A DNA stretch of 64,000 nt, from NCBI RefSeq assembly GCF_000621865.1, contig NZ_JHXE01000009.1, forward strand, positions 1 to 64,000, read 5' to 3'. The translations under genes were made by a program, and so were the position numbers. This document shows, piece by piece, positions 1-64,000 of the stretch. The notes under the pieces were generated by a model. It made no database searches and was not told the origin of the DNA. It worked only from the letters and a program-made list of their open reading frames with translations. Numbering within the stretch: the stretch's first letter is position 1; every line of letters begins with the position of its first letter. This DNA is from Pseudobutyrivibrio sp. MD2005 (GTDB lineage: Bacteria; Bacillota; Clostridia; Lachnospirales; Lachnospiraceae).

Positions 1-64
1 CGAAAGGTCTCATGATTGCAACCATACTTTTTCCCTTAGAAACATCGATACCTACTGCGTTCAT
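1..64 (-). CDS. IS110-family transposase, N-terminal fragment (cut by window edge)
   Basis: Only the first 21 codons are visible on the minus strand. They read MNAVGIDVSKGKSMVAIMRP followed by F. The GIDVSKG segment is the start of the RuvC-like DEDD domain of IS110-family transposases and contains its first catalytic Asp. A strong ribosome binding site (AAGGAGTG on the minus strand, about 71-78) sits 7 bases before the ATG. The family moves insertion sequences by RNA-guided recombination, using a bridge RNA encoded in the flanking non-coding end. The catalytic C-terminal Ser domain lies outside the window, so completeness cannot be judged. Confidence 0.85.
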   Translation of the reverse strand, partial: MNAVGIDVSKGKSMVAIMRPF

Positions 65-65
65 A

Positions 66-262
66 AATTTGTCACTCCTTAAGATTATTGCAATGGATAA
101 GTACCAGTTTTACTCATTGCCTATTCTATCTACTGTGGTGTGACACGAACGTACCCAAGGCAGTTCAACCTGCATAAAACGAACGCTGCAAATGAGGAGC
201 TGGTTATCAGTCTATTTAACGGACGCTAAGTCCAAGAAGGAAGGCCGACATACCGATTGCTC
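66..262 (-). ncRNA. Candidate IS110 bridge RNA region
   Basis: The stretch between the minus-strand TATAAT (267-272) and the transposase start is about 197 bases. No ORF is apparent, and the size fits bridge RNAs described for IS110 relatives (about 177 nt for IS621). Short hairpins are visible: GGAC/GTCC at 221-233 and GAAC/GTTC at 148-167 with a 12-base loop. This is inferred from position and family knowledge. Donor and target loop matches cannot be tested because the other element end is missing. Confidence 0.45.
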
Positions 263-352
263 CACCATTATACAGCTAAGCAACAAGATGGATAATTCCT
301 TACTGGCTGTAAGGGGTATTAACCATAAATATATTGTAGTAGAAGGTGAGTT

Positions 353-1162
353 ATGAACAGAATCAAGGAAGAATTATTAAAAGAACAAGAAAGAATAGCA
401 GCTTTGCTAGCTAAGTCCAATAAAAACATAGTGAAATACAGGAATGTTTCTAATGAACATGTACATTTTTCCTGTAAAAAGAACTATGAGCGATATTACC
501 TTTATAATGAGGAAACGGGCAAAAGAACATATATTAAGCATAACCAATTAGCTTCATATTCCAAGAATATCCAAAGAGATTATGAGCTTGCTGTGAATCG
601 AAGGCTAGCCAAAAAGAGTAAGGCCATTGAAAAAGCTATAAAGTGTCTTGAGGGAATAGAGCTTGCAGATGTCCATAAACTCTATAATGATATGCCAAAA
701 ATGAAAAAGGATATAGTTATGCCAATAATAGAGGATGACGAGACTTATATTACAAGATGGAGAATGGAGCATCCGGGAAATCAAAATCCTTACCCGGAAA
801 AAGGGCGTTATCAAACTAATCGTGGAGAATATGTGAGGTCTAAATCAGAAAAGATAATTGCAGATATTCTAGATAAATATGAAGTTCCATATGAGTATGA
901 ACCATTACTAACACTAAAAGGAAATCATGATATATACCCAGATTTCGTAGTTCTAAATAAGAGAAATAGAAAGACATATTATTGGGAACATCTTGGCATT
1001 GTCTCGGATTTAGATTATGCAACAAACAATTTTAAAAAGTTGCAAGATTATGAGGCGAGTGGGTATCAGATAGCAAGAGATTTAATTATAACAATGGAAT
1101 CAACAAAAATGCCTTTAAAGGTAGAACATATAGAAGATAAGATAAAGACTATGTTGTTATAG
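353..1162 (+). CDS. Hypothetical protein with PD-(D/E)XK nuclease-like C-terminal domain
   Basis: This 269-residue protein has an N-terminal half rich in Lys, Glu and Arg that looks helical. Its C-terminal half carries a restriction-endonuclease-like pattern: Glu166 in RSKSEKII, Asp197 in YPDFVV and Glu212 in YYWEHLG. The usual E-x-K lysine after the last acid is replaced (W-E-H-L), so activity is uncertain. The start follows AAGGTGAG with 2 bases between. The gene is AT-rich and sits directly beside the IS110 end, which could mean recent gain. Biological role unknown; DNA binding or cleavage is only a fold-based guess. Confidence 0.6.
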   Translation: MNRIKEELLKEQERIAALLAKSNKNIVKYRNVSNEHVHFSCKKNYERYYLYNEETGKRTYIKHNQLASYSKNIQRDYELAVNRRLAKKSKAIEKAIKCLEGIELADVHKLYNDMPKMKKDIVMPIIEDDETYITRWRMEHPGNQNPYPEKGRYQTNRGEYVRSKSEKIIADILDKYEVPYEYEPLLTLKGNHDIYPDFVVLNKRNRKTYYWEHLGIVSDLDYATNNFKKLQDYEASGYQIARDLIITMESTKMPLKVEHIEDKIKTMLL

Positions 1163-1221
1163 CAGTCAATAATACAAAATGCTATATTAAAGAGAAAGAA
1201 TACAGATAGGGAGGGGTAATA

Positions 1222-1716
1222 ATGCGTCGACGTGACAGAGAAATAACAGATATAAACCACATTGAAGATATACTTCATAGCTGCAAATACTTGCACTTAG
1301 GCATGGCAGATGAGGGGATGCCTTATGTAGTGCCAATGAATTATGGCGTTATTAAAGATGAGAATGATGGTCACTACATAATTTATTTACATGGGGCACA
1401 TGAAGGAAAGAAGCTTGATATACTAAAGAAGAATCCTAATTGCTGCTTTACATTAGAAAGAAATGTAGAACCGTTTGAAGGAAGATTGGCGTGCCAGTAT
1501 GGCATGGTATATGAATCTATCATTGGTTATGGACAGGTTTCTATAGTAGATAATTCTGAAGAAAAGATGAAAGCGTTAACAGCGCTGATGCATACTCAGA
1601 CAGGCAAAGACCATTTTGAGTTTGATGAGAGGATGGTTTCTATCGTAACTGTAATGAGAATAGATGTATCAGAATTAACTGCAAAACAAAGACCACTTCC
1701 AGGAAGTGCAGGATAA
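1222..1716 (+). CDS. Pyridoxamine 5'-phosphate oxidase-like (Nim-type) flavoprotein
   Basis: The 164-residue product has the split-barrel FMN-binding pattern of the NimA/NimB family. It starts with MRRRDREI, followed by a segment reading LGMADEGMPYVVPMNYG, then YIIYLHGAHEGKKLD, which forms the flavin phosphate site. Family members reduce or bind small molecules with FMN. Some confer 5-nitroimidazole resistance, but most genomic copies have no proven substrate. The start follows GGGAGGGG. It is a single gene that ends at a bidirectional hairpin shared with the convergent tspO-like gene. Confidence 0.85.
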   Translation: MRRRDREITDINHIEDILHSCKYLHLGMADEGMPYVVPMNYGVIKDENDGHYIIYLHGAHEGKKLDILKKNPNCCFTLERNVEPFEGRLACQYGMVYESIIGYGQVSIVDNSEEKMKALTALMHTQTGKDHFEFDERMVSIVTVMRIDVSELTAKQRPLPGSAG

Positions 1717-1719
1717 ATA

Positions 1720-1758
1720 ATAGGCGGCGGGGATATCACAAATCCTAGCCGCCTATTT
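1720..1758. terminator. Bidirectional terminator
   Basis: ATAGGCGGC (1720-1728) pairs with GCCGCCTAT (1748-1756), with an AT-rich continuation on both sides. It lies between the convergent Nim-like and TspO-like genes and probably stops both transcripts. Confidence 0.8.
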
Positions 1759-1770
1759 CATCAAGGAAAA

Positions 1771-2271
1771 CTAATTCAGTAATGCTACTATTAAATTAAG
1801 ATAGGCTGCAAAAGTACACCAAAGCAGATATGGTATGAACATCACAGCGGCTACAATACTTACATGCGTAGATTTGACTATCAAAAGAATAATCATTGCC
1901 CATAGCACCAGCAGCCATGCGAATGCAAAATAGTACATTTGTCCATTAAAGAAGAATAATGACCAGGCGAAGTTAAAAGCCAGCTGTACAAAGTAGATAA
2001 TTAACGCTAGCATACGGCTCTTGCTATCCTCTGCATCAGCTGGCTTTGCCATCATAAGAAAGTAACTGCCAACGCCCATCAGTATATACAGTATTGTCCA
2101 AGCGATTGGAAATACTATTGCAGGTGGAGCCAATGCAGGCTGGTTCATTTGCCCGTATTTTAGCATTGAATCGCCTGACAGAGCGGCAGATACAATGCCT
2201 ACAGCAAGAGGCAAAATGATGAGTGGGATAAGCCTGCTGATTATTTTGTGGCGGATTAGAGCTTGTTCCAT
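1771..2271 (-). CDS. TspO/MBR family tryptophan-rich sensory protein
   Basis: This 166-residue membrane protein has five hydrophobic segments and the family signatures QPALAPP, FPIAWTILYILMGVGSY and FNFAWSLFFF. TspO proteins bind porphyrins and sterol-like ligands in the membrane and have been linked to stress responses; the function in anaerobic Firmicutes is not settled. The ribosome binding site (GAGGAGGTG) lies just upstream of the ATG. The gene diverges from the polysaccharide locus that starts at 2454. Confidence 0.9.
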   Translation of the reverse strand: MEQALIRHKIISRLIPLIILPLAVGIVSAALSGDSMLKYGQMNQPALAPPAIVFPIAWTILYILMGVGSYFLMMAKPADAEDSKSRMLALIIYFVQLAFNFAWSLFFFNGQMYYFAFAWLLVLWAMIILLIVKSTHVSIVAAVMFIPYLLWCTFAAYLNLIVALLN

Positions 2272-2405
2272 AAAAACACCTCCTCAATTAAGGTAAATTG
2301 TTGTTATTATCATTAGAACATAGCTATGTAAAAAATAAATAAAAGGCTTGGAAATAATGGAAAATAACCTCGAATTTAAAATTACTTCGATTTACTGATT
2401 AAATA

Positions 2406-2414
2406 TGATATAAT
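2406..2414 (+). promoter_or_regulatory. Extended -10 promoter of the polysaccharide locus
   Basis: TGATATAAT at 2406-2414 is a perfect extended -10 (TGnTATAAT). The -35 region is weak, as is usual for extended -10 promoters. The predicted transcript start near 2421 would leave an ATG at 2424 without a leader. This supports translation from the ATG at 2454. Confidence 0.7.
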
Positions 2415-2453
2415 GTATCCCAAATGCAAACTATAAAGAATGAGGACGAGAAT

Positions 2454-3563
2454 ATGAATAATAATTACACAAGAGAAATTGATTTAATTGATTTATTTAT
2501 TGATTGGTTGGCTCATTGGAAGTCACTTCTAGTATGCGTACTTATTGGAGTTGTACTCGCAGGCGGATATATGTATATGGGCCGCGGTACTACAACAGTA
2601 GAGGTTACAGACAAGGATGTTATGGCTACTATTAGCGATGGTGCTACACTAAGCACTCTTACTCCAGAGCAGCTTGCTACACTCACAGTTAAGGATATGG
2701 AAAAGAAGTTCCTTTCTGAGAAGGATATCAATGCTGTAGAGGAAGTAATCGCTTTATATGACGAGTATGTAGAAAACATTGAAGTGTATGATGCTCAGAA
2801 AGATGAGTTAGAAGTTAAGGATAGAGCAGAAGCATTCAATTACATTGCAAACTCTAAAAATATCGTTGAGGCTAGAAGAGCTTCTCTTACTGCTGATCAG
2901 CAGGTTTATTATGATGCAAAGATGGGATTAGACAGAACTGTTGGAGATGCAATAGCAACTAAGAACGATGAATCTAAGACAACAGTTACAACTACAACAG
3001 AAGGTGCTTCAAAGAAGAAAGCTGCACTTATTGTAATCCTTGCATTCATCCTTCATTTTATGATTGTTGCTTGTCGTTATATCTTCAATAATAAGATTAA
3101 GCACACAGATAATCTTTCAGCTATGGTTAATGTTCCAGAGTACACTCGTATGATTGACTGGAATAAGGTTGATTCAAAGAAGGGCTTAGACAAGCTTGTT
3201 AACAGCATTAGATTTGCTAGTACTAGAAAGACTCCACTTTCAGAAGTAGTAGAGATTAATGCATCAGCTACAATCGAAAAGCTTAAGAATAAGAATTACT
3301 CTTCGGTAGCACTTGTTGGTACAAATCTTGCAGATGAAAGAGATATGCTTGCTGCACAGATTTCAAAAGCAAATGCTAATGCTACAGTTAAATCTATCGA
3401 TAGCATTACTCACAGTGTAAATGGTGCAGATGATATTGCAGGTGTTGATGCAGCTATTCTCGCAGTTAAGGTTGCAAGCACTAGATATAATGATTTCTTA
3501 GAAGAACTTCAGTCTCTTCGCGATAGAGATGTGGATGTTATCGGAATCGCTATCTTTGAATAA
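2454..3563 (+). CDS. Wzz-type chain-length determinant with degenerate BY-kinase-like C-terminus
   Basis: This 369-residue protein is the first gene of the locus. It has a Wzz N-terminus (REIDLIDLFIDWLAHW), transmembrane helix 1 at about 25-42, an extracellular helical part, helix 2 at about 190-210 and a cytoplasmic tail of about 160 residues. The tail resembles the ATPase partner CpsD/CapB (SSVALVGTNLADERD; VDAAILAVKVASTRYNDF; VDVIGIAIFE). It lacks the Walker A GKS/T and a C-terminal tyrosine cluster, so kinase activity is unlikely. An ATG at 2424 lies in frame, but it has no ribosome binding site and almost coincides with the transcript start. The ATG at 2454 follows GAGGACGAG. Role: polysaccharide chain-length or export control. 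Confidence 0.8.
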   Translation: MNNNYTREIDLIDLFIDWLAHWKSLLVCVLIGVVLAGGYMYMGRGTTTVEVTDKDVMATISDGATLSTLTPEQLATLTVKDMEKKFLSEKDINAVEEVIALYDEYVENIEVYDAQKDELEVKDRAEAFNYIANSKNIVEARRASLTADQQVYYDAKMGLDRTVGDAIATKNDESKTTVTTTTEGASKKKAALIVILAFILHFMIVACRYIFNNKIKHTDNLSAMVNVPEYTRMIDWNKVDSKKGLDKLVNSIRFASTRKTPLSEVVEINASATIEKLKNKNYSSVALVGTNLADERDMLAAQISKANANATVKSIDSITHSVNGADDIAGVDAAILAVKVASTRYNDFLEELQSLRDRDVDVIGIAIFE

Positions 3564-3582
3564 AAAATTGAGGTCATGTTAA

Positions 3583-5532
3583 ATGTTCAAGATTTTAGAT
3601 AGAATTAAACACTGGCACAAGGTTGCATATTTACTTGTAGTATATGATTTTCTTTCAGTTATTTTTTCGTATTTCCTGGCTCTTTGGCTTAGGTTTGACT
3701 GTAGGTTCACACATATCGAGTGGCCTTATTTGGAAAAATACTACGAGATAATTATTCCTTACGCCGTATTTACAGTTTTCATATATTGGTTATTAGGACT
3801 ATACAGAAGTATTTGGCGTTTTGCCAGCTTTTACGAGCTTAAAAAGATGGTGTATGCTTCAGCTATCACTATTTTTTGTAAGGCAGTCTTCGTTACTTCA
3901 TTTGTCCATAGAATGCCAATCTCATATTTCGTCTTTGGTATAGGCTTTCAGTTTTTCTTTGGAGTGCTGATTCGTTTCTCTTACAGATTCGTTCTTTTGC
4001 TCAGAGAATCAAAGTCTGAAGGCACTACAACTAGCAATGTACTTCTTATTGGCGCTGGCTCAGCAGGAAGAATGATTCTACGTGATGTTAATTTTGTCAA
4101 TGGTGCTCATGATGCCAAAGTTGTTGCCATTATTGATGATAATGAAAATAAGTGGGGCAGATACATTGACGGCGTAGAGGTCATCGGTGGCCGCGATAAG
4201 ATATTATTCGCTGTTAAGCAGTATGATATAAAGGAAATATATATTGCTATCGCAAGCCTTACACCTAGTGAAAAGCGTAATATCATCAATATATGTAAGG
4301 AAACAGATTGTAAGATAAAGCAGCTTCCAAATATGTATGCTGAAAAGGCTGGTATTATTAGTGCTGGAAATCTTCAGAATATCACTATCGAAGATGTTCT
4401 TGGCCGTGATCCAATCAGCCTTCATCAGGAAGATGTTGCTGCGCAGATTAATGGTAAAGTTGTACTTGTTACAGGTGGTGGCGGTTCCATTGGTTCCGAG
4501 CTTTGCAGACAGATTGCAAAGTACCATCCAAAGCAGCTTATCATTTTTGATGTCTACGAGAACAACGCTTACGATATCCAGCTTGAGCTTAAAAAGAAGT
4601 ATCCAGATTTAAATCTTGTTACACTTATCGGTTCAGTTCGTGATGCTCGCAGAATTAATTCAGTTTTTGAAACATATAAGCCAAACATCTGCTATCATGC
4701 AGCTGCTCACAAGCATGTGCCTCTAATGGAGGATAGTCCATGTGAAGCAATTAAGAATAATGCTGTGGGTACTTACAAGACAGCTTATGCTGCTATGAAA
4801 TATGGCTGCGATCGTTTCGTACTTATCAGTACAGATAAGGCTGTTAATCCAACAAATGTTATGGGTGCTACAAAACGTATATGCGAAATGATTATCCAGA
4901 CATTCGATCATATGGTACGTGCTAATCAGGAGGATAAGCTTCCTGTACTTATCACACATCAGCTTGATTGTGATTATGAAGAGGCTGATAGAGTGCCTGC
5001 AGGAAGTGGCCATACAGAATATGTTGCCGTTCGATTTGGTAATGTATTAGGTTCAAACGGTTCTGTTGTTCCACTATTTAAGAAGCAGATTGCGGAAGGG
5101 GGCCCAGTCACTCTTACACACAAGGATATCATTAGATATTTCATGACAATCCCAGAGGCAGTAAGCCTTGTGCTTAAAGCTGGTGCTAATGCATCTGGTG
5201 GAGAGATTTTTGTACTTGATATGGGTGAGCCAGTAAAAATCCTTGATTTGGCTCGCAATATGATTGAGCTTGCAGGTCTTCGTCCTGATGTTGATATCGA
5301 GATTGAATATATTGGCCTTCGCCCAGGCGAGAAGCTTTACGAAGAAAAGCTTATGAGCGAAGAAGGTCTTAAGGAAACAGAGAATCATTTGATTCATGTT
5401 GCAGAGCCAATCAAGTTTGACTCAAATGAATTTATTAATAATCTTAGCAATTTGATGAACCTTGCGTACAGCAACATGGCTCCAGAAACAGTGCAAAAGA
5501 TTAGAGAGACAGTTCCTACATTTAAAGGATAA
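3583..5532 (+). CDS. CapD/PglF-type membrane nucleoside-diphosphate-sugar 4,6-dehydratase
   Basis: The 649-residue product has four N-terminal membrane helices (about 15-135), a first Rossmann motif (LLIGAGSAGRM) and a second catalytic SDR domain (LVTGGGGSIGSELCR). The SDR Tyr-x3-Lys is replaced by Met427-x3-Lys431 in MGATK, preceded by STDKAV, as in the UDP-GlcNAc 4,6-dehydratases PglF and CapD. It probably makes a 4-keto-6-deoxy UDP-sugar at the inner membrane face. It lies 19 bases after the wzz-like gene and 32 bases before capE in one operon. CapE catalyses a related step, so the two may feed different sugars. Confidence 0.88.
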   Translation: MFKILDRIKHWHKVAYLLVVYDFLSVIFSYFLALWLRFDCRFTHIEWPYLEKYYEIIIPYAVFTVFIYWLLGLYRSIWRFASFYELKKMVYASAITIFCKAVFVTSFVHRMPISYFVFGIGFQFFFGVLIRFSYRFVLLLRESKSEGTTTSNVLLIGAGSAGRMILRDVNFVNGAHDAKVVAIIDDNENKWGRYIDGVEVIGGRDKILFAVKQYDIKEIYIAIASLTPSEKRNIINICKETDCKIKQLPNMYAEKAGIISAGNLQNITIEDVLGRDPISLHQEDVAAQINGKVVLVTGGGGSIGSELCRQIAKYHPKQLIIFDVYENNAYDIQLELKKKYPDLNLVTLIGSVRDARRINSVFETYKPNICYHAAAHKHVPLMEDSPCEAIKNNAVGTYKTAYAAMKYGCDRFVLISTDKAVNPTNVMGATKRICEMIIQTFDHMVRANQEDKLPVLITHQLDCDYEEADRVPAGSGHTEYVAVRFGNVLGSNGSVVPLFKKQIAEGGPVTLTHKDIIRYFMTIPEAVSLVLKAGANASGGEIFVLDMGEPVKILDLARNMIELAGLRPDVDIEIEYIGLRPGEKLYEEKLMSEEGLKETENHLIHVAEPIKFDSNEFINNLSNLMNLAYSNMAPETVQKIRETVPTFKG

Positions 5533-5564
5533 ATTGAAAGGTTATAGAAGGAGTTTATTTAATA

Positions 5565-6620
5565 ATGAACTGCGAATTATTTAAAGATAAAACACTTATG
5601 ATTACAGGTGGTACAGGTTCTTTTGGGAGCACTGTGCTAAAGCATTTTTTAGATTCTGATTTGAAAGAAATCAGAATCTTCTCACGTGATGAGAAAAAGC
5701 AGGATGACATGAGACATCAGCTTCAGGCTGAGCATCCTGATCTTGCTGGAAAGGTAAAGTTTTACATTGGCGATGTTAGAAATATGCGTTCTGTTCAGGA
5801 TGCTATGCCAGGTGTAGATTTCATCTTCCACGCAGCTGCTTTAAAGCAGGTGCCATCATGCGAATTCTTCCCAATGGAGGCAGTTCGCACAAATGTAGAA
5901 GGTACAGACAATGTACTTCATGCTGCTGTTGATGCAGGGGTTCAGCGTGTAGTTTGCCTTTCTACTGACAAGGCTGCTTACCCAATCAACGCAATGGGAA
6001 TCAGCAAGGCTATGATGGAAAAGGTCATCGGTGCTAATGCTCGTGTGGCAGCAGGCAAGACTACTATCTGCTGTACACGTTATGGTAATGTTATGTGTTC
6101 TCGTGGTTCAGTTATTCCACTTTTTATCGACCAGATTAAAGCAGGCAACCCAATCACAATAACAGATCCAAACATGACTCGTTTCCTTATGAATCTTGAT
6201 GAGGCAGTTGCCCTTGTTATGTTTGCATTCGAGCACGGCGAGCCAGGTGATTTGTTCGTTCAGAAGTCTGATGCTTCTACAATCGGAGATTTGGCAAAGG
6301 CTGTTCAGCAGCTCTTTGGTGACACAGGCACAAAGATCATCGGTACTCGCCACGGCGAGAAGCTTTACGAAACACTTATGACAAACGAAGAGTGCGTTCG
6401 TTCTATAGATATGGGCGATTACTATCGCGTACTTCCCGATGGACGTGACCTTAACTATGATAAGTTCTTTGTAGATGGTCAGGTTCACACAATGGCTTCT
6501 GATGCTTACACATCACACAACACAAAGCGTCTTGATGTACAGGGCACAGTTGATAAGATTATGACTACTGATTATGTTAGAGAAATGCTTGCTAATTGGG
6601 ACATGACCCAAAAGGCATAA
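5565..6620 (+). CDS. capE: UDP-GlcNAc 4,6-dehydratase/5-epimerase (CapE/WbjB/FnlA)
   Basis: The 351-residue soluble SDR starts MNCELFKDKTLMITGGTGSF and carries STDKAAYP and Met144-x3-Lys148 (MGISK), the inverting dehydratase pattern of CapE. It catalyses the first step to UDP-N-acetyl-L-fucosamine: C4-C6 dehydration with C5 inversion. The next two genes encode the CapF and CapG steps, so the assignment is strong. The last codons (DMTQKA) lie inside a dispersed repeat whose other copy is non-coding (33497-33564). The C-terminus has probably been rewritten by that repeat. Confidence 0.92.
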   Translation: MNCELFKDKTLMITGGTGSFGSTVLKHFLDSDLKEIRIFSRDEKKQDDMRHQLQAEHPDLAGKVKFYIGDVRNMRSVQDAMPGVDFIFHAAALKQVPSCEFFPMEAVRTNVEGTDNVLHAAVDAGVQRVVCLSTDKAAYPINAMGISKAMMEKVIGANARVAAGKTTICCTRYGNVMCSRGSVIPLFIDQIKAGNPITITDPNMTRFLMNLDEAVALVMFAFEHGEPGDLFVQKSDASTIGDLAKAVQQLFGDTGTKIIGTRHGEKLYETLMTNEECVRSIDMGDYYRVLPDGRDLNYDKFFVDGQVHTMASDAYTSHNTKRLDVQGTVDKIMTTDYVREMLANWDMTQKA

Positions 6621-6666
6621 TTGCGGCAGCAATTAACTTTTGTGGTCTAGTAAGCGAAGCTTACAT
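6600..6666 (+). repeat. Dispersed hairpin repeat, copy 1 (overlaps the capE 3' end)
   Basis: The repeat starts ACATGACCCAAAAGGCAT, has a variable hairpin (AATTGC/GCAATT), then ACTTTTG, GGTCTAGTAAGC and the perfect hairpin GTAAGC-GAA-GCTTAC, ending ACATT. The same ends flank a different inner hairpin at 33497-33564. The 5' third is translated as the last residues of capE. Confidence 0.75.
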
Positions 6667-6690
6667 TAATGAGTGGAATAGGAGATTGAT

Positions 6691-7911
6691 TTGAAAGTAC
6701 TAATTACAGGCGCAGCCGGATTTGTTGGAAAGAATCTGGTAGAGACTCTTAAATGTGCTGCAGATGGCAGAGATAAATTTCACGGCATAGATGATGAGAT
6801 AATTATCTATGAGTATGACAAGGATTCTACTTTAGAGGAGCTTGATAAATATTGTAGTGATTGCGATTTTGTTTTCAATCTTGCAGGTGTTAATCGTCCA
6901 AAGGATACTTCTGAATTTATGGAAGGCAATTTTGGATTTGCTAGCACACTTCTTGACACACTCAAGAAGCATGGCAACACTTGCCCTGTTATGCTTTCAT
7001 CATCAATCCAGGCCACACTTTTAGGCAGATATGCAGGCAGTGATTACGGTAAAAGCAAGCTTGCTGGCGAGGAGCTTTTCTTTAAGTATAGCGAGGAGAC
7101 AGGTGCAAAGGTGCTTGTTTATCGATTCCCTAATCTTTTTGGAAAATGGTGCAGACCAAACTACAATTCTGCAGTGGCTACATTCTGTAATAATAAAGCC
7201 AATGGCTTAGACATCACAGTCAACGACCCTAGCACAGAGCTAGAGCTTGTTTACATAGATGATTTAGTTAACGAAATGGTAGATGCTCTTCGTGGAGACG
7301 AGCATCACTGTGATTTTGATGAGGAGGGTCAGGCAGTGCCGGATACTACCGGTAAGTACTGTTATGTTCCAGTATCTCATCACGTCACGTTAGGTGAGAT
7401 AGTAGAGCTACTTGATAGCTTTGTGGCTCAGCCAGACACACTTATGATGCCAGCCATTCCAAATGGCAGCTTTGAGAAAAAGCTTTACAGCACATATCTT
7501 AGCTACCTTCCAAAGGAAAAGGCAGTATTTGATTTAAAGATGAATGTTGATAACAGAGGCTCATTTACAGAGCTTCTTAAGACCGCTGACCACGGTCAGT
7601 TTTCAGTAAATATCAGTAAGCCTGGTATCACAAAGGGACAGCATTGGCACCACACTAAGTGGGAGTTTTTTATTGTTGTCTCAGGCCACGGCCTTATTCA
7701 GCAGCGTCGCGTTGGCTTAGATGAAAATGGTCAGCCTTATCCAGTTATCGAATTCGAAGTTACTGGAGAAAAGATTCAGGCTATCCACATGTTGCCAGGC
7801 TACACTCACAACATTATCAACCTATCTGATTCCGAGAATCTCGTAACCCTTATGTGGGCCAACGAATTGCTCGAGGCCGATAGACCAGATACATATTTTG
7901 AAGAAGTTTAA
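6691..7911 (+). CDS. capF: Bifunctional epimerase/reductase for UDP-FucNAc synthesis (CapF/WbjC/FnlB)
   Basis: The 406-residue protein has an N-terminal Rossmann SDR domain (MKVLITGAAGFVGKNL) and a C-terminal cupin (about 285-406) with the metal-ligand segment KGQHWHHTKWE. This architecture is diagnostic of CapF. The cupin epimerises C3 of the CapE product and the SDR domain reduces C4, giving UDP-6-deoxy-L-talose-NAc. Translation starts at TTG 6691 after AGGAG. It sits between capE and capG with short gaps. Confidence 0.92.
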   Translation: MKVLITGAAGFVGKNLVETLKCAADGRDKFHGIDDEIIIYEYDKDSTLEELDKYCSDCDFVFNLAGVNRPKDTSEFMEGNFGFASTLLDTLKKHGNTCPVMLSSSIQATLLGRYAGSDYGKSKLAGEELFFKYSEETGAKVLVYRFPNLFGKWCRPNYNSAVATFCNNKANGLDITVNDPSTELELVYIDDLVNEMVDALRGDEHHCDFDEEGQAVPDTTGKYCYVPVSHHVTLGEIVELLDSFVAQPDTLMMPAIPNGSFEKKLYSTYLSYLPKEKAVFDLKMNVDNRGSFTELLKTADHGQFSVNISKPGITKGQHWHHTKWEFFIVVSGHGLIQQRRVGLDENGQPYPVIEFEVTGEKIQAIHMLPGYTHNIINLSDSENLVTLMWANELLEADRPDTYFEEV

Positions 7912-7913
7912 AA

Positions 7914-7960
7914 GGCGTCTCCCTATGGGAGAAGCTGTCACCGAAGGTGACTGATGAGGG
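7914..7960 (+). repeat. Short copy of a GATGAGGG-ended dispersed repeat
   Basis: It contains the hairpins CTCCC-TAT-GGGAG and GTCACC-GAA-GGTGAC, then TGACTGATGAGGG. This matches the right half of the longer element at 25434-25535. The GAGGG end serves as the ribosome binding site of capG (ATG at 7967). Confidence 0.75.
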
Positions 7961-7966
7961 TTAAAA

Positions 7967-9121
7967 ATGTTTAAAAATAACGGAAAACTAAAACTTTTAA
8001 TTATAGTCGGCACACGCCCAGAGATTATCCGTCTTGCAGCGGTAATTAAGAAGTGCCGCAAGTACTTCGACTGTGTACTTGCCCACACAGGCCAGAACTA
8101 TGATTACAATCTTAACGGCGTGTTTTTCAAGGATCTCAAGCTTGATGATCCTGACGTATATATGGAAGCTGTAGGTGACAATCTAGGTCAGACAGTAGGA
8201 AACATCATTGCAAGAAGCTACGAGCTTATGGTGGAGATTCAGCCAGATGCTCTTTTGATTCTTGGGGATACAAACAGCTGTCTTTCAGCTATTGCGGCTA
8301 AGCGTCTTCATATTCCAATCTTCCACATGGAAGCTGGAAACAGATGTAAGGACGAGTGCCTTCCAGAGGAGACTAATCGCCGTATCGTAGATATCATTTC
8401 AGATGTTAACATGGCATACTCTGAGCATGCTCGCAGATACCTTGCAGAGTGCGGTCTTCCAAAGGAGCGTACATATGTGACTGGTTCTCCTATGGCAGAA
8501 GTACTTCATGAGAATCTTGAAGCTATCGAGGCTTCAGATGTTCTTGAAAAGCTTGGTCTTGAGCCAAAGAAATACATTCTTCTTTCAGCTCATCGCGAGG
8601 AGAACATCGACACAGAAAAGAATTTCACATCTCTTTTCACCGCTATCAACAAGCTTGCAGAAAAGTACGATATGCCAATTCTTTACAGCTGTCATCCACG
8701 TTCACGCAAGCGCCTTGAAGCTACAGGCTTTAAGCTTGATCCACGTGTGCGCATGCATGAGCCACTTGGTTTCCACGATTACAATCATTTACAGATGAAT
8801 GCCTTTGCTGTAGTTTCTGATTCAGGTACACTTCCTGAGGAATCAAGCTTCTTTACAAGCATTGGTCATCCATTCCCTGCAGTGTGCATCCGCACATCTA
8901 CAGAGCGTCCAGAAGCACTTGATAAAGCTTGCTTTATCCTTGCAGGAATCGATGAGCATTCACTTTTACAGGCAGTTACAACAGCTATCGATATGAACGA
9001 AGAGGGAGATTACGGTATCCCTGTTCCAGATTATATAGAGGAAAATGTATCTACAAAGGTAGTAAAGATTATCCAAAGCTATACTGGCGTAGTTGATCGA
9101 ATGGTATGGCGAAAGTATTAA
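7967..9121 (+). CDS. capG: Non-hydrolysing UDP-sugar 2-epimerase (CapG/WbjD/FnlC)
   Basis: The 384-residue enzyme has the UDP-GlcNAc 2-epimerase fold with HTGQNYD, GDTNSCLSA, EAGNRCKDE, EETNRRIVD, SAHREENID and SDSGTLPEESSFF. After CapE and CapF it catalyses C2 epimerisation of UDP-6-deoxy-L-talose-NAc to UDP-N-acetyl-L-fucosamine. A generic WecB role (UDP-ManNAc) is possible from sequence alone, but gene order argues for CapG. Its ribosome binding site comes from the upstream dispersed repeat. Confidence 0.9.
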   Translation: MFKNNGKLKLLIIVGTRPEIIRLAAVIKKCRKYFDCVLAHTGQNYDYNLNGVFFKDLKLDDPDVYMEAVGDNLGQTVGNIIARSYELMVEIQPDALLILGDTNSCLSAIAAKRLHIPIFHMEAGNRCKDECLPEETNRRIVDIISDVNMAYSEHARRYLAECGLPKERTYVTGSPMAEVLHENLEAIEASDVLEKLGLEPKKYILLSAHREENIDTEKNFTSLFTAINKLAEKYDMPILYSCHPRSRKRLEATGFKLDPRVRMHEPLGFHDYNHLQMNAFAVVSDSGTLPEESSFFTSIGHPFPAVCIRTSTERPEALDKACFILAGIDEHSLLQAVTTAIDMNEEGDYGIPVPDYIEENVSTKVVKIIQSYTGVVDRMVWRKY

Positions 9122-9137
9122 TAAAATTGGAGCTTCT

Positions 9138-10175
9138 ATGAAAATATTACATATTTTAAGTTCACAAATATTTTCCGGCGCTGAAAATGTAGTATGCCAA
9201 ATCATCGGCATGTTCAAAAATGACGATGATATCGAAATGGCATACTGCAGCCCAGAGGGCGGCATTAGGGTGGCCTTGGAACAGCGAGGCATCAAATACA
9301 TCCCTATAGAGCAGATGAGTGTCAGTGAATTGGAAAGAGCAATTGAAGTGTACCAGCCAGATATTATCCATGCTCACGATATGCGAGCTGGATTTTTTGC
9401 TGCTAGGGCATGTAAAAATATTCCTCTTATTTCCCATATTCATAACAACGCTTTTGATTCAAGAGGGATTTCCCTCAAATCAATTGCTTACCTTTATGCG
9501 GCAAAAAAAGCAAAGAATATAATATGGGTTTCTGACAGTGCTTATAATGGATATAAATTCCATAGTCATTTTAAAGATAAGAGCGTTGTCCTGTACAACG
9601 TGCTTGATTCAGAGGAAATGAGAAAGCGTATGGCTACAGATACTAAAGCCTACGATTTCGACATTATTTTCATTGGTAGAATGACATTCCCTAAGCATAT
9701 ACAAAGGCTTCTTGCTATACTTCGTATAGCCTGTGATAAAAAGCCGGATATCAAAATCGGTATCGTAGGAAATGGAGAGGAGGAGCAGGAGATTAAGGCG
9801 TTGTGCACATCTCTTAAGCTAGATGACAATGTCACATTCATGGGCTTCCAATCCAACCCATCCAAGATGCTCCATGACAGCAAAATCATGGTGATGACAT
9901 CCCGCTGGGAGGGTACACCTATGGTTGCTCTGGAAGCTATTGCACTTGGCGTTCCAATCGTAAGCACACCTACAGACGGCTTGAAATATTTGGTTAAAAA
10001 TGGAGTGAACGGATTCCTTTCAGACGATGATGAGGAATATGCAGATATATTGATTAAGGTTTTAACAGATGATGAATTGCGTGAAAAACTTCGTCAAGGT
10101 CAGCTTGCCCGTTCTGAAGAAGTAAACAATGTTGAAAAGTACAAAGCTACACTTCGTAGTTTGTATACAAAGTAG
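9138..10175 (+). CDS. GT4-family glycosyltransferase (possible FucNAc transferase)
   Basis: The 345-residue protein starts MKILHILSSQIFSGAENV and has the C-terminal GT4 donor-site pattern (DIIFIGRMTFPKHIQRL; SRWEGTPMVALEAIALGVP). The ORF extends 45 bases upstream, but that would overlap capG. The ATG at 9138 follows TTGGAGC and fits better. GT-B retaining enzymes of this family add sugars to lipid-linked or growing glycans on the cytoplasmic side. Because it follows capEFG directly, as wbuB follows fnlABC in E. coli, L-FucNAc is a plausible donor. That link is inference. Confidence 0.85.
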   Translation: MKILHILSSQIFSGAENVVCQIIGMFKNDDDIEMAYCSPEGGIRVALEQRGIKYIPIEQMSVSELERAIEVYQPDIIHAHDMRAGFFAARACKNIPLISHIHNNAFDSRGISLKSIAYLYAAKKAKNIIWVSDSAYNGYKFHSHFKDKSVVLYNVLDSEEMRKRMATDTKAYDFDIIFIGRMTFPKHIQRLLAILRIACDKKPDIKIGIVGNGEEEQEIKALCTSLKLDDNVTFMGFQSNPSKMLHDSKIMVMTSRWEGTPMVALEAIALGVPIVSTPTDGLKYLVKNGVNGFLSDDDEEYADILIKVLTDDELREKLRQGQLARSEEVNNVEKYKATLRSLYTK

Positions 10176-10189
10176 CAGAGGAGTTATTT

Positions 10190-10582
10190 ATGAAAGACAA
10201 AATTAAATGGTTTGTGTTCTTGCATATAATCATTCTTATGATTTCATGCAGTAGTATTTCTTCAAAGATGGCGGCCTTAAACATGCCATCAATAAAAGGA
10301 TTAATGTTCTACAGCATTACTGTATTTATCCTTGGTGTTTACGCTATTGCATGGCAGCAGGTTATCAAACATCTTCCACTTATCACAGCATATGCTAATA
10401 AGGCTGTCACTACTATCTGGGGTCTGATTTGGGGATACTTCTTATTCCATGAGAAGATTACACCTCTTAAATTAATCGGCGCAGCTGTAGTAATCTTTGG
10501 TGTTTACTTGGTTGTAAGCGGTGATGAGACTACTGACGAGAATCAGGAATTTTTAGAGAAGGGAGCTGATAACAATGATTAA
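10190..10582 (+). CDS. Small EamA/SMR-type membrane protein, flippase subunit 1 (ArnE/F-like)
   Basis: The 130-residue product has four predicted membrane helices and an EamA-like end (IWGYFLFHEKITPLKLIGAAVVIFGVYLVV), followed by a short acidic tail. It overlaps the next gene by 8 bases, and both are half-size drug/metabolite-type proteins. Paired proteins of this kind, such as ArnE-ArnF, form heterodimers that flip polyprenyl-phosphate sugars. A GT2 of the matching type lies at 12664. The substrate is not shown by the sequence; a multidrug exporter role is less likely in this context. Confidence 0.72.
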   Translation: MKDKIKWFVFLHIIILMISCSSISSKMAALNMPSIKGLMFYSITVFILGVYAIAWQQVIKHLPLITAYANKAVTTIWGLIWGYFLFHEKITPLKLIGAAVVIFGVYLVVSGDETTDENQEFLEKGADNND

Positions 10583-10919
10583 ATTTGCACTTATTATGCT
10601 TACTGGTACATTCATTGCATCAGTTTCTCAGATTGTTTTAAAGAAGGCTGCTGAAAAGGAATACCCAAGCAAGATTGCAGAGTATCTTAACCCTATGGTT
10701 ATGGGAGCTTATGTATTTTTCTTTGGCGCATCGCTTTGTTCAATGCTTGGTTACAGAGCGGTTCCACTTTCTATCGGCCCAATCCTTGAAGCTACAGGCT
10801 ACATTTGGGTAGCCATCCTTGGAAAGATTTTCCTTGGAGAGAAAATTAGTAAGAAAAAAGGTTTAGGATTGGTTGTAATTATTGCAGGAATTATCATCGC
10901 CAGCCTTGGAGCTAGATAA
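10575..10919 (+). CDS. Small EamA/SMR-type membrane protein, flippase subunit 2 (ArnE/F-like)
   Basis: The 114-residue protein has four helices and the typical end GKIFLGEKISKKKGLGLVVIIAGIII. Its start overlaps the end of the previous gene by 8 bases, indicating translational coupling and probably a 1:1 complex. See the partner entry for the proposed role in flipping a lipid-linked sugar. Confidence 0.72.
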   Translation: MIKFALIMLTGTFIASVSQIVLKKAAEKEYPSKIAEYLNPMVMGAYVFFFGASLCSMLGYRAVPLSIGPILEATGYIWVAILGKIFLGEKISKKKGLGLVVIIAGIIIASLGAR

Positions 10920-11013
10920 ATACCAATTTATGGTTAGATTTCACATTAAAGACTTATATTTGTGATAGGATGACTTTGTTTCATCCACTAAAACAGATTA
11001 AGGAGTGTGAGTT

Positions 11014-12594
11014 ATGCAAATTCTAAAGAAAATTGCAAGCGTTTTTGTTGCTCTTATGTTGGTAGCAACTACATTTGTGATGATCCCTACAACCACAGTT
11101 GAGGCTGCAAATGGTGTAGCTATCGGAGGAGTTCTGATCGATGGAGGCAATGTTGTAGTTGCCACTTCTGGAGTAGCTTCTTCAGATGATGGTCTTTATC
11201 ATTTGGTTGCATCAGATGTTTATCAGAATGCACCAGTAGGTGCTGATGTGGCGCAGGTGCCTGCAGCATCCGGCGCATCTTTTTCAGTTCCTCTTGCAAA
11301 AGGTACTGAGGCTTCAATGCTTTACAAGAAATTTACTGTTTGCGTAATGAAGTCTGGTTCACTTTCACCAGTTTCAAACAGTATGTTTATCACCAATCCT
11401 GAGGCTTGCGCAGGCCGTTCTGCTGCGCGAGTAGAAAACGGCAAGAAGGGCCTTATGGCAGATGCCAGCTCAGCCAACATGGGTATGCGTAGCATGGCTA
11501 CACTTGGCGCAAAGCAGTCTACTGTTACCTTAGAGCTTTCAAAGATTTCTCATGGTAGTGGCACACCTTACGTATATAATGGCAAGACATACAATTTCAA
11601 CACAGGATACATTTCAGCATACGATAATTACATCGGCAGATTGAATTCACAGGGAGTGCAGGTTTCAGTCGTACTTGTCTGCGATGCAGCTGCACAGGCT
11701 GAATTCATCAATCCACTTGCATACGACGGTCTTGGTGCTCACACATACTACGGCCTCAATGCAACAAATGCTGAAGGTGCAGAAACACTTGCAGCTGTAG
11801 GTTCGTTCCTTGCAGCTCGTTGGAGCTATTTCCCATACTTCGGTATGAATGCTCACGTTGATAACTTCATCATCGGTAACGAGGTAAATGCTTGGAGACA
11901 GTGGAACTATATGAACGCAGGTAGTGTTGAGTCTTACGCTAATCAGTATGCGGCAGCATTCCGTGTTCTTTACAACGCAATCAAATCTGAAAACGGCAAT
12001 GCTTTAGTTTACACTTGTACAGATCACCAGTGGGGCTTCAGCCAGGGCGGTGTTTACGGTGCAAGATCATTCCTTACAGCATTTAATAATAAAATCAGAA
12101 GCCAGGGTAATATTGATTGGAGACTTGCTTTCCATGCATACAATTATCCACTTACTTCTGCTGTTGCCTGGGCTCCAAATGGCAATGTTCAAAGAAGCCA
12201 GGCTACAAAGTTCGTTTCAGTTTACAATATAGATGTGGTTACAGATTTCCTTAGCCAGCCAGATTTCATCTCACCTACAGGTGCAGTTAGAAGTGTGAAG
12301 CTTTCAGAGCAAGGTTACACATCAATGTCTGGTGAAGATCAGCAGGCAGCAGCTATCGTATTTGCGATATTGGTTGCAAACAACAATAGCCACATCGATG
12401 GAATCATCCTATCCCGTGAAAAGGACGATCCTGTTATCGAAATGCCACAGGGCTTAGCAAACGGGCTGCTTGATACAAGCAACCACAGCAAGATGGCATA
12501 CTCATTCTATCAGAATGCTGAAAGCCCAGATATCATTGCACAGGCTAGCGCAATCGCTGGAGTTGATTTCAATTCAATTTTGGCACCTAGATAA
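11014..12594 (+). CDS. Secreted DUF5722 protein (glycosidase-like TIM barrel)
   Basis: The 526-residue protein has a signal peptide (about 1-32, ending VEAANG), a beta-rich N-terminal region and a C-terminal TIM-barrel-like domain (about 160-526). Two conserved segments look like clan-A glycoside hydrolase acids: Glu290 in IIGNEVNAW and Glu432 in KLSEQGYTS. Family DUF5722 has no proven reaction to my knowledge. Placement inside a polysaccharide locus suggests a glycan-trimming or -processing role outside the cell. The gene has its own ribosome binding site (AAGGAGTGTGAG) and its own terminator. Confidence 0.75.
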   Translation: MQILKKIASVFVALMLVATTFVMIPTTTVEAANGVAIGGVLIDGGNVVVATSGVASSDDGLYHLVASDVYQNAPVGADVAQVPAASGASFSVPLAKGTEASMLYKKFTVCVMKSGSLSPVSNSMFITNPEACAGRSAARVENGKKGLMADASSANMGMRSMATLGAKQSTVTLELSKISHGSGTPYVYNGKTYNFNTGYISAYDNYIGRLNSQGVQVSVVLVCDAAAQAEFINPLAYDGLGAHTYYGLNATNAEGAETLAAVGSFLAARWSYFPYFGMNAHVDNFIIGNEVNAWRQWNYMNAGSVESYANQYAAAFRVLYNAIKSENGNALVYTCTDHQWGFSQGGVYGARSFLTAFNNKIRSQGNIDWRLAFHAYNYPLTSAVAWAPNGNVQRSQATKFVSVYNIDVVTDFLSQPDFISPTGAVRSVKLSEQGYTSMSGEDQQAAAIVFAILVANNNSHIDGIILSREKDDPVIEMPQGLANGLLDTSNHSKMAYSFYQNAESPDIIAQASAIAGVDFNSILAPR

Positions 12595-12608
12595 TAGTGT
12601 GATATAAT

Positions 12609-12645
12609 AATAAGCGTCAGAGTGAATCTCTGACGCTTATTTAAT
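12609..12645 (+). terminator. Intrinsic terminator after the DUF5722 gene
   Basis: AATAAGCGTCAGAG (12609-12622) pairs perfectly with CTCTGACGCTTATT (12628-12641), with a short T tract. It lies between the DUF5722 gene and the GT2 gene and may reduce readthrough into the last two genes. Confidence 0.85.
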
Positions 12646-12663
12646 ACACAAAAAAGGACAATT

Positions 12664-13623
12664 ATGGCTAAGAAGATTTCAATAGTAGTATCAGTTTATA
12701 ACGAGGAAGAAGGATTAAAACAGTTTTATGAACACACACATCCTATCTTACAGCAGGCCACAGCTAAGGCAGGCTGGGATTATGAGCTGATTTTTGTAAA
12801 CGATGGAAGTTTAGATAACAGTTTAGATTTACTTAGAGGTTTCGCAGCAAAGGACCCTAAGGTGGTAGTTGTTAATTTTGCTGCCAACAGAGGCCACGAG
12901 GCTGCTATGATAGCAGGAATCGATGTGGCTACAGGCGATGGCATTGTCTGCATGGATGCAGATTTGCAGCATCCACCAGAAGTTATCCCTGATATTATTG
13001 CGAAGTTTGATGAAGGCTATGATGTTGTTTCGATGGTTCGCACCGCTCGCGAGGACGCAGGCTTATTCAAGAAGATTACATCTGCGGCATTTTACAAAGT
13101 GATGAATCATATGTCAAAGGCTAATTTTGAGAATAATTCATCGGATTTCTTTGGCCTTTCACGCAGGGTGGCTCTTGTGCTTCGCAAGGATTACAGGGAG
13201 CGCGTTCGATTCCTTAGAGGCTATGTTCAAAATGTAGGCTTTAAGAAGACTACCCTTGAGTTCAAGGCCAGCGCCAGAGTAGCAGGTCAGAGCAATTACA
13301 ACCTTAAAGCTTTAGTTAAGCTTTCGCTTAATGCCATTTGTAATTTTTCAGATGCACCACTTAAGATGGGGATATACGCAGGGCTAATGTCACTGGCCTT
13401 CTCATTTATCCTTATCGTATATTCGATAGTTCAGTTCTTCCTTGGCAATGCGCCATCGGGATACTCAACCATCGTAGTTCTTATCAGTTTCATGTTTGGC
13501 GTGTTATTTATCATTCTTGGATTTATTTCAGAATATTTGGCAATCATTTTTGCTGAAGTCAAGAATCGACCTATATATATCATCGACAGTATCATCACAA
13601 AGGATGGGGAAGAGAGGCAATAA
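12664..13623 (+). CDS. GT2 polyprenyl-phosphate-sugar synthase-like transferase (GtrB/DPM1 type)
   Basis: The 319-residue enzyme has an N-terminal GT-A domain (ISIVVSVYNEEEGLKQFYEH; metal motif MDADLQHPPE) and two C-terminal membrane helices (about 235-260 and 268-295). This is the layout of GtrB-type enzymes, which load a sugar onto undecaprenyl phosphate. Together with the small flippase pair at 10190-10919 it suggests a lipid-linked monosaccharide donor for extracytoplasmic glycosylation. It ends 2 bases before the NeuD-like gene. Confidence 0.85.
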   Translation: MAKKISIVVSVYNEEEGLKQFYEHTHPILQQATAKAGWDYELIFVNDGSLDNSLDLLRGFAAKDPKVVVVNFAANRGHEAAMIAGIDVATGDGIVCMDADLQHPPEVIPDIIAKFDEGYDVVSMVRTAREDAGLFKKITSAAFYKVMNHMSKANFENNSSDFFGLSRRVALVLRKDYRERVRFLRGYVQNVGFKKTTLEFKASARVAGQSNYNLKALVKLSLNAICNFSDAPLKMGIYAGLMSLAFSFILIVYSIVQFFLGNAPSGYSTIVVLISFMFGVLFIILGFISEYLAIIFAEVKNRPIYIIDSIITKDGEERQ

Positions 13624-13625
13624 CC

Positions 13626-14243
13626 ATGAAAAGCATTGCTATTATGGGGGCCAGCGGCCATTGCAAGGTCGTTGCTGAAATCGCTTTGGAAAACGGATAC
13701 GACAATATCGTTTTTGTGGATTTGAATCCTACCATTGATATGCTTGGTGAATATCCAGTGGCTGATGAAGACACCGATTTGGAAAACTTCATCAATGAAA
13801 AATACGATTTCATCGTAGGCATCGGAGATGCCAAAATCCGCCGCAAGGTTCAGGAAAAGCTCTTATCAAAAGGCGCAAATGTAGTCACACTTATTCATCC
13901 TGCAGCCGCCATCGCATATGACGTAAGCATAGGCACTGGCACTGTAATCATGGCTGGGGCTGTAGTAAATCCTGGCACCAAAATTGGAGATGGCTGCATC
14001 ATCAACACATGCGCATCTGTGGACCACGACAACACCATCGGAGACTATGTCCACATTTCTGTAGGCAGTCACACTGCCGGCACTGTTGCCATGGGAGACA
14101 ACTGTTGGCTTGGCATCGGCGCTGTTGTCAGCAACAATCTTTCCATCTGCGCAGACTGCACCATCGGAGCCGGCGCCGTAGTCGTAAAAAACATCATAAA
14201 GCCTGGTACCTACATCGGAGTGCCAGCTCGTAAGATAGACTAG
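13626..14243 (+). CDS. NeuD/PglD-family sugar O- or N-acyltransferase
   Basis: The 205-residue protein has an N-terminal Rossmann-like nucleotide-sugar domain (IAIMGASGHCKVVAEIA) and a C-terminal left-handed beta helix of hexapeptide repeats (IGDGCIINTCASVDHD, where His is the likely base; NCWLGIGAVV). Homologues acetylate UDP-4-amino-6-deoxy sugars (PglD) or sialic acid (NeuD). A PglD-like role with the CapD-type dehydratase would need an aminotransferase, which is not in this window. Codons end strongly in C compared with the start of the operon. Confidence 0.85.
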   Translation: MKSIAIMGASGHCKVVAEIALENGYDNIVFVDLNPTIDMLGEYPVADEDTDLENFINEKYDFIVGIGDAKIRRKVQEKLLSKGANVVTLIHPAAAIAYDVSIGTGTVIMAGAVVNPGTKIGDGCIINTCASVDHDNTIGDYVHISVGSHTAGTVAMGDNCWLGIGAVVSNNLSICADCTIGAGAVVVKNIIKPGTYIGVPARKID

Positions 14244-14304
14244 TTGCCAGGCAACATCTTCTTTCGGGAAATATTGGTCTAAGTACACAACCCACTCACA
14301 AAAG

Positions 14305-14350
14305 AAAGGCAGTAATTCTGGAGATTTCCATATAATTGCTGCCTTTTCAT
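14305..14350 (+). terminator. Intrinsic terminator of the first polysaccharide operon
   Basis: AAAGGCAGTAATT (14305-14317) pairs with AATTGCTGCCTTTT (14333-14346), followed by a T-rich tail. Confidence 0.85.
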
Positions 14351-14768
14351 TTATGCATGGGGGGATTCAACAAAGCAACTACTTGTCAAATTTTGTTTTT
14401 CTATGATTGGCAAGTAAAATTTTTAAAAATGTAGTCTAGTGTGTATTATCTCGATTTGAATAGTGGACAGATTACTAATCATGAGTAGCATCTAATGGTC
14501 ATCTGTAAACTGAGGCTTTCAATCGCTATCAAAATCAGTATTTTCTACTTGTGATAATATACTTTCTCCTTAAACGCACGTAGTTTTTGCAATTAGACTC
14601 TTGAGTTATGCCACACAGCCTAAGCGTCCTGTCCGTCAAAGCAAACTTCCTAACTTTGTAATTTTTTGTTTTAAATAGCACTTTATTGTGTTAAAGTATA
14701 ATAAGTTTATTTCAAATAACGATATTTAATATCGTACATTCCGGAATGAATCATATAGAGAATTAGAT
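14351..14768. other. Non-coding stretch with promoter and palindrome upstream of metY-like gene
   Basis: No ORF is supported here. A TATAAT at 14697-14702 is the best plus-strand promoter. A perfect 17-base palindrome ACGATATTTAATATCGT at 14719-14735 lies just after the expected transcript start and could be an operator or a short hairpin. The leader to the start codon would be about 215 bases and contains the structured element listed next. Nothing is recognised in 14351-14690. Confidence 0.5.
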
Positions 14769-14906
14769 GCTAAAATGCTCATAGATTTGGACGGCGCGAG
14801 TAAGAGGGCCCCATGCAAGCAAGGAGGGACCCATTTGTGGGAGGATACCTTGCGAAGTATGGGAGATGGCTTACGGGAGCTTTGAAAACGTAAAAAGCAT
14901 TTTAGC
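14769..14906 (+). ncRNA. Structured leader RNA, copy B (upstream of the O-acetylhomoserine sulfhydrylase)
   Basis: An outer 11-bp perfect helix GCTAAAATGCT (14769-14779) / AGCATTTTAGC (14896-14906) encloses three nested helices: GTAAG/CTTAC, CCCAT/ATGGG and GCAAGG/CCTTGC. Inside is a purine internal loop (AGGGA / AGGATA) and a terminal CCC/GGG hairpin. Conserved sequence includes GCGCGAG, GGGAGATGG and CGGGAGC. Copies A (43141) and C (19068) show compensatory changes in the same helices. It ends 6 bases before the AGGAGG of the next gene, so cis-regulation is likely. It does not match the SAM (S-box) riboswitch expected for this gene. Confidence 0.75.
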
Positions 14907-14923
14907 TAGTCAAGGAGGTAATT

Positions 14924-16201
14924 ATGAGCAGAGAAGGAATTGGTACTAAGTGTGTGCAGGCAGGTTATACTCCAGGAAATGGCGAGCCACGCCAGATTCC
15001 TATAGTTCAGTCCACAACATTTAAGTATGATACTAGCGAGGATATGGGAAAGCTCTTTGATTTGGAAGCATCAGGCTATTTCTATACAAGATTGCAGAAC
15101 CCAACTAATGATTATGTGGCAGCAAAGATTGCAGCATTAGAGGGAGGTTCAGCTGCTATGCTCACATCTAGTGGACAGGCCGCTAACTTCTTTGCACTAT
15201 TTAATATATGCGAGTGCGGAAGTCATATCGTAGCATCATCATCTATCTATGGCGGTACTTTCAATCTTATTGAAGTGACAATGAGAAAGATGGGTGTGGA
15301 CGTGACATTCGTTTCTCCAAATGCTTCAGAGGAAGAGCTTAATGCAGCATTCAAGGAAAACACAAGAGCTGTATTTGGTGAGACAATTGCAAACCCAGCA
15401 CTCACAGTTTTGGACATCGAAAAGTTTGCAAAGGTTGCTCATGAGCACGGAGTGCCACTTATTGTAGATAACACATTCCCTACACCGGTAAACTGCCGCC
15501 CAATCGAGTGGGGAGCAGATATCGTTACACACTCAACTACAAAATACATGGATGGCCACGGCGCAGCAGTAGGTGGATGTATCGTAGATTCTGGTAAGTT
15601 TGATTGGATGGCTCATGCAGATAAGTTCCCAGGACTTTGCACTCCAGACGATAGCTACCACGGAATCACATACGCTGAGCGCTTCGGCAAAGAAGGCGCA
15701 TTCATCACAAAGTGTACAGCACAGCTTATGCGTGACTTTGGATGCATCCAGTCGCCACAGAATGCATTCTTACTCAACCTTGGTCTTGAGTCACTTCATG
15801 TACGCATGCCACGTCACGTTGAAAACGGACTTGCAGTAGCTAAATTCTTATCAACACAGCCAGAGGTTAAGAAGGTGACATACCCAGGTCTTGAGGGAGA
15901 TGAATACTATGAGTTGGCTCAGAAGTATCTTCCAAATGGGGGATGCGGCGTAGTTTCATTTGAGCTTAACGGAGGACGTGCTGCAGCAGAATCCTTCATG
16001 AAGAAGCTTAAGCTCATCGCAATCGAAACACACGTAGCAGATGCTAGATCATGCTGCTTAAATCCAGCAACATCTACACATCGCCAGATGACAGATGAGC
16101 AACTCGAGGCAGCTGGAATCCCAGCAGGTCTTATCCGCGTATCTTGCGGTCTCGAAGACAGTGCAGACCTCATCGCAGATCTTGAGCAGGCAATGAAATA
16201 A
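14924..16201 (+). CDS. metY: O-acetylhomoserine aminocarboxypropyltransferase/sulfhydrylase (MetY type)
   Basis: The 425-residue PLP enzyme of the Cys/Met metabolism family has SGYFYTRLQNPTND, the PLP lysine Lys207 in HSTTKYMDGHG, and an insert-containing mid-part typical of MetY rather than MetB/MetC. It makes homocysteine from O-acetylhomoserine and sulfide. The strong AAGGAGG lies 6 bases before the ATG. The gene is alone between its long structured leader and a terminator. Confidence 0.92.
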   Translation: MSREGIGTKCVQAGYTPGNGEPRQIPIVQSTTFKYDTSEDMGKLFDLEASGYFYTRLQNPTNDYVAAKIAALEGGSAAMLTSSGQAANFFALFNICECGSHIVASSSIYGGTFNLIEVTMRKMGVDVTFVSPNASEEELNAAFKENTRAVFGETIANPALTVLDIEKFAKVAHEHGVPLIVDNTFPTPVNCRPIEWGADIVTHSTTKYMDGHGAAVGGCIVDSGKFDWMAHADKFPGLCTPDDSYHGITYAERFGKEGAFITKCTAQLMRDFGCIQSPQNAFLLNLGLESLHVRMPRHVENGLAVAKFLSTQPEVKKVTYPGLEGDEYYELAQKYLPNGGCGVVSFELNGGRAAAESFMKKLKLIAIETHVADARSCCLNPATSTHRQMTDEQLEAAGIPAGLIRVSCGLEDSADLIADLEQAMK

Positions 16202-16216
16202 ATGTTAGAAAGCTTG

Positions 16217-16240
16217 GCCGCCCTAGTGGGCGGCTTTTTT
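16217..16240 (+). terminator. Intrinsic terminator after metY
   Basis: GCCGCCC-TAGT-GGGCGGC followed by TTTTTT. A perfect 7-bp GC stem and U tract. Confidence 0.95.
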
Positions 16241-16252
16241 CGTTTAAATTAT

Positions 16253-16281
16253 TTGGAATAATAGCCTACTTAGTGTAAAAT
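16253..16281 (+). promoter_or_regulatory. Promoter of the MBOAT gene
   Basis: TTGGAA (16253-16258), 17-base spacer, TAAAAT (16276-16281) with TG at 16274-16275 directly before the hexamer, so it is not the canonical TGn spacing. It lies 36 bases before the start codon. Confidence 0.7.
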
Positions 16282-16317
16282 AGATAGGATTATTAAAAAG
16301 TTTTAGACGAGGATATT

Positions 16318-17784
16318 ATGCTATTTAATTCGTATATATTCATATTTTTATTTTTACCTATTTGCATAGTGGGATATTTCCTGCTGAATAAGACGAAGAA
16401 GTATCACCTGGGGCATGTATTTTTGCTTGGTATGTCCCTGTGGTTTTATGGGTATTTCAATGTTAGCTATCTGCTGATTATCATATCAAGCGTGTTGGCT
16501 AATTACCTGTTTTATAAGTGGATGAAAAAGAAACAGGCAGGCATGGGAAAGAGCCTAGCTTGCAAGCCTATAATGATACTTGCGGTTGCGGTAAACCTTG
16601 GCATTATTTTCTATTTTAAATATATGGATTTCTTCATAGAAAATGTGAATGCTGTGGCTCGCACTGATTGGCCACTTATGCACATAATGCTGCCACTTGG
16701 AATCAGCTTTTTCACATTCCAGCAGATTTCATTTATCGTAGATACGTATCGTGGCGAGGTGCCAGATTATGATTTCCTTACATATGCCTGCTACGTGACA
16801 TTCTTTCCACAGCTTATTGCAGGCCCAATTGTTACACATGATGAGCTGATTCCACAGCTCCTTGATGAAAAGAAAAAGACTGTGAATTGGGATAACATGG
16901 CTCGAGGTTTTTATATGTTTGCCATTGGTCTTGGCAAGAAAGTGCTTTTGGCAGATGTGTTTGGTGTAGCAGTTAATTGGGGATTTGATGATGTTCCATC
17001 CTTGAAAGCTACAAATGCAATCTTTGTTTTGATGGCATACTGCTTCCAGCTGTATTTTGATTTCAGCGGTTACTGCGATATGGCCATCGGCCTTGGGCAG
17101 ATGCTCAACATCGACTTGCCAATAAATTTCGATAGCCCATATAAATCCCTTACCATCACAGAGTTTTGGAATCGCTGGCACATGACATTAAGCCGATTCT
17201 TTACAAGATATGTGTACATTCCACTTGGTGGAAATCGCAAGGGTGATGTGAGAACATACATCAATTTGTTCATCGTATTTTTGCTTAGTGGCTTTTGGCA
17301 CGGGGCAGCCTGGACATTTGTAATCTGGTCTGTGCTAAATGGAATATTTGTAATTATCACCCGCATGTTCAGAAAGACTTTTGAGGACATGCACCCAGCA
17401 CTAGGCTGGATGATTACCCAGGGCTTTTTCAATCTTACATTGGTATTTTTTAGGGCAGACACTATCAGTGACGCCATGGAGTTTATCAAGCAGATTTTGT
17501 ATGTGGATTTTACAAACATAGATGTAAACATTTTGTATGCGTTCCAGACACCAGTGCTTAAATTCTTCTTGGATAACACAGCAGTAACAAATTCGCTGCC
17601 ATTTATCTACGTAGGAATGTATTACTTCCTGGCACTGTTTATTGTGCTTGGCACCCGCAATTCCCACGAGCTTATGGCTTCCTTCAAGCCAACCGTAAAA
17701 AATATGCTCTGGACATCCGCACTGCTCGTGGCAAGCATTATGTCTTTCAGCGGAATTAGCACATTTTTATATTTCAACTTTTAA
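16318..17784 (+). CDS. MBOAT-family membrane O-acyltransferase (AlgI/DltB type)
   Basis: The 488-residue protein has about ten membrane helices. It carries the family block FWNRWHMTLSRFFTRYVYIPLGGNRKG (first His) and the catalytic His in LSGFWHGAAWTFVIW. MBOAT proteins of this kind pass acyl groups across the membrane for O-acylation of exported polysaccharides. The next gene encodes an SGNH-like exported partner, so the two form an AlgI-AlgJ/X-like acylation module. DltB is less likely because no DltA or DltC is nearby. Confidence 0.9.
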   Translation: MLFNSYIFIFLFLPICIVGYFLLNKTKKYHLGHVFLLGMSLWFYGYFNVSYLLIIISSVLANYLFYKWMKKKQAGMGKSLACKPIMILAVAVNLGIIFYFKYMDFFIENVNAVARTDWPLMHIMLPLGISFFTFQQISFIVDTYRGEVPDYDFLTYACYVTFFPQLIAGPIVTHDELIPQLLDEKKKTVNWDNMARGFYMFAIGLGKKVLLADVFGVAVNWGFDDVPSLKATNAIFVLMAYCFQLYFDFSGYCDMAIGLGQMLNIDLPINFDSPYKSLTITEFWNRWHMTLSRFFTRYVYIPLGGNRKGDVRTYINLFIVFLLSGFWHGAAWTFVIWSVLNGIFVIITRMFRKTFEDMHPALGWMITQGFFNLTLVFFRADTISDAMEFIKQILYVDFTNIDVNILYAFQTPVLKFFLDNTAVTNSLPFIYVGMYYFLALFIVLGTRNSHELMASFKPTVKNMLWTSALLVASIMSFSGISTFLYFNF

Positions 17785-17827
17785 AAATCGTAAAGCGAAA
17801 AGCGAATAATTATCAATTATAGATGAG

Positions 17828-17913
17828 GCTGTAGCTATCAAGCTCTAAGGGTTACTCAAGCGAAGCTTTCTTCAGCTGAGCGGAGTAATTCTTAGGCTTG
17901 AGAGCGTAACAGC
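17828..17913 (+). other. Rod-shaped hairpin upstream of the SGNH gene
   Basis: Nested helices GCTGT (17828-17832)/ACAGC (17909-17913), CAAGC-T-CTAAG (17839-17849)/CTTAGGCTTG (17891-17900) and GTTACTC (17851-17857)/GAGTAAT (17883-17889) give an almost continuous stem. It lies between two operon genes and ends 12 bases before the next start codon, so it may set the ratio of the MBOAT and SGNH proteins. AAGCGAAGCTT in it recalls the dispersed hairpin repeat. Confidence 0.65.
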
Positions 17914-17924
17914 TGGAGTGAGAA

Positions 17925-19019
17925 ATGAATAGTAAGAAGTGGTTGATAATGATGATTGGGAGCGCAGCTACAGCTATGGTGGCGCTAGCTTCAGTAGTTG
18001 TGGTTGTAGATCCATATTTTCATTATCATGGCCCTGTTGAGGGCTTGTATTATGAATTGAATAATGAGCGTAGCCAGAATGATGGTATTATTAAGCATTT
18101 TGATTATGATGCCATGATTATCGGTACTTCTATGGCGGAGAATTTCAAGACAAGCGAGCTTGATGAGCTCTTTGGAGTGAATTCTATTAAGGTCACATTT
18201 GCTGGCGGCACCTATAAGGAGCAGGATGATAATATCGTAAATGCGATAGCATGTAATCCTGATTTAAAGATGGTGGTTAGGCCCCTTGATTATGCATATC
18301 TTTTGGATGATGCAAATAGAGTAAGAGATGACTTGGGAACCTACCCGGCGTATTTGTATGACCAGAATCCTTTCAATGATGTAAATTACATCTTCAATAA
18401 AGAGATTTTATTTAGTATCTGTCTTCCAATGATTAGGGATGCCAAAGCGGGTAAAGCTGCAGGCATCACAAGCTTTGATGAATATTCAAACTGGATGGAA
18501 GGCACAGAGTTTGGAGCAGATGTGGTGCTAGGTGATAGAACATCCTACGCTGAGCCAGAGCAGATTCAGCCATTTGTAGATGAAGTAAAGCAGATGGTAT
18601 ATGAAAACATTACACAGAATGTGGTGGCTACCGCAAAGGCTAATCCGGATGTTCAGTTCTATTATTATCTCACACCATACTCAGTGGCATGGTGGGGCTC
18701 ACAAAAAGAGCTTGGAACTGTAGATCGCTTCATATCTGCAGAGGAGTATGCCATCGAACTCATGCTTGAATGCGATAATATTCATCTGTTCTCATTCAAC
18801 ACAGAATTCGATATGACATGCGACCTTAATAACTACAGCGACGAATGTCATCATGGTGACTGGATCAACTCACAAATCTTAGCTTGGCTGTACGCTGGCA
18901 CCGATGAGCTCACCGAAGCCAACTACAAAGAATACATCGCCTTGGAGCGTAAATTCTATACAACCTACGACTACGACTCACTACTTACGAACACGAATAC
19001 AAATAGCGTAAGAAAATAA
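17925..19019 (+). CDS. SGNH-like membrane-anchored O-acylation partner
   Basis: The 364-residue protein has an N-terminal membrane anchor (about 5-28). It has an SGNH-hydrolase-like first block with Ser in MIIGTSMAENFKTSEL and a late Asp/His pair in YSDECHHGDWIN, as in AlgJ, AlgX and DltD relatives. It probably takes the acyl group delivered by the MBOAT protein and transfers it to a cell-surface glycan. The substrate is unknown. Codons shift to C-ending near the 3' end. Confidence 0.75.
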   Translation: MNSKKWLIMMIGSAATAMVALASVVVVVDPYFHYHGPVEGLYYELNNERSQNDGIIKHFDYDAMIIGTSMAENFKTSELDELFGVNSIKVTFAGGTYKEQDDNIVNAIACNPDLKMVVRPLDYAYLLDDANRVRDDLGTYPAYLYDQNPFNDVNYIFNKEILFSICLPMIRDAKAGKAAGITSFDEYSNWMEGTEFGADVVLGDRTSYAEPEQIQPFVDEVKQMVYENITQNVVATAKANPDVQFYYYLTPYSVAWWGSQKELGTVDRFISAEEYAIELMLECDNIHLFSFNTEFDMTCDLNNYSDECHHGDWINSQILAWLYAGTDELTEANYKEYIALERKFYTTYDYDSLLTNTNTNSVRK

Positions 19020-19067
19020 TTCAAGATTTATAGATGAGTGCGTATGCTGCATAAGATGGTGTTGGGT

Positions 19068-19210
19068 TAAATGCGACACATAGTCTAGGCAAGCGCGAGG
19101 AGGGAAGTGCCATGCCGAGTCTGGGAGGGGCCCACGCCGGCGGGCGGGTGCCCAGACGAAGGTATGGAGGGTGCCCTCCGGGAGCATGAAAAATTAAATG
19201 GAGCATTTTT
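19068..19210 (+). ncRNA. Structured leader RNA, copy C (upstream of an ABC transporter operon)
   Basis: It has the same plan as copies A and B: GCGCGAG, then helix GGAGGG/CCCTCC, helix GCCAT/ATGG, helix GTCTGGG/CCCAGAC and an inner CCC/GGG hairpin, ending CGGGAGCAT. The outer strand AAATGC (19069-19074) can pair with the adjacent GCAT or with a distal GCATTT in a T-rich segment. It is more GC-rich than the other two copies. An in-frame extension of the ABC gene back to 19107 would run through it and is rejected. Confidence 0.65.
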
Positions 19211-19226
19211 TAGGGAGCATTATATT

Positions 19227-19892
19227 ATGATAGAAATCAAGAATATTAAGAAGCGCTACGGCAAGCACCAGGTGCTGAAGAGCGTAGATTTTAATGTGGA
19301 GCCTGGAGAGATTGTGGGTATCCTGGGAGAAAATGGTAGCGGTAAGTCTACCATGCTTACAATATTGGCGGGATTACAACGGGCAGATTCAGGCTTTTTC
19401 AATATTGATGGAAAGGATTTGCTGAAGCACACCAAGCTGAGAAATGATGTGGTGGCCTATGTGCCACAGGAGACTCCGCTTATTCAGGAGCTGACGGCCT
19501 GGGACAATCTTAGAATGTGGTATTCCACAGATAGATTGAAGAAGGAACTGAAGGATGGCTTCCTTGCTATGTTGGGCATTGATCAGTTTATTAAGGTGCC
19601 TGTGAATCAGATGTCAGGTGGAATGAAAAAGCGTTTGACTATTGGATGTGCAATCAATTCTAATCCGAAGCTGATGCTTTTGGATGAGCCAACAGCTGCG
19701 CTGGACTTGGTTTGTAAGGAACGTATCTACACATATTTTGAGCAGTTTAAACGTAGAGGCGGTTCACTTATCATTGCAACACACGAGGTGCAGGAGATTG
19801 AGCTGTGCGATAAGTGCTTCATCCTAAAAGAGGGAGTGCTTTCACCGTATAAATATGATGGAGATATTCCACACTTGATAGGAAGATTGTAA
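19227..19892 (+). CDS. ABC transporter ATP-binding protein
   Basis: The 221-residue ATPase starts MIEIKNIKKRYGKH. It has Walker A GENGSGKS, signature MSGGMKKRL and Walker B LMLLDEPTAALD. The ATG at 19227 follows AGGGAG. The longer ORF start at 19107 lies inside the structured leader. With the next two ABC-2 permeases, which are spaced 3 bases apart, it forms an exporter of unknown substrate (NatAB- or antibiotic-type). Confidence 0.9.
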   Translation: MIEIKNIKKRYGKHQVLKSVDFNVEPGEIVGILGENGSGKSTMLTILAGLQRADSGFFNIDGKDLLKHTKLRNDVVAYVPQETPLIQELTAWDNLRMWYSTDRLKKELKDGFLAMLGIDQFIKVPVNQMSGGMKKRLTIGCAINSNPKLMLLDEPTAALDLVCKERIYTYFEQFKRRGGSLIIATHEVQEIELCDKCFILKEGVLSPYKYDGDIPHLIGRL

Positions 19893-19895
19893 CAG

Positions 19896-21137
19896 ATGGT
19901 TAGGTTTAGAGACTATTTACTAATTCAATATAAAAGAATATTTAAACTGCTCTTTGGAATCGTAGCCATGATTCTCGTGGTGGCGATGCTGCTTTCAGCT
20001 GCGGGATTTGCCCTGATGTATAGCGATACCTACGCTTCAGAAAATCAAAAATATAAGCTGGGCGTTGTAGGTGACACTGATGATGAAATGATAAGCCTTG
20101 GTGTATACATGATAGGCACTTTGGACGAGAGCCGATACATGATAGAGCTTGTGGAATATGAGGATGAAGAAGCCGCAAGAGCCGCAATGCGAAACGCAGA
20201 GATTTCTGCCTATATCGTAATTACGGAGGAGTTTAGTGATGCCCTTAATGCCATGACAAACGATGCGAAGCTTCAGTATTATGCTACATCCGGCCAAAAG
20301 GGAATCTCCAATGTCATGATGGACGAAATCGCCCTTATTGCCACACACATCATCATCTATTCAGAGACGGGTATCTGTACCTTGCGCCAGCTGATGAAAG
20401 AAGAAGGCTATGATAAAGCATATCGCCATGAAAAGATAAATGATTTGTTTATGGTTTACATCTCTGCACTCATCACACGTACAAGCGTTGCTGAGATAAC
20501 AGAGCTGGGCCTTTCAGATGGATTGTCCACACCGGCATACTATTTCCTTGGAATACTGCTGTTTTTCATGTTGCTGTTATCCTTCTGTGCGATTTCATAT
20601 TTTATCGGCACAAAGGATGCACAGTATAAATTTATGAAGTCAAAGGGAATCAACTCAAGAGCTCAGGTTGTTGGCGAGTTCATTCCGTTTTTAACAATCA
20701 ATATCATTTGCGTGCTCATTATAATGGGACTCATCACAGCGGTTTGCTCAAGTGGAATGATTGATGAGGAAATGCTAGCAAGCGCCGGAATCGATGACTT
20801 CGGAATGATCACTCTCAACCTCATTCCAGTGTGCGTAATGTTCTCAGCCTTCGGCTTTATGATTTTCGAATTGCTGATTGGCGTTATAAATAAGATATTG
20901 GTGGCCTTCATGCTTTACATCGGCATGGCCTATGTATCTGGATATTTTTATCCAAAGCCATTTTTCCCAGAAATTGTTCAAAGACTTGGCGAGTGGATTC
21001 CATCGGGAATCGCATTTTCGTACATGGGAGCGGGCTTGCAGTACGAACCACAGGAAACATACTTATTGATAATGGCTGGCTACGCGGTTGTATTCCTTGG
21101 AGTAGCAATATTTGCAAGAAGACAAAAGATTAGGTAG
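19896..21137 (+). CDS. ABC-2 type transporter permease, subunit 1
   Basis: The 413-residue protein has one N-terminal membrane helix (about 20-40), a large extracytoplasmic part (about 45-205) and five helices toward the C-terminus. This is the ABC-2 exporter layout (YhgE/YhaP/NatB-like). It starts 3 bases after the ATPase stop, so it is translationally coupled. The substrate cannot be read from the sequence. Confidence 0.82.
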   Translation: MVRFRDYLLIQYKRIFKLLFGIVAMILVVAMLLSAAGFALMYSDTYASENQKYKLGVVGDTDDEMISLGVYMIGTLDESRYMIELVEYEDEEAARAAMRNAEISAYIVITEEFSDALNAMTNDAKLQYYATSGQKGISNVMMDEIALIATHIIIYSETGICTLRQLMKEEGYDKAYRHEKINDLFMVYISALITRTSVAEITELGLSDGLSTPAYYFLGILLFFMLLLSFCAISYFIGTKDAQYKFMKSKGINSRAQVVGEFIPFLTINIICVLIIMGLITAVCSSGMIDEEMLASAGIDDFGMITLNLIPVCVMFSAFGFMIFELLIGVINKILVAFMLYIGMAYVSGYFYPKPFFPEIVQRLGEWIPSGIAFSYMGAGLQYEPQETYLLIMAGYAVVFLGVAIFARRQKIR

Positions 21138-21140
21138 ATT

Positions 21141-22265
21141 ATGCGTTACTTATTATTATTAAAACGATTATTAAAAAAGAAAAGCTACATAGCCATGCTT
21201 TTGGTGGTTCCGCTTTTGGTAATTCTTTTAAATGCAATGAGCTCTGCTGACTCAGGTCTTATGACAGTGGGCGTTTACATCCCTGGCAATGACGAGAGCA
21301 GCCAGTGGCTAAGGGCGAATCTAATAGAAGAGCCAGGAAGCTTACGCTTTATCATGTATGATGATGCAGATTTATTGCGAAAAGACGTGGAACGCCAGCA
21401 GCTTACTGAGGCTTGGATTTGTCCAGAAGATTTAGACACCACTGTTAGCCAGATGGCAGAAAAGGGACACACAAAAAATAAAATCGAAATCCTCATCAGA
21501 GAAGAGGGGCTTACTCATATGCTTGGCCGAGAGGTTTTAAGCAGTAGAGTGTTCCCAATGGGTGCCCGCCAGATGGCAGTTCAATATATCTCTGAAAATG
21601 TGTACGGAGGCAATCCTACAGATGAGGAAATCGCCCATATCCTCGACACTTACGACAATTATGGAATCAACGGCAATCTCTTTGAGATGGGATATATCGA
21701 TGCCGCTTCAAATCAGAGCGAAGATAACACAAGCTATCTGATGATGCCACTTAGAGGTATCCTTGCATTGTGGCTGTTATTACTTGGCATTGCCGCATCA
21801 ATGTATTATCTTGAGGATGAGTCCAATGGACTTTTTATCTGGTGGAAAAGCTGGGCAGAAGTAGGAAGAGATTTCCTATATTACGAAGTGATTATGATTG
21901 TTCCATCAATCATGGTTTTGATTGGCCTTAAAATAGGCGGCGTTTACACAAGCACATTTCGTGAGGTTATCGCCCTGACGTTATATAATGTAGCTGTGAT
22001 AGGATTGGCTTCTGTTCTTAGAGAAGTGATTCACAGCATCAAAGGTTTAGGAATAGTTACACCAATACTAATAATGGCATCTGCAATACTTTCACCAGTC
22101 TTTATTGACTTCAAAGAAGGAAGGGCATTGCAAAAATTTTGCCCTACTTTTCATTATTTGTATTGCATTCATGATGAATATTATGTAAAATCATTATTGT
22201 TATTTGGTGTGGTATTAATATTTATATGGTATTTAATTCATACCTTAAGAAAACATGTTAACTAG
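21141..22265 (+). CDS. ABC-2 type transporter permease, subunit 2
   Basis: The 374-residue protein has the same layout as the preceding permease: an N-terminal helix (about 15-32), an external domain and a C-terminal bundle starting near residue 200. The two permeases are probably a heterodimer. It is the last gene of the three-gene ABC operon. An imperfect hairpin GGTAAC (22265-22270)/GTTACC (22288-22293) follows it. Confidence 0.8.
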   Translation: MRYLLLLKRLLKKKSYIAMLLVVPLLVILLNAMSSADSGLMTVGVYIPGNDESSQWLRANLIEEPGSLRFIMYDDADLLRKDVERQQLTEAWICPEDLDTTVSQMAEKGHTKNKIEILIREEGLTHMLGREVLSSRVFPMGARQMAVQYISENVYGGNPTDEEIAHILDTYDNYGINGNLFEMGYIDAASNQSEDNTSYLMMPLRGILALWLLLLGIAASMYYLEDESNGLFIWWKSWAEVGRDFLYYEVIMIVPSIMVLIGLKIGGVYTSTFREVIALTLYNVAVIGLASVLREVIHSIKGLGIVTPILIMASAILSPVFIDFKEGRALQKFCPTFHYLYCIHDEYYVKSLLLFGVVLIFIWYLIHTLRKHVN

Positions 22266-22317
22266 GTAACGGCTCAATTGTACGGCAGTTACCATATGAT
22301 TAAAGGGAGGAAAAACT

Positions 22318-24468
22318 ATGTTTTGTACAAAGTGTGGGAACGAACTTACAGATAATTCTAAGTTCTGTCCTAAGTGCGGTACACCAGTAGGTGCTGCAGA
22401 AGACGTTGCAACAAATGTAGAGACACAGACAACAGTTGAGGAGCCAGTTGTTACAGAAGCACCAGCTGAGGAAGCTGCTCCAGTAGTTGAGGAAGCACCA
22501 GTATCAGAGGCTGCTCCTACAGCAGAGGCAGCTAGCGAGGAGCCAGTAGCTTCTACAGTTGTAACAGACAATTATTCAGAGGATTACAATTACGGATTCA
22601 ATCCAGCAGATATCCCTGAGCCTACAAAGAAGTCTGGTTCTAAGAAGGGAATCTTCATCGGTGTTGGTGTTGTTGCAGTAGTTGTTGCAGCAGCTCTTGC
22701 AGTTGGATATTTTGTGTTTGGTTTATTTGCTTCACCAGCACAGATTCTTACAAAGACAATCGATAATGGAAAGAACGATATCTTTGATGAATACAAGACA
22801 GGTTACAAGTCAATCCAGGATTCTTACAAGGATCTTAACGGTGATATGACACTTTCTGTTGAAGCAGAATTAGGCGATAAGGCTAAGTCACTTCTTGATG
22901 AAGCTGGCAGCTCAGTGGGCGCTGATCTTTCATGGATTGAAAGCGGACGCGCTGATGTTGCAGTTGATGTTCAGGAAGAGCAGATTGGTTTTGATATTAA
23001 GGGAAGCTTAAATGGACAGGAAATCGGAACAGTTAATGCTATTTTAGATGCTAATTCTGAGAAGGCTTATGTTTCAGTTCCAGAAGTACTTGGAAATACA
23101 GCTATTGAAGCTGAAGGCGACTTCGATTCAGAAGAGTTTATGGAGATGCTAGCTTCTTACACAGAAACATTCACAAAGTACGCTGAAATGTATCCAGATC
23201 CAGATAAGTTCAACAAGTGCGCTACTAAGTACACAGATATTATTTCTAAGGATTTATCTAAGTGCGAAATCGAAAAGAGCAAGGAAGAAGTCACAGCAGG
23301 TGATGTTACTGCTAAGTACACAGCTCTTGAAATCGAGTTAGACAAGAAGACATCTCTTCAGATTGCTGATGATCTTATTAATGAATTAGAAGATGATGAA
23401 GAGTTAAAGGAACTTCTTCGTCCACTTTTTGAAGCAGAGTTATCTTCACCTGAATTTGAAGGTTACTTTGATGATTATGATGATTACTGGGATTACATGA
23501 TTGATGAGCTTTCAAGCGCTAAGGACGATATCGAAGACCAGTTAGATGAAATCGAAGATGATGAAGATCTCAACGAAGATGTTGCTACACTTTATGTATA
23601 TGTAGATGGATTTGACTTCAAGGGTATCGCTCTTGAGCCAGAAGACGCTGATGGAAGAATTGAATTCTACACAGTAGAAAAGGGTGATAAGAGTGGAGTT
23701 CGTTTCTGCTTCGATGATGGAACAGGTACAGAGTACGTATTCGAAGGCCAAGGCGAGACAAAGAAGGGTAAATTAAGCGGTACTTACACATTTGAGCAGG
23801 ATGATGAAGAGTACTTCACAATCGAAGTAAAGGATTTCGATAAGGATGCTTTTGAAAAGAGCCGTGATTACAACGGACACTTCATTTTCTCATTAGGTGA
23901 AGGCCTAACAGGTGACTTCTATGACGAGACATCAGAGATGTTCGGTCTTGCTAAGTACGACCTTTCATTAGAGACAAAGGGTGCTACAGGTACAATGGGA
24001 TTAGATATCCTTGTAGATGATGAGTCACTCGCAAAGATTACAATGACTTACTCAATGGAAGATGTTAAGGATATGAAGATTCCTAGCGACACAGTTGATG
24101 TTGAGAACATGGATGAGGAAGAGTTACTCAACTTTGTCAAGGGAATCAAGTTAGATACGCTTGTAGACAACCTTGAGAAGGCTGGTGTTCCAGAAGAGTA
24201 CTATCAGACACTTTCAGAAGTTAGTGACGCTCTCGCATCAGGTGATGACTACGAAATCTACAATGCATTGAGCACACTTATGTACGGTACATCATACGAT
24301 TCATATGGTTACGATGACTATTATGATGATTATGACGATTATGATTATGACTACCCAGATTTCTCATCTATGACATATGATGAGTTCGCTGATTACTATC
24401 GTGAGAACTACGATCCAGAGGCATCAGATGAGGATATCGAGTACTACTACGATTTATTCCAGTACTAA
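22318..24468 (+). CDS. Zinc-ribbon membrane protein with large acidic extracellular domain
   Basis: The 716-residue protein has a short zinc ribbon at the N-terminus (CTKCGNEL ... CPKCG), an Ala/Glu/Pro/Val-rich linker (about 25-85), a single membrane helix (about 118-142) and a large acidic domain outside. The tail (about 655-716) is very rich in Asp and Tyr. Many Firmicutes encode such zinc-ribbon anchored proteins; the role is unknown. It is a single gene with AGGGAGG before the ATG. Its stop codon overlaps that of the convergent AraC gene by 3 bases. Confidence 0.7.
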   Translation: MFCTKCGNELTDNSKFCPKCGTPVGAAEDVATNVETQTTVEEPVVTEAPAEEAAPVVEEAPVSEAAPTAEAASEEPVASTVVTDNYSEDYNYGFNPADIPEPTKKSGSKKGIFIGVGVVAVVVAAALAVGYFVFGLFASPAQILTKTIDNGKNDIFDEYKTGYKSIQDSYKDLNGDMTLSVEAELGDKAKSLLDEAGSSVGADLSWIESGRADVAVDVQEEQIGFDIKGSLNGQEIGTVNAILDANSEKAYVSVPEVLGNTAIEAEGDFDSEEFMEMLASYTETFTKYAEMYPDPDKFNKCATKYTDIISKDLSKCEIEKSKEEVTAGDVTAKYTALEIELDKKTSLQIADDLINELEDDEELKELLRPLFEAELSSPEFEGYFDDYDDYWDYMIDELSSAKDDIEDQLDEIEDDEDLNEDVATLYVYVDGFDFKGIALEPEDADGRIEFYTVEKGDKSGVRFCFDDGTGTEYVFEGQGETKKGKLSGTYTFEQDDEEYFTIEVKDFDKDAFEKSRDYNGHFIFSLGEGLTGDFYDETSEMFGLAKYDLSLETKGATGTMGLDILVDDESLAKITMTYSMEDVKDMKIPSDTVDVENMDEEELLNFVKGIKLDTLVDNLEKAGVPEEYYQTLSEVSDALASGDDYEIYNALSTLMYGTSYDSYGYDDYYDDYDDYDYDYPDFSSMTYDEFADYYRENYDPEASDEDIEYYYDLFQY

Positions 24469-25331
24469 TTCCTATACTCTCTAGGAGTTTGATGGTATTT
24501 TCGTTTGAACTGGCGGTTAAAGTGTGAGAGATTTTCAAAGCCTACCTGCTGAGAAATTGTAAGCACAGATTCTTCCGTTGAAAGAAGAAGTCTTGCCGCC
24601 ATTGATAACCTATAATCATTAAGATATGTCACAAAGCTTACACCAAAGGCTTCTTTGAAGTACCTCATAAAATGAGACTGAGAAAAGCCTGTAAGCTTTG
24701 CCATATCTTCAATAGTGGAGCTTTCACCGTAGTGGAGCTCCACATATTTTATGACAGGCTTTAGCCTGTCTATTTTTTTCTTTGTAGAAGAATCAATCTG
24801 ATCCTCATATAATGTCACAAGATTAAAAAGCAATAGATACATATTTCCCTTGATGGCAAGCCCCCAGGCTCCCTCTCGATGGGCCGAAATATTATCGTTG
24901 CTATCTAAATATTTCTTTATACTTTCATACCCGGTCACGCCATGTCTAAAAATGACAGGAATATCCACTGCACTTTCGAAAAAAGGTAATAGAAAAATAT
25001 CATAGAAATCATCAAGTGTAGATGCTAGCATCTTGGAATCGAAAATGATGTTTTCGTATTCCATAGTATTGTCATCTAATTGATAAATCCCATGAACCCG
25101 ACTTGGAAGAATAAATGCGATATCTCCACCCTGAACCTGATATTCAGAACCATCAATTACAATTATCCCCTGTCCCTTTTTTATATAAATGAATTCCGCA
25201 TCCTCATGCCAATGTAGGGGAACACTTTCAAAATCCAGTGGGATAGTACAAGGATAAGTGTTGTATGGCAAATTAAAATCGAAATGACTTTTGTTTTCAT
25301 GTATGGCCTGGTAATCGTTAATGTTAATCAT
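24465..25331 (-). CDS. AraC-family regulator with N-terminal cupin
   Basis: The 288-residue protein has an AraC cupin-like ligand domain (PLHWHEDAEFIYIKKGQG) and a C-terminal double helix-turn-helix (IEDMAKLTGFSQSHFMRYFK; QQVGFENLSHFNRQFKRKY). The ATG at 25331 follows GGAGGA; the longer ORF to 25403 lacks a ribosome binding site. It is divergent from glycogen phosphorylase, so it may control that gene or itself. A GTGATA-N6-TATCAC palindrome lies just upstream of its start. Confidence 0.88.
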   Translation of the reverse strand: MININDYQAIHENKSHFDFNLPYNTYPCTIPLDFESVPLHWHEDAEFIYIKKGQGIIVIDGSEYQVQGGDIAFILPSRVHGIYQLDDNTMEYENIIFDSKMLASTLDDFYDIFLLPFFESAVDIPVIFRHGVTGYESIKKYLDSNDNISAHREGAWGLAIKGNMYLLLFNLVTLYEDQIDSSTKKKIDRLKPVIKYVELHYGESSTIEDMAKLTGFSQSHFMRYFKEAFGVSFVTYLNDYRLSMAARLLLSTEESVLTISQQVGFENLSHFNRQFKRKYHQTPREYRN

Positions 25332-25343
25332 AATAATCCTCCG

Positions 25344-25361
25344 GTGATAGAATAGTATCAC
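25344..25361. promoter_or_regulatory. Palindrome upstream of the AraC gene
   Basis: GTGATA-GAATAG-TATCAC, a perfect 6-bp inverted repeat located 13-30 bases before the AraC start codon. It could be an autoregulatory operator or a leader hairpin. Confidence 0.4.
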
Positions 25362-25399
25362 TTTTAGATGGAATAAGGCAAGTAAAACGTCTGTCATGA

Positions 25400-25411
25400 G
25401 CATTATAATGC
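25400..25411. promoter_or_regulatory. Symmetric -10 region between araC and glgP
   Basis: GCATTATAATGC is a perfect palindrome giving a TATAAT on both strands, so it could serve both divergent genes. No good -35 box is visible on either side. Confidence 0.4.
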
Positions 25412-25433
25412 AATTAAAGTTGATTGATACATA

Positions 25434-25535
25434 CCCTCATCCGTCACCTTCGGTGCCACCTTCCCCCTCTAGGGGAAGGCAAAAAGGCTTCGCCCCTTTA
25501 GGGGAGAAGCTGTCAGCACAGCTGACTGATGAGGG
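25434..25535. repeat. Palindromic dispersed repeat with CCCTCATC ends
   Basis: Inverted ends CCCTCATCCGTCA and TGACTGATGAGGG (one mismatch) enclose four small hairpins, including GGGGAAGG/CCTTCCCC and GCTTCGCCCC/GGGGAGAAGC. The right half matches 7914-7960. It looks like a MITE-like intergenic repeat. It lies in the glgP leader, just before the ribosome binding site. Confidence 0.8.
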
Positions 25536-25555
25536 GCAGATTTAAGGAGGATAAT

Positions 25556-27805
25556 ATGACAGCAAACGAATACATCAAGGTGCGCTTCGGCCGCCACATG
25601 AACGAGTGTACAAACGAAGAAATCTACATTGGTCTACTAGAATATGTGAAGGACCAGGCTAAGCGCAAAGACATCGCCGGTGGTAAGAAAAAGCTCTATT
25701 ATATCAGTGCTGAGTTTTTGATTGGAAAGCTATTATCTAATAACTTAATCAACCTTGGTATATACGACGAAGTGAAATCCGAGCTGGAGGCTTGCGGCAA
25801 ATCACTTGCAGAGATAGAGGAAATTGAGGTAGAGCCATCCCTTGGTAATGGTGGATTAGGTCGTCTTGCTGCATGCTTCCTTGATTCCATTGCAACACTA
25901 GGCCTTAATGGTGACGGTGTTGGCCTTGCATATCACATGGGATTGTTTAAGCAGGTGTTCAAGGACAACCTCCAGTGCGAAGAGCCAAATCCATGGATGA
26001 GACACCACAGCTGGATGACTTCTACAGACAGAACATACCAGGTAGATTTTGGTGGCTTCAATGTAAAGAGCCGCATGTACGATATCGATGTTACAGGCTA
26101 CGATTCTGTCACAACAAAGCTTCATCTTTTCGATGTTGAGACAGTAGATGAAAGCATCATCACAGATGGAATTAACTTTGATAAGAGCGAGTTTGCTAAG
26201 AATCTTACACTATTCCTTTATCCAGATGACTCTGACGATAACGGAAGACTGCTTCGTGTATATCAGCAGTATTTCATGGTAAGCAATGCAGCTCAGCTCA
26301 TCCTTGATGAAGCAGTTGAAAAAGGCTCTAATCTAAAGGACCTTCCAGACTATGCTGTAATCCAAATTAACGATACACACCCATCTATGGTAATCCCAGA
26401 ACTTATCAGACTCCTACAAATCCGTGGACTTACAATGGATGAGGCAATTAACGTAGTATCAAAATGCTGCGCATACACCAACCACACAATCCTCGCTGAA
26501 GCTCTTGAAAAATGGCCTATCCACTTTATGATGAAGGCTGTACCTCAGCTTATGCCAATCATCCGCGAGCTTCACAACAGAATCCACATCAAGTACAACA
26601 ACCCTGAGGTAGATATCATCAAGGATGACCTTGTGCACATGGCTCACATGGATATTCACTACGGTATTTCAATCAATGGTGTTGCTGCCCTTCATACAGA
26701 AATCTTGAAGGATACAGAGCTCAATGCATTTTACAAGCTTTATCCAGAAAAATTCAACAACAAGACCAACGGAATCACATTCCGTAGATGGCTTTTATAC
26801 AGCAACCCAGAGCTTTCAAAGCTTATCGAAGAACTTATCGGCCCTGGCTTCAAAAAGGATGCAACAGAGCTCAAGAAGCTTGAGCAATACATGAACGATG
26901 ATGCAGTTGTTCAGCGCTTCCTTGACGTAAAGAACACTCGCAAGGCAGTTCTTAAAAACTATCTTGCAAACACACAGGGCATCAACCTTGACCAAAACAG
27001 CATCTACGACATTCAGGTAAAGCGACTCCACGAGTACAAGCGCCAGCAGATGAACGCCCTCTACGTAATCAACAAATACTTCGAAATTAAGGAAGGCAAG
27101 AAGCCATCACGCCCAATCACAGTTATCTTTGGCGCAAAGGCTGCACCTGCTTACATAATCGCAAAGGACATCATCCATCTTATCCTTTGCTTATCAGAAA
27201 TAATTGAAAAAGACCCAGAGGTAAGCCCATACCTCAAGGTTGTTATGGTAGAAAACTACAACGTAACACTTGCAGAAAAGCTCATCCCTGCATGCGATAT
27301 TCACGAGCAAATCTCGCTTGCATCCAAGGAAGCATCAGGCACATCCAACATGAAGTTTATGCTTAACGGAGCCATAGCTATCGGTACAATGGATGGCGCC
27401 AACGTAGAGATGCACGACTTCGTCGGAGACGACAACATCTTCATCTTTGGTGAAGACTCAGACACCGTAATCAAGCGCTACGCCGACGCAAGCTACTGCT
27501 CACGCGACTACTACGAGAAGGACGCAAACCTCAAAAAATGCGTAGACTTCATCGTATCAGACAAGCTACTGTCCGTAGGCAAGCGCGAAAACCTTGAGCG
27601 CCTCTACAACGAACTCCTTAACAAAGACTGGTTCATGACCTTCCCAGACTTCAAGGACTACTGTGCAACCAAGGAAAAGGCATACGCTGCCTACGAAAAC
27701 CGCACAGAGTGGGGCCGCAAGATGATCAAGAACATCGCCAACGCAGGCTTCTTCTCTAGCGACCGCACCATCGCCCAGTACAACGCCGACATCTGGAAGC
27801 TGTAG
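25556..27805 (+). CDS. glgP: Glycogen/starch phosphorylase
   Basis: The 749-residue GT35 enzyme has [19 protein letters not shown] and the PLP-binding Lys600 in [11 protein letters not shown]. It releases glucose 1-phosphate from alpha-1,4-glucans in the cytoplasm. The ATG at 25556 follows AAGGAGG; the upstream ATG at 25529 lies inside the dispersed repeat and is rejected. It is slightly shorter than E. coli GlgP (about 815 residues), as is usual in Clostridia. Its last codon and stop form the outermost part of a giant palindrome, and codons become C-ending toward the 3' end. Confidence 0.95.
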
Positions 27806-28437
27806 CCCCATCTCGCCGCCTTTACATGCCTGGCCCGCCCCGCCCTTGCTGGTGTGTGGCTGTGGTGCCCTGGGTGGCAGTTGCATCGCAAGAATATTTT
27901 GTTTTTCTAATGCACGACTTTTGGCATCCTTATTTACATGTGTCTTTTGCAGGTCTGTACAGTTTGAAAAAATGTTTTTGGATGGCGGACACACAACACA
28001 ACGATATATGTACTTCTTAGACTGATAGGAACTTGGTTGATTTTGAAGTGCGCTTAGTAACATAAAAGCAGGTTTTGCAATATATAGGTATGCGCTGCCA
28101 TGGACGGCAGCGCAAGTGGTCACTTAAAACACGATGTTGAATGTGCCACGGTACCTAGATATGCAAAACCTGCTTTGTTATGTTACTTAGCAAACGTAAT
28201 ATGAAACCAAGTTCCTATTAGTCTGAGAAGTACAGTTAAAACCTCAGTGTCCGCCATACTTAAAAACATTTTTTACAAACGGTTCATCCCGCAACAAGAC
28301 ACATGTGTGATGCCAAAAGTCGCACATTGAAAAACTAAAAATATTCGCGAAATCACAACTGCCACCCAGGGCACCACAGCCGCGCACCAGCAAGGGCGGG
28401 GCGGGCCCTAATATATGTGGGCGAGATGGGGCTACAG
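27800..28437. repeat. Giant palindromic element, copy 1
   Basis: A 638-bp inverted structure. The outer arm CTGTAGCCCCATCTCGCC (27800-27817) pairs perfectly with 28420-28437, and a second GC-rich arm (about 27832-27883) pairs with about 28356-28407. The shared core (27888-28349) folds on itself down to the 15-bp stem AAAGCAGGTTTTGCA (28065-28079)/28162-28176. It carries a terminal hairpin GCGCTGCC-N6-GGCAGCGC (28092-28113) and a second, copy-specific hairpin. It contains no credible gene. The arm includes the last glgP codon and stop. Copies 2 and 3 share the core but not the arms. Confidence 0.85.
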
Positions 28438-28439
28438 TA

Positions 28440-28468
28440 TTGATTTTGGGGCGTTGTCATGGTAAAAT
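28440..28468 (+). promoter_or_regulatory. Promoter downstream of palindromic element copy 1
   Basis: TTGATT (28440-28445), 17-base spacer, TAAAAT (28463-28468) with an extended TG. It starts 2 bases after the palindrome arm and drives the gene at 28519. Confidence 0.75.
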
Positions 28469-28518
28469 GGTCACTAGTTGTGGCTCCACGGGGAGCAAAG
28501 ATATGGAGGAAGTTTTTT

Positions 28519-29013
28519 ATGAGTACGGTAGGAATAGTGCTTTTGGTGATTGCGATAATTCTTGTGGTTGCCATTGTTGTATTATATTTCTTGGGAAAGC
28601 GTATGCAGAAGCGCCAGGCAGAGCAGCAGAGCCAGATGGAGGCAGTTGCACAGCAGGTTTCAATGCTTATCATTGATAAGAAGAAGATGCGTCTTAAGGA
28701 TGCAGGTCTTCCTGAGGCTGTTATGGCTAATACACCATGGTATGCTAAGAATTCTAAGATTCCTGTAGTTAAGGCTAAGGTAGGCCCACAGGTGATGACA
28801 CTTATCTGCGATGCACAGATCTTTGATGAGATGCCTGTTAAGAAGGAAGTTAAGGCTACAGTATCTGGTCTTTACATTACAAAGGTTAAGGGCTTGCACG
28901 GTAAGATTGAGCAGCAGGATACTAAGAAGAAAAAGAAGGGCTTGAGAGCATGGGCTCTTAAGAAGCAGGCTGAACTTAACGAGCAGACAGCTTCAAATAA
29001 AAAGAATAAGTAG
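28519..29013 (+). CDS. Small membrane-anchored hypothetical protein
   Basis: The 164-residue protein has one N-terminal membrane helix (about 4-26), then a short coiled Gln/Glu segment, a folded domain of about 100 residues with no motif I recognise, and a Lys-rich tail. The start at 28519 follows GGAGGAAG; the longer ORF from 28459 begins inside the promoter and is rejected. Role unknown; the cytoplasmic domain could bind nucleic acid through its basic tail, which is only a charge-based guess. Confidence 0.65.
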   Translation: MSTVGIVLLVIAIILVVAIVVLYFLGKRMQKRQAEQQSQMEAVAQQVSMLIIDKKKMRLKDAGLPEAVMANTPWYAKNSKIPVVKAKVGPQVMTLICDAQIFDEMPVKKEVKATVSGLYITKVKGLHGKIEQQDTKKKKKGLRAWALKKQAELNEQTASNKKNK

Positions 29014-29020
29014 TTAGTTT

Positions 29021-29050
29021 ATGGCTCATCCAGTAATGGATGGGTCATAA
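29021..29050 (+). terminator. Hairpin terminator after the 28519 gene
   Basis: ATGGCTCATCCA (29021-29032) pairs with TGGATGGGTCAT (29037-29048), including two G-U pairs in RNA. The T tract is weak. Confidence 0.6.
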
Positions 29051-29079
29051 TTGTTTATATGTGTAAAAAGTGCTAGAAT
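29051..29079 (+). promoter_or_regulatory. Promoter of the VanW-family gene
   Basis: TTGTTT (29051-29056), 17-base spacer, TAGAAT (29074-29079) with TGC directly before it (extended -10). Confidence 0.7.
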
Positions 29080-29140
29080 GGGCTTAAGTTACTGAATAGG
29101 AATACTTGTTAACTTAATAAAATTCAATGTTGGAGGATTT

Positions 29141-30004
29141 ATGGAGAAGTTAAAACTACATCGAAAAAAGATTGCATTATCCTTAGTGTTGTTAGTACTA
29201 GCTTTTGTGTTTGTGCCACATCTTGATGTTGAGGCGGCCAGCAATGATGAGCTTCAGGCTTGCGCTGCAGTGTTTGATGCAGATTATTATGCTGCAATGT
29301 ATCCAGATGTAGCTGCAAATTCTAATGGAAGTCCATTGTATTTGCTTAATCATTATTTGTATTGCGGTATTTATGAGGGAAGAAATGCCAGCGGATTTTT
29401 CAATGCTACAGATTACATGAATAAGAATCCGGATTTGGCTGCCCTTTATGGCGATAATATGCCAGCTTACGTATATCATTATGTGCATGCCGGTAAGGCA
29501 GAGGGCAGAGATGCTACTCCAACTGTTGGGGCAGGGGATTTTGGTCTTCCTCATACTTATACTTTGCTTGGCATCTATTCTACAGATTATGATGCTTCTG
29601 TTCCAAGAGCAACAAACATAGCTGTTGCGGCAAACAATATCAATGGTACTGTGGTTGCACCAGGCGCTACATTCTCGGCATCAAATACAATCGGCCCACG
29701 TACATCAGCTAACGGCTTTGTTACAGCTCCAGTGTTTATCAATAAGGAGCATGCAATGGGACTTGGCGGCGGTGTTTGCCAGGTTTCATCTACAATCTAT
29801 GCTGCTATGAAGACAGCGGGCATTCAGGCTAGCGAGCGTCATCCACATTCGCTTCCTGTCAATTATTTGCCAGCAGGCTGGGATGCTACGATTTCTTGGG
29901 GCTCACTTGATTTGAAGTTTGTAAATCATTACGACCAAAATATCGTAATTTATGAGACAGCTAATAATGGTAAGCTTACAGCTGCAATTTATTTGCAGAA
30001 CTAG
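29141..30004 (+). CDS. Secreted VanW-family protein with two YPDV/EGR repeats
   Basis: The 287-residue protein has a signal peptide (about 1-33). Two tandem repeats of about 40 residues follow (45-84 and 87-125), each with an F-x-DYY/DYM start, a (Y/N)PD(V/L) core, HY and G-x-x-EGR. The VanW domain (about 158-283) contains APGATFSASNTIGPRT, GGGVCQVSSTIY and GWDATISWGSLDLKF. The VanW domain is linked to cell-wall modification and vancomycin-resistance clusters, without a proven reaction. The repeats probably bind carbohydrate or wall. No other van genes are nearby. Confidence 0.82.
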   Translation: MEKLKLHRKKIALSLVLLVLAFVFVPHLDVEAASNDELQACAAVFDADYYAAMYPDVAANSNGSPLYLLNHYLYCGIYEGRNASGFFNATDYMNKNPDLAALYGDNMPAYVYHYVHAGKAEGRDATPTVGAGDFGLPHTYTLLGIYSTDYDASVPRATNIAVAANNINGTVVAPGATFSASNTIGPRTSANGFVTAPVFINKEHAMGLGGGVCQVSSTIYAAMKTAGIQASERHPHSLPVNYLPAGWDATISWGSLDLKFVNHYDQNIVIYETANNGKLTAAIYLQN

Positions 30005-30069
30005 TTTTTTAGTTTGAAATAAAGAGTTTTTGACTTTTGTAGGTTTAATAAGTAAAATAGGTTTAATTA

Positions 30070-30100
30070 GACAGAAGGCTGATGTTTAAGTCTTCTGTCA
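30070..30100 (+). terminator. Hairpin between VanW gene and tdk
   Basis: GACAGAAG (30070-30077) pairs with CTTCTGTC (30092-30099), followed by an AT-rich tail. Probable terminator of the VanW transcript. Confidence 0.6.
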
Positions 30101-30121
30101 ATTTATGTAAAGGGGTTTTAT

Positions 30122-30703
30122 ATGGCAAAGTTATATTATTACTACGGTGCTATGGGCTCTTCAAAGACAGCAAATGCATTGATGACTCATTTTAATTATG
30201 AAGAGGTAGGGCAGAGTGCATTGCTTGTAAAGCCTAAGTTAGATACAAGAGATGGGGAGCGTATTGTGCGCTCTAGAATCGGTCTTGAAAACGAGTGTGT
30301 TTTTCTTGAAGATTTGATGGAAATGCCTGAGGAGGAGATTAAAAAATACGATTGCATCATCGTTGATGAGGTACAGTTTGCCACTCCAGAGCAGGTAGAT
30401 TATCTTTCCGATATAGTTGATTTTATGGATGTTCCAGTTGTTGCTTATGGTCTTCGAACAGATTTCAGAAATAAGCTGTTCCCAGGTTCTGAGCGTTTGA
30501 TTGCCATTGCAGATGTGATTCACGAAGTGAAGACTGTGTGCTGGTGCGGTCATAAGGCTACCTGCAACACCCGATATAACGCAAAGGGCGTAGTTAGATC
30601 AGGCCCACAGGTTATGCTTGGAGCCAACGATTCCTACGTTGCGCTTTGTCGTAAGCATTTTAAACTGGGACAGCTGGCCCCAGATGAGAAAGAGGAGTCT
30701 TAA
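30122..30703 (+). CDS. tdk: Thymidine kinase
   Basis: The 193-residue type II thymidine kinase has a P-loop variant (YGAMGSSKTANAL), the Walker B region CIIVDEVQF, the lasso region with AYGLRTDF and the structural zinc ligands CWCG and C-x-x-x-H near the end. It phosphorylates thymidine in the salvage pathway. Its stop codon overlaps the start of the next membrane protein (TAATG), an unexpected coupling of nucleotide salvage with a polysaccharide gene. Confidence 0.92.
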   Translation: MAKLYYYYGAMGSSKTANALMTHFNYEEVGQSALLVKPKLDTRDGERIVRSRIGLENECVFLEDLMEMPEEEIKKYDCIIVDEVQFATPEQVDYLSDIVDFMDVPVVAYGLRTDFRNKLFPGSERLIAIADVIHEVKTVCWCGHKATCNTRYNAKGVVRSGPQVMLGANDSYVALCRKHFKLGQLAPDEKEES

Positions 30704-32691
30704 TGATTTTTAGTTTTGCTATAACATTGATTTTTCTTATATTTGTAGTTTTTTGGATACAGATTCCAGGAATGCTGTTTGAAAGTATTCTGCTTCCTAG
30801 AAGGCTTAAGTTTTCTACACGATTGCTTGCAGCGTTCTTTATTGGATTTATGTATTTGGCTACACTGTATTATATTGAGTCACTTACAGGGATAAAAAAT
30901 ATTATTTTGGTGGCAGGGCCAGTTGCATCTGTCGTTGGAATTATGGCCTACATTAAGAAAGGCCGTCCATCACTTCTTAATGCTGATGAGCAGTTTAGAG
31001 GGGCTTGGGTTATTATATTTGCATTTATTTTTATTGCATCATCCTTGAGTTTTCTTCTTAAGTTTAACGGTGCACTTTCCGGAGTTACCACACAGGTTTA
31101 TCACGATTATCTGTTCCACACAGGTAATATTGTATCCTTAAGCAGGTCATTTCCAAATGTAGATATTAGAGTCTCAGGGCTGCAGTTTTATTATCATTAT
31201 TACTATGAATTGATTTTTGCAATGTGCAAGCACATCTTTAAGATGGATGCCTTTAGGCTTTACATGAATGGCAATGCCTTGATTTGCGCTTGGCCTTTAA
31301 CACTTGCACTTGTTACTATAGGCGAGAAGCTTAGAGCAGGAAGAATCAGCCACAAGTTCAATTACTTCTTTTATTGTTCAGGCACATTGGTGTCATGCAT
31401 CTGTGTGATGCCACTTAATGTAGTGGGCGTAAAGCTTCCATTTTCATGGCTTGATAATCATCTGTTTAGTAATGCTAATGCTATGGGGCTTGCAATGTCC
31501 CTTACAGTTGTGCTTGTAGATATTTTGGTGGAAGTCTGGTACGACAAATTCGATTTAAGAGTGATTATAGCGCTCTATCTTTTGTCTGCAGCTGCAACCG
31601 GATTTAAGGGTACCACTGGTATTCTTTTAGTTGCAATCACATGGGCTGTTTTCGTTATCGAAGCAATCATCATGAAAAACTTCCATTTGGAAAGAATGCT
31701 TTATGTAATAAGTGTTACACTTGGTTTTGTGTTCACTTATCTTACTGTTACTGTTGGCATTCATTCTTCGGGCTCAAATAATAGAGCAATGCAGATTACA
31801 CCAGCCGGCACACTTGAAGCTGGCAGAGTTGGTCAGCTTATCTCAAAGCTTGGCTTTGATTACATGGCTTTTCCATGGGTAGTAATTGGTGTCATCCTTG
31901 CAGCGATTTGTATTGTCGGCCCATGTATTTTGCCATTTGTAGGCTATGCACATTCGAAGTTTAAAGTCCTTATTAAAGAGGGCGTTATCGGTGATATTTT
32001 TGATTGGTTCGTGATAGGTCTTGCGATAATGGGCGTGATAGGCTTTTGCTTTATCAGTGTGCCAGGCCTATCTCAGGGATATTTTGTCATCACAAATGCG
32101 GCCTTGATTTTCTATGGTTCTGTCAGATACATCATTGATAATCGTAGAAAGCTGATTTCAAGAATTGCTTGTGGGTTCTTTGTGCTTGGAGCAGTATTTT
32201 TACTGGTGGATATTGCATATTCTTGCTACTCTGACATCAAACAAAATGCTGTTTATCAAAAGCCTGCCGGGGATGAACCAAGCCTTGTATCTGCTTCCAC
32301 AATGGAGGCATATTTGTGGCTGAGAGATAACACTGCTGAAGACGCCATGGTTGCTGTGGACAGATTCTCAGAGGAGACTGATTATAGAGATATATATTTC
32401 TATTGCGGTGCTTTTTCAGAAAGACAGTGTTACCTTGAAGGATATGACTATTCAGATGTTACTGATAAGCAGATTGCGGCTATGCTTTCTATAAATGAAA
32501 GCTTCTACAACACCGATAGTGCAAAGGCAGAAATTGCCATGGAAATGAATGGAATTGATTACCTGGTAGTAACAAAGGCTGGACATCCAGATTTTCAAAA
32601 TACAAGTCGCAGATTAAATCTTGTTTTTATAAACGATGAGGTTCAAATATATCAGTTCTGTTCAGATGGAGGAATGATTGCTGTTAAATGA
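30703..32691 (+). CDS. Large polytopic membrane protein, possible GT-C glycosyltransferase
   Basis: The 662-residue protein has about 12-14 predicted membrane helices in residues 1-515. A soluble C-terminal domain follows (about 520-662; LRDNTAEDAMVAVDRFSEET, GIDYLVVTKAGHP). This shape is typical of GT-C enzymes and YfhO-like glycan-modifying proteins, in which the last domain faces outside. No family signature is certain. It overlaps the Wzm-type permease by 4 bases, so a role in making or decorating the exported glycan is likely. Confidence 0.65.
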   Translation: MIFSFAITLIFLIFVVFWIQIPGMLFESILLPRRLKFSTRLLAAFFIGFMYLATLYYIESLTGIKNIILVAGPVASVVGIMAYIKKGRPSLLNADEQFRGAWVIIFAFIFIASSLSFLLKFNGALSGVTTQVYHDYLFHTGNIVSLSRSFPNVDIRVSGLQFYYHYYYELIFAMCKHIFKMDAFRLYMNGNALICAWPLTLALVTIGEKLRAGRISHKFNYFFYCSGTLVSCICVMPLNVVGVKLPFSWLDNHLFSNANAMGLAMSLTVVLVDILVEVWYDKFDLRVIIALYLLSAAATGFKGTTGILLVAITWAVFVIEAIIMKNFHLERMLYVISVTLGFVFTYLTVTVGIHSSGSNNRAMQITPAGTLEAGRVGQLISKLGFDYMAFPWVVIGVILAAICIVGPCILPFVGYAHSKFKVLIKEGVIGDIFDWFVIGLAIMGVIGFCFISVPGLSQGYFVITNAALIFYGSVRYIIDNRRKLISRIACGFFVLGAVFLLVDIAYSCYSDIKQNAVYQKPAGDEPSLVSASTMEAYLWLRDNTAEDAMVAVDRFSEETDYRDIYFYCGAFSERQCYLEGYDYSDVTDKQIAAMLSINESFYNTDSAKAEIAMEMNGIDYLVVTKAGHPDFQNTSRRLNLVFINDEVQIYQFCSDGGMIAVK

Positions 32692-33497
32692 TTAAAGATA
32701 TAATTTCTAACAAAAAACTAATTACAAAGCTTGCTAAGAACGACTTCAAGCAGAAGTTTGCAGGCTCCACCCTTGGTGTAATATGGGCATTTGTTCAGCC
32801 TGTCATTACGGTGGTTGTTTATTGGATAGTATTTGATAAAGCTTTGAATGCCGGCACCCAAGGCACAAAAGCTGGCATACAGGCGCCATTCGTACTATGG
32901 CTTTCCGCAGGTATCGTTCCTTGGTTTTATTTCAGCGAGGTGCTTTCTGCAGGCACGGTGGTGCTCCACGAATACAATTATCTGGTTAAAAAGGTTGTAT
33001 TCCCAATCAACATCCTTCCTGTAGTAAAGGCTGTATCGTCATTATTCGTACATGGATTTTTCGTGCTATTTACATTAGCGGTTTATCTGCTATATGGATT
33101 TTCTGTAACACCATACATTTTGCAGGTAATCTACTATTCAATTTCAATGATGGCACTTACCATCGGGTTGATATATTTCACCAGTGCACTATGCGTATTC
33201 TTCAAGGATATGGCACAGCTCATCAACATCATCCTTCAGGTAGGTGTATGGGCCACACCAATCATGTGGAACTACGATGGCATGGTTGGCAAGATGCCAC
33301 ACTGGCTTGCATATGCACTTAAGCTCAACCCAATGTACTACATCACAAGTGGCTATCGTGATGCATTTATTGGCCAGACAGCCTTCTGGAATAGACCAGT
33401 GCTCACACTATATTTTTGGATATTCACATTGCTAATATTCTTATTAGGATCACACGTATTCAAAAAGCTTCAACCACAGTTTGCAGATGCTTTGTAA
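32688..33497 (+). CDS. ABC transporter permease for polysaccharide export (Wzm/TagG type)
   Basis: The 269-residue protein has six membrane helices. Conserved ABC-2 segments near the N-terminus (LITKLAKNDFKQKFAGSTLG; IWAFVQPVITVVVYWIVF) and toward the end (WATPIMWNYDGM; LNPMYYITSGYRDA) match Wzm/TagG/RfbA permeases, which export lipid-linked O-antigen or teichoic acid. Its ATPase partner is at 35292, separated by a GDPD gene and a giant palindrome. A dispersed hairpin repeat follows the stop codon. Confidence 0.92.
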   Translation: MIKDIISNKKLITKLAKNDFKQKFAGSTLGVIWAFVQPVITVVVYWIVFDKALNAGTQGTKAGIQAPFVLWLSAGIVPWFYFSEVLSAGTVVLHEYNYLVKKVVFPINILPVVKAVSSLFVHGFFVLFTLAVYLLYGFSVTPYILQVIYYSISMMALTIGLIYFTSALCVFFKDMAQLINIILQVGVWATPIMWNYDGMVGKMPHWLAYALKLNPMYYITSGYRDAFIGQTAFWNRPVLTLYFWIFTLLIFLLGSHVFKKLQPQFADAL

Positions 33498-33594
33498 CAT
33501 GACCCAAAAGGCATCCGAGCGAATGCGAGGAACTTTTGCGGTCTAGTAAGCGAAGCTTACATTTTATGATCCCAAAAGGCATCCGAGCGAGCTC
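33497..33594 (+). repeat. Dispersed hairpin repeat, copy 2 plus a partial third copy
   Basis: Same ends as 6600-6666 (ACATGACCCAAAAGGCAT ... GTAAGCGAAGCTTACATT) with a different middle, in which GCAT/ATGC and AAAAG/CTTTT still pair. A partial copy restarts at 33570 (CCCAAAAGGCATCCGAGCGA). It lies just after the Wzm-type gene. Confidence 0.75.
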
Positions 33595-33620
33595 TTAATT
33601 CAAAAAGAATAACAAAATTT

Positions 33621-33648
33621 GCCCGAGGATTTCGGGCATTTTTTTATT
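33621..33648 (+). terminator. Intrinsic terminator
   Basis: GCCCGA-GGATT-TCGGGC followed by ATTTTTTT. It closes the tdk-Wzm transcript. Confidence 0.92.
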
Positions 33649-33716
33649 GCCAGATTCATGTCAGTTCCACATTTTCATGCTAAAATTAAATTAGCTAGAA
33701 GAGAGGGGGCTTGAGT

Positions 33717-34538
33717 ATGAAATATAAACATTTTTTCAAAGTAGGGAGAACCGTCGCAGTTAGCATGGTAGCCCTACTTTGTTCTTTTATACTCTTTAGT
33801 GAGTTTAGTTATTTGCCAGCCAATGCAGATGAGGATATCGTGGTGCAGATCGTGGCTCACCGTGGCTACTCAGGACAGTATCCTGAGAACACTTTGAGCG
33901 CATTTGCAGGCGCCTATGCAGCTGGTGCTAAAACAGTAGAATTCGACGTCAGAAAAACTAAAGACGGACAGCTTGTCATCTTCCACGACGACACCCTGGA
34001 GAAATTCACTGGTGACAACAGCACCATAGCCGACCACACCTACGAAGAACTCCTACAAATTGATGCAGGCAGATGGTTTGGACGTGAATACAGCATGGAG
34101 CGCATCCCAACTCTCGACCAAACCCTGGATTTGTTATCCACCACCAATATGCGCATATTCTGCGAGCTCAAAAACATCGGAGACGACCCTGAGTTTGCAT
34201 CTCAGGTTTACCAAAAATGTGCAGAATATGGCGTCCTGGATCGCGTAATATTCCTATCATTCAACTACGACTACCTCAACGCCATCAAAGAATTAGACCC
34301 GGCACAGCCGATAATGGTACTGGCATCCTTCGGAAAATCCAATCTTCCGAGCCGCTACCCAGCCGAGTACTACGGAGTCAACATGAAGACTCTCACCCCT
34401 AAAACTATACGCGCCATCCATGACGCCGGCTCAAAGGTCTACACCTACACGCCCGAAACCAAAGGGCAAATGCTATCCCTTCAGCGTCTCGGCGTCGACG
34501 GCGTCATAACCGACTACGCCGACATCAGCATGCTCTGA
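33717..34538 (+). CDS. Secreted or membrane-anchored glycerophosphodiester phosphodiesterase
   Basis: The 273-residue protein has an N-terminal hydrophobic signal or anchor (about 10-32). The GDPD TIM-barrel motifs follow: AHRGYSGQYPENT (catalytic His), EFDVRKTKDGQLVIFHD (metal Glu/Asp and second His) and FCELK. It hydrolyses glycerophosphodiesters to glycerol 3-phosphate and an alcohol, so it may act on teichoic acid or phospholipid parts. ATG 33717 has better spacing to the GAGGGGG than TTG 33711. Of its last 38 codons 24 end in C and 2 in T, unlike its neighbours. Confidence 0.9.
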   Translation: MKYKHFFKVGRTVAVSMVALLCSFILFSEFSYLPANADEDIVVQIVAHRGYSGQYPENTLSAFAGAYAAGAKTVEFDVRKTKDGQLVIFHDDTLEKFTGDNSTIADHTYEELLQIDAGRWFGREYSMERIPTLDQTLDLLSTTNMRIFCELKNIGDDPEFASQVYQKCAEYGVLDRVIFLSFNYDYLNAIKELDPAQPIMVLASFGKSNLPSRYPAEYYGVNMKTLTPKTIRAIHDAGSKVYTYTPETKGQMLSLQRLGVDGVITDYADISML

Positions 34539-34540
34539 CG

Positions 34541-35171
34541 GCCCCGCCCCGCGCCCGCCAATAGAGAGGGGCACACACCACAGGCCTGACGTAGGCGGGA
34601 TTACCATGTACCACTGGGGTGATTTCGCGAATATTTTTAGTTTTTCAATGGGCAAAAATTAGGCATCACACATGTGTCTTGTTGCGGGATGAACCGTTTG
34701 AAAAAAATGTTTTATTCATTGGCGGACACTGAAGTTTTTATTGTACTTCTTAGGCTAAGGGGACTTGGTTTCATATTACGTTTGCTAAGTAACATAACAA
34801 AGCAGGTTTTGCATATCTAGGTACCGTGGCACATTCAACATCGTGTTTTAAGTGACCACTTGCGCTGCCGTCCGTGGCAGCGCATACCTATATATTGCAA
34901 AACCTGCTTTTATGTTACTAAGCGCACTTCAAAATCAACCAAGTTCCCCTTAGTCTAAGAAGTACATTTTAATTTAGTGTGTGTGTCCGCCAATAGAAAA
35001 CATTTTTTCAAACTGTACAGACCTGCAAAAGACACATGTAAATAAGGATGCCTAATTTGCCCATTAGAAAAACAAAATATTCTTGCGATGCCCCAGTGGT
35101 ACATGGTAATCCCACCGTACGACAGGCCTGTGGTGTGTGCTGTAGAGAAAAATAGCGGGCGCGGGCGGGGC
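34541..35171. repeat. Giant palindromic element, copy 2 (inverted core)
   Basis: A 631-bp inverted structure that begins 3 bases after the GDPD stop codon. The outer arms (34541-34558 with 35155-35171; about 34570-34620 with about 35090-35140) are GC-rich, pair with each other and are unrelated to the arms of copies 1 and 3. The core (34626-35086) is the copy 1 core in reverse orientation, with the same terminal hairpin (GCGCTGCC variant, 34863-34884). No gene is credible inside. Confidence 0.85.
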
Positions 35172-35231
35172 GCAAGGCCCGGGAGTGAGTCGGCGGGGCG
35201 GTTTATGCTTTGCGATATGGGGGAATTGTGG

Positions 35232-35281
35232 TAAAATTTAACTATTCGGGAGCCGGGAGTTTCCGGGTAGTTATTTTTTTT
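35232..35281 (+). promoter_or_regulatory. Promoter and terminator-like leader of the Wzt gene
   Basis: An extended -10 (TGGTAAAAT, hexamer 35232-35237) is followed at once by a 10-bp stem AACTATTCGG (35240-35249)/CCGGGTAGTT (35263-35272) and a run of eight T. The start codon is 19 bases further on, after GAGG. Either the hairpin attenuates this promoter or it stops readthrough from upstream. Confidence 0.5.
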
Positions 35282-35291
35282 AGAGGTTAAA

Positions 35292-36584
35292 ATGAGCGAT
35301 TACGTGATTAATGTGGAGCATGTAGATAAGGTCTACAAGCTTTATGATAGTAATAGGGCCAGAGTGGCGGATACGCTGGGGCTCACGAGAAAGAAGAATT
35401 ATAAGGAGCATTACGCCCTGAAGGATATGTCGTTTACGGTTAAGAAGGGCGAATGCGTTGGTTTGATTGGGACGAATGGTTCTGGTAAGTCTACGATTCT
35501 TAAGATTATAACTGGGGTGCTTTCGCCTACTAAGGGCGAGGTTACGGTTAATGGCCGTATTTCGGCATTGTTGGAGCTTGGTGCAGGCTTTAATCAGGAG
35601 TATACGGGCATGGAGAATATCTACTTGAATGGAACCATGCTTGGCTATACAAATGAGGAGATAGATGAAAAGCTTGATGATATTTTGAGTTTTGCTGATA
35701 TTGGCGATTTCGTATTTCAGCCTGTGAAGACATATTCAAGTGGTATGTTTGTGCGTTTGGCTTTTGCGGTGGCTATCAATATCGATCCAGAGATTTTGAT
35801 TGTAGATGAGGCACTTTCTGTGGGCGATGTTTTCTTCCAGGCAAAGTGCTATAAGAAGTTCGAGGAGTTTAAGGCGGCCGGAAAGACAATCCTTTTCGTT
35901 TCACACGATTTGGGTGCCATTAGTAAGTATTGTGATAAGGCGGTGCTTATCAATAAGGGCGATAAGGTCGCTGAGGGTACTCCAAAGGATATGATTGATA
36001 TCTATAAAAAGATATTGGTGGGACAGGAGCCGGCGCTTAATAGTAAGCTTGATATGGCAGACGATTTTGCAGAGGGAAATGCTGCAAGCGTGGATGATGG
36101 CAAGAGCTGGAAGTCTAATTATCAGCTTAATCCTAATGTAAATGAGTATGGCGATGGTAGAGCCAGTATCGTAGATTTTGCTGTTATCGATGATAATGGA
36201 AATTATACAAATGCTATCATGAAGGGTAGTACCTTTACGGTTAAGTCTAAGGTGCATTTCAATACGGATATTGAAAATCCTATATTTACCCTTACCTTTA
36301 AGACGCTTAAGGGTATCGATGTTACAGGTACAAATACCATGTACGAAAAGTGCGATGTGGGCCTTTGTAAAGAGGGAAGCGAGTATGTGGCTACCTTCAC
36401 TCAGAAGATGGATATGCAGGGCGGCGAGTACCTTATGTCTATTAGCTGCACTGGTTATGATGGAGTTGATTTTGTGGCGTACCACAGATTGTACGATGTT
36501 ATGAATATCACAGTTGTGAGCACTAAAAATACTGTTGGTTTCTATGATATGAATTCAAAGGTAAAGGTTGAGCAGGTTAAATAG
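35292..36584 (+). CDS. ABC transporter ATP-binding protein for polysaccharide export (Wzt/TagH type)
   Basis: The 430-residue protein has an N-terminal ATPase (Walker A GTNGSGKST, signature YSSGMFVRLAFA, Walker B ILIVDEAL) and a C-terminal domain (about 275-430) with the beta-sandwich pattern of Wzt carbohydrate-binding domains. Such domains recognise the finished glycan cap and set export specificity. The partner permease is at 32688. The next gene is methyltransferase-like, as in O-antigen systems where terminal methylation signals export. Confidence 0.92.
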   Translation: MSDYVINVEHVDKVYKLYDSNRARVADTLGLTRKKNYKEHYALKDMSFTVKKGECVGLIGTNGSGKSTILKIITGVLSPTKGEVTVNGRISALLELGAGFNQEYTGMENIYLNGTMLGYTNEEIDEKLDDILSFADIGDFVFQPVKTYSSGMFVRLAFAVAINIDPEILIVDEALSVGDVFFQAKCYKKFEEFKAAGKTILFVSHDLGAISKYCDKAVLINKGDKVAEGTPKDMIDIYKKILVGQEPALNSKLDMADDFAEGNAASVDDGKSWKSNYQLNPNVNEYGDGRASIVDFAVIDDNGNYTNAIMKGSTFTVKSKVHFNTDIENPIFTLTFKTLKGIDVTGTNTMYEKCDVGLCKEGSEYVATFTQKMDMQGGEYLMSISCTGYDGVDFVAYHRLYDVMNITVVSTKNTVGFYDMNSKVKVEQVK

Positions 36585-36594
36585 GGGAGTGCCA

Positions 36595-37083
36595 ATGATT
36601 CAAGAAAAGTATAACAGACAGATATTTGACGAGGGAACTGAGGATGCTATTCTTAGGCTTTCACATTTGAGGAGCAATGTGCTTTCGCCAGTTAGAATTC
36701 AAAAGAGTGAAAGGGTGCTTATCATTGATCCAGATAGTGAGGCACTTGTGGAGTGGCTTAAGGAGACTGCTGAAGAAGTTACTGTGGCTCTCACAGAAGA
36801 AATCAGAAATATTAAAGATAAGTTTAATATTATAATCAGTCTTGGTTCTCTTAACGAGACTCCTACTATCCTAAAGGAAAGACTTGCTTCAGATGGCAAG
36901 CTAGTGTATGCATTGCCGGAAAAGGCACATCTTGCAGATTTTACAAAAAGGCTTCTAAAAGAAGCAGGCTTTGATAACATTGAAACATTTAGAGTTAGCC
37001 CAGACTATTTATTTACAACAGAAATTTATGCTGAGGATTATATAGGGGGTGGAGCAGGCGATTATCTGCTCATTGCTAGATAA
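36595..37083 (+). CDS. Small methyltransferase-like protein
   Basis: The 162-residue protein has a Rossmann-like order (VLIIDPDSEALVEWL; FNIIISLGSLNETPTILKE; LASDGKLVYALPE; LLKEAGFDNIETFRV) that resembles the core of class I SAM methyltransferases. The glycine-rich SAM loop is missing, so it may be degenerate or a binding subunit. Start chosen at 36595 after AGGGGAGTG; the upstream in-frame ATG lies inside the Wzt gene. It is followed without a gap by the RgpF-like gene, which suggests a joint role. Confidence 0.6.
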   Translation: MIQEKYNRQIFDEGTEDAILRLSHLRSNVLSPVRIQKSERVLIIDPDSEALVEWLKETAEEVTVALTEEIRNIKDKFNIIISLGSLNETPTILKERLASDGKLVYALPEKAHLADFTKRLLKEAGFDNIETFRVSPDYLFTTEIYAEDYIGGGAGDYLLIAR

Positions 37084-40000
37084 ATGGAGAGAATAATATA
37101 CGAAAAGCTATCTAATGAGAGAAATCCCAAGTTCAATATAATTACAGATATTGTTGAGAGGGATGGACAGAAGGTAGTAATCAAACGTCCTTATGATGTC
37201 CAGGGCGTGGCACATATAAATAGAGTTTTTGATAGCTACAGAGGCTTGCAACAGGTAATGCAAGGCTCTGATTTTTGCGTAAACCGTAGTGAGCTTGTGG
37301 ACGATACAATCGAAAGCGAGTTCCTAGTAGGTGAGCATCTTACAGAAAAGGATGCAAGCGCATATATTGAGGCAGTTAAGAATGCCTACATGAAAAATGC
37401 TGTTGAGTTTGAATGTACACCTGAGTTCGAGGAAGTCTTTGGACATGTGGATTTGCCAAGAGGTGTGCTGGCAGCGAAATATTTAGATATAGATTTAATT
37501 TTTGAAAATATCATCAAGACATCAAAAGGATGGGAGATTATCGATTACGAATGGACATTTGATTTCCCAATTCCTATCAACTATGTGTTCTATCGTGCTA
37601 GCAAGTTTAGCCAGTTGCCAGAGCATCTGGTTGCCATTTCAGATATAGAAAGGGCAGCTTATCAAGAGATGGAGAATCATCTTCAGTCAGAATACATTTT
37701 CAAGGATGTTAAGAATCTGCACGAGCTTAGGGAGCATGCTAATAGTCGTAGTAAGACAAGCACGGATTTTGCACTTGCAAGCCGTGATTATCAGATAAAG
37801 CAGCTTCAGGAATTGATTGCAGCAAAGGATGTGCACATTCGTAATATCGAGGCAAATCTTGAGCAGATCAAAATAATCCATGACAATACTGTTAATACCA
37901 GAGGCTACAAGACATTAGAGAGCATCAGGGCATTCAAATCAATGCTCACAGGAAAGGATACTCCTGTACGTCAGGCTAAGCGCGCTGCAAAAGAAGAAGC
38001 TAAAAGAGCAAAGGCAGCAGCAAAGGAAGCAAAGAGGCTTGCAGCCCAAGGTGAGCCAGAGCCTAGCATAGCAATTCATTTGCATCTCTTTTATGTGGAT
38101 TTATTGCCAGAGTTCGTTAGCTATTTTGCCAATATGTCTTATAGGTTTGATTTATATATTTCCTGCCAGGAAAATGCTGATGTGAATGCAATCAGAGCAG
38201 GCCTTAAGGAGCTTAAGCAGGCCAAGACAATCGATATTCGACCTCTTCAAAATAGAGGAAGAGATTTGGCACCTCTTTATGTAGCGTTTGCACAGGAAAT
38301 ATTAAATCACGATTACTTTTTACATATTCACAGCAAAAAATCGCTTTACTCAGGTCAGGAAAAGGGCGGCTGGAGAAGATTCTGCCTAGAGCTTTTGCTT
38401 GGTTCTGAAGATAAGATTAAAAGCATCATTGAGATGTTTAAAAATGAAAATGCAGGTCTGGTTTATCCGGATATTCATGAGGAGATTCCAACTATCGCAT
38501 ACTCATGGCTGGCAAACGAAGGCCTTGGTCGTCAGCTTTTTGCAGAGTATGGTTTAGGGGATATGCCATCAGTGTTCAATTATCCCGCTGGTTCATTCTT
38601 CTGGGCTCGTACAGATGCTCTTAAGCCACTTTTTGAGCGTGGCTACACCTACGAAGATTTCCCTGAAGAGGCAGGTCAGACAGATGGCACACTTGCTCAC
38701 GCCTTAGAGCGCATCCTGCCATTCATTTCAAGAAAGCAGGGGTACGATGATTACATCCTCTATCTAAACGATAGCGACACAGTTAAGAACAAGAGTCTTC
38801 GTCCATTCTATAATACATTCAAGGTGGATAAAGAGCTTCTGACAATGAAGCTTGGTGCCTATGATGTGGTGTCATTCGATATTTTTGATACGCTTGTTAC
38901 ACGCACGATATTTAATCCTGATGATGTGTTCAAGCTGATGGAGCAAATCATCGCAAATAAATATGGTAAGAAAATCGATTTCCTAAAGCTTAGAAAGTCA
39001 GCCGAGGCCACTGCAACAGAGCAGTACGGCCCAATGACTACCCTTGATAAGATTTATGTTGAAATCGCAAAGAATAAAACAATTGGCGATATAGCCCAGG
39101 ATATTAAGCGCTTGGAGGTAGACCTTGAAACAAGGCTTTGCATTCCAAGAGCTGATATGGTGGATGTGTTTAATACACTTAAGGCAATGGGCAAATATGT
39201 AATTCTCGTCAGCGATATGTACCTCAACAGGGTTCAGATGGTAGGTATTCTGCACAAGTGCGGAATTGGTGGCTACGACGAGCTGCTTATTTCCTGTGAG
39301 GTAGGTGCTCGCAAGGATGATGGAAGCATGTGGGATATGTTGCTTTCAGGAATGCGTCCAGACAGATTCATTCATGTAGGAGACAACTTCCGTTCGGATT
39401 CTCAGATTCTAATGGATAGAGGTGTGGCAAGCCATGTGGTCTTAAACGGGCGAGCTATGCTTGAGCTGTCAAAGTTTGATTATCTGGCAGATTTTGCAAA
39501 GGAAAGCCTTGCCAATTCAATCATGATTGGACAGGCTATTAACGGAGGATTATTCAATTCTCCATTTGCTTATGGCGATAATGGCAGCCTCAATTTCAAG
39601 GATATATATAGTTTTGGCTACACAACCATGGGACCACTTATGGCAAGATTCATTCAGTGGCTTGCAGAGAAAAACTTGGAATCAAAGGAGACCTTGCTTC
39701 TTTTGGCTCGCGAAGGATATTTGCTTGAGCAGATGATGAAAGAATACTGTGAGCACCGTGGAGTTAATCTTCCTACTGAGCACTATTTCCTTGCATCTCG
39801 TAGAGCATGCGCAGTTGCTGCACTTGAAAACGATGAGGATATTAGAGAGCTTTTAAAGCAAAAGTATCAGGGCAGCTTTAGCAATCTTTTACAGGAGCGT
39901 TTTGGTGTTGCGTTACATGATGATGACGAGGATTCGCAGTTTGATTACGAGACTGGAATTGATGAGCTGATGGAACGCATCCTGCCATACAAGGATGAGA

Positions 40001-40614
40001 TTTTTGCAAAGGCTAAAATCGAAAAGAATGCATATCTAAATTATGCGAGAGATATATTATCAACATCTTCTGATTTTGCAGTTGTTGATGTGGGATTTTC
40101 TGGTACAATCCAGTACTTCCTTATGAAGCTTACAGGCAGAGACATTGCAGGCCATTACTTGGCGCTTCATTCTAACAAGCCTGAGCGAATAGGCGGAAGG
40201 GCAGATGCAATCTACACCATCACTGATCCAAATAAGATTGGTGAGAGCAAGCTTCTTAAGTACCAGCTATTCTTGGAAAGTGCCATGAGCGCACCTTATG
40301 GACAGCTTATTGATTTCACAATGGAAGCCGGCGTTCCAGTAGCCCATTACAAGGATGATGATTATGTTAGCGAAGATGTAAAAGAGCTTCAGCGAGGCAT
40401 ATTATCATATGTAAAGCAGTACGCTATTGCTACAAAGGACATGCCAAAGGGGCTTTTAGGGGATACAAACCTTGTAGAAGATTTATTCTATGATATAATT
40501 GCAAACGGTACATTGACTGAAGAAATAGCCGATAGCCTATCAGTGGAAGATGGCTATAGCAGAGGCGGTGTACAAAAATTTGACGTTAAGTCTGGTTTAT
40601 GGAAGGTAGAGTAA
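37084..40614 (+). CDS. Multidomain kinase-like/RgpF/HAD polysaccharide protein
   Basis: The 1176-residue protein appears to hold four parts. Residues 1-215 resemble a kinase-like fold (VVIKRPYD lysine; EIIDYEWTF in place of the metal motif). Residues 230-320 form a coiled coil with an Ala/Lys-rich linker. Residues 328-580 are a rhamnan synthesis F domain (LQNRGRDLAPLYVAF; HIHSKKSLYSG). Residues 590-800 are a HAD-like domain with Asp599 and Asp602 in SFDIFDTLV, SDMY and HVGDN. The last 370 residues are unassigned. RgpF domains are found in glycosyltransferases of rhamnose-glucose polysaccharides. The gene is packed between the small methyltransferase-like gene and the double GT2. Confidence 0.75.
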   Translation: MERIIYEKLSNERNPKFNIITDIVERDGQKVVIKRPYDVQGVAHINRVFDSYRGLQQVMQGSDFCVNRSELVDDTIESEFLVGEHLTEKDASAYIEAVKNAYMKNAVEFECTPEFEEVFGHVDLPRGVLAAKYLDIDLIFENIIKTSKGWEIIDYEWTFDFPIPINYVFYRASKFSQLPEHLVAISDIERAAYQEMENHLQSEYIFKDVKNLHELREHANSRSKTSTDFALASRDYQIKQLQELIAAKDVHIRNIEANLEQIKIIHDNTVNTRGYKTLESIRAFKSMLTGKDTPVRQAKRAAKEEAKRAKAAAKEAKRLAAQGEPEPSIAIHLHLFYVDLLPEFVSYFANMSYRFDLYISCQENADVNAIRAGLKELKQAKTIDIRPLQNRGRDLAPLYVAFAQEILNHDYFLHIHSKKSLYSGQEKGGWRRFCLELLLGSEDKIKSIIEMFKNENAGLVYPDIHEEIPTIAYSWLANEGLGRQLFAEYGLGDMPSVFNYPAGSFFWARTDALKPLFERGYTYEDFPEEAGQTDGTLAHALERILPFISRKQGYDDYILYLNDSDTVKNKSLRPFYNTFKVDKELLTMKLGAYDVVSFDIFDTLVTRTIFNPDDVFKLMEQIIANKYGKKIDFLKLRKSAEATATEQYGPMTTLDKIYVEIAKNKTIGDIAQDIKRLEVDLETRLCIPRADMVDVFNTLKAMGKYVILVSDMYLNRVQMVGILHKCGIGGYDELLISCEVGARKDDGSMWDMLLSGMRPDRFIHVGDNFRSDSQILMDRGVASHVVLNGRAMLELSKFDYLADFAKESLANSIMIGQAINGGLFNSPFAYGDNGSLNFKDIYSFGYTTMGPLMARFIQWLAEKNLESKETLLLLAREGYLLEQMMKEYCEHRGVNLPTEHYFLASRRACAVAALENDEDIRELLKQKYQGSFSNLLQERFGVALHDDDEDSQFDYETGIDELMERILPYKDEIFAKAKIEKNAYLNYARDILSTSSDFAVVDVGFSGTIQYFLMKLTGRDIAGHYLALHSNKPERIGGRADAIYTITDPNKIGESKLLKYQLFLESAMSAPYGQLIDFTMEAGVPVAHYKDDDYVSEDVKELQRGILSYVKQYAIATKDMPKGLLGDTNLVEDLFYDIIANGTLTEEIADSLSVEDGYSRGGVQKFDVKSGLWKVE

Positions 40615-40615
40615 T

Positions 40616-43081
40616 TTGAGAGATACTTTTAATGTGGTATTCATCAGATATCATTTAACCAAGAAAAATACATTATTGTTCCAGGGATTTTATCCATTCG
40701 ATAATCCAAAGGGATACCAGCTTGTTGCAGAATTAAACGGTATGCCTTACAACATGGACATCACTATAAACGAGGGCAACGAAGTCCGCAGACGTTACAT
40801 TGCAGCTCATAAGAGCGTGTCAAAGGAATACGTTGGCGAGATTGAGCTTCCTGCAGATTTAAAATCTGTTAAAAGCTTAAAGCTTATTTGTACTCTTGGA
40901 AAAGAGGGTGCTTCAAATCAAGTAAAGTCAGTTGTCTACAAGGCTTCAGGTCGTGATTTGGAAAAGCTCAAAAAGGAATATGAGTACAACCTAGAGCGTG
41001 CAGCAGTTACAGATGATAAGATTCAGATTTTAGGCTGGGCAATCGGAAACGTTCCAGAGGAGTTCCATCTTTACGATGGCAACACCGAAATTCCAATTTC
41101 TGTTAAGCGTATGTTTAGAAAGGACGTTTATGGTGTTTATCCTGAGCTTACAGAAAAATGTGATTCTGGTTTGGAAATTGTTTTTGATAAAGGCAACTAC
41201 AAAAAGCTACGCCTAACTATCACTGCAAACAATCAGGTTTACGAGTGCAAGGTTGATACCGAGCATGTCTTATCAGGTGGCAATCTTCTTCCAAAGAAGA
41301 GTCTGTGGGAGCGTATAGAGCTTTACCGTCAGGACAATGGAATCGGAGCCACAATAAAACATGCCATCGATAAATTTAAGGATGCTGATGCGCCAAAGTA
41401 CACCTACATGGATTTCATTACAAGCTTTGGTCCTACAGAGGTAGAGCTTCAGCGTCAGAGAGACGAAAAGTTTGAATACAATCCGCTGATGAGCATTGTT
41501 GTTCCACTTTATAAGACACCAGAAAAATACTTGGTGGAGCTTATAGATTCAGTTATCGCGCAGACATATCCTAACTGGGAGCTTTGTCTGGCAGATGGAA
41601 GTGGCGATGATTCAATCGGCAAATTCATTGAAAAGAAGTACGGAAAAGTAAGCCGTATCAAATATACATTGCTATCTGAAAATCTTGGTATTTCTGATAA
41701 CACAAACGCAGCAATAGCACTTGCAAATGGCGATTACATCGTGCTTTCAGATCACGATGATACATTGGCACCAAATGCTATGTATGAGTGCGTTGCTGCA
41801 TTAAACAAAGACCGTAGCATTGATGTGCTTTACACTGACGAGGACAAGATTTCTATGGATTCAAAGGAATACTTTGAGCCAGTGTTTAAGCCAGATTTCA
41901 ATCTTGATTTGCTTTGCTCGGTAAACTACATCTGTCATCTGTTTATCTTTAAGAGAAGCCTTTATGAGCAGGTTGGTGGATTTAATAAAGAGTACGATGG
42001 AGCTCAGGATCACGATTTGATTTTGCGCTACTGTGAGGCAGCGAATAATGTTTACCATGTGCCTAAGGCACTTTATCATTGGCGAAGCCATGCAGCATCT
42101 ACAGCCATGAGTGCAGAAAGCAAGCTATATGCTTTTGATGCCGGCGCAAAGGCTGTACAGGCTCATTACGATAGAGTGGGTATTCCTGCAACAGTTGAGC
42201 AGGATACATTCTATGGATGCTATCGTACCATTTATCATTGGGATAAGGAGCCGCTGGTTTCTATCATCATTCCAAATAAGGACCACACCGATGATTTAGA
42301 TAAGTGTATCAAATCCATTGATGCACGAAGCTCATATAAAAACATTGAGTTTATCATTGTTGAAAATAATTCTACTGAGCCTGAGACTTTCGAATATTAC
42401 AAGAGCATTGAAAACAGGCCAGATGTAAAGATTGTTCGTTACGAGACACCAGGCTTCAATTTCTCTGCTATTAATAACTGCGGAGCAAAGGCTGCTAGCG
42501 GAGAGATGTTCCTGCTTCTAAATAACGATACAGAAATCATCAACGAGACTTGTATCAAGGAAATGGTAGATGTTTGTCTACGCCCAGAGGTAGGTATTTG
42601 CGGAGCTTTATTGTACTATCCTGATAACACAATTCAGCATGCTGGAGTTGTGATGGGTATCGGCGGAATCGCAGGTCACACATTCGTTGGTCTTGAGCGT
42701 TCAGAGCCAGGATATATGTTTAGAGCAGTTACTACACAGGATTTATCTGCAGTAACAGCAGCGTGTCTCATGGTAAGACGTGACGTCTTCGAGGAAGTAG
42801 GTGGCCTTACAGAAGAGCTTGCAGTAGCCTTCAACGATGTTGATTTCTGTATGAAGGTTCGCGACAAAGGATACCTTGTCGTTTACAATCCACATGCCGA
42901 GCTTTATCACTACGAGTCAAAATCTCGTGGATACGAAGATACAGGCGAAAAGGTTGCTCGTTTCAACTCAGAGGTAGAAAAGCTAGAAAAACTCTGGCCA
43001 GACATCCTTGAAAAAGGCGACCCTTACTACAATCCAAACCTATCGATTCTCGATGGTTGGTATCGTTTAAAGGAAGAGTAA
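40616..43081 (+). CDS. Double GT2 glycosyltransferase
   Basis: The 821-residue protein has an N-terminal beta-rich region (about 1-215) without a known signature, then two GT-A domains. The first starts near 291 (LMSIVVPLYKTPEKYLVELI; metal motif DHDD). The second starts near 543 (LVSIIIPNKDHTDDLDKCI; NNDTEI; late FNDVDFCMKVRDKGYLV). Such tandem enzymes often add two alternating sugars to a growing chain. The start is TTG 40616, one base after the stop of the RgpF-like gene; a weak ribosome binding site lies inside that gene. No membrane helix is evident. Confidence 0.88.
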   Translation: MRDTFNVVFIRYHLTKKNTLLFQGFYPFDNPKGYQLVAELNGMPYNMDITINEGNEVRRRYIAAHKSVSKEYVGEIELPADLKSVKSLKLICTLGKEGASNQVKSVVYKASGRDLEKLKKEYEYNLERAAVTDDKIQILGWAIGNVPEEFHLYDGNTEIPISVKRMFRKDVYGVYPELTEKCDSGLEIVFDKGNYKKLRLTITANNQVYECKVDTEHVLSGGNLLPKKSLWERIELYRQDNGIGATIKHAIDKFKDADAPKYTYMDFITSFGPTEVELQRQRDEKFEYNPLMSIVVPLYKTPEKYLVELIDSVIAQTYPNWELCLADGSGDDSIGKFIEKKYGKVSRIKYTLLSENLGISDNTNAAIALANGDYIVLSDHDDTLAPNAMYECVAALNKDRSIDVLYTDEDKISMDSKEYFEPVFKPDFNLDLLCSVNYICHLFIFKRSLYEQVGGFNKEYDGAQDHDLILRYCEAANNVYHVPKALYHWRSHAASTAMSAESKLYAFDAGAKAVQAHYDRVGIPATVEQDTFYGCYRTIYHWDKEPLVSIIIPNKDHTDDLDKCIKSIDARSSYKNIEFIIVENNSTEPETFEYYKSIENRPDVKIVRYETPGFNFSAINNCGAKAASGEMFLLLNNDTEIINETCIKEMVDVCLRPEVGICGALLYYPDNTIQHAGVVMGIGGIAGHTFVGLERSEPGYMFRAVTTQDLSAVTAACLMVRRDVFEEVGGLTEELAVAFNDVDFCMKVRDKGYLVVYNPHAELYHYESKSRGYEDTGEKVARFNSEVEKLEKLWPDILEKGDPYYNPNLSILDGWYRLKEE

Positions 43082-43140
43082 ACGTAAAGTAGCGATAGGC
43101 TAATTTATATAAAATAGTAATCATTTAAGTTTTTTTATGA

Positions 43141-43271
43141 GGACCTGTGCACAAACTTGGCAAGCGCGAGCAAGAGGGCCCCGTGTGGTTAAGGAGGGAC
43201 CCTTTAGGGAGGATACCTTAACCGCAACGGGAGATGGCTTGCGGGAGCACGGAGTAATGAAGTACAGGGCC
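43141..43271 (+). ncRNA. Structured leader RNA, copy A (upstream of ugd)
   Basis: An outer helix GGACCTGTGC (43141-43150)/GTACAGGGCC (43262-43271, one mismatch) encloses GCAAG/CTTGC, CCCGT/ACGGG and GGTTAAGG/CCTTAACC, with the inner CCC/GGG hairpin and purine loop AGGGA / AGGATA. Conserved stretches GCGCGAG, AAGAGGGCCCC, GGGAGATGG and CGGGAGCA are shared with copy B while the helix bases differ in matched pairs. It lies directly before the AGGAGAAAG ribosome binding site of ugd. Confidence 0.75.
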
Positions 43272-43288
43272 GGATTAGGAGAAAGATA

Positions 43289-44533
43289 ATGGATAGAAAA
43301 ATTGCAGTAGCCGGCACAGGCTACGTAGGACTTTCAATTGCTACACTGCTTTCACAGCACAACCATGTTGTAGCAGTAGATGTAGTTCCAGAAAAGGTAG
43401 ATTTAATCAATAATAAAAAGTCTCCAATTGTTGATCCTGAGATTGAGGATTATCTTGCAAATAAGGAGCTTGATTTAGTTGCAACACTTGATGGCGAGAG
43501 CGCATATAAGGATGCAGAGTTTGTCGTTATTGCAACACCTACAAATTATGATAGTGCAAAGGATTACTTTGATACATCAGCTGTTGAGGCTGTTATCGAG
43601 CTTGTGCAGAAGGTTAATCCTAATGCATTTATGGTAATCAAGTCTACAATTCCTGTAGGCTATACAAAGAGAATCCGTGAGAAGATGGGTTCTGATAAGA
43701 TTTTATTTAGCCCTGAGTTCCTTCGTGAATCTAGAGCTCTTTATGACAATCTTTATCCATCTCGTATCATTGTTGGTACAGATGAAAATGATGAGGCACT
43801 TACAAAGGCAGCCCACGAGTTTGCAGCACTCCTCCAGGAAGGTGCAATCAAAGAAAATATCGATACACTTGTTATGGGATTTACAGAGGCAGAGGCTGTG
43901 AAGCTTTTTGCTAACACATATCTTGCACTTCGTGTTAGCTATTTCAACGAGCTTGATACTTATGCAGAGACAAAGGGATTAGATACACAGGCTATTATCA
44001 AGGGTGTATGTCTTGATCCTCGTATCACAGACCAGTACAACAATCCTTCATTTGGTTATGGCGGATACTGCCTGCCAAAGGATACAAAGCAGCTTCTTGC
44101 AAACTACAATGATGTTCCACAGGAGCTTATCCGTGCAATCGTTGAGTCAAATAGAACACGTAAGGATTTCATTGCTGATCAGGTTCTTAAGAAGGCTGGC
44201 TACTATGGATATGGCGAGTCTAACCAGTACAGCAAAGAGGCTGAAAAGGAAGTTACAATCGGCGTATATCGTCTTACAATGAAGTCTAACTCAGACAATT
44301 TCCGTCAGTCATCAATTCAGGGTGTTATGAAGCGTGTAAAGGCTAAGGGCGCTACAGTAATCATTTACGAGCCAACACTTGAAGACGGTACAACATTCTT
44401 CGGTTCACGTGTGGTAAATGACATTGAGAAGTTTAAGCAGATGTCAGATGCCATCATTGCAAACCGCTACAACCAGTGCCTTGATGATGTTCGCGATAAG
44501 GTTTATACACGTGATGTGTTCTCTCGTGATTAG
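43289..44533 (+). CDS. ugd: UDP-glucose 6-dehydrogenase
   Basis: The 414-residue enzyme has an N-terminal NAD-binding domain ([17 protein letters not shown]), the central motif [20 protein letters not shown] and the catalytic Cys261 in [14 protein letters not shown]. It oxidises UDP-glucose to UDP-glucuronate in two NAD-dependent steps. The short form with YPSRIIVG matches the Firmicutes/streptococcal HasB-like subgroup. Placement at the end of the polysaccharide locus suggests uronic acid in the exported glycan. Confidence 0.92.
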
Positions 44534-44556
44534 TATTAAAGATTAAAGGACATAGT

Positions 44557-45768
44557 ATGAGTGAAGCAATAGTAACTTTAAAGAAGGGCGAAGGCCGCAC
44601 AATTAAGGCGGGCGGTGCCTGGATTTTTGACAATGAAATTGACACAGTCATGGGTAGCTTCGAAAATGGTGACATCGTTATCGTCCATGATTTTGATGGA
44701 TATATGATGGGCCGCGGTTTCATCAACACTAATTCAAAGATTAGAGTGCGCATGATGACCCGCGACAAGGAGCAGCTCATTGATGCCGATTTCATAAAGA
44801 TGCGTGTGAAAAACGCATGGGAATATCGTAAATCCGTATTACTTGAAAAGGATTTAAATTGCTGTAGAGTAATATTTGGCGAGGCAGATTTTTTACCAGG
44901 CCTTGTAATAGATAAGTATGATGATGTACTTGTTGTAGAGTCCCTGGCACTTGGAATCGATAGATTCAAGCTTGATATCGTAAATGCGTTACAAGAATAC
45001 ATGGCCTTGGATGGCTTTAATGTCAGAGGTGTGTATGAGCGCAGCGATGCAGCAGTTCGTAAAAAGGAAGGCCTTGCGCCATATAAGGGATTTATAGGTG
45101 AAGAGTTTGATACTAATGTTGAGATAGTAGAAAACGGTGTTCACTATATGGTAGATGTGGTGAATGGTCAAAAGACTGGATTCTTCCTTGACCAGAAATA
45201 TAATCGTCTTGCTATCCAGCGTCTTTGCAAAGGTAAGAAGGTCCTTGATTGCTTTACACATATGGGAACCTTTGCTCTTAATGCAGGTATAGCTGGAGCG
45301 GCTGATGTAACGGGCCTTGATATATCAGAGTTTGCTGTATCACAGGCTACCGCAAATGCGAAGCTTAATGGCTTAGATTCCACTGTAAAGTTTCGTCAGG
45401 CAAATGTTTTGGATGAACTACCTAAGCTTGCAGAAGCAGGGGAAAAATATGATGTAGTAATCCTTGACCCTCCTGCATTTACAAAATCTCGTGAGGCTAC
45501 AAAGAACGCTATGAAGGGCTATCGCGAGATTAACATGAAAGGCTTAAAGCTTGTAAAGGATGGCGGCTACTTAGCAACCTGTTCCTGCTCTCATTTCATG
45601 ACACAGGATTTGTTTGTTAAGGTTATTGGCCAGGCTGCAAAGGCGGCTCACAAGCGCCTTCGTCAGGTGGAATTCCGTACACAGGCACCTGACCACCCAA
45701 TTCTTTGGGCTGCAGATGAAAGCTATTATCTTAAGTTTTTAGTGTTCCAGGTTGTGGATGAGAAATAA
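44557..45768 (+). CDS. rlmI: Class I SAM-dependent rRNA methyltransferase (RlmI type)
   Basis: The 403-residue protein has an N-terminal PUA-like domain (KGEGRTIKAGGAWIFDNEI), a middle EEHEE-like domain and a C-terminal SAM domain (VLDCFTHMGTFALNAG; VVILDPPAFTKSR; catalytic Cys in YLATCSCSHF). E. coli RlmI makes m5C1962 in 23S rRNA. It lies 23 bases after ugd but is probably a housekeeping gene. Confidence 0.9.
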   Translation: MSEAIVTLKKGEGRTIKAGGAWIFDNEIDTVMGSFENGDIVIVHDFDGYMMGRGFINTNSKIRVRMMTRDKEQLIDADFIKMRVKNAWEYRKSVLLEKDLNCCRVIFGEADFLPGLVIDKYDDVLVVESLALGIDRFKLDIVNALQEYMALDGFNVRGVYERSDAAVRKKEGLAPYKGFIGEEFDTNVEIVENGVHYMVDVVNGQKTGFFLDQKYNRLAIQRLCKGKKVLDCFTHMGTFALNAGIAGAADVTGLDISEFAVSQATANAKLNGLDSTVKFRQANVLDELPKLAEAGEKYDVVILDPPAFTKSREATKNAMKGYREINMKGLKLVKDGGYLATCSCSHFMTQDLFVKVIGQAAKAAHKRLRQVEFRTQAPDHPILWAADESYYLKFLVFQVVDEK

Positions 45769-45775
45769 AAATACT

Positions 45776-45802
45776 AAGGCCGTGGCTAATTGCCACGGCC
45801 TT
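45776..45802. terminator. Bidirectional terminator
   Basis: AAGGCCGTGGC (45776-45786) pairs perfectly with GCCACGGCCTT (45792-45802) between two convergent genes. Confidence 0.9.
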
Positions 45803-45815
45803 TGCTATAGTACTT

Positions 45816-46889
45816 TCATCTAGCTAATGCGGCATTGCAATCGCTGAGAAGTTCATTAATAAGTTTTTTAACAGGCATAATTTCTTTTACTCTAGATGCA
45901 TTTTCTCCACAGAAGAATAAGCCTTCTTCGTAATTACCATTTACAGCAGCTATAAGTGCGCGACTGATACAATATGGTATTTTATCGCCCTTAGGGCAGG
46001 CTGTAAGACAGGCGCTGCATTTATCTGCAAAGAATGTCTTACCTTTATCCAAACTTTGTAGAAGAGGAGTGTATACGGCTCTTGCAGGCATTCCAACTGG
46101 ACTCTTGATGATTCTGATATCTTCAGGCTTGCTGTCTACAATGACTTTCTTAAATACATCAGAAGCATCGCATTCATCTGTTGCGATAAAACGAGTACCC
46201 ATCTGCACGCCATCGGCACCTGCTTTAATAGCATCTGCCATATCCTCACCAGTGAAAATACCACCGCCTAAGAAGACTTTAATCTTCTTCTGGAACTTTT
46301 CTTCAAAAGGTTTGATTACCTCTAATACTTCTTTCAAAATCTGTAAATTATCCTGGCAAGTGTCCTCAACAAGATTTTCCTTTGAAAAACCTAAATGACC
46401 GCCAGCTTTATGACCTTCGATTACGATGAAATCAGGGAGTACACCGTTCTTTTGTGAGAAGGTCTTACATAATAACAATGCGGCTTTTTTGCTTGATACG
46501 ATAGGTGCAAAAAGCGTATCAGAATTCTTTACAAGCTCTGCTAGCTTTAAAGGCAAGCCTGCTCCGGAAATAATTGCATCTGCACCAGCAGAAATGGCAG
46601 CCTTAACAGTCTCACTGTAATGGCTAACAGCAACCATGATGTTAACACCAATTAATCCGTTGCCACCGGATATCTCCTTTGCGCGTCTAATATGCTCTTT
46701 TAAAGCACGAATATTAGCTTCAAATGGATTCTTTAAAAAGTCAGGCTCTTTAAAACCGATGTTTACAGAGCTGATTACACCCATACAGCCTTGCTTTGCA
46801 ACGTTTCCAGCTAACTCAGATAAGGAAACGCCTACACCCATACCACCTTGAATAATTCCATGTGCTAGTTCTTTTCCATTAATATTCAT
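45816..46889 (-). CDS. FMN-dependent nitronate monooxygenase/FabK-like oxidoreductase
   Basis: The 357-residue TIM-barrel flavoprotein starts IIQGGMGVGVSLSELAGNVA and has the FMN motifs VIEGHKAGGHLGF and VFLGGGIFTGEDMADAIKAGADGVQMGTRF. A C-terminal Cys-rich segment (CSACLTACPKG ... CISRAL) marks a subgroup of unknown reaction. It could be an enoyl-ACP reductase II or a nitronate monooxygenase; no fatty-acid genes are nearby to decide. It is transcribed alone from a promoter at 46947-46975. Confidence 0.85.
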   Translation of the reverse strand: MNINGKELAHGIIQGGMGVGVSLSELAGNVAKQGCMGVISSVNIGFKEPDFLKNPFEANIRALKEHIRRAKEISGGNGLIGVNIMVAVSHYSETVKAAISAGADAIISGAGLPLKLAELVKNSDTLFAPIVSSKKAALLLCKTFSQKNGVLPDFIVIEGHKAGGHLGFSKENLVEDTCQDNLQILKEVLEVIKPFEEKFQKKIKVFLGGGIFTGEDMADAIKAGADGVQMGTRFIATDECDASDVFKKVIVDSKPEDIRIIKSPVGMPARAVYTPLLQSLDKGKTFFADKCSACLTACPKGDKIPYCISRALIAAVNGNYEEGLFFCGENASRVKEIMPVKKLINELLSDCNAALAR

Positions 46890-46946
46890 TTTGTTACTCC
46901 ATAAATGCGTATAAATATTATAAAAGTTTTAACTAATGTCAACGAA

Positions 46947-46975
46947 ATGATACATTTATAGAGCGGATTTGTCAA
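46947..46975 (-). promoter_or_regulatory. Promoter of the FabK-like gene
   Basis: Minus strand TTGACA (46970-46975), 17-base spacer, TATCAT (46947-46952). A second TTGACA-like box lies closer to the gene (about 46937-46942). Confidence 0.75.
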
Positions 46976-47184
46976 TTCTTTCACGAGAAATGTTATTAAG
47001 AATTCTTAGATATACGATAGAATTAATATAATGATAAATAACAGATGAAGCCAATATATAAGCCTTGTAGGAATATAATACACAGCTGTGGCATAACGTG
47101 TACTTGATGAAGTGCAACATCTGGAACTGGCTTATTCAACAATTACTAGAAAAAGAGTTATACATATATAGAATAACATCAAAA
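46976..47184. other. Non-coding stretch with a possible pseudoknot
   Basis: No ORF is supported. On the plus strand a TATAAT (47027-47032) is followed by CAGATG-AAGCCA (47042-47053). These two hexamers can pair with CATCTG (47118-47123) and TGGCTT (47128-47133) in crossing order, as in an H-type pseudoknot. Both strands could form it. Whether it is transcribed is unknown. Confidence 0.35.
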
Positions 47185-47189
47185 GAAAA

Positions 47190-47215
47190 GAGATAATCTA
47201 GCTGATGCTAGATTA
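47190..47215 (-). terminator. Terminator of the nagBA transcript
   Basis: On the minus strand TAATCTAGC-ATCA-GCTAGATTA is followed by a T-rich run. It overlaps the nagA stop codon. Confidence 0.8.
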
Positions 47216-48314
47216 CCTCTTCTAATTCGAGTGTATTGGAAAGAATTAATATATCGGCCTTTGAACCTTCATTGAGACAGCCTATGTGTGGATAGAGTCC
47301 GACGCTTGCAGCAGGTGTAGCTGTTGCCGCTCTAATCGCATCCTCTAGCGGTATACCAAATTCCACGGCTTTTTTCATACAGTCAAAAAGGTTTGAGGCT
47401 GAACCTGCCAGGGTACCATCTTCAAGTGTGGCATAATGGCCTTGTTTGATTACTTTTTGACCACCTAATTGGTATTCGCCATCTTCCATGCCAGTGGCTT
47501 CCATAGAATCACTGATTAGACAAATGCGCTCTGCTCCGAAGATTTTGAAAATAGTTCGAATCATAGAAGGATGAATGTGAATGCCATCACAGATAAGTTC
47601 TACGAAAGCTTCAGGTGTATCAGCGGCAGCTCCAAATACTCCGGTGTCACGATGTAAGAAAGGTGGCATTGCATTGCATAGATGAGTTACATGATTAGCA
47701 CCTAGCTTGAATGCATTCATTGCTTTATCGTAGTTGGCTTCGGTGTGCCCAAGTGAAATATTAACTTCATCCTTTAATGCTTGAATGAATTCAGCAGAGC
47801 CTTCTACTTCAGGAGCAAGAGTAATTAGCTTTATTTTATTATCGCATATACGATTTAACTGTCTGAACATATCAATGTCAGGGGTTTGAATATATTTTTC
47901 ATTCTGGGCCCCTCTTTTATTGAAAGATATAAAAGGCCCTTCCATATTGATGCCGGCAATATTAGCAAATTTAGTGTCTTCCTCGATTTCAATAGCCGTC
48001 TTAAATATATCCTTTAATATGTCGAATGAATAGGTCATAGAAGTAGGGCAGTAGCTTGTGATACCGCAGCTTTTTTCATAGCGAAGAATCTCTTTTAAGC
48101 CATTGATATCTGCATCACAAAAATCATGTCCTTTGGCACCGTGTGAGTGGATATCCACTAATCCGGGAATTATATATTTATCAGTGGCATCTAATACAAT
48201 GCCGTCGGATGAAGCTGTATCGTAATCAGATGAGATTACACCATCAACAATGGCTAAATCTTTAACTCTAAAATTGAAATCTGAACAGTATACATTTCCA
48301 TTTTTTATAATCAC
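47208..48314 (-). CDS. nagA: N-acetylglucosamine-6-phosphate deacetylase
   Basis: The 368-residue amidohydrolase has the metal-binding motif LVDIHSHGAKGHDF, the Glu ligand in INMEGPFIS, the HVTHLCNAMPPF region and the catalytic Asp in LISDSMEATG. It removes acetate from GlcNAc-6-P to give GlcN-6-P. It overlaps nagB by 4 bases and is co-transcribed with it. Confidence 0.95.
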   Translation of the reverse strand: MIIKNGNVYCSDFNFRVKDLAIVDGVISSDYDTASSDGIVLDATDKYIIPGLVDIHSHGAKGHDFCDADINGLKEILRYEKSCGITSYCPTSMTYSFDILKDIFKTAIEIEEDTKFANIAGINMEGPFISFNKRGAQNEKYIQTPDIDMFRQLNRICDNKIKLITLAPEVEGSAEFIQALKDEVNISLGHTEANYDKAMNAFKLGANHVTHLCNAMPPFLHRDTGVFGAAADTPEAFVELICDGIHIHPSMIRTIFKIFGAERICLISDSMEATGMEDGEYQLGGQKVIKQGHYATLEDGTLAGSASNLFDCMKKAVEFGIPLEDAIRAATATPAASVGLYPHIGCLNEGSKADILILSNTLELEEVI

Positions 48315-49075
48315 TGTAAATTTCCTCCAGAAGTAATTGTGTGTTCTACAAGTATTTTTGAAAGAGCTTCTTTATCGGCAACAATAGTAACATTATTATG
48401 AAGTTGCAAAATCGATGCAGGGACTGCAGGTGTGATTGGCCCTAATATGCTGTTGTAAAGGGCATCAGCTTTGTTTTCTCCTGAGGCGATTAGCAAAATT
48501 TGCTTGGCCTGCATAATGCTTTTGATACCCATCGAATAAGCTTGCTTTGGAACCTCATCTTTTGATTTGAAAAATCTGGCATTGGCATCGATAGTGTTAT
48601 CACTTAGGGTAACACAATGAGTCTCTTTTCCAAAGCTTGTACCAGGTTCATTGAAACCTATATGACCATTACACCCTATGCCTAGTAACTGTAAATCTAT
48701 ACCTCCCACCGAGGTGATGATGCCGTTGTATCTTTCACATTCTTTTGCTTCATCAGCCTCAAGTCCATTTGGTAAATAAGTGTTTTCAGGTTTGATATTT
48801 ATATGATTAAAAAAGTTAGAGTGCATGAAGTAGGCATAGCTTTGTTCATCATCAGGACCAAGCCCCTTATATTCATCAAGATTAACAGATTTAACTTCTT
48901 CGAAATTTAAATCTCCCTTATTATACCAATCAATTAATTGTTTATAGGTTCCAACGGGAGAGGCGCCAGTGGCCAAACCTAATACGCAATTGGGTTTCAT
49001 TATGATTTGGGCTGAAATAATATTGGCAGCCTTTCTACTAAGATCGTTGTAATCATTTGCTACATAGATACGCAT
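48311..49075 (-). CDS. nagB: Glucosamine-6-phosphate deaminase
   Basis: The 254-residue isomerase/deaminase has GLATGASPVGTYKQL (phosphate loop), NLDEYKGLGPDDEQSY and GIGCNGHIGFNEPG (active site). It converts GlcN-6-P to fructose-6-P and ammonia. The ribosome binding site AGGAGGTGG precedes the ATG. It is first in the minus-strand nagBA operon and divergent from nanE. Confidence 0.96.
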   Translation of the reverse strand: MRIYVANDYNDLSRKAANIISAQIIMKPNCVLGLATGASPVGTYKQLIDWYNKGDLNFEEVKSVNLDEYKGLGPDDEQSYAYFMHSNFFNHINIKPENTYLPNGLEADEAKECERYNGIITSVGGIDLQLLGIGCNGHIGFNEPGTSFGKETHCVTLSDNTIDANARFFKSKDEVPKQAYSMGIKSIMQAKQILLIASGENKADALYNSILGPITPAVPASILQLHNNVTIVADKEALSKILVEHTITSGGNLQ

Positions 49076-49105
49076 AAGCCACCTCCTAAATATCTGGTTG
49101 TCTGT

Positions 49106-49111
49106 ATTATA
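49106..49111 (-). promoter_or_regulatory. -10 box of the nagBA operon
   Basis: TATAAT on the minus strand, about 30 bases before nagB. The -35 region is weak. A GAAAGT-type palindrome lies 40 bases upstream. Confidence 0.6.
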
Positions 49112-49151
49112 TCGTCCTTTGAAATAATTATCTAGAAGATGTCAATAGTAT

Positions 49152-49163
49152 GAAAGTACTTTC
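49152..49163. promoter_or_regulatory. Candidate RpiR-family operator 1
   Basis: GAAAGTACTTTC, a perfect 12-bp palindrome in the nagBA-nanE divergent region. The half site GAAAGT recurs in inverted form at 49252-49282. Confidence 0.55.
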
Positions 49164-49251
49164 GCAGAATGGTTAATATGCACAATATTAAATCATCAAT
49201 CATCAGATTAAATAGTAAGAAATGCATAAAACTGACTAAAAATGTAAATGC

Positions 49252-49282
49252 ACTTTCAGTATGAGGTTGGATTATTGAAAGT
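49252..49282. promoter_or_regulatory. Candidate RpiR-family operator 2
   Basis: ACTTTCA (49252-49258) and TGAAAGT (49276-49282) form an inverted pair 17 bases apart. The right half overlaps the -35 box of the nanE promoter, so a bound repressor would block it. Confidence 0.5.
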
Positions 49283-49303
49283 TCATTTAGCCATTGTTAT
49301 AGT
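49275..49303 (+). promoter_or_regulatory. Promoter of the nanE-PTS operon
   Basis: TTGAAA (49275-49280), 17-base spacer, TATAGT (49298-49303). The transcript would start near 49310. Confidence 0.75.
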
Positions 49304-49352
49304 TTACATATAAAGAAATATGGGGAATATAAATAAGGAGGTGCTAAGTGAC

Positions 49353-50045
49353 TTGAATGATAATTCAAAAATAGCCTCATTAAAGGGAAAACTAATTGTT
49401 TCCTGTCAGGCACTGGAACATGAGCCATTACACTCATCGTTTATTATGGGAAGAATGGCGCTGGCTGCTTATCAAGGCGGTGCAGTAGGAATACGTGCTA
49501 ACACAGTGGAGGACATACAGGAAATAAAGAAAAATGTAGATCTTCCTATCATAGGCATAATAAAAAAAGACTATGACGATTCGCAGATTTACATTACGCC
49601 TACCATGGAGGAAGTGGACGCTTTGGTAGCTGAAGGAGTTGATATCCTTGCATTAGATGCTACAGACAGACTTAGACCAAATGGGGTAGTACTAGATGAT
49701 TTTTATAAGGCTGTCAGAGAAAAGTATCCAAATCAGTTGCTTATGGCGGATTGCTCAACTCTTGAGGAGGCAAAAAAAGCTGATGAACTTGGCTTTGATT
49801 TCATCGGCACAACAATGGTGGGATACACACCAGAAAGCAAAGATTTAGTATTGGCAAAAGATGATTTTGCACTACTAAAAGAGATTTTAGCATCTGTTAA
49901 ACATCCTGTTATTGGCGAGGGGAACATCAATACTCCTGAAAAATTACGAAGAGTAATTGATTTGGGATGCTATTGTGCAGTGGTTGGCTCAATCATTACC
50001 AGACCTCAGTTGATAACAAAGAGCTTTACAGACGCTCTAATCTAG
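49353..50045 (+). CDS. nanE: N-acetylmannosamine-6-phosphate 2-epimerase
   Basis: The TIM-barrel protein has LIVSCQALEHEPLHSS, AVGIRANTVEDI, IIGIIKKDYDDSQIYITP, LMADCSTLEEA and GEGNINTPEKL. It interconverts ManNAc-6-P and GlcNAc-6-P. The ORF opens at ATG 49320, but that ATG has no ribosome binding site and lies only about 10 bases after the expected transcript start. The TTG at 49353 follows AAGGAGGTG at good spacing and gives 230 residues, which is normal for the family. It feeds the divergent nagBA genes. Confidence 0.92.
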   Translation: MNDNSKIASLKGKLIVSCQALEHEPLHSSFIMGRMALAAYQGGAVGIRANTVEDIQEIKKNVDLPIIGIIKKDYDDSQIYITPTMEEVDALVAEGVDILALDATDRLRPNGVVLDDFYKAVREKYPNQLLMADCSTLEEAKKADELGFDFIGTTMVGYTPESKDLVLAKDDFALLKEILASVKHPVIGEGNINTPEKLRRVIDLGCYCAVVGSIITRPQLITKSFTDALI

Positions 50046-50084
50046 ATAAGTTACTATTAACTTACATGAAAAGGGAGGGAATTT

Positions 50085-51590
50085 ATGTTTAAACAATTAC
50101 AAAAATTGGGCAAGGCATTTATGCTTCCAATAGCAATCCTACCTGCAGCAGGTTTGTTACTTGGAATCGGAAGTTCATTATCTAATCCGACAACAGTTGC
50201 CGCTTATCCTATATTAGATCACGGATGGCTACAGGCAATCTTTAGTATAATGGCAGCTGCTGGTAATATCGTATTTGCGAATCTGATGTTACTGCTTTGC
50301 GTTGGCCTTTGCGTGGGCTTGGCAAAAAGAGACAAAGGTACAGCAGCACTTGCAGGTGTTGTAGCATACCTTGTTATGAATGCAACAATTGCAGCAATGC
50401 TTGCTATCTTTAAGCCGGATGGCAATGCAATTGACACTGGTGCTATCGGAGCAATCGTTGTAGGTTGTGTTACAGTTTATCTTCACAATCGTTATCACAA
50501 CATTCAGCTTCCACAGGTGTTAGGTTTCTTTGGAGGTTCTAGATTTGTACCTATAGTATCATCATTTGCAGCTATCTTTATTGGAATGATTTTCTTCATC
50601 ATTTGGCCACCATTCCAGAATGCTCTTATCGCATCAGGAGATTTCATTTCAAAGGCTGGTATTATTGGTACATTCTTCTATGGATTCTTAATGAGACTTT
50701 GTGGTGCAGTAGGACTTCATCACATGATTTATCCAATGTTCTGGTATACAGAGCTGGGTGGTGTTGAAACAGTAGCAGGACAGCAGCTTGCAGGTGCTCA
50801 GACAATATTCTTTGCACAGCTTGCAGATCCTAATCATGTTGGATTATTTACAGATGGAACACGTTTCTTCGCAGGAAGATTTGACACTATGATGTTTGGT
50901 TTGCCAGGCGCAGCTCTTGCTATGTACCACTGCGTACCAAAGGACAAGAGAAAGATGTACGGTGGTTTATTCCTCGGTGTAGCACTTACTTCTTTCCTTA
51001 CAGGAATTACAGAGCCACTTGAGTTCATGTTCTTGTTTGTTGCACCTTGGCTTTATGTATGGCATTCATTCCTTGATGGTGTATCTTTCCTTATTGCAGA
51101 TGCGTTAAATATTTCAATTGGAAATACATTCTCAGGCGGATTTATTGATTTCTTGCTATTTGGTGTGCTTCAAGGCAATTCAAAGACAAATTGGATATTA
51201 GTTCCGATTGTAGGTGTATGCTGGTTTGCTCTTTACTACTTTACATTTAGATTCTTAATCACAAAGTTCAACGTTATGACACCAGGTCGAGGCGACGATG
51301 AGTCTATTGAAGACACAAGAAGTAACCTTGTTAGCAAGGAAAGCTTAAGGGAAGATGCTGTAAAGATTATCGCAGCTCTTGGAACAGCAGCAAATATCGA
51401 AGAAGTAGATGCTTGTGTTACAAGACTTAGAGTATCTGTAAAGGATCCTGATAAGGTAGATAGAGAAGCTCTTAAGGCATTGGGAGCTACAGGAGTACTT
51501 GATGTTAAGGGTGGAATTCAGGCTATTTACGGTGCAAAAGCGATTTTATACAAGAATCATATTGCGGAAATCTTGAATTTAGATGACTAA
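50085..51590 (+). CDS. nagE: PTS EIICB transporter, N-acetylglucosamine/glucose type
   Basis: The 501-residue protein has an EIIC domain (about 1-400; FMLPIAILPAAGLLLGIG; GITEPLEFMFLF) and a C-terminal EIIB domain (about 420-501) with the phosphorylated Cys444 in VDACVTRLRVSVKD. It imports and phosphorylates an amino sugar. No EIIA domain is attached, so EIIA must be encoded elsewhere. Context (NanE, NagA, NagB, RpiR) favours GlcNAc or ManNAc over glucose. Confidence 0.9.
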   Translation: MFKQLQKLGKAFMLPIAILPAAGLLLGIGSSLSNPTTVAAYPILDHGWLQAIFSIMAAAGNIVFANLMLLLCVGLCVGLAKRDKGTAALAGVVAYLVMNATIAAMLAIFKPDGNAIDTGAIGAIVVGCVTVYLHNRYHNIQLPQVLGFFGGSRFVPIVSSFAAIFIGMIFFIIWPPFQNALIASGDFISKAGIIGTFFYGFLMRLCGAVGLHHMIYPMFWYTELGGVETVAGQQLAGAQTIFFAQLADPNHVGLFTDGTRFFAGRFDTMMFGLPGAALAMYHCVPKDKRKMYGGLFLGVALTSFLTGITEPLEFMFLFVAPWLYVWHSFLDGVSFLIADALNISIGNTFSGGFIDFLLFGVLQGNSKTNWILVPIVGVCWFALYYFTFRFLITKFNVMTPGRGDDESIEDTRSNLVSKESLREDAVKIIAALGTAANIEEVDACVTRLRVSVKDPDKVDREALKALGATGVLDVKGGIQAIYGAKAILYKNHIAEILNLDD

Positions 51591-51613
51591 TTGATTATCG
51601 TTTTTATAGAGAT

Positions 51614-51646
51614 CCTCCACGGAGTATCCGTGGAGGGTTTTCTTTT
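51614..51646 (+). terminator. Intrinsic terminator after the PTS gene
   Basis: CCTCCACGG (51614-51622) pairs with CCGTGGAGG (51628-51636), followed by a T-rich tract. Some readthrough into the regulator gene is likely because no promoter is evident before it. Confidence 0.9.
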
Positions 51647-51664
51647 ATAACTGGGGGAATGATT

Positions 51665-52504
51665 ATGCAATATGAAAAAGATATATTACCAATCATAAAA
51701 TTACATTATGAGGAGTTTTCTACAGCGGAAAGAACAGCGGCAGATTACTTTTTAAACAACAGAAGCAAGGAAGATTTTTCTGCAAAAGAGGTTGCATCCA
51801 GGCTTTTCATATCAGAAGCTACCTTATCAAGGTTTGCGAAAAAATGTGGATACACTGGTTATCGCCAATTTGTATTTCATTATCAGGAACAATTCTCAGC
51901 CGAAGGAGAGCGAGTCCTCAGGGATGAGACAAGGCATATATTAAACACTTACCAGGAGCTTTTGAACCATTCCTATACACTTGTGGACGAGAAGCAGATT
52001 AAGCGTGTAGCAGGATTGATAACAGAAAAGAAGCGCGTGTTTATATATGGCAAAGGTTCATCTGGAATAGCAGGAGATGAGTTTGCGCTAAGACTTATGA
52101 GACTAGGAATCGACATTGACTGCATTACAGATTCACACGTGATGAATATGAATTCAGCTATCCTTAATAAGGACTGCATAGCAATTGGAATCACCGTCAG
52201 TGGTAATACATCAATGGTTATGCGCGCGCTTCAAACTGCCAAGAAAAAAGAAGCTGCCACGGTTATGATTAGCGCAGTCCATAGAACAGAGTGGGATGAA
52301 TTCTGCGATGAGTTGCTTCCAATCCCAACAAAGGAAATGCTGGACTTAGGAAAGCTGATATCACCACAGTTTCCAATCCTAATTTTGCTGGACCTCTTGT
52401 ATGCCGAAATCCTTCAAATCGACAGATTAGGAAAAGAAGCGCTACACGAAATGACTCTCGCAGAGCTCAATTCAGATATGACACGAATCTCGCAAACAAA
52501 ATAA
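51665..52504 (+). CDS. RpiR/MurR-family transcriptional regulator
   Basis: The 279-residue protein has an N-terminal helix-turn-helix (SAKEVASRLFISEATLSRFAKKCGYTGYRQF) and a C-terminal SIS sugar-phosphate domain (about 105-245; VFIYGKGSSGIAGDEFALRL). It probably senses GlcNAc-6-P or ManNAc-6-P and controls the divergent nag/nan genes through the GAAAGT sites. ATG 51665 has 7-base spacing to GGGGG and is preferred over ATG 51659. A giant palindrome starts 5 bases after its stop. Confidence 0.92.
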   Translation: MQYEKDILPIIKLHYEEFSTAERTAADYFLNNRSKEDFSAKEVASRLFISEATLSRFAKKCGYTGYRQFVFHYQEQFSAEGERVLRDETRHILNTYQELLNHSYTLVDEKQIKRVAGLITEKKRVFIYGKGSSGIAGDEFALRLMRLGIDIDCITDSHVMNMNSAILNKDCIAIGITVSGNTSMVMRALQTAKKKEAATVMISAVHRTEWDEFCDELLPIPTKEMLDLGKLISPQFPILILLDLLYAEILQIDRLGKEALHEMTLAELNSDMTRISQTK

Positions 52505-52508
52505 CGGG

Positions 52509-53107
52509 TTGCCGCCATTCATAGTGCAGACAAACGAGAGGTGGCTCACGCTACATACCAAGCCAGTAACTGAATATTGCAAGAATATTTGGTTTTTCTA
52601 ATGGGCAATTTAGACATATTTATTTACATGTGTCTTTTGCAGGTTTGTACAGTTTAAAAAAATGGTTTTATTTGGCGGACACAATTATTAAAGTAAAGTG
52701 TACTTCTTAGGCTAAGAGGGAACTTGGTTGATTTTGGAATGAGCTTAGTAACAAAAAAGCAGGTTTTGCAATATATAGGTATGCGCTGCCATGGACGGCA
52801 GCGCAAGTGCGCAAGCGACACGACGTCGCATGGAGCACGGTACCTAGATATGTAAAACCTGCTTTGTCTTGTTACTTAGCAAATGTAATATGAAACCAAG
52901 TCCCCTTAGACCAAGAAGTACAATAAAAACTACAGTGTCCGCCAATAAAAACCATTTTTTAAAACAGTTCATCCCGCAACAAGACACATGTGTTATGCCT
53001 AAATTTTGCCCATTGAAAAACTACAAATATTCGCAAAATCATTCAGTTACCGGCTTGGTATGCAGCGTGACCATACACTACTATAACAGCACTGTGAATG
53101 GCGGCAA
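52509..53107. repeat. Giant palindromic element, copy 3
   Basis: A 599-bp inverted structure that starts 5 bases after the rpiR-like stop. The outermost arms TTGCCGCCATTCA (52509-52521) and TGAATGGCGGCAA (53095-53107) pair perfectly, and a second pair of arms (about 52540-52574 / 53041-53074) follows. The core (52579-53035) has the orientation of copy 1 and the same hairpin GCGCTGCC-N6-GGCAGCGC. The second apical hairpin here is GTGC-GCAA-GCGAC/GTCGC-ATGGA-GCAC, different in sequence but again paired. The ORFs inside are not credible genes. Confidence 0.85.
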
Positions 53108-53137
53108 AAAAGCAGCAAGGAGTTATTTCCTTGCTGC
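53106..53137 (-). terminator. Terminator of the 53123 minus-strand gene
   Basis: GCAGCAAGG/CCTTGCTGC (53112-53120 / 53129-53137) with a run of six T on the minus strand at 53106-53111. It overlaps the end of the gene and touches the palindrome arm. Confidence 0.85.
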
Positions 53138-53779
53138 GATTCTTTTAACGATTATTAGCAGGATGATACTGACTGTTAATCCGATGACACTAACCGTGAG
53201 GAGAGCGCCCATTGTTGAAACACTTTTTTGATAGCGGGGGTCTGTTGAAACTACGTGATAAAAGAACCCAGTCATTATAGATGATAGTGAGCAGAGGCCA
53301 ATTCCCATGTAGCAATTTTCTTTTACTTCGTAGCATTTATTTTTGGAAATGATAAATAATATTGTCCACACTACAAATGCAACTGCGCAGAATAACAGAG
53401 TCATGATTGCGCCTTGAATGCTTCCTTCGGAACTTCCTAAGGTCATATCGGAATTGTCTGGTGCAATATGCACTTCGTCTAAACCTGAATGTGGATCTAA
53501 AAGATCTGTATATTTCTTTTGATATTCTTGGCCTTCGTATTCCCAGTGGACTGTAAAAGAGTAAAGTGTCCTTACACCGGATTTTCTGTATTGTTGTCTC
53601 GATGATACGTCTGTAACATAGGCGGGTGCGGAAACATAGTCTTCAAACTCCTTTGCGGAGTTCATTTGCATAATGGATAATGTCATAAACACAAAGAATA
53701 TCAGGACACAAATGAATCTTATGCTGTGATAATCCTTGTGTCGTATTTCGTCTAGTACTATTAAACTTCCTGATCTCAT
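53123..53779 (-). CDS. Membrane protein with DUF3592-like external domain
   Basis: The 218-residue protein has a first membrane helix (about 20-40) and an extracytoplasmic beta-rich domain (about 45-120; SAPAYVTDVSSRQQYR; FTVHWEYEGQEYQKKY) of DUF3592 type. Three more helices follow. Function unknown. Start after AAAGGGAG. It is divergent from the M15 peptidase gene with a 67-base gap. Confidence 0.65.
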   Translation of the reverse strand: MRSGSLIVLDEIRHKDYHSIRFICVLIFFVFMTLSIMQMNSAKEFEDYVSAPAYVTDVSSRQQYRKSGVRTLYSFTVHWEYEGQEYQKKYTDLLDPHSGLDEVHIAPDNSDMTLGSSEGSIQGAIMTLLFCAVAFVVWTILFIISKNKCYEVKENCYMGIGLCSLSSIMTGFFYHVVSTDPRYQKSVSTMGALLTVSVIGLTVSIILLIIVKRIAARK

Positions 53780-53846
53780 TGAATTCTCCCTTTCTTTTGG
53801 CTATTATACAAGATTAGAGAGAGTTATTCCATGAAGGAAAGGTAAA

Positions 53847-54737
53847 ATGAGGAAAAGATTAATAGCTTTAGGGATGCTAATTACAATGACTATCACAGCA
53901 TGTGGGCAACATAATGTGGTAGAAAACGACCCGGTGGAGCCAGTGGTTGTAGAAAATGAAAAAGCAGAAGTGACTGAAAATGAGTCTGAAGCAGAAAAGC
54001 AACAAGAGGAGACAGAGAGAGATGTGGCGGAAGAAACATCTGCTGACACCAGCAATCAAACACAAGAACAGGATTTAAAAGAACCTGAAACAACAGAAGA
54101 ACCAGAGATTAATAATCAATCGGAGATAAAAATGACTACAACAAAAGTAAAAGATACAGATAATTTTTACGGAATAGAATTTACTAAAGATAGCGATATT
54201 TTCGCCAGGATAAAAGGTAAATCATACAAGGATGATTGCACAGTGCCAGTATCGGATTTACGATATCTTCATGTTTTGCATGTAGGATTTGACGGGCAGA
54301 CTCACGAAGGCGAAATCATATGCAACAAAGCTATTGCAGAAGATTTATTAGAGATATTTGAGGCCCTTTATGAGGCCGGCTATCAGATAGAAAAGATTAA
54401 GCTTGTGGATGAGTACAATGCAGAAGATGAGGCATCCATGGCAGATAATAATTCCTCTGCATTCAACTTTAGATTTATAAGTCATACTACAAAGATTTCA
54501 AACCACGGAAAAGGTATGGCAATCGACATCAATCCTTTGTACAACCCATACATTAAAACAGTAAATGGAAATCTCAACATTGAGCCTGCTAATTCCACAG
54601 AATATGTTGATCGCACAAAGGATTTTCCACACAAGATCGACGAGAATGATTTAGCCTATCAATTATTCATAGCCCATGGCTTTTCCTGGGGGGGCGCATG
54701 GTCATCTTCTAAGGACTACCAGCACTTCGAAAAATAA
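53847..54737 (+). CDS. Lipoprotein D-Ala-D-Ala carboxypeptidase-like (peptidase M15)
   Basis: The 296-residue protein has a lipoprotein signal with Cys19 (LITMTITAC), an acidic Glu/Thr-rich linker (about 22-95) and a C-terminal M15 domain. The domain carries the zinc motif His-x6-Asp in SNHGKGMAIDINPLYNP and the late His in DYQHFEK. It probably trims peptidoglycan stem peptides at the outer face of the membrane. Its stop codon is directly adjacent to that of galM, with no terminator between them. Confidence 0.85.
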   Translation: MRKRLIALGMLITMTITACGQHNVVENDPVEPVVVENEKAEVTENESEAEKQQEETERDVAEETSADTSNQTQEQDLKEPETTEEPEINNQSEIKMTTTKVKDTDNFYGIEFTKDSDIFARIKGKSYKDDCTVPVSDLRYLHVLHVGFDGQTHEGEIICNKAIAEDLLEIFEALYEAGYQIEKIKLVDEYNAEDEASMADNNSSAFNFRFISHTTKISNHGKGMAIDINPLYNPYIKTVNGNLNIEPANSTEYVDRTKDFPHKIDENDLAYQLFIAHGFSWGGAWSSSKDYQHFEK

Positions 54738-55733
54738 TTAGACTGAAAACGTATATACGATAGTTCTTTCGAAGTTGTTGGTGGGTGTTGTGAGACGGGT
54801 ACTTGTAAATGGATATAGTTCCTGAGGCTCCAGGGCTATGGCACAGGCTGGGGCGGAGCAGGTGTTGTTGCAAAGTAATGCTGTGTTATCCAGATAGTCG
54901 CCAGTGTATACGACGAGTGCGGGAGTATCTGAGGAAAGATTTATTTTTAAAGGTATGTCGCTGTATTCAAGTGATGCAATAGGTTCGCTACAATCCTCAG
55001 ATAAGAAGGCGTTGTTCAAGATATCATCTGTGGTCACTTGATAATACGAAGCATCATTTATAGAGACGATTTCTTCTGGTAGGAAATCGTCTCTATTTTT
55101 TATGTAAGAATTAGAATTGATTTTTAGATTAAGGTTGTCTCGGAGCCAGTAGGTGTGATTGGTCATGTTGATGTAAGTATCTTTATCTGAGGTGGCGTCA
55201 AAATGGATGGTTAATGTGCCATTATCGCTTATACGATATCGTGCCTGGTATTTTCTGTTACCCGGCCACCCGTCTAGGCCGTCCTCTTGAGCATTAGAAA
55301 ACCTAACTTCAAGTGAACCATCATCCAAATTAGAAGCACCTTCAAAATGCCAATTTTGATCAGACAATTTATGGCTTCCACCATGTATCTGCTTTACACC
55401 ATCTTCATTGTCAGGAAGGCAGACTGTGATATGCGCATAGCCATCTTTTAAAGTGATGTTCTTGTTAGCTTCGAGGCGGCCAGCGTTTGGTCCGATTGTC
55501 AGGCCGGCAAGTGATGGGTTGTGGCAAGATTCAAAAACATCTTTGTAACTTAATGTGAGCAGTTTTTTAATATCTCTAGCTGTATCTATATATGTAATTC
55601 TTCTAATACCAGCTCCCAATGAAACAAATTCAATCTCCAAATATGAATCTTTAGATAAAGGGAGAAAAGCTAGAATATAGGAAAACTCCTCGCTATTTTC
55701 GGTTTTGATTTTTGAAAGCTGATACTTAATCAT
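54738..55733 (-). CDS. galM: Aldose 1-epimerase (GalM-like)
   Basis: The 331-residue mutarotase-fold protein has RRITYIDTARDI, GPNAGRLEANKN, QIHGGSHKL (catalytic His), NMTNHTYWL (second His) and LEPQELYPF (catalytic Glu). It interconverts alpha and beta anomers of hexoses or pentoses. It is divergent from a sugar ABC importer, which it may serve. Confidence 0.9.
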   Translation of the reverse strand: MIKYQLSKIKTENSEEFSYILAFLPLSKDSYLEIEFVSLGAGIRRITYIDTARDIKKLLTLSYKDVFESCHNPSLAGLTIGPNAGRLEANKNITLKDGYAHITVCLPDNEDGVKQIHGGSHKLSDQNWHFEGASNLDDGSLEVRFSNAQEDGLDGWPGNRKYQARYRISDNGTLTIHFDATSDKDTYINMTNHTYWLRDNLNLKINSNSYIKNRDDFLPEEIVSINDASYYQVTTDDILNNAFLSEDCSEPIASLEYSDIPLKINLSSDTPALVVYTGDYLDNTALLCNNTCSAPACAIALEPQELYPFTSTRLTTPTNNFERTIVYTFSV

Positions 55734-55971
55734 GATAGCCCTCCTAAAATGCTGTTACTTTTTACTAAAATTATGAATGAAACACAATGAAAAGTATACA
55801 GTTGGAACAAAATGAGAGCAAGATTTTAAAATACAACAGCAAATTCTTCTAATGGAATTAGCCTGTCTAAGCAATATAATTCGAAGTGTAAGGGATAATA
55901 AAAAGTCACAAATCAAATTCTTGTTTTTCATTTTTTTCAAAATAAGTTAATAGCAGTAAGGGGTATTAAAT

Positions 55972-57480
55972 ATGGGAGATGTATTGGAATTTAAAGGAAT
56001 TTCAAAATACTTTCCAGGCGTTAAGGCGTTAGATGATATTTCATTTAAAGCATACGGCGGAGAGGTGCTGGCGTTTCTCGGCGAGAACGGAGCAGGAAAA
56101 TCCACTCTGCTTAAAATTTTAAATGGAGACTATCAGCCAACTGCTGGAGAATACATTTTAAATGGTGAGTTAAAGCACTACATGTCACCACATGAAGCGA
56201 TTGAAGATGGCATATCTGTTATTTATCAGGAGCGCCAGATTCTTTTGGAACTTACAGTTGCAGAAAATATTTACCTTGGACGAATGCCAGCATCAAAGCT
56301 AGGATTTATTGATTCAGCAAAGGCAAATAGGGAAGCAAAACGAATCATTGATGATTTCGGTTTGCCAATCAGCCCTAATACAAAAGTAAAGGATATGTCC
56401 ATCGCCTATCAGCAGATGGTAGAAATCATGAAGGCATATTCCAGAGATAATCTTAAAGTTATTTGCTTTGATGAGCCTACAGCATCACTTTCAGATGCAG
56501 AAATAGATGCGCTTTTTAAGGTAATTAGAAAGCTTAAGGCTGAAGGAAAAATCATCATTTATGTATCGCATCGTATGAATGAGATTCAGGAGATTGCTGA
56601 TAAGGTGGCAATTTTCAAGGATGGAAAATACGTAGATACGGTAGTGACAGGTGAGGTGCCAGAGTCACAGATGATAAAGATGATGGTTGGCCGAGACTTA
56701 GGAGATATCTACAACGAGCTAGATAGAAATAATGAAATTGGAGATGTGTTACTAGAAGTAAAAAATGTCTCTAGTGATTATGTTAAGGAGAATTCATTTG
56801 TACTTCATAAAGGAGAGGTTCTTGGGTTCTCAGGCCTGGTAGGGGCAGGCCGAACAGAGCTGATGAGAGCAATCATCGGCGCAGATAAGAGGAAAACAGG
56901 CGAGGTTATTCTTGAGGGGAAGAAGATAGATAATAAGTCGCCACATGATGCACAGGAAAATGGAATTGTTCTTGTGCCGGAAGACAGAAAAATGCAGGGT
57001 ATACTGGCAAATCTTAGTGTTGCCGAAAATATCAACATTTCAATGTTGAAAGCTAACTCTAATAAGTTTGGTTTTGTTGATAGCAAAAAGGAAGAGGAGG
57101 TTGCAGCAAGAGGAATAAAAGACTTTAACATCAAAACTCCTTCTCCTGACAAAAAAATCGTAGAGCTTTCAGGTGGTAATCAACAGAAATGTATCGTTGC
57201 AAGATGGATATCCACAAACCCAAAGGTTCTCATTATGGATGAGCCAACAAAGGGAATAGATGTTGGAGCTAAAGCAGAGTTTTATCAGATGATATGCGAT
57301 TTTGCTAAGCAGGGCATGGGAGTAATTCTTATTTCCTCAGAAATGCCAGAGGTAATTGGATTATCTGACAGAATCATCGTAATGCGAGGCTTGAAAATCG
57401 TGGGAGAAATGTCGAGAGAAGAAGTTACGGAAGATGGTCTTCTTAGTATGGGAATGCTTGGGGAGGTAAAAGAAGCATGA
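55972..57480 (+). CDS. Sugar ABC transporter ATP-binding protein (AraG/MglA/RbsA type)
   Basis: The 502-residue protein contains two ABC domains. The first has Walker A GENGAGKS and Walker B VICFDEPTASLS. The second has a degenerate P loop (GLVGAGRTELMRAI), signature LSGGNQQK and Walker B LIMDEPTKGIDVG. This is the CUT2 family for monosaccharide import. It overlaps the permease gene by 4 bases. Specificity is discussed under the binding protein. Confidence 0.93.
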   Translation: MGDVLEFKGISKYFPGVKALDDISFKAYGGEVLAFLGENGAGKSTLLKILNGDYQPTAGEYILNGELKHYMSPHEAIEDGISVIYQERQILLELTVAENIYLGRMPASKLGFIDSAKANREAKRIIDDFGLPISPNTKVKDMSIAYQQMVEIMKAYSRDNLKVICFDEPTASLSDAEIDALFKVIRKLKAEGKIIIYVSHRMNEIQEIADKVAIFKDGKYVDTVVTGEVPESQMIKMMVGRDLGDIYNELDRNNEIGDVLLEVKNVSSDYVKENSFVLHKGEVLGFSGLVGAGRTELMRAIIGADKRKTGEVILEGKKIDNKSPHDAQENGIVLVPEDRKMQGILANLSVAENINISMLKANSNKFGFVDSKKEEEVAARGIKDFNIKTPSPDKKIVELSGGNQQKCIVARWISTNPKVLIMDEPTKGIDVGAKAEFYQMICDFAKQGMGVILISSEMPEVIGLSDRIIVMRGLKIVGEMSREEVTEDGLLSMGMLGEVKEA

Positions 57481-58463
57481 GCGGACAAACTAAAAAATTT
57501 AAAATTGGCGGAGATAAATTGACAATGCTTGCGGCAATTGTTGTGGTCTTCATCATTTTTACATCATTAAATAGAAACTTTATTACACCTACAAACATTG
57601 TAAATATTTTGGTAGCAGGATCCTTGGTAGGCTTGGTTGCAATAGGACATACATATCTTATTATTGCAGCACAAAACGATTTGTCACCTGGTGCTGTAGT
57701 TGCCTTTACAGGAGTTTTGGCAGCACTTCTTTCATCAGCAGGATTATCCTTTGGGCTTGTTTGTATTATCACTTTAATCTGCGGTGCACTTATTGGAGTG
57801 TTTAACGCATTTATGGTAAATAAAATCAAACTTGATCCATTCATCGCAACACTTGTTACTCAATCAGTTATCAGAGGTTTTGCTTATATCATTTGCGATG
57901 GAAAGCCTGTTTCAATCACTGATCCTACATATCTTTTGATTGGTAAGCTTCGTATTTTCGGAGTGCCTCTTGCAGTATGGATTATGATTATCTTCATTGT
58001 TATCTTTGGAATCATTCTTGCAAAGACAACATTTGGTAAAAACATTTATGCAATCGGTGGAAACAAAGATGCCGCAAGACTTGCAGGCCTTAATCCGCAA
58101 CGTATTATTCTTACATGTTTCATATTGATGGGAGTGCTTTGTGCAATCGGTGGAATCATCTTCTCATCTCGTATGAATTCAGGACAGCCAGCAGCCAATG
58201 TCAACCTTGAGTTCGATGCTATCACAGCCGTTATCCTTGGAGGTGTATCTTTCATGGGTGGTGTTGGTGGAATGGGAGGAACAATCCTTGGTATCGTTCT
58301 TATCCAGTCATTCAACACAGGACTTACAATGGTAAATGTTCCATCATTCTGGCAGTATGTAGCACGTGGTGCATTACTATTATTTGCTCTTACAACTGAT
58401 TACATCAGAAAGCAGAAGAGAGAAAGAGAACTATTAGAAGCATCTATGAAGAATGCAGCTTAA
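57477..58463 (+). CDS. Sugar ABC transporter permease (AraH/RbsC type)
   Basis: The 328-residue protein has about nine to ten membrane helices. CUT2 permease motifs are present: AIGHTYLIIAAQNDLSPGAVVAF, FGKNIYAIGGNKDAARLAGL and AVILGGVSFMGGVGGMGG. It is translationally coupled to the ATPase gene. A hairpin lies between it and the binding-protein gene. Confidence 0.93.
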   Translation: MSGQTKKFKIGGDKLTMLAAIVVVFIIFTSLNRNFITPTNIVNILVAGSLVGLVAIGHTYLIIAAQNDLSPGAVVAFTGVLAALLSSAGLSFGLVCIITLICGALIGVFNAFMVNKIKLDPFIATLVTQSVIRGFAYIICDGKPVSITDPTYLLIGKLRIFGVPLAVWIMIIFIVIFGIILAKTTFGKNIYAIGGNKDAARLAGLNPQRIILTCFILMGVLCAIGGIIFSSRMNSGQPAANVNLEFDAITAVILGGVSFMGGVGGMGGTILGIVLIQSFNTGLTMVNVPSFWQYVARGALLLFALTTDYIRKQKRERELLEASMKNAA

Positions 58464-58469
58464 TGTAAC

Positions 58470-58488
58470 TAACATACGTTGTATGTTA
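58470..58488 (+). other. Intercistronic hairpin before the binding-protein gene
   Basis: TAACATAC-GTT-GTATGTTA, a perfect 8-bp stem without a T tract. In ABC operons such hairpins often stabilise the downstream binding-protein message and raise its level; that role is inferred. Confidence 0.6.
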
Positions 58489-58527
58489 AAAATATTTAAA
58501 ACCTAAGGGGTTTAAGGAGGAAAGTTT

Positions 58528-59583
58528 ATGAAGAAAAAAATCTTAAGTGCAATTTTGGTATCCATGATGGCTTTGAGCGTAACAGCTTGTTCCGCAATAT
58601 CTACAGATGATGGAACAGCAGCTGCGCCTGCGGCAACAGGTGATAGTACAGAAACAACTGCAGCTAGTGGAGAATCTGGTGTAGTTTACGGTATTTACAA
58701 GGCTGGTGATCAGACATGGTTTATCGACGAAGGTGCAGCAGCTCAAGAAGCTGTTGAGGCTAACGGAGATTCATTTACATATGTTGATGCAAAGATGAGC
58801 CCAGAAGAGTACTTAAAGGCAATTGATAATGCAATCGCAAACAACGCTAAGGGTATTGTTACATGTATCCCTGACCAGACTATGAGCCAGGCTGTTGTTG
58901 AAAAGTGTGAGGCAGCTGGTATTCCTATTGTAGCAGCTGATGATGCGCTTCAGGATAACGATGGCAACAAAATTGCTCCTTGGGTAGGAATCAACGCATA
59001 CGTAATCGGTCAGGCAAATGGTGATTGGCTTGCAGATTACGCTACAAAGAACGATTTAGTTACTGATAAAGAGTGTGGTCTTCTTATCATGACAATGGAT
59101 ACAGTTTCATCTTGCGTACCTCGTGCAGAAGGTGAGTATGACAACTTTACAGCTGCATGCCCAGACTTTGACGAGAGCAGAATCTTCAAGGCAGACTACG
59201 ATGGAACAACAGAAAAAGGTAACACTGCAGCAGCAGCTATCTTTACAGCTCATCCAGAAATCAAGAAGTGGCTTGTAACTGGTGCAAACGAAGAGGGAAC
59301 AATCGGTGCTTGCCGTGCCCTTGAAAGTGCAGGTCTTGATAAGGACGCTTGTGTTGTTGGCCTTGGTGCATACATGGCAAAGGATGAGTGGAACAACAAG
59401 GGCGCTGATGGCACATGCATGAAGGCAGCAGCATACTTCTCATCTGACAGCGTAGGTAAGGGCTCAGTAGATGTTCTCTACAAAATCATCGCAGGTGAAG
59501 ATGTAGATATGGAAACAGCAGTGGATGCTGAGGTAGTAACTCCAGAAACATACAAAGATGTAATGGGAGATGCTGCTAAATAA
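58528..59583 (+). CDS. Sugar-binding lipoprotein, AraF-like
   Basis: The 351-residue type I periplasmic-binding-fold lipoprotein has lipobox Cys21 (LSVTAC). Its body follows E. coli AraF closely in order of motifs (VTCIPDQTMSQAVVEKCEAA; PIVAADDALQD; HPEIKKWLVTGANEEGTIGA), which suggests L-arabinose or a related pentose or galactose. Gene order is ATPase, permease, binding protein. The next gene on the opposite strand is an AraC-type regulator. Specificity is moderate-confidence inference. Confidence 0.88.
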   Translation: MKKKILSAILVSMMALSVTACSAISTDDGTAAAPAATGDSTETTAASGESGVVYGIYKAGDQTWFIDEGAAAQEAVEANGDSFTYVDAKMSPEEYLKAIDNAIANNAKGIVTCIPDQTMSQAVVEKCEAAGIPIVAADDALQDNDGNKIAPWVGINAYVIGQANGDWLADYATKNDLVTDKECGLLIMTMDTVSSCVPRAEGEYDNFTAACPDFDESRIFKADYDGTTEKGNTAAAAIFTAHPEIKKWLVTGANEEGTIGACRALESAGLDKDACVVGLGAYMAKDEWNNKGADGTCMKAAAYFSSDSVGKGSVDVLYKIIAGEDVDMETAVDAEVVTPETYKDVMGDAAK

Positions 59584-59597
59584 CATTTAAAACTAAA

Positions 59598-59638
59598 GAA
59601 GTTGCCATTTGGATTTACAAGTGGCAACTTCTTTTTTT
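59598..59638 (+). terminator. Intrinsic terminator of the sugar ABC operon
   Basis: GAAGTTGCCA (59598-59607) pairs with TGGCAACTTC (59622-59631), followed by seven T. Confidence 0.95.
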
Positions 59639-59685
59639 CATAAATATTCTTTTGCGTTCATCTTTCCTTTTACTTGTATTTTTTA

Positions 59686-60032
59686 CGCGGATACAAATCT
59701 ATTTTTTGCTTTATGTATCCGTGAATGTCATTTTCTTTTAATTACACATTATTGCAAGCGCGTATACATACTAAAGTATCGTCAGGATTGTATCCGCACA
59801 TAAAGCCACCATAAGCCTCTTCGCCTCTCCCAAATGCAGATATATCATGCTTTTAGAGTACGTTTTATCCGCGCTAGAGCCCGAACTGCCTTATGAAACC
59901 TTCGTTCCTTCCTACTGTGCGCGGATATTTTTTCCCCTTGCAACACTGTTTATCCGTGTAGCTCGCAATACAGCTCTTGCTGCCATCTCAACCACACATA
60001 TAAAATTAATAAAAAATGGAATTTTATCCGCG
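59686..60032. repeat. Cluster of seven TATCCGYG-type motifs
   Basis: (G/T)TATCCG(C/T)(G/A) occurs at 59715, 59790, 59865, 59950 and 60024 on the plus strand and at 59686 and 59920 on the minus strand. Several starts lie about 75 bases apart (59715, 59790, 59865; and 59950, 60024). Pairs 59686/59715 and 59866/59919 form inverted repeats of 8-9 bp. The cluster lies between convergent gene ends, so it is not a usual promoter region. The rest of 59640-60088 holds no recognised gene. Confidence 0.55.
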
Positions 60033-60088
60033 AATGACTATTGAAATAGTTTGGGTTCTAGTTGCTTAGAAACAGGGGCTATACAGAG

Positions 60089-60949
60089 TCATTCATTTCT
60101 GTCGGCAGTGTGAGTGGCGCGAAAGTCTCCAGGGGACTGGCAAGTTTTTTTCTTAAAGGCAGTGCAAAAGGCACTTTCGCTGCTGAAACCTAGGCGGAAG
60201 CATATGTCTTTTACAGAAAGCTGCGAGGTAAGAAGCAGATATTTCCCGTGGTTAATCCTTGATGTGAGGATGTAATCATGTGGAGAAAATCCGGTCTCTC
60301 TTTTAAACAATCTAGAAAAATAAAATGGGCTAAGGTTAGCCTTTGATGACAGTTCCTCTAAAGAAAGTTCTTCAGACAAGTGGTCCATGATGTAGGATAC
60401 AATATCTTCGATAACATCACTGGAATTGGTTGGGCCATCATTTTCTTCTCTTGAAACAATTAATTCTGTCATCAGATTTACAATCCAGTTATTCATAATT
60501 GCATCGCTTATCGGATCTGAGTTTTTAAACGCTGTGTAAATCTTTGAAAGATATTTTTCAAAGCGATAGGTTGCAGACAGACTTAAAACAACATTTTTAT
60601 TTTGAGTAATTGTTTCGAAATATGTTCGTGCCAGTGGTCCGTCAAAATGGAACCATTCTGCTTCCCAAGGTGTATCAGATTCATAAGAGTGTGGCTGATA
60701 GCAGTCTAAGAAAACAACCTGATTTTCATGGGCTGTGAAAGTCTGTCCTAACGTCTTCACGATACATGATCCTTGCTTTATAAAAATGCATAAAAAGCTA
60801 TCGAAGGATTCACGGTAAAGACGATATCCTTTTTCGTATTTAAAATGACCAATTATGGTTGGGTACAAGAATAGATTCCGGGCAACAGAGCCTGGAGTGT
60901 AGATGTAGTAATCCGACTTTGGATTGATATATTTTTCAGTTGAATACAT
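60089..60949 (-). CDS. AraC-family transcriptional regulator
   Basis: The 286-residue protein has an N-terminal AraC ligand-binding domain (LYRESFDSFLCIFIKQGSC; VVFLDCYQPHSYES) and a C-terminal double helix-turn-helix (SLEELSSKANLSPFYFSRLFK; ICFRLGFSSESAFCTAFKKKT). The ATG at 60949 follows GGGGAG; the ORF extends 27 bases further without a ribosome binding site. It probably controls the adjacent sugar importer and/or the divergent DUF5107 gene. Confidence 0.9.
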   Translation of the reverse strand: MYSTEKYINPKSDYYIYTPGSVARNLFLYPTIIGHFKYEKGYRLYRESFDSFLCIFIKQGSCIVKTLGQTFTAHENQVVFLDCYQPHSYESDTPWEAEWFHFDGPLARTYFETITQNKNVVLSLSATYRFEKYLSKIYTAFKNSDPISDAIMNNWIVNLMTELIVSREENDGPTNSSDVIEDIVSYIMDHLSEELSLEELSSKANLSPFYFSRLFKRETGFSPHDYILTSRINHGKYLLLTSQLSVKDICFRLGFSSESAFCTAFKKKTCQSPGDFRATHTADRNE

Positions 60950-61029
60950 ATTTTTCTCCCCGCTGCATAAGAGCAAATTTTAAAAATAAATAAGCAAATC
61001 GATGTAATGAATATATGGGATTTCGCTTA

Positions 61030-61035
61030 TATAAT
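61030..61035 (+). promoter_or_regulatory. -10 box of the DUF5107 gene
   Basis: TATAAT in the intergenic region between the divergent araC-like and DUF5107 genes, about 60 bases before the start codon. No clear -35 box, as expected for an activator-dependent promoter. Confidence 0.45.
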
Positions 61036-61096
61036 TATCTTAATGAATGAAAAATGAAAAGGCAAGAATATAAAAGAAAATGGTTGGGAGGTTATA

Positions 61097-64000
61097 ATGG
61101 ACCAAGTAAAAATTTGGGAAGAAAAATTGGTTATACCTACCTATGAGGTTGGACAGCCGGATAAAAATCCTATGTTCCTTGAAAAGCGTGTATATCAGGG
61201 AAGCACTGGAAAAATATATCCATATCCAACTACACAGGAAATCAGTCGTACCAAAACGGACCATGAGTGGAAGGCTGTTTGGTTGGAGAATGAATATATA
61301 AAAGTGATGATTTTGCCAGAGCTTGGAGGTCGTATCCAAAGAGCCTATGACAAGACAAATGACTATGATTTTGTTTATTACAATCATGTAATTAAGCCTG
61401 CTCTTGTTGGCCTTACAGGCCCATGGATTTCAGGTGGAATCGAGTTCAACTGGCCGCAGCATCACAGGCCAACAACATACAGTCCGGTTGATTATAAGAT
61501 TGTTGAAAACATCGACGGAAGCAAATCCTTGATTATAGGTGATGTGGATCAGATTAACGGAACAAAAGAGAATACCACCTTCACTCTATATCCAGGAAAA
61601 GCATATATAGAAATCAGAGGACAGCTTTACAACAGAACTGCAATGCCTCAGACATTCTTGTGGTGGGCAAATCCAGCTGTTTCTGTAAATGACTATACAC
61701 AGTCAATCTTTCCGCCAGATGTCCATAATGTATATGACCACGGTAAGAGAGCAGTTTCAAGATTTCCAATAGCAACAGGAGAATACTACAAATACGATTA
61801 CAGTGATGGTGTGGATATTTCCCGCTATAAAAATATTCCAGTTCCAACATCATACATGGCAGAAAAATCAGATTACAATTTTGTTGGCGGATATGATTAC
61901 AAAAAAGAGGCAGGTTTATTACACGTAGCAGATCATCATGTGTCTCCTGGAAAGAAGCAGTGGACATGGGGCTGTGGCAGCTTTGGAAAGGCCTGGGATA
62001 GAAATCTTACAGATGAGGATGGCCCATACATTGAACTAATGACAGGTATGTATTGCGATAATCAGCCTGATTTTTCTTGGCTTTCACCTCAAGAAGAAAA
62101 AGTTTTCTATCAGTATTTCATGCCTTATAAAAAGGTTGGTCAGGTTAAAAATGCAAGCATACATGCAGTGCTTAATACAGAAGAGAAAGAAGATGGATTA
62201 TATGTATGTGCTTACGGCACAGAAGTATATGACAATGCATTGCTTCAGATATTCTGCAATGATGAGGAAGTTTATTCAGAGAAGATTAAGATTGGTCCAT
62301 GTGATATATACGAGAAAGTAGTTCCTGTTAAGTATAATCGTATATACGATATAAAAACAGTGATATCTTATGACGATAAAGAGCTTGTAAGCTATCAGGC
62401 TGTTGATCAGGGAATACCTGAAATTGCCGAACCTGCAAAGGCTGCCAAAGACCCTGCAGATCTTCAGACGAACGAAGAATTATATCTGACAGGCCAACAC
62501 ATCGAGCAGTATAGACACGCAACATATTTGCCAGATCCATATTACTTGGAGGGCCTTAAACGTGACAAGTACGACACAAGAATTAACAATGCATATGGTC
62601 AGCTGCTTCTTAGAAGAGGTTTATTTTCAGAGGCTGAAAAATACTTTAACACAGCTTTAGAAAGACTTACTTTGATGCATCCAAATCCATACGACAGTGA
62701 GCCTTACTACAACTTAGGCTTGGCCCTTTTCTTCCAAGAAAAGTATGATGACGCCTTTGATGCATTTTACAAAGCAACATGGAAGAGTGAGCTTCAGGAG
62801 ATGTCATTCTACTATCTTGCTGCCATTGAGAATAGAAGAGGCAATTATGAAGAAGCGCTTGCCCTTGTAGATAAGGGATTGGTTAAAAATGCACATAACG
62901 TAAAGGCGTTAGGATTAAAGGCTTGCATTTTACATGGCATGGGAAGAGATGAGGAAGCCCTAAACCAGATTGAGAAGAATCTTCAAATCGATTGCTTTGA
63001 CTTTAACAGCTTGTTCTTAAAGCTTACTATTTCAAAGAACAGAAAAGATGAAGATGTATTCCATGCAGTTACAAGAGAATTCCACGAGACATATTTACAG
63101 ACAGCAAGAGATTTTGCTGAGTGGGGCTGCTATGAGCCTGCCTGCAATGTGCTTGAAATGTACACTGGCGAGAAGCCTTTAATTCATTATTACAAGGCAT
63201 ATTATCTTAATAAGCTTGGTAAGGTGGATGACGCAAAAGCACAGCTTTCATTAGCTGAAAAAGCAAATCCTACTTACACCTTCCCTAACAAGCTTGAGGA
63301 GATTGCAATACTTAACAGCGCAATTATCGTAAATCCGAAGGGAGCAAAAGCATATTACTACTTAGGCTGCCTATATTACGATAAATTGCAGTATGACAAA
63401 TCAATTGAGCTTTGGGAAAAGTCAAAAGAGCTGGATGACACATATCCAACCTTGCTTAGAAATCTTTCTATTGCTTATTACAACAAAGCTGGTGAAAAGG
63501 ATAAAGCATTAGAGTGTCTTGAAAAAGCATTTAAGCTTGATACGAGTGATGCCAGAGTATTCCTTGAGCTAGACCAGCTTTATCAAAAGCTACAGACAAG
63601 CTTTGACAAGCGATTAGAGCTATACAACGCACATATTGAGCTTATTGAAAAAAGAGACGATTTATACACAGAATATGTGACACTTCTAAACAATTGTCAG
63701 CAGTATGAAAAGGCATACGAAATGATTACGAAGCACAATTTCCAGACATGGGAAGGTGCGGAAGGAAAGATTACATTTCAGTTCAAGTTTGCCTTGCTAG
63801 GACTTGCCCTCAAGGATTTAGAAAACAAAGCTTTTGATGCTGCCAGGTCAAAAATAGAAGAAGCTATGTCTTATCCTGAAAACCTTGGAGAAGGCCGCTT
63901 GGATGGTACTAAGGATAACAATCTTTACTACTATTTGGGAGAGGCCTACGAAGCTTTAGGAGATACCGATAAGGCTAATGAATGCTATGAAAAAGCTACC
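61097..64000 (+). CDS. DUF5107 domain protein with TPR repeats (3' end outside window)
   Basis: An open frame of 968 codons runs to the window end without a stop. It starts MDQVKIWEEKLVIPTYEVG after GGGAGG. The N-terminal DUF5107 region (about 1-480) has VWLENEYIKVMILPELGGRI and GPWISGGIEFNWPQHHRP, which resemble galactose-mutarotase-like beta sandwiches. The rest consists of TPR-like helical repeats (LYYYLGEAYEALGDTDKANE). DUF5107 proteins often occur with glycoside hydrolases and sugar importers, so a role in handling the sugar taken up nearby is likely. The exact activity is unknown. Confidence 0.85.
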   Translation, partial: MDQVKIWEEKLVIPTYEVGQPDKNPMFLEKRVYQGSTGKIYPYPTTQEISRTKTDHEWKAVWLENEYIKVMILPELGGRIQRAYDKTNDYDFVYYNHVIKPALVGLTGPWISGGIEFNWPQHHRPTTYSPVDYKIVENIDGSKSLIIGDVDQINGTKENTTFTLYPGKAYIEIRGQLYNRTAMPQTFLWWANPAVSVNDYTQSIFPPDVHNVYDHGKRAVSRFPIATGEYYKYDYSDGVDISRYKNIPVPTSYMAEKSDYNFVGGYDYKKEAGLLHVADHHVSPGKKQWTWGCGSFGKAWDRNLTDEDGPYIELMTGMYCDNQPDFSWLSPQEEKVFYQYFMPYKKVGQVKNASIHAVLNTEEKEDGLYVCAYGTEVYDNALLQIFCNDEEVYSEKIKIGPCDIYEKVVPVKYNRIYDIKTVISYDDKELVSYQAVDQGIPEIAEPAKAAKDPADLQTNEELYLTGQHIEQYRHATYLPDPYYLEGLKRDKYDTRINNAYGQLLLRRGLFSEAEKYFNTALERLTLMHPNPYDSEPYYNLGLALFFQEKYDDAFDAFYKATWKSELQEMSFYYLAAIENRRGNYEEALALVDKGLVKNAHNVKALGLKACILHGMGRDEEALNQIEKNLQIDCFDFNSLFLKLTISKNRKDEDVFHAVTREFHETYLQTARDFAEWGCYEPACNVLEMYTGEKPLIHYYKAYYLNKLGKVDDAKAQLSLAEKANPTYTFPNKLEEIAILNSAIIVNPKGAKAYYYLGCLYYDKLQYDKSIELWEKSKELDDTYPTLLRNLSIAYYNKAGEKDKALECLEKAFKLDTSDARVFLELDQLYQKLQTSFDKRLELYNAHIELIEKRDDLYTEYVTLLNNCQQYEKAYEMITKHNFQTWEGAEGKITFQFKFALLGLALKDLENKAFDAARSKIEEAMSYPENLGEGRLDGTKDNNLYYYLGEAYEALGDTDKANECYEKAT

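Follow-up and report, generated by a model that had tools for sequence, protein, structure and literature searches.

Background

Within 64,000 nucleotides of the genome of Pseudobutyrivibrio sp. MD2005 (contig NZ_JHXE01000009.1, positions 1 to 64,000, called the window below) there are three stretches of DNA that fold back on themselves almost end to end. What are they, and how does each of them come to match itself so well? In our opinion, each palindrome is probably a copy of a non-autonomous fold-back (MITE-like) transposable element, which is apparently mobile and whose two arms are matched at the level of DNA. Below we describe the palindromes and their relatives, and discuss other suggestions where the evidence touches them.

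Anatomy of the palindromes

The three predicted palindromes of about 600-640 bp are present at 27800-28437, 34541-35171 and 52509-53107. Their parts are as follows.

27800..28437, + strand: copy 1 (L004), complete palindrome of 638 bp, from arm extension and folding
27800..27883, + strand: copy 1, left outer arm, pairs with 28356-28437, sequence specific to this copy
27884..28355, + strand: copy 1, core common to the other copies, imperfect arms with bubbles (edges by eye)
28041..28202, + strand: copy 1, apex, RF01731 TwoAYGGAY, 83.1 bits
28092..28113, + strand: copy 1, apical hairpin with ANGGA loop, GCGCTGCC ATGGAC GGCAGCGC
28356..28437, + strand: copy 1, right outer arm, copy-specific
34541..35171, - strand: copy 2 (L006), complete palindrome of 631 bp with reversed core, from arm extension
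34620..35090, - strand: copy 2, core (edges by eye)
34773..34934, - strand: copy 2, apex, RF01731 TwoAYGGAY, 83.0 bits
34862..34883, - strand: copy 2, apical hairpin; its loop reads ACGGAC on the - strand
52509..53107, + strand: copy 3 (L013), complete palindrome of 599 bp, from arm extension
52576..53040, + strand: copy 3, core (edges by eye)
52733..52890, + strand: copy 3, apex, RF01731 TwoAYGGAY, 80.6 bits
52783..52804, + strand: copy 3, apical hairpin, loop ATGGAC

The 5' end of copy 1 overlaps the stop codon of a gene ending at 27805, while copies 2 and 3 begin 3 nt and 5 nt past the stops of genes ending at 34538 and 52504. Copy 1 folds with -401 kcal/mol, compared to -190 +/- 5.6 for 20 dinucleotide shuffles (z = -38). 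The original prediction also spoke of a common core and of the lack of a credible gene, and both observations hold. The core (~470 bp) is inverted in copy 2 and contains the apical hairpin GCGCTGCC-ATGGAC-GGCAGCGC. No ORF of at least 100 aa, and no transposase gene of that size, lies wholly within any of the three palindromes, as would be expected of a non-autonomous transposon. Copies 1 and 3 are overlapped by three ORFs of 106-185 aa, all of which continue outside the palindrome.

Each arm ends in a stretch of ~67-84 bp (edges by eye) that is not shared among the three window copies. Judged by eye, the layout from the apex outward is the RF01731 motif followed by core arms of ~145-155 nt, with bubbles recurring at like places. 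Beyond them come a small bubble, a nearly perfect outer arm of ~40 bp, a bubble of roughly 10-20 nt in most of the copies shown, and a distal stem of ~15 bp, which in a young subfamily is GTTACCATTCACAG/CTGTGAATGGTAAC.

The apex is a described RNA motif

The expectation that no described family would be matched fails, as the apex of all three window palindromes is Rfam RF01731 (TwoAYGGAY), a match of the kind that the original prediction gave as its refutation. This RNA was described by Weinberg et al. 2010 (PMC2864571); Rfam classes it as Cis-reg and models it with 168 positions. The Rfam search gives a divided answer: the apex (~160 nt) is covered by the match and the remaining ~450 nt of the palindrome have none. 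The window copies score 80.6-83.1 bits over model positions 1-168 of 168, where the gathering score is 43, and this cut-off is exceeded by 49/49 matches in the same genome, each over the whole model.

ANGGA occupies the apical hairpin loop in 46 of 48 own-genome copies (one at a contig end was left out, here and in the apex pair count below) and its reverse-strand form in 0/48, counts that are not independent because the copies share descent. The second base of the loop varies (ATGGA, ACGGA, AAGGA). A second ANGGA hairpin passes a strict stem test in none of these 48 copies. Since just one of the two name-giving AYGGAY-type loops is kept, the own-genome copies are divergent members of RF01731 by score only. 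Among 19 copies from the rest of Pseudobutyrivibrio and from the two genera nearest to it (22 of 29 loci processed, three dropped at contig ends), 13 have at least one ANGGA hairpin and 2 have two. In other genera of the family (3/19 and 4/40 loci dropped at contig ends) the strict stem test gives at least one in 28/52 and two in 5/52.

It has been proposed that TwoAYGGAY binds CsrA, and the external stem of the Rfam model is described as poorly conserved (PMC4333381). A one-strand ANGGA loop would be fitting for this proposal, and in a transcript the apical loop would probably form a binding hairpin of the CsrA type. As in CsrA-binding RNAs of the CsrB/RsmZ type, ANGGA lies in a stable hairpin loop. 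Those RNAs, however, carry numerous sites per RNA, while the own-genome palindromes have one putative hairpin per copy; unlike them, the copies are dispersed at gene ends, and CsrA binding is here predicted from sequence. The context also differs from TwoAYGGAY as modelled by Rfam: the motif stands at the tip of a 600-640 bp palindrome whose arms are specific to each copy, and young copies have ends like those of a transposon, outside the 168-position model.

A dispersed family with signs of mobility

The best named relatives of an adjacent 758-aa gene nearly all belong to Pseudobutyrivibrio, a genus of Lachnospiraceae. The genome contains 49 dispersed RF01731 matches, 43 of which extend to a full palindrome; in addition there are two copies broken by runs of N (L189 and L190) and half a copy (L191). 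The total length is 560-670 bp in 39 of these 43. RF01731 is present in 29 genomes among 61 relatives; two of these belong to other genera and the remaining 27 to the genus itself, which is represented by 29 genomes (our own counted). Matches were also found in 45 of 299 genomes drawn from Lachnospiraceae, in 43 of them over the cut-off and in many of them several times. Across the genus their number is irregular, from 0 to 49 per genome.

Terminal inverted repeats, GTTACCATTCACAG...CTGTGAATGGTAAC, bound the young subfamily and are not recognisable in the three window copies. Because the termini of older copies no longer resemble GTTACCATTCACAG, we can only infer that these copies, the window's included, descend from a GTTACCATTCACAG-ended form. 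A perfect 8-bp direct repeat is found at the ends of 7 of 58 copies (6/49 own and 4/19 others were dropped), compared to 0.2% in a mismatched-flank null. In six of them (L019, L031, L037, L038, L040 and L054) it is at the terminal repeat or a few nt from it; in L026 it is ~12 nt away and may be due to chance. In the remaining 51 of 58, including all three window copies, a perfect 8-bp repeat is absent.

The site of copy 1 is empty in several congeners. A survey of 30 loci from 29 genomes (24 loci could be placed) yielded 8 in which the aligned gene tail and the aligned sequence downstream are no more than 49-100 nt apart. The giant hairpin is present in three (our own, L161 and L162); the rest of the placed loci hold other or unresolved sequence, with an RF01731 match beside the gene in G014.

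The copies tend to adjoin gene ends. A facing stop codon lies within 15 nt in 25 of 39 copies, at a median distance of 7 (4/43 without a facing stop left out). The genes on either side of 43 own copies are tandem in 29 cases, convergent in 10 and divergent in 4; for comparison, the window's own 48 gene gaps comprise 36, 6 and 6. The core is oriented in the same way as the gene whose stop adjoins it in 22 cases and in the opposite way in 17.

Arms matched within copies and diverged between them

For the outer arms of the 43 own copies, median identity is 0.87 within a copy versus 0.51 between copies, with shuffled sequences giving 0.42 (in this comparison and in the mismatch count below, 6/49 own and 5/19 other copies with short palindromes were left out). 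For the core the values are 0.77 to other copies versus 0.79 to its own other arm. The best match is the own opposite arm for 40 of 43 outer arms and 4 of 43 cores. When cores are 85-90% alike, outer arms stand at 0.48, near the shuffled level, and at 0.63 when cores are 90-95% alike. In 14 copies from other species the own opposite arm is best for 12 outer arms and 11 cores. For all 52 arms from other genera the match to the partner ranks above 95% of mismatched arms; only 7 of the 52 beat the best mismatched score, probably because copies within one genome can share arms.

What keeps the arms matched? One possible answer is selection on RNA. The palindrome would then be a structured RNA, a CsrB-like small RNA that sequesters CsrA, with a long basal stem under compensatory selection at the RNA level and with incidental dispersal. 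The classification of RF01731 as a cis-regulatory RNA speaks for it, and so does the restriction of the ANGGA loop to one strand in 46/48 copies. The outer arms speak against it. Their mismatches over 57 copies comprise 35 of GU type, 27 of AC type and 72 transversions, and those of other genera (42/52 copies with a clear arm match) 64, 67 and 179, while 10 TPP riboswitches of relatives, counted on the Rfam structure, have GU 20 and AC 4 of 266 pairs. The outer-arm counts lack the clear G-U preference of TPP, and the outer stem therefore does not look as if it were kept in the way RNA helices usually are.

The apex gives a mixed picture. In Infernal alignments, which favour GU, ten TwoAYGGAY rows have GU 10 and AC 2 of 538 pairs. 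This has an RNA-like sign, as does the own-genome count by MAFFT/RNAalifold (48 copies; GU 51, AC 11), though 41 of the 51 are at one pair. Against RNA, the GU share in the Infernal-aligned rows is 1.9% at the apex versus 7.5% in TPP. By MAFFT/RNAalifold the 19 relatives' copies have GU 17 and AC 21 and the 52 other-genera sequences GU 43 and AC 44. TPP treated by MAFFT and RNAalifold gave GU 24 and AC 0 with just 8 pairs found in 24 sequences (30 loci returned; 4 of 28 dropped at contig ends). Because there were only 8 pairs, we replaced this control by the counts on Rfam structures (10 TPP, 10 TwoAYGGAY).

The Rfam-structure control is less one-sided than the MAFFT/RNAalifold TPP control, with GU 10 and AC 2 at the apex.

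Selection on RNA also sits poorly with the two orientations of the core relative to the adjoining gene (22 same, 17 opposite), with the target duplications and with the empty sites. All in all we see this explanation as possible, though on the unlikely side.

Inverted cores between the same flanks

Two sister species among the congeners, G012 and G020, have insertions in common, which makes it possible to follow single palindromes. At one such insertion (L216/L213) the core is inverted in place: both flanks are reversed relative to the core, and the cores differ at 23/398 positions in RF01731 orientation versus 68/364 the other way. The outer arms of this pair differ at 11/84 and 7/84 positions (plus gaps) and the flanks at 20/600 and 19/600. 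At L206/L203 the core is also inverted, with 15/302 differences and with one flank only, the other being a contig end. Cores are without inversion at L218/L219 (5/401 core differences; outer arms 0/81 and 2/85, plus gaps; flanks 9/599 and, on the right, 43/599) and at L161/L162. That the arms of L218/L219 changed less than the right flank speaks against our explanation. It should also be noted that the palindromes in which we see the inversions come from draft assemblies.

A further candidate for inversion, L201/L215, was rejected as the cores differ at 69/387 positions; these are probably different insertions.

Most arm changes in orthologous pairs are one-sided, and some of those at L161/L162 are clustered, for example CAGG versus CCTG. 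The step from a one-sided change to re-matched arms was not caught in the pairs compared. A process that might link these observations has been described. When the template is switched between inverted repeats, their arms become homogenised, spacers are inverted and multinucleotide mutations arise (PMC8604942); such switching can also maintain stems (PMC8794818). Core inversion and clustered changes are its published footprints, and we infer that arm homogenisation at the DNA level by template switching would act on the palindromes. The likeness to the template-switched repeats of these two papers thus covers arm homogenisation, spacer inversion and multinucleotide changes; the cases described there include yeast coding repeats and RNA genes, while here we deal with a bacterial mobile element family.

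A different process at the DNA level can be imagined. The original prediction contemplated a substrate for a single-strand DNA enzyme, and the palindrome could be a single-strand DNA hairpin element of a rolling-hairpin or attC-like kind, in which the folded strand is the substrate of transposition. Fold-back priming would re-synthesise one outer arm per transposition, resulting in perfect but new arms. Integron attC sites and the rolling-hairpin ends of parvoviruses keep structure with little sequence conservation, have bubbles and show flip and flop, and rolling-hairpin replication can leave a core in one orientation or the other while the flanks stay unchanged. The palindromes resemble them in keeping structure with little sequence conservation, in bubbles that recur among copies and in the two orientations of the core between the same flanks. 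By eye, some copies have perfect outer arms of 40-57 bp and less perfect cores, and the mostly one-sided arm changes after insertion are also what this explanation would have. However, fill-in would erase the bubble that separates the 40-bp arm from the distal repeat, and this bubble is seen in most copies shown. Unlike attC sites and parvovirus ends, the family has 8-bp target duplications, whose constant length better suits a DDE transposase. We therefore judge a single-strand DNA element to be rather unlikely.

Elements with the same ends and the search for a mobiliser

The ends are not restricted to the palindromes. The repeat, GTTAC[CT]ATTCACAG, also bounds a two-hairpin MITE of ~192 bp in the genus, which fits 15 loci from 10 genomes, all chosen for that spacing; by eye, a near 8-bp repeat (7/8) is present only at L225, and the pair count is GU 21 and AC 5. 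A giant palindrome of 744 bp with the same ends and without an Rfam match occurs in another genus, with a target repeat of 8/8 in L242 and 7/8 in L243 (by eye, as are the values for L241, L247 and L250). The same ends are found in L241 (8/8) and L247 (7/8), in a shortened relative of 427 bp without a target repeat (L244), and in palindromes of 31 and 46 bp; among these, L250 has a repeat of 7/8 and L245 and L246 have none. In the most repeat-rich genome there are 147 + 135 terminal-repeat sites with one mismatch allowed, compared to 1 + 0 for the reversed control.

What moves these elements? An IS4-family element bounded by the terminal repeat, L240, at first seemed a likely source of the transposase; it has 1748 bp between two GTTACTATTCACAGT ends and matches NF033592 with 167.9 bits versus a cut-off of 115. 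Its transposase is absent from our own genome, and a sequence search of solved structures gave no match to an IS4 transposase. We dropped the IS4-family transposase as the mobiliser: its relatives in the genus have another end, CAATGTCATTAAGTTAA, and lie inside hairpin loops with ~10-bp duplications. L240 is probably a passenger that favours such loops. Besides L240, we saw no autonomous partner at the sites of the terminal repeat that were listed for the genus, at those listed, up to a maximum per genome, for 299 family genomes, or at 100 of the 282 such sites in the most repeat-rich genome. The mobilising transposase was thus not found among the matches listed for the genus, the family genomes and the most repeat-rich genome.

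The IS4-family relatives suggest one more explanation. L255, L256, L258 and L260 sit, by eye, in terminator-like hairpin loops with ~10-bp duplications. Likewise, the core of the giant palindromes might have been inserted into the loop of a terminator or another hairpin that was already there and now forms the outer arms, and the variety of arms would be a variety of targets. The position of the copies at gene ends, where terminators are, would agree. Yet the total length is nearly constant (560-670 bp in 39/43 full copies), and young copies have related outer arms and the same distal repeat. As their 8-bp duplications also lie outside the arms, the arms of young copies travel with the element, and for these copies we reject terminators as the source of the arms. 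For the family as a whole this origin is very improbable. That the palindromes are chromosome-organising or nucleoid sites is hardly credible, given the irregular distribution in the genus (0 to 49 matches) and the mobile signature of target duplications and empty sites; being multi-copy and dispersed is all that speaks for it.

How the palindromes might move and persist

We return to the mobile fold-back element. It is preferred to a long RNA or a chromosome site because of the 49 RF01731 matches, some 8-bp duplications and the empty sites in congeners. Of the earlier view, the idea that something happens at the level of DNA holds; the very long structured RNA and the chromosome-organising site yield to a mobile element, which explains the copies better. 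It was also right that this is no ordinary short MITE. In common with MITEs and fold-back elements, the palindromes are non-coding and present in many copies, the young ones showing 8-bp target duplications as well as inverted repeats at their termini, and mobilisation in trans is implied. Unlike MITEs, they are palindromic almost end to end, their core is structured and conserved, their arms evolve in concert, and they are about three times as long as the ~192-bp MITE with nearly the same ends.

The following scenario can be suggested. A transposase acting in trans would move the fold-back element. Once inserted, the long hairpin would make the replication machinery switch template between the arms. 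Such a switch would copy one arm onto the other, so that complementarity of the DNA is kept while the sequence drifts fast; at times it would invert the core and leave clustered changes. Selection would keep the core bubbles and the ANGGA apical loop, and for this reason only the outer arms would drift.

Long palindromes have to be tolerated. SbcCD attacks long hairpins in E. coli. SbcD is found over the curated cut-off in 3 of 29 genus genomes versus 18 of 32 other relatives (Fisher p = 0.0002, ignoring phylogeny and draft quality); G012 has two sub-threshold pieces and our own genome a weak partial match only. A link between the scarcity of SbcD and tolerance of palindromes is suggestive only, because the three genus genomes with SbcD hold RF01731 copies as well.

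Implications

A dispersed fold-back element is in itself of a known kind. What is unusual is the self-matching of the arms, probably at the DNA level, together with the cap formed by an RNA motif. In the open-licence literature we found no paper that describes TwoAYGGAY as a mobile palindrome, and no record of a DNA-level origin of the RF01731 outer stem or of an invertible CsrA site. Both this origin and the possibly invertible site would be new.

A more speculative suggestion, which we put forward as doubtful, is that RF01731 caps a mobile palindrome which perfects itself: template switching both maintains the stem and inverts the core, toggling a predicted CsrA hairpin in the 3' UTR of the neighbouring gene. 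If CsrA binds, its site would pass from the sense to the antisense strand of that gene, or back, whenever the core is inverted in place. If this is true, many genes would be coupled to a global regulator by a switch that is carried by a transposon and needs no recombinase.

Whatever the apical loop does, an orphan Rfam family gains a physical context, as 43 of the 49 own-genome matches to RF01731 cap a giant palindrome. There is also a warning in it: covariation in alignments of the Rfam type can stem from a process at the level of DNA. One genome has 43 copies of full size, and cores are found inverted between sister species of the genus, so that these bacteria offer a natural laboratory for the question of how long palindromes persist in bacteria and rewrite themselves.

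Relatives of the RF01731 palindromes

The terminal inverted repeat that bounds the young subfamily of RF01731 palindromes also bounds two 744-bp palindromes elsewhere in the family, in a different genus, and neither of them has an Rfam match. The palindrome of locus L242 has a minimum free energy of -472 kcal/mol.

L242, 382-1125: giant palindrome, 744 bp
L243, 419-1162: giant palindrome, 744 bp

The same repeat bounds a second MITE in other Pseudobutyrivibrio genomes, which contains two hairpins whose stem sequences differ among loci while their pairing is kept, and whose interior is found in either orientation.

L221-L229 and L231-L236: MITE, about 192 bp, ends GTTACTATTCACAG

Among 57 copies, read in RF01731 orientation, the right outer arm is G-rich (G 794, C 572, A 471, T 401), in contrast to the A-rich core.

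Particular insertion sites

Genus g9 has a pair of RF01731 copies in head-to-head arrangement, flanked by convergent genes.

L193, 1779-2357: RF01731 copy
L194, 1806-2434: RF01731 copy

The site that copy 1 occupies in the window, 3' of the pflB-type gene, holds by eye a different hairpin-like insert of roughly 100 nt in four loci (L167, L173, L174 and L178), of the type GCTAGTAGCTATCAAGCTC...GAGAGCGTAACTAGC. Elements of the IS4 family, also read by eye, occupy the loops of hairpins that resemble terminators, and their target duplications measure about 10 bp.

L255, L256, L258, L260: IS4-family elements, ends CAATGTCATTAAGTTAA

Assembly and tolerance of giant palindromes

Two further copies in the window's own genome (L189 and L190) are broken up by runs of N; one possible reason is that palindromes are difficult to assemble. 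SbcCD attacks long hairpins in E. coli. Canonical SbcD scored over the cut-off in only 3 of the 29 Pseudobutyrivibrio genomes, compared to 18 of 32 other relatives. That most of the genus lacks canonical SbcD may be part of the reason why it tolerates giant palindromes.
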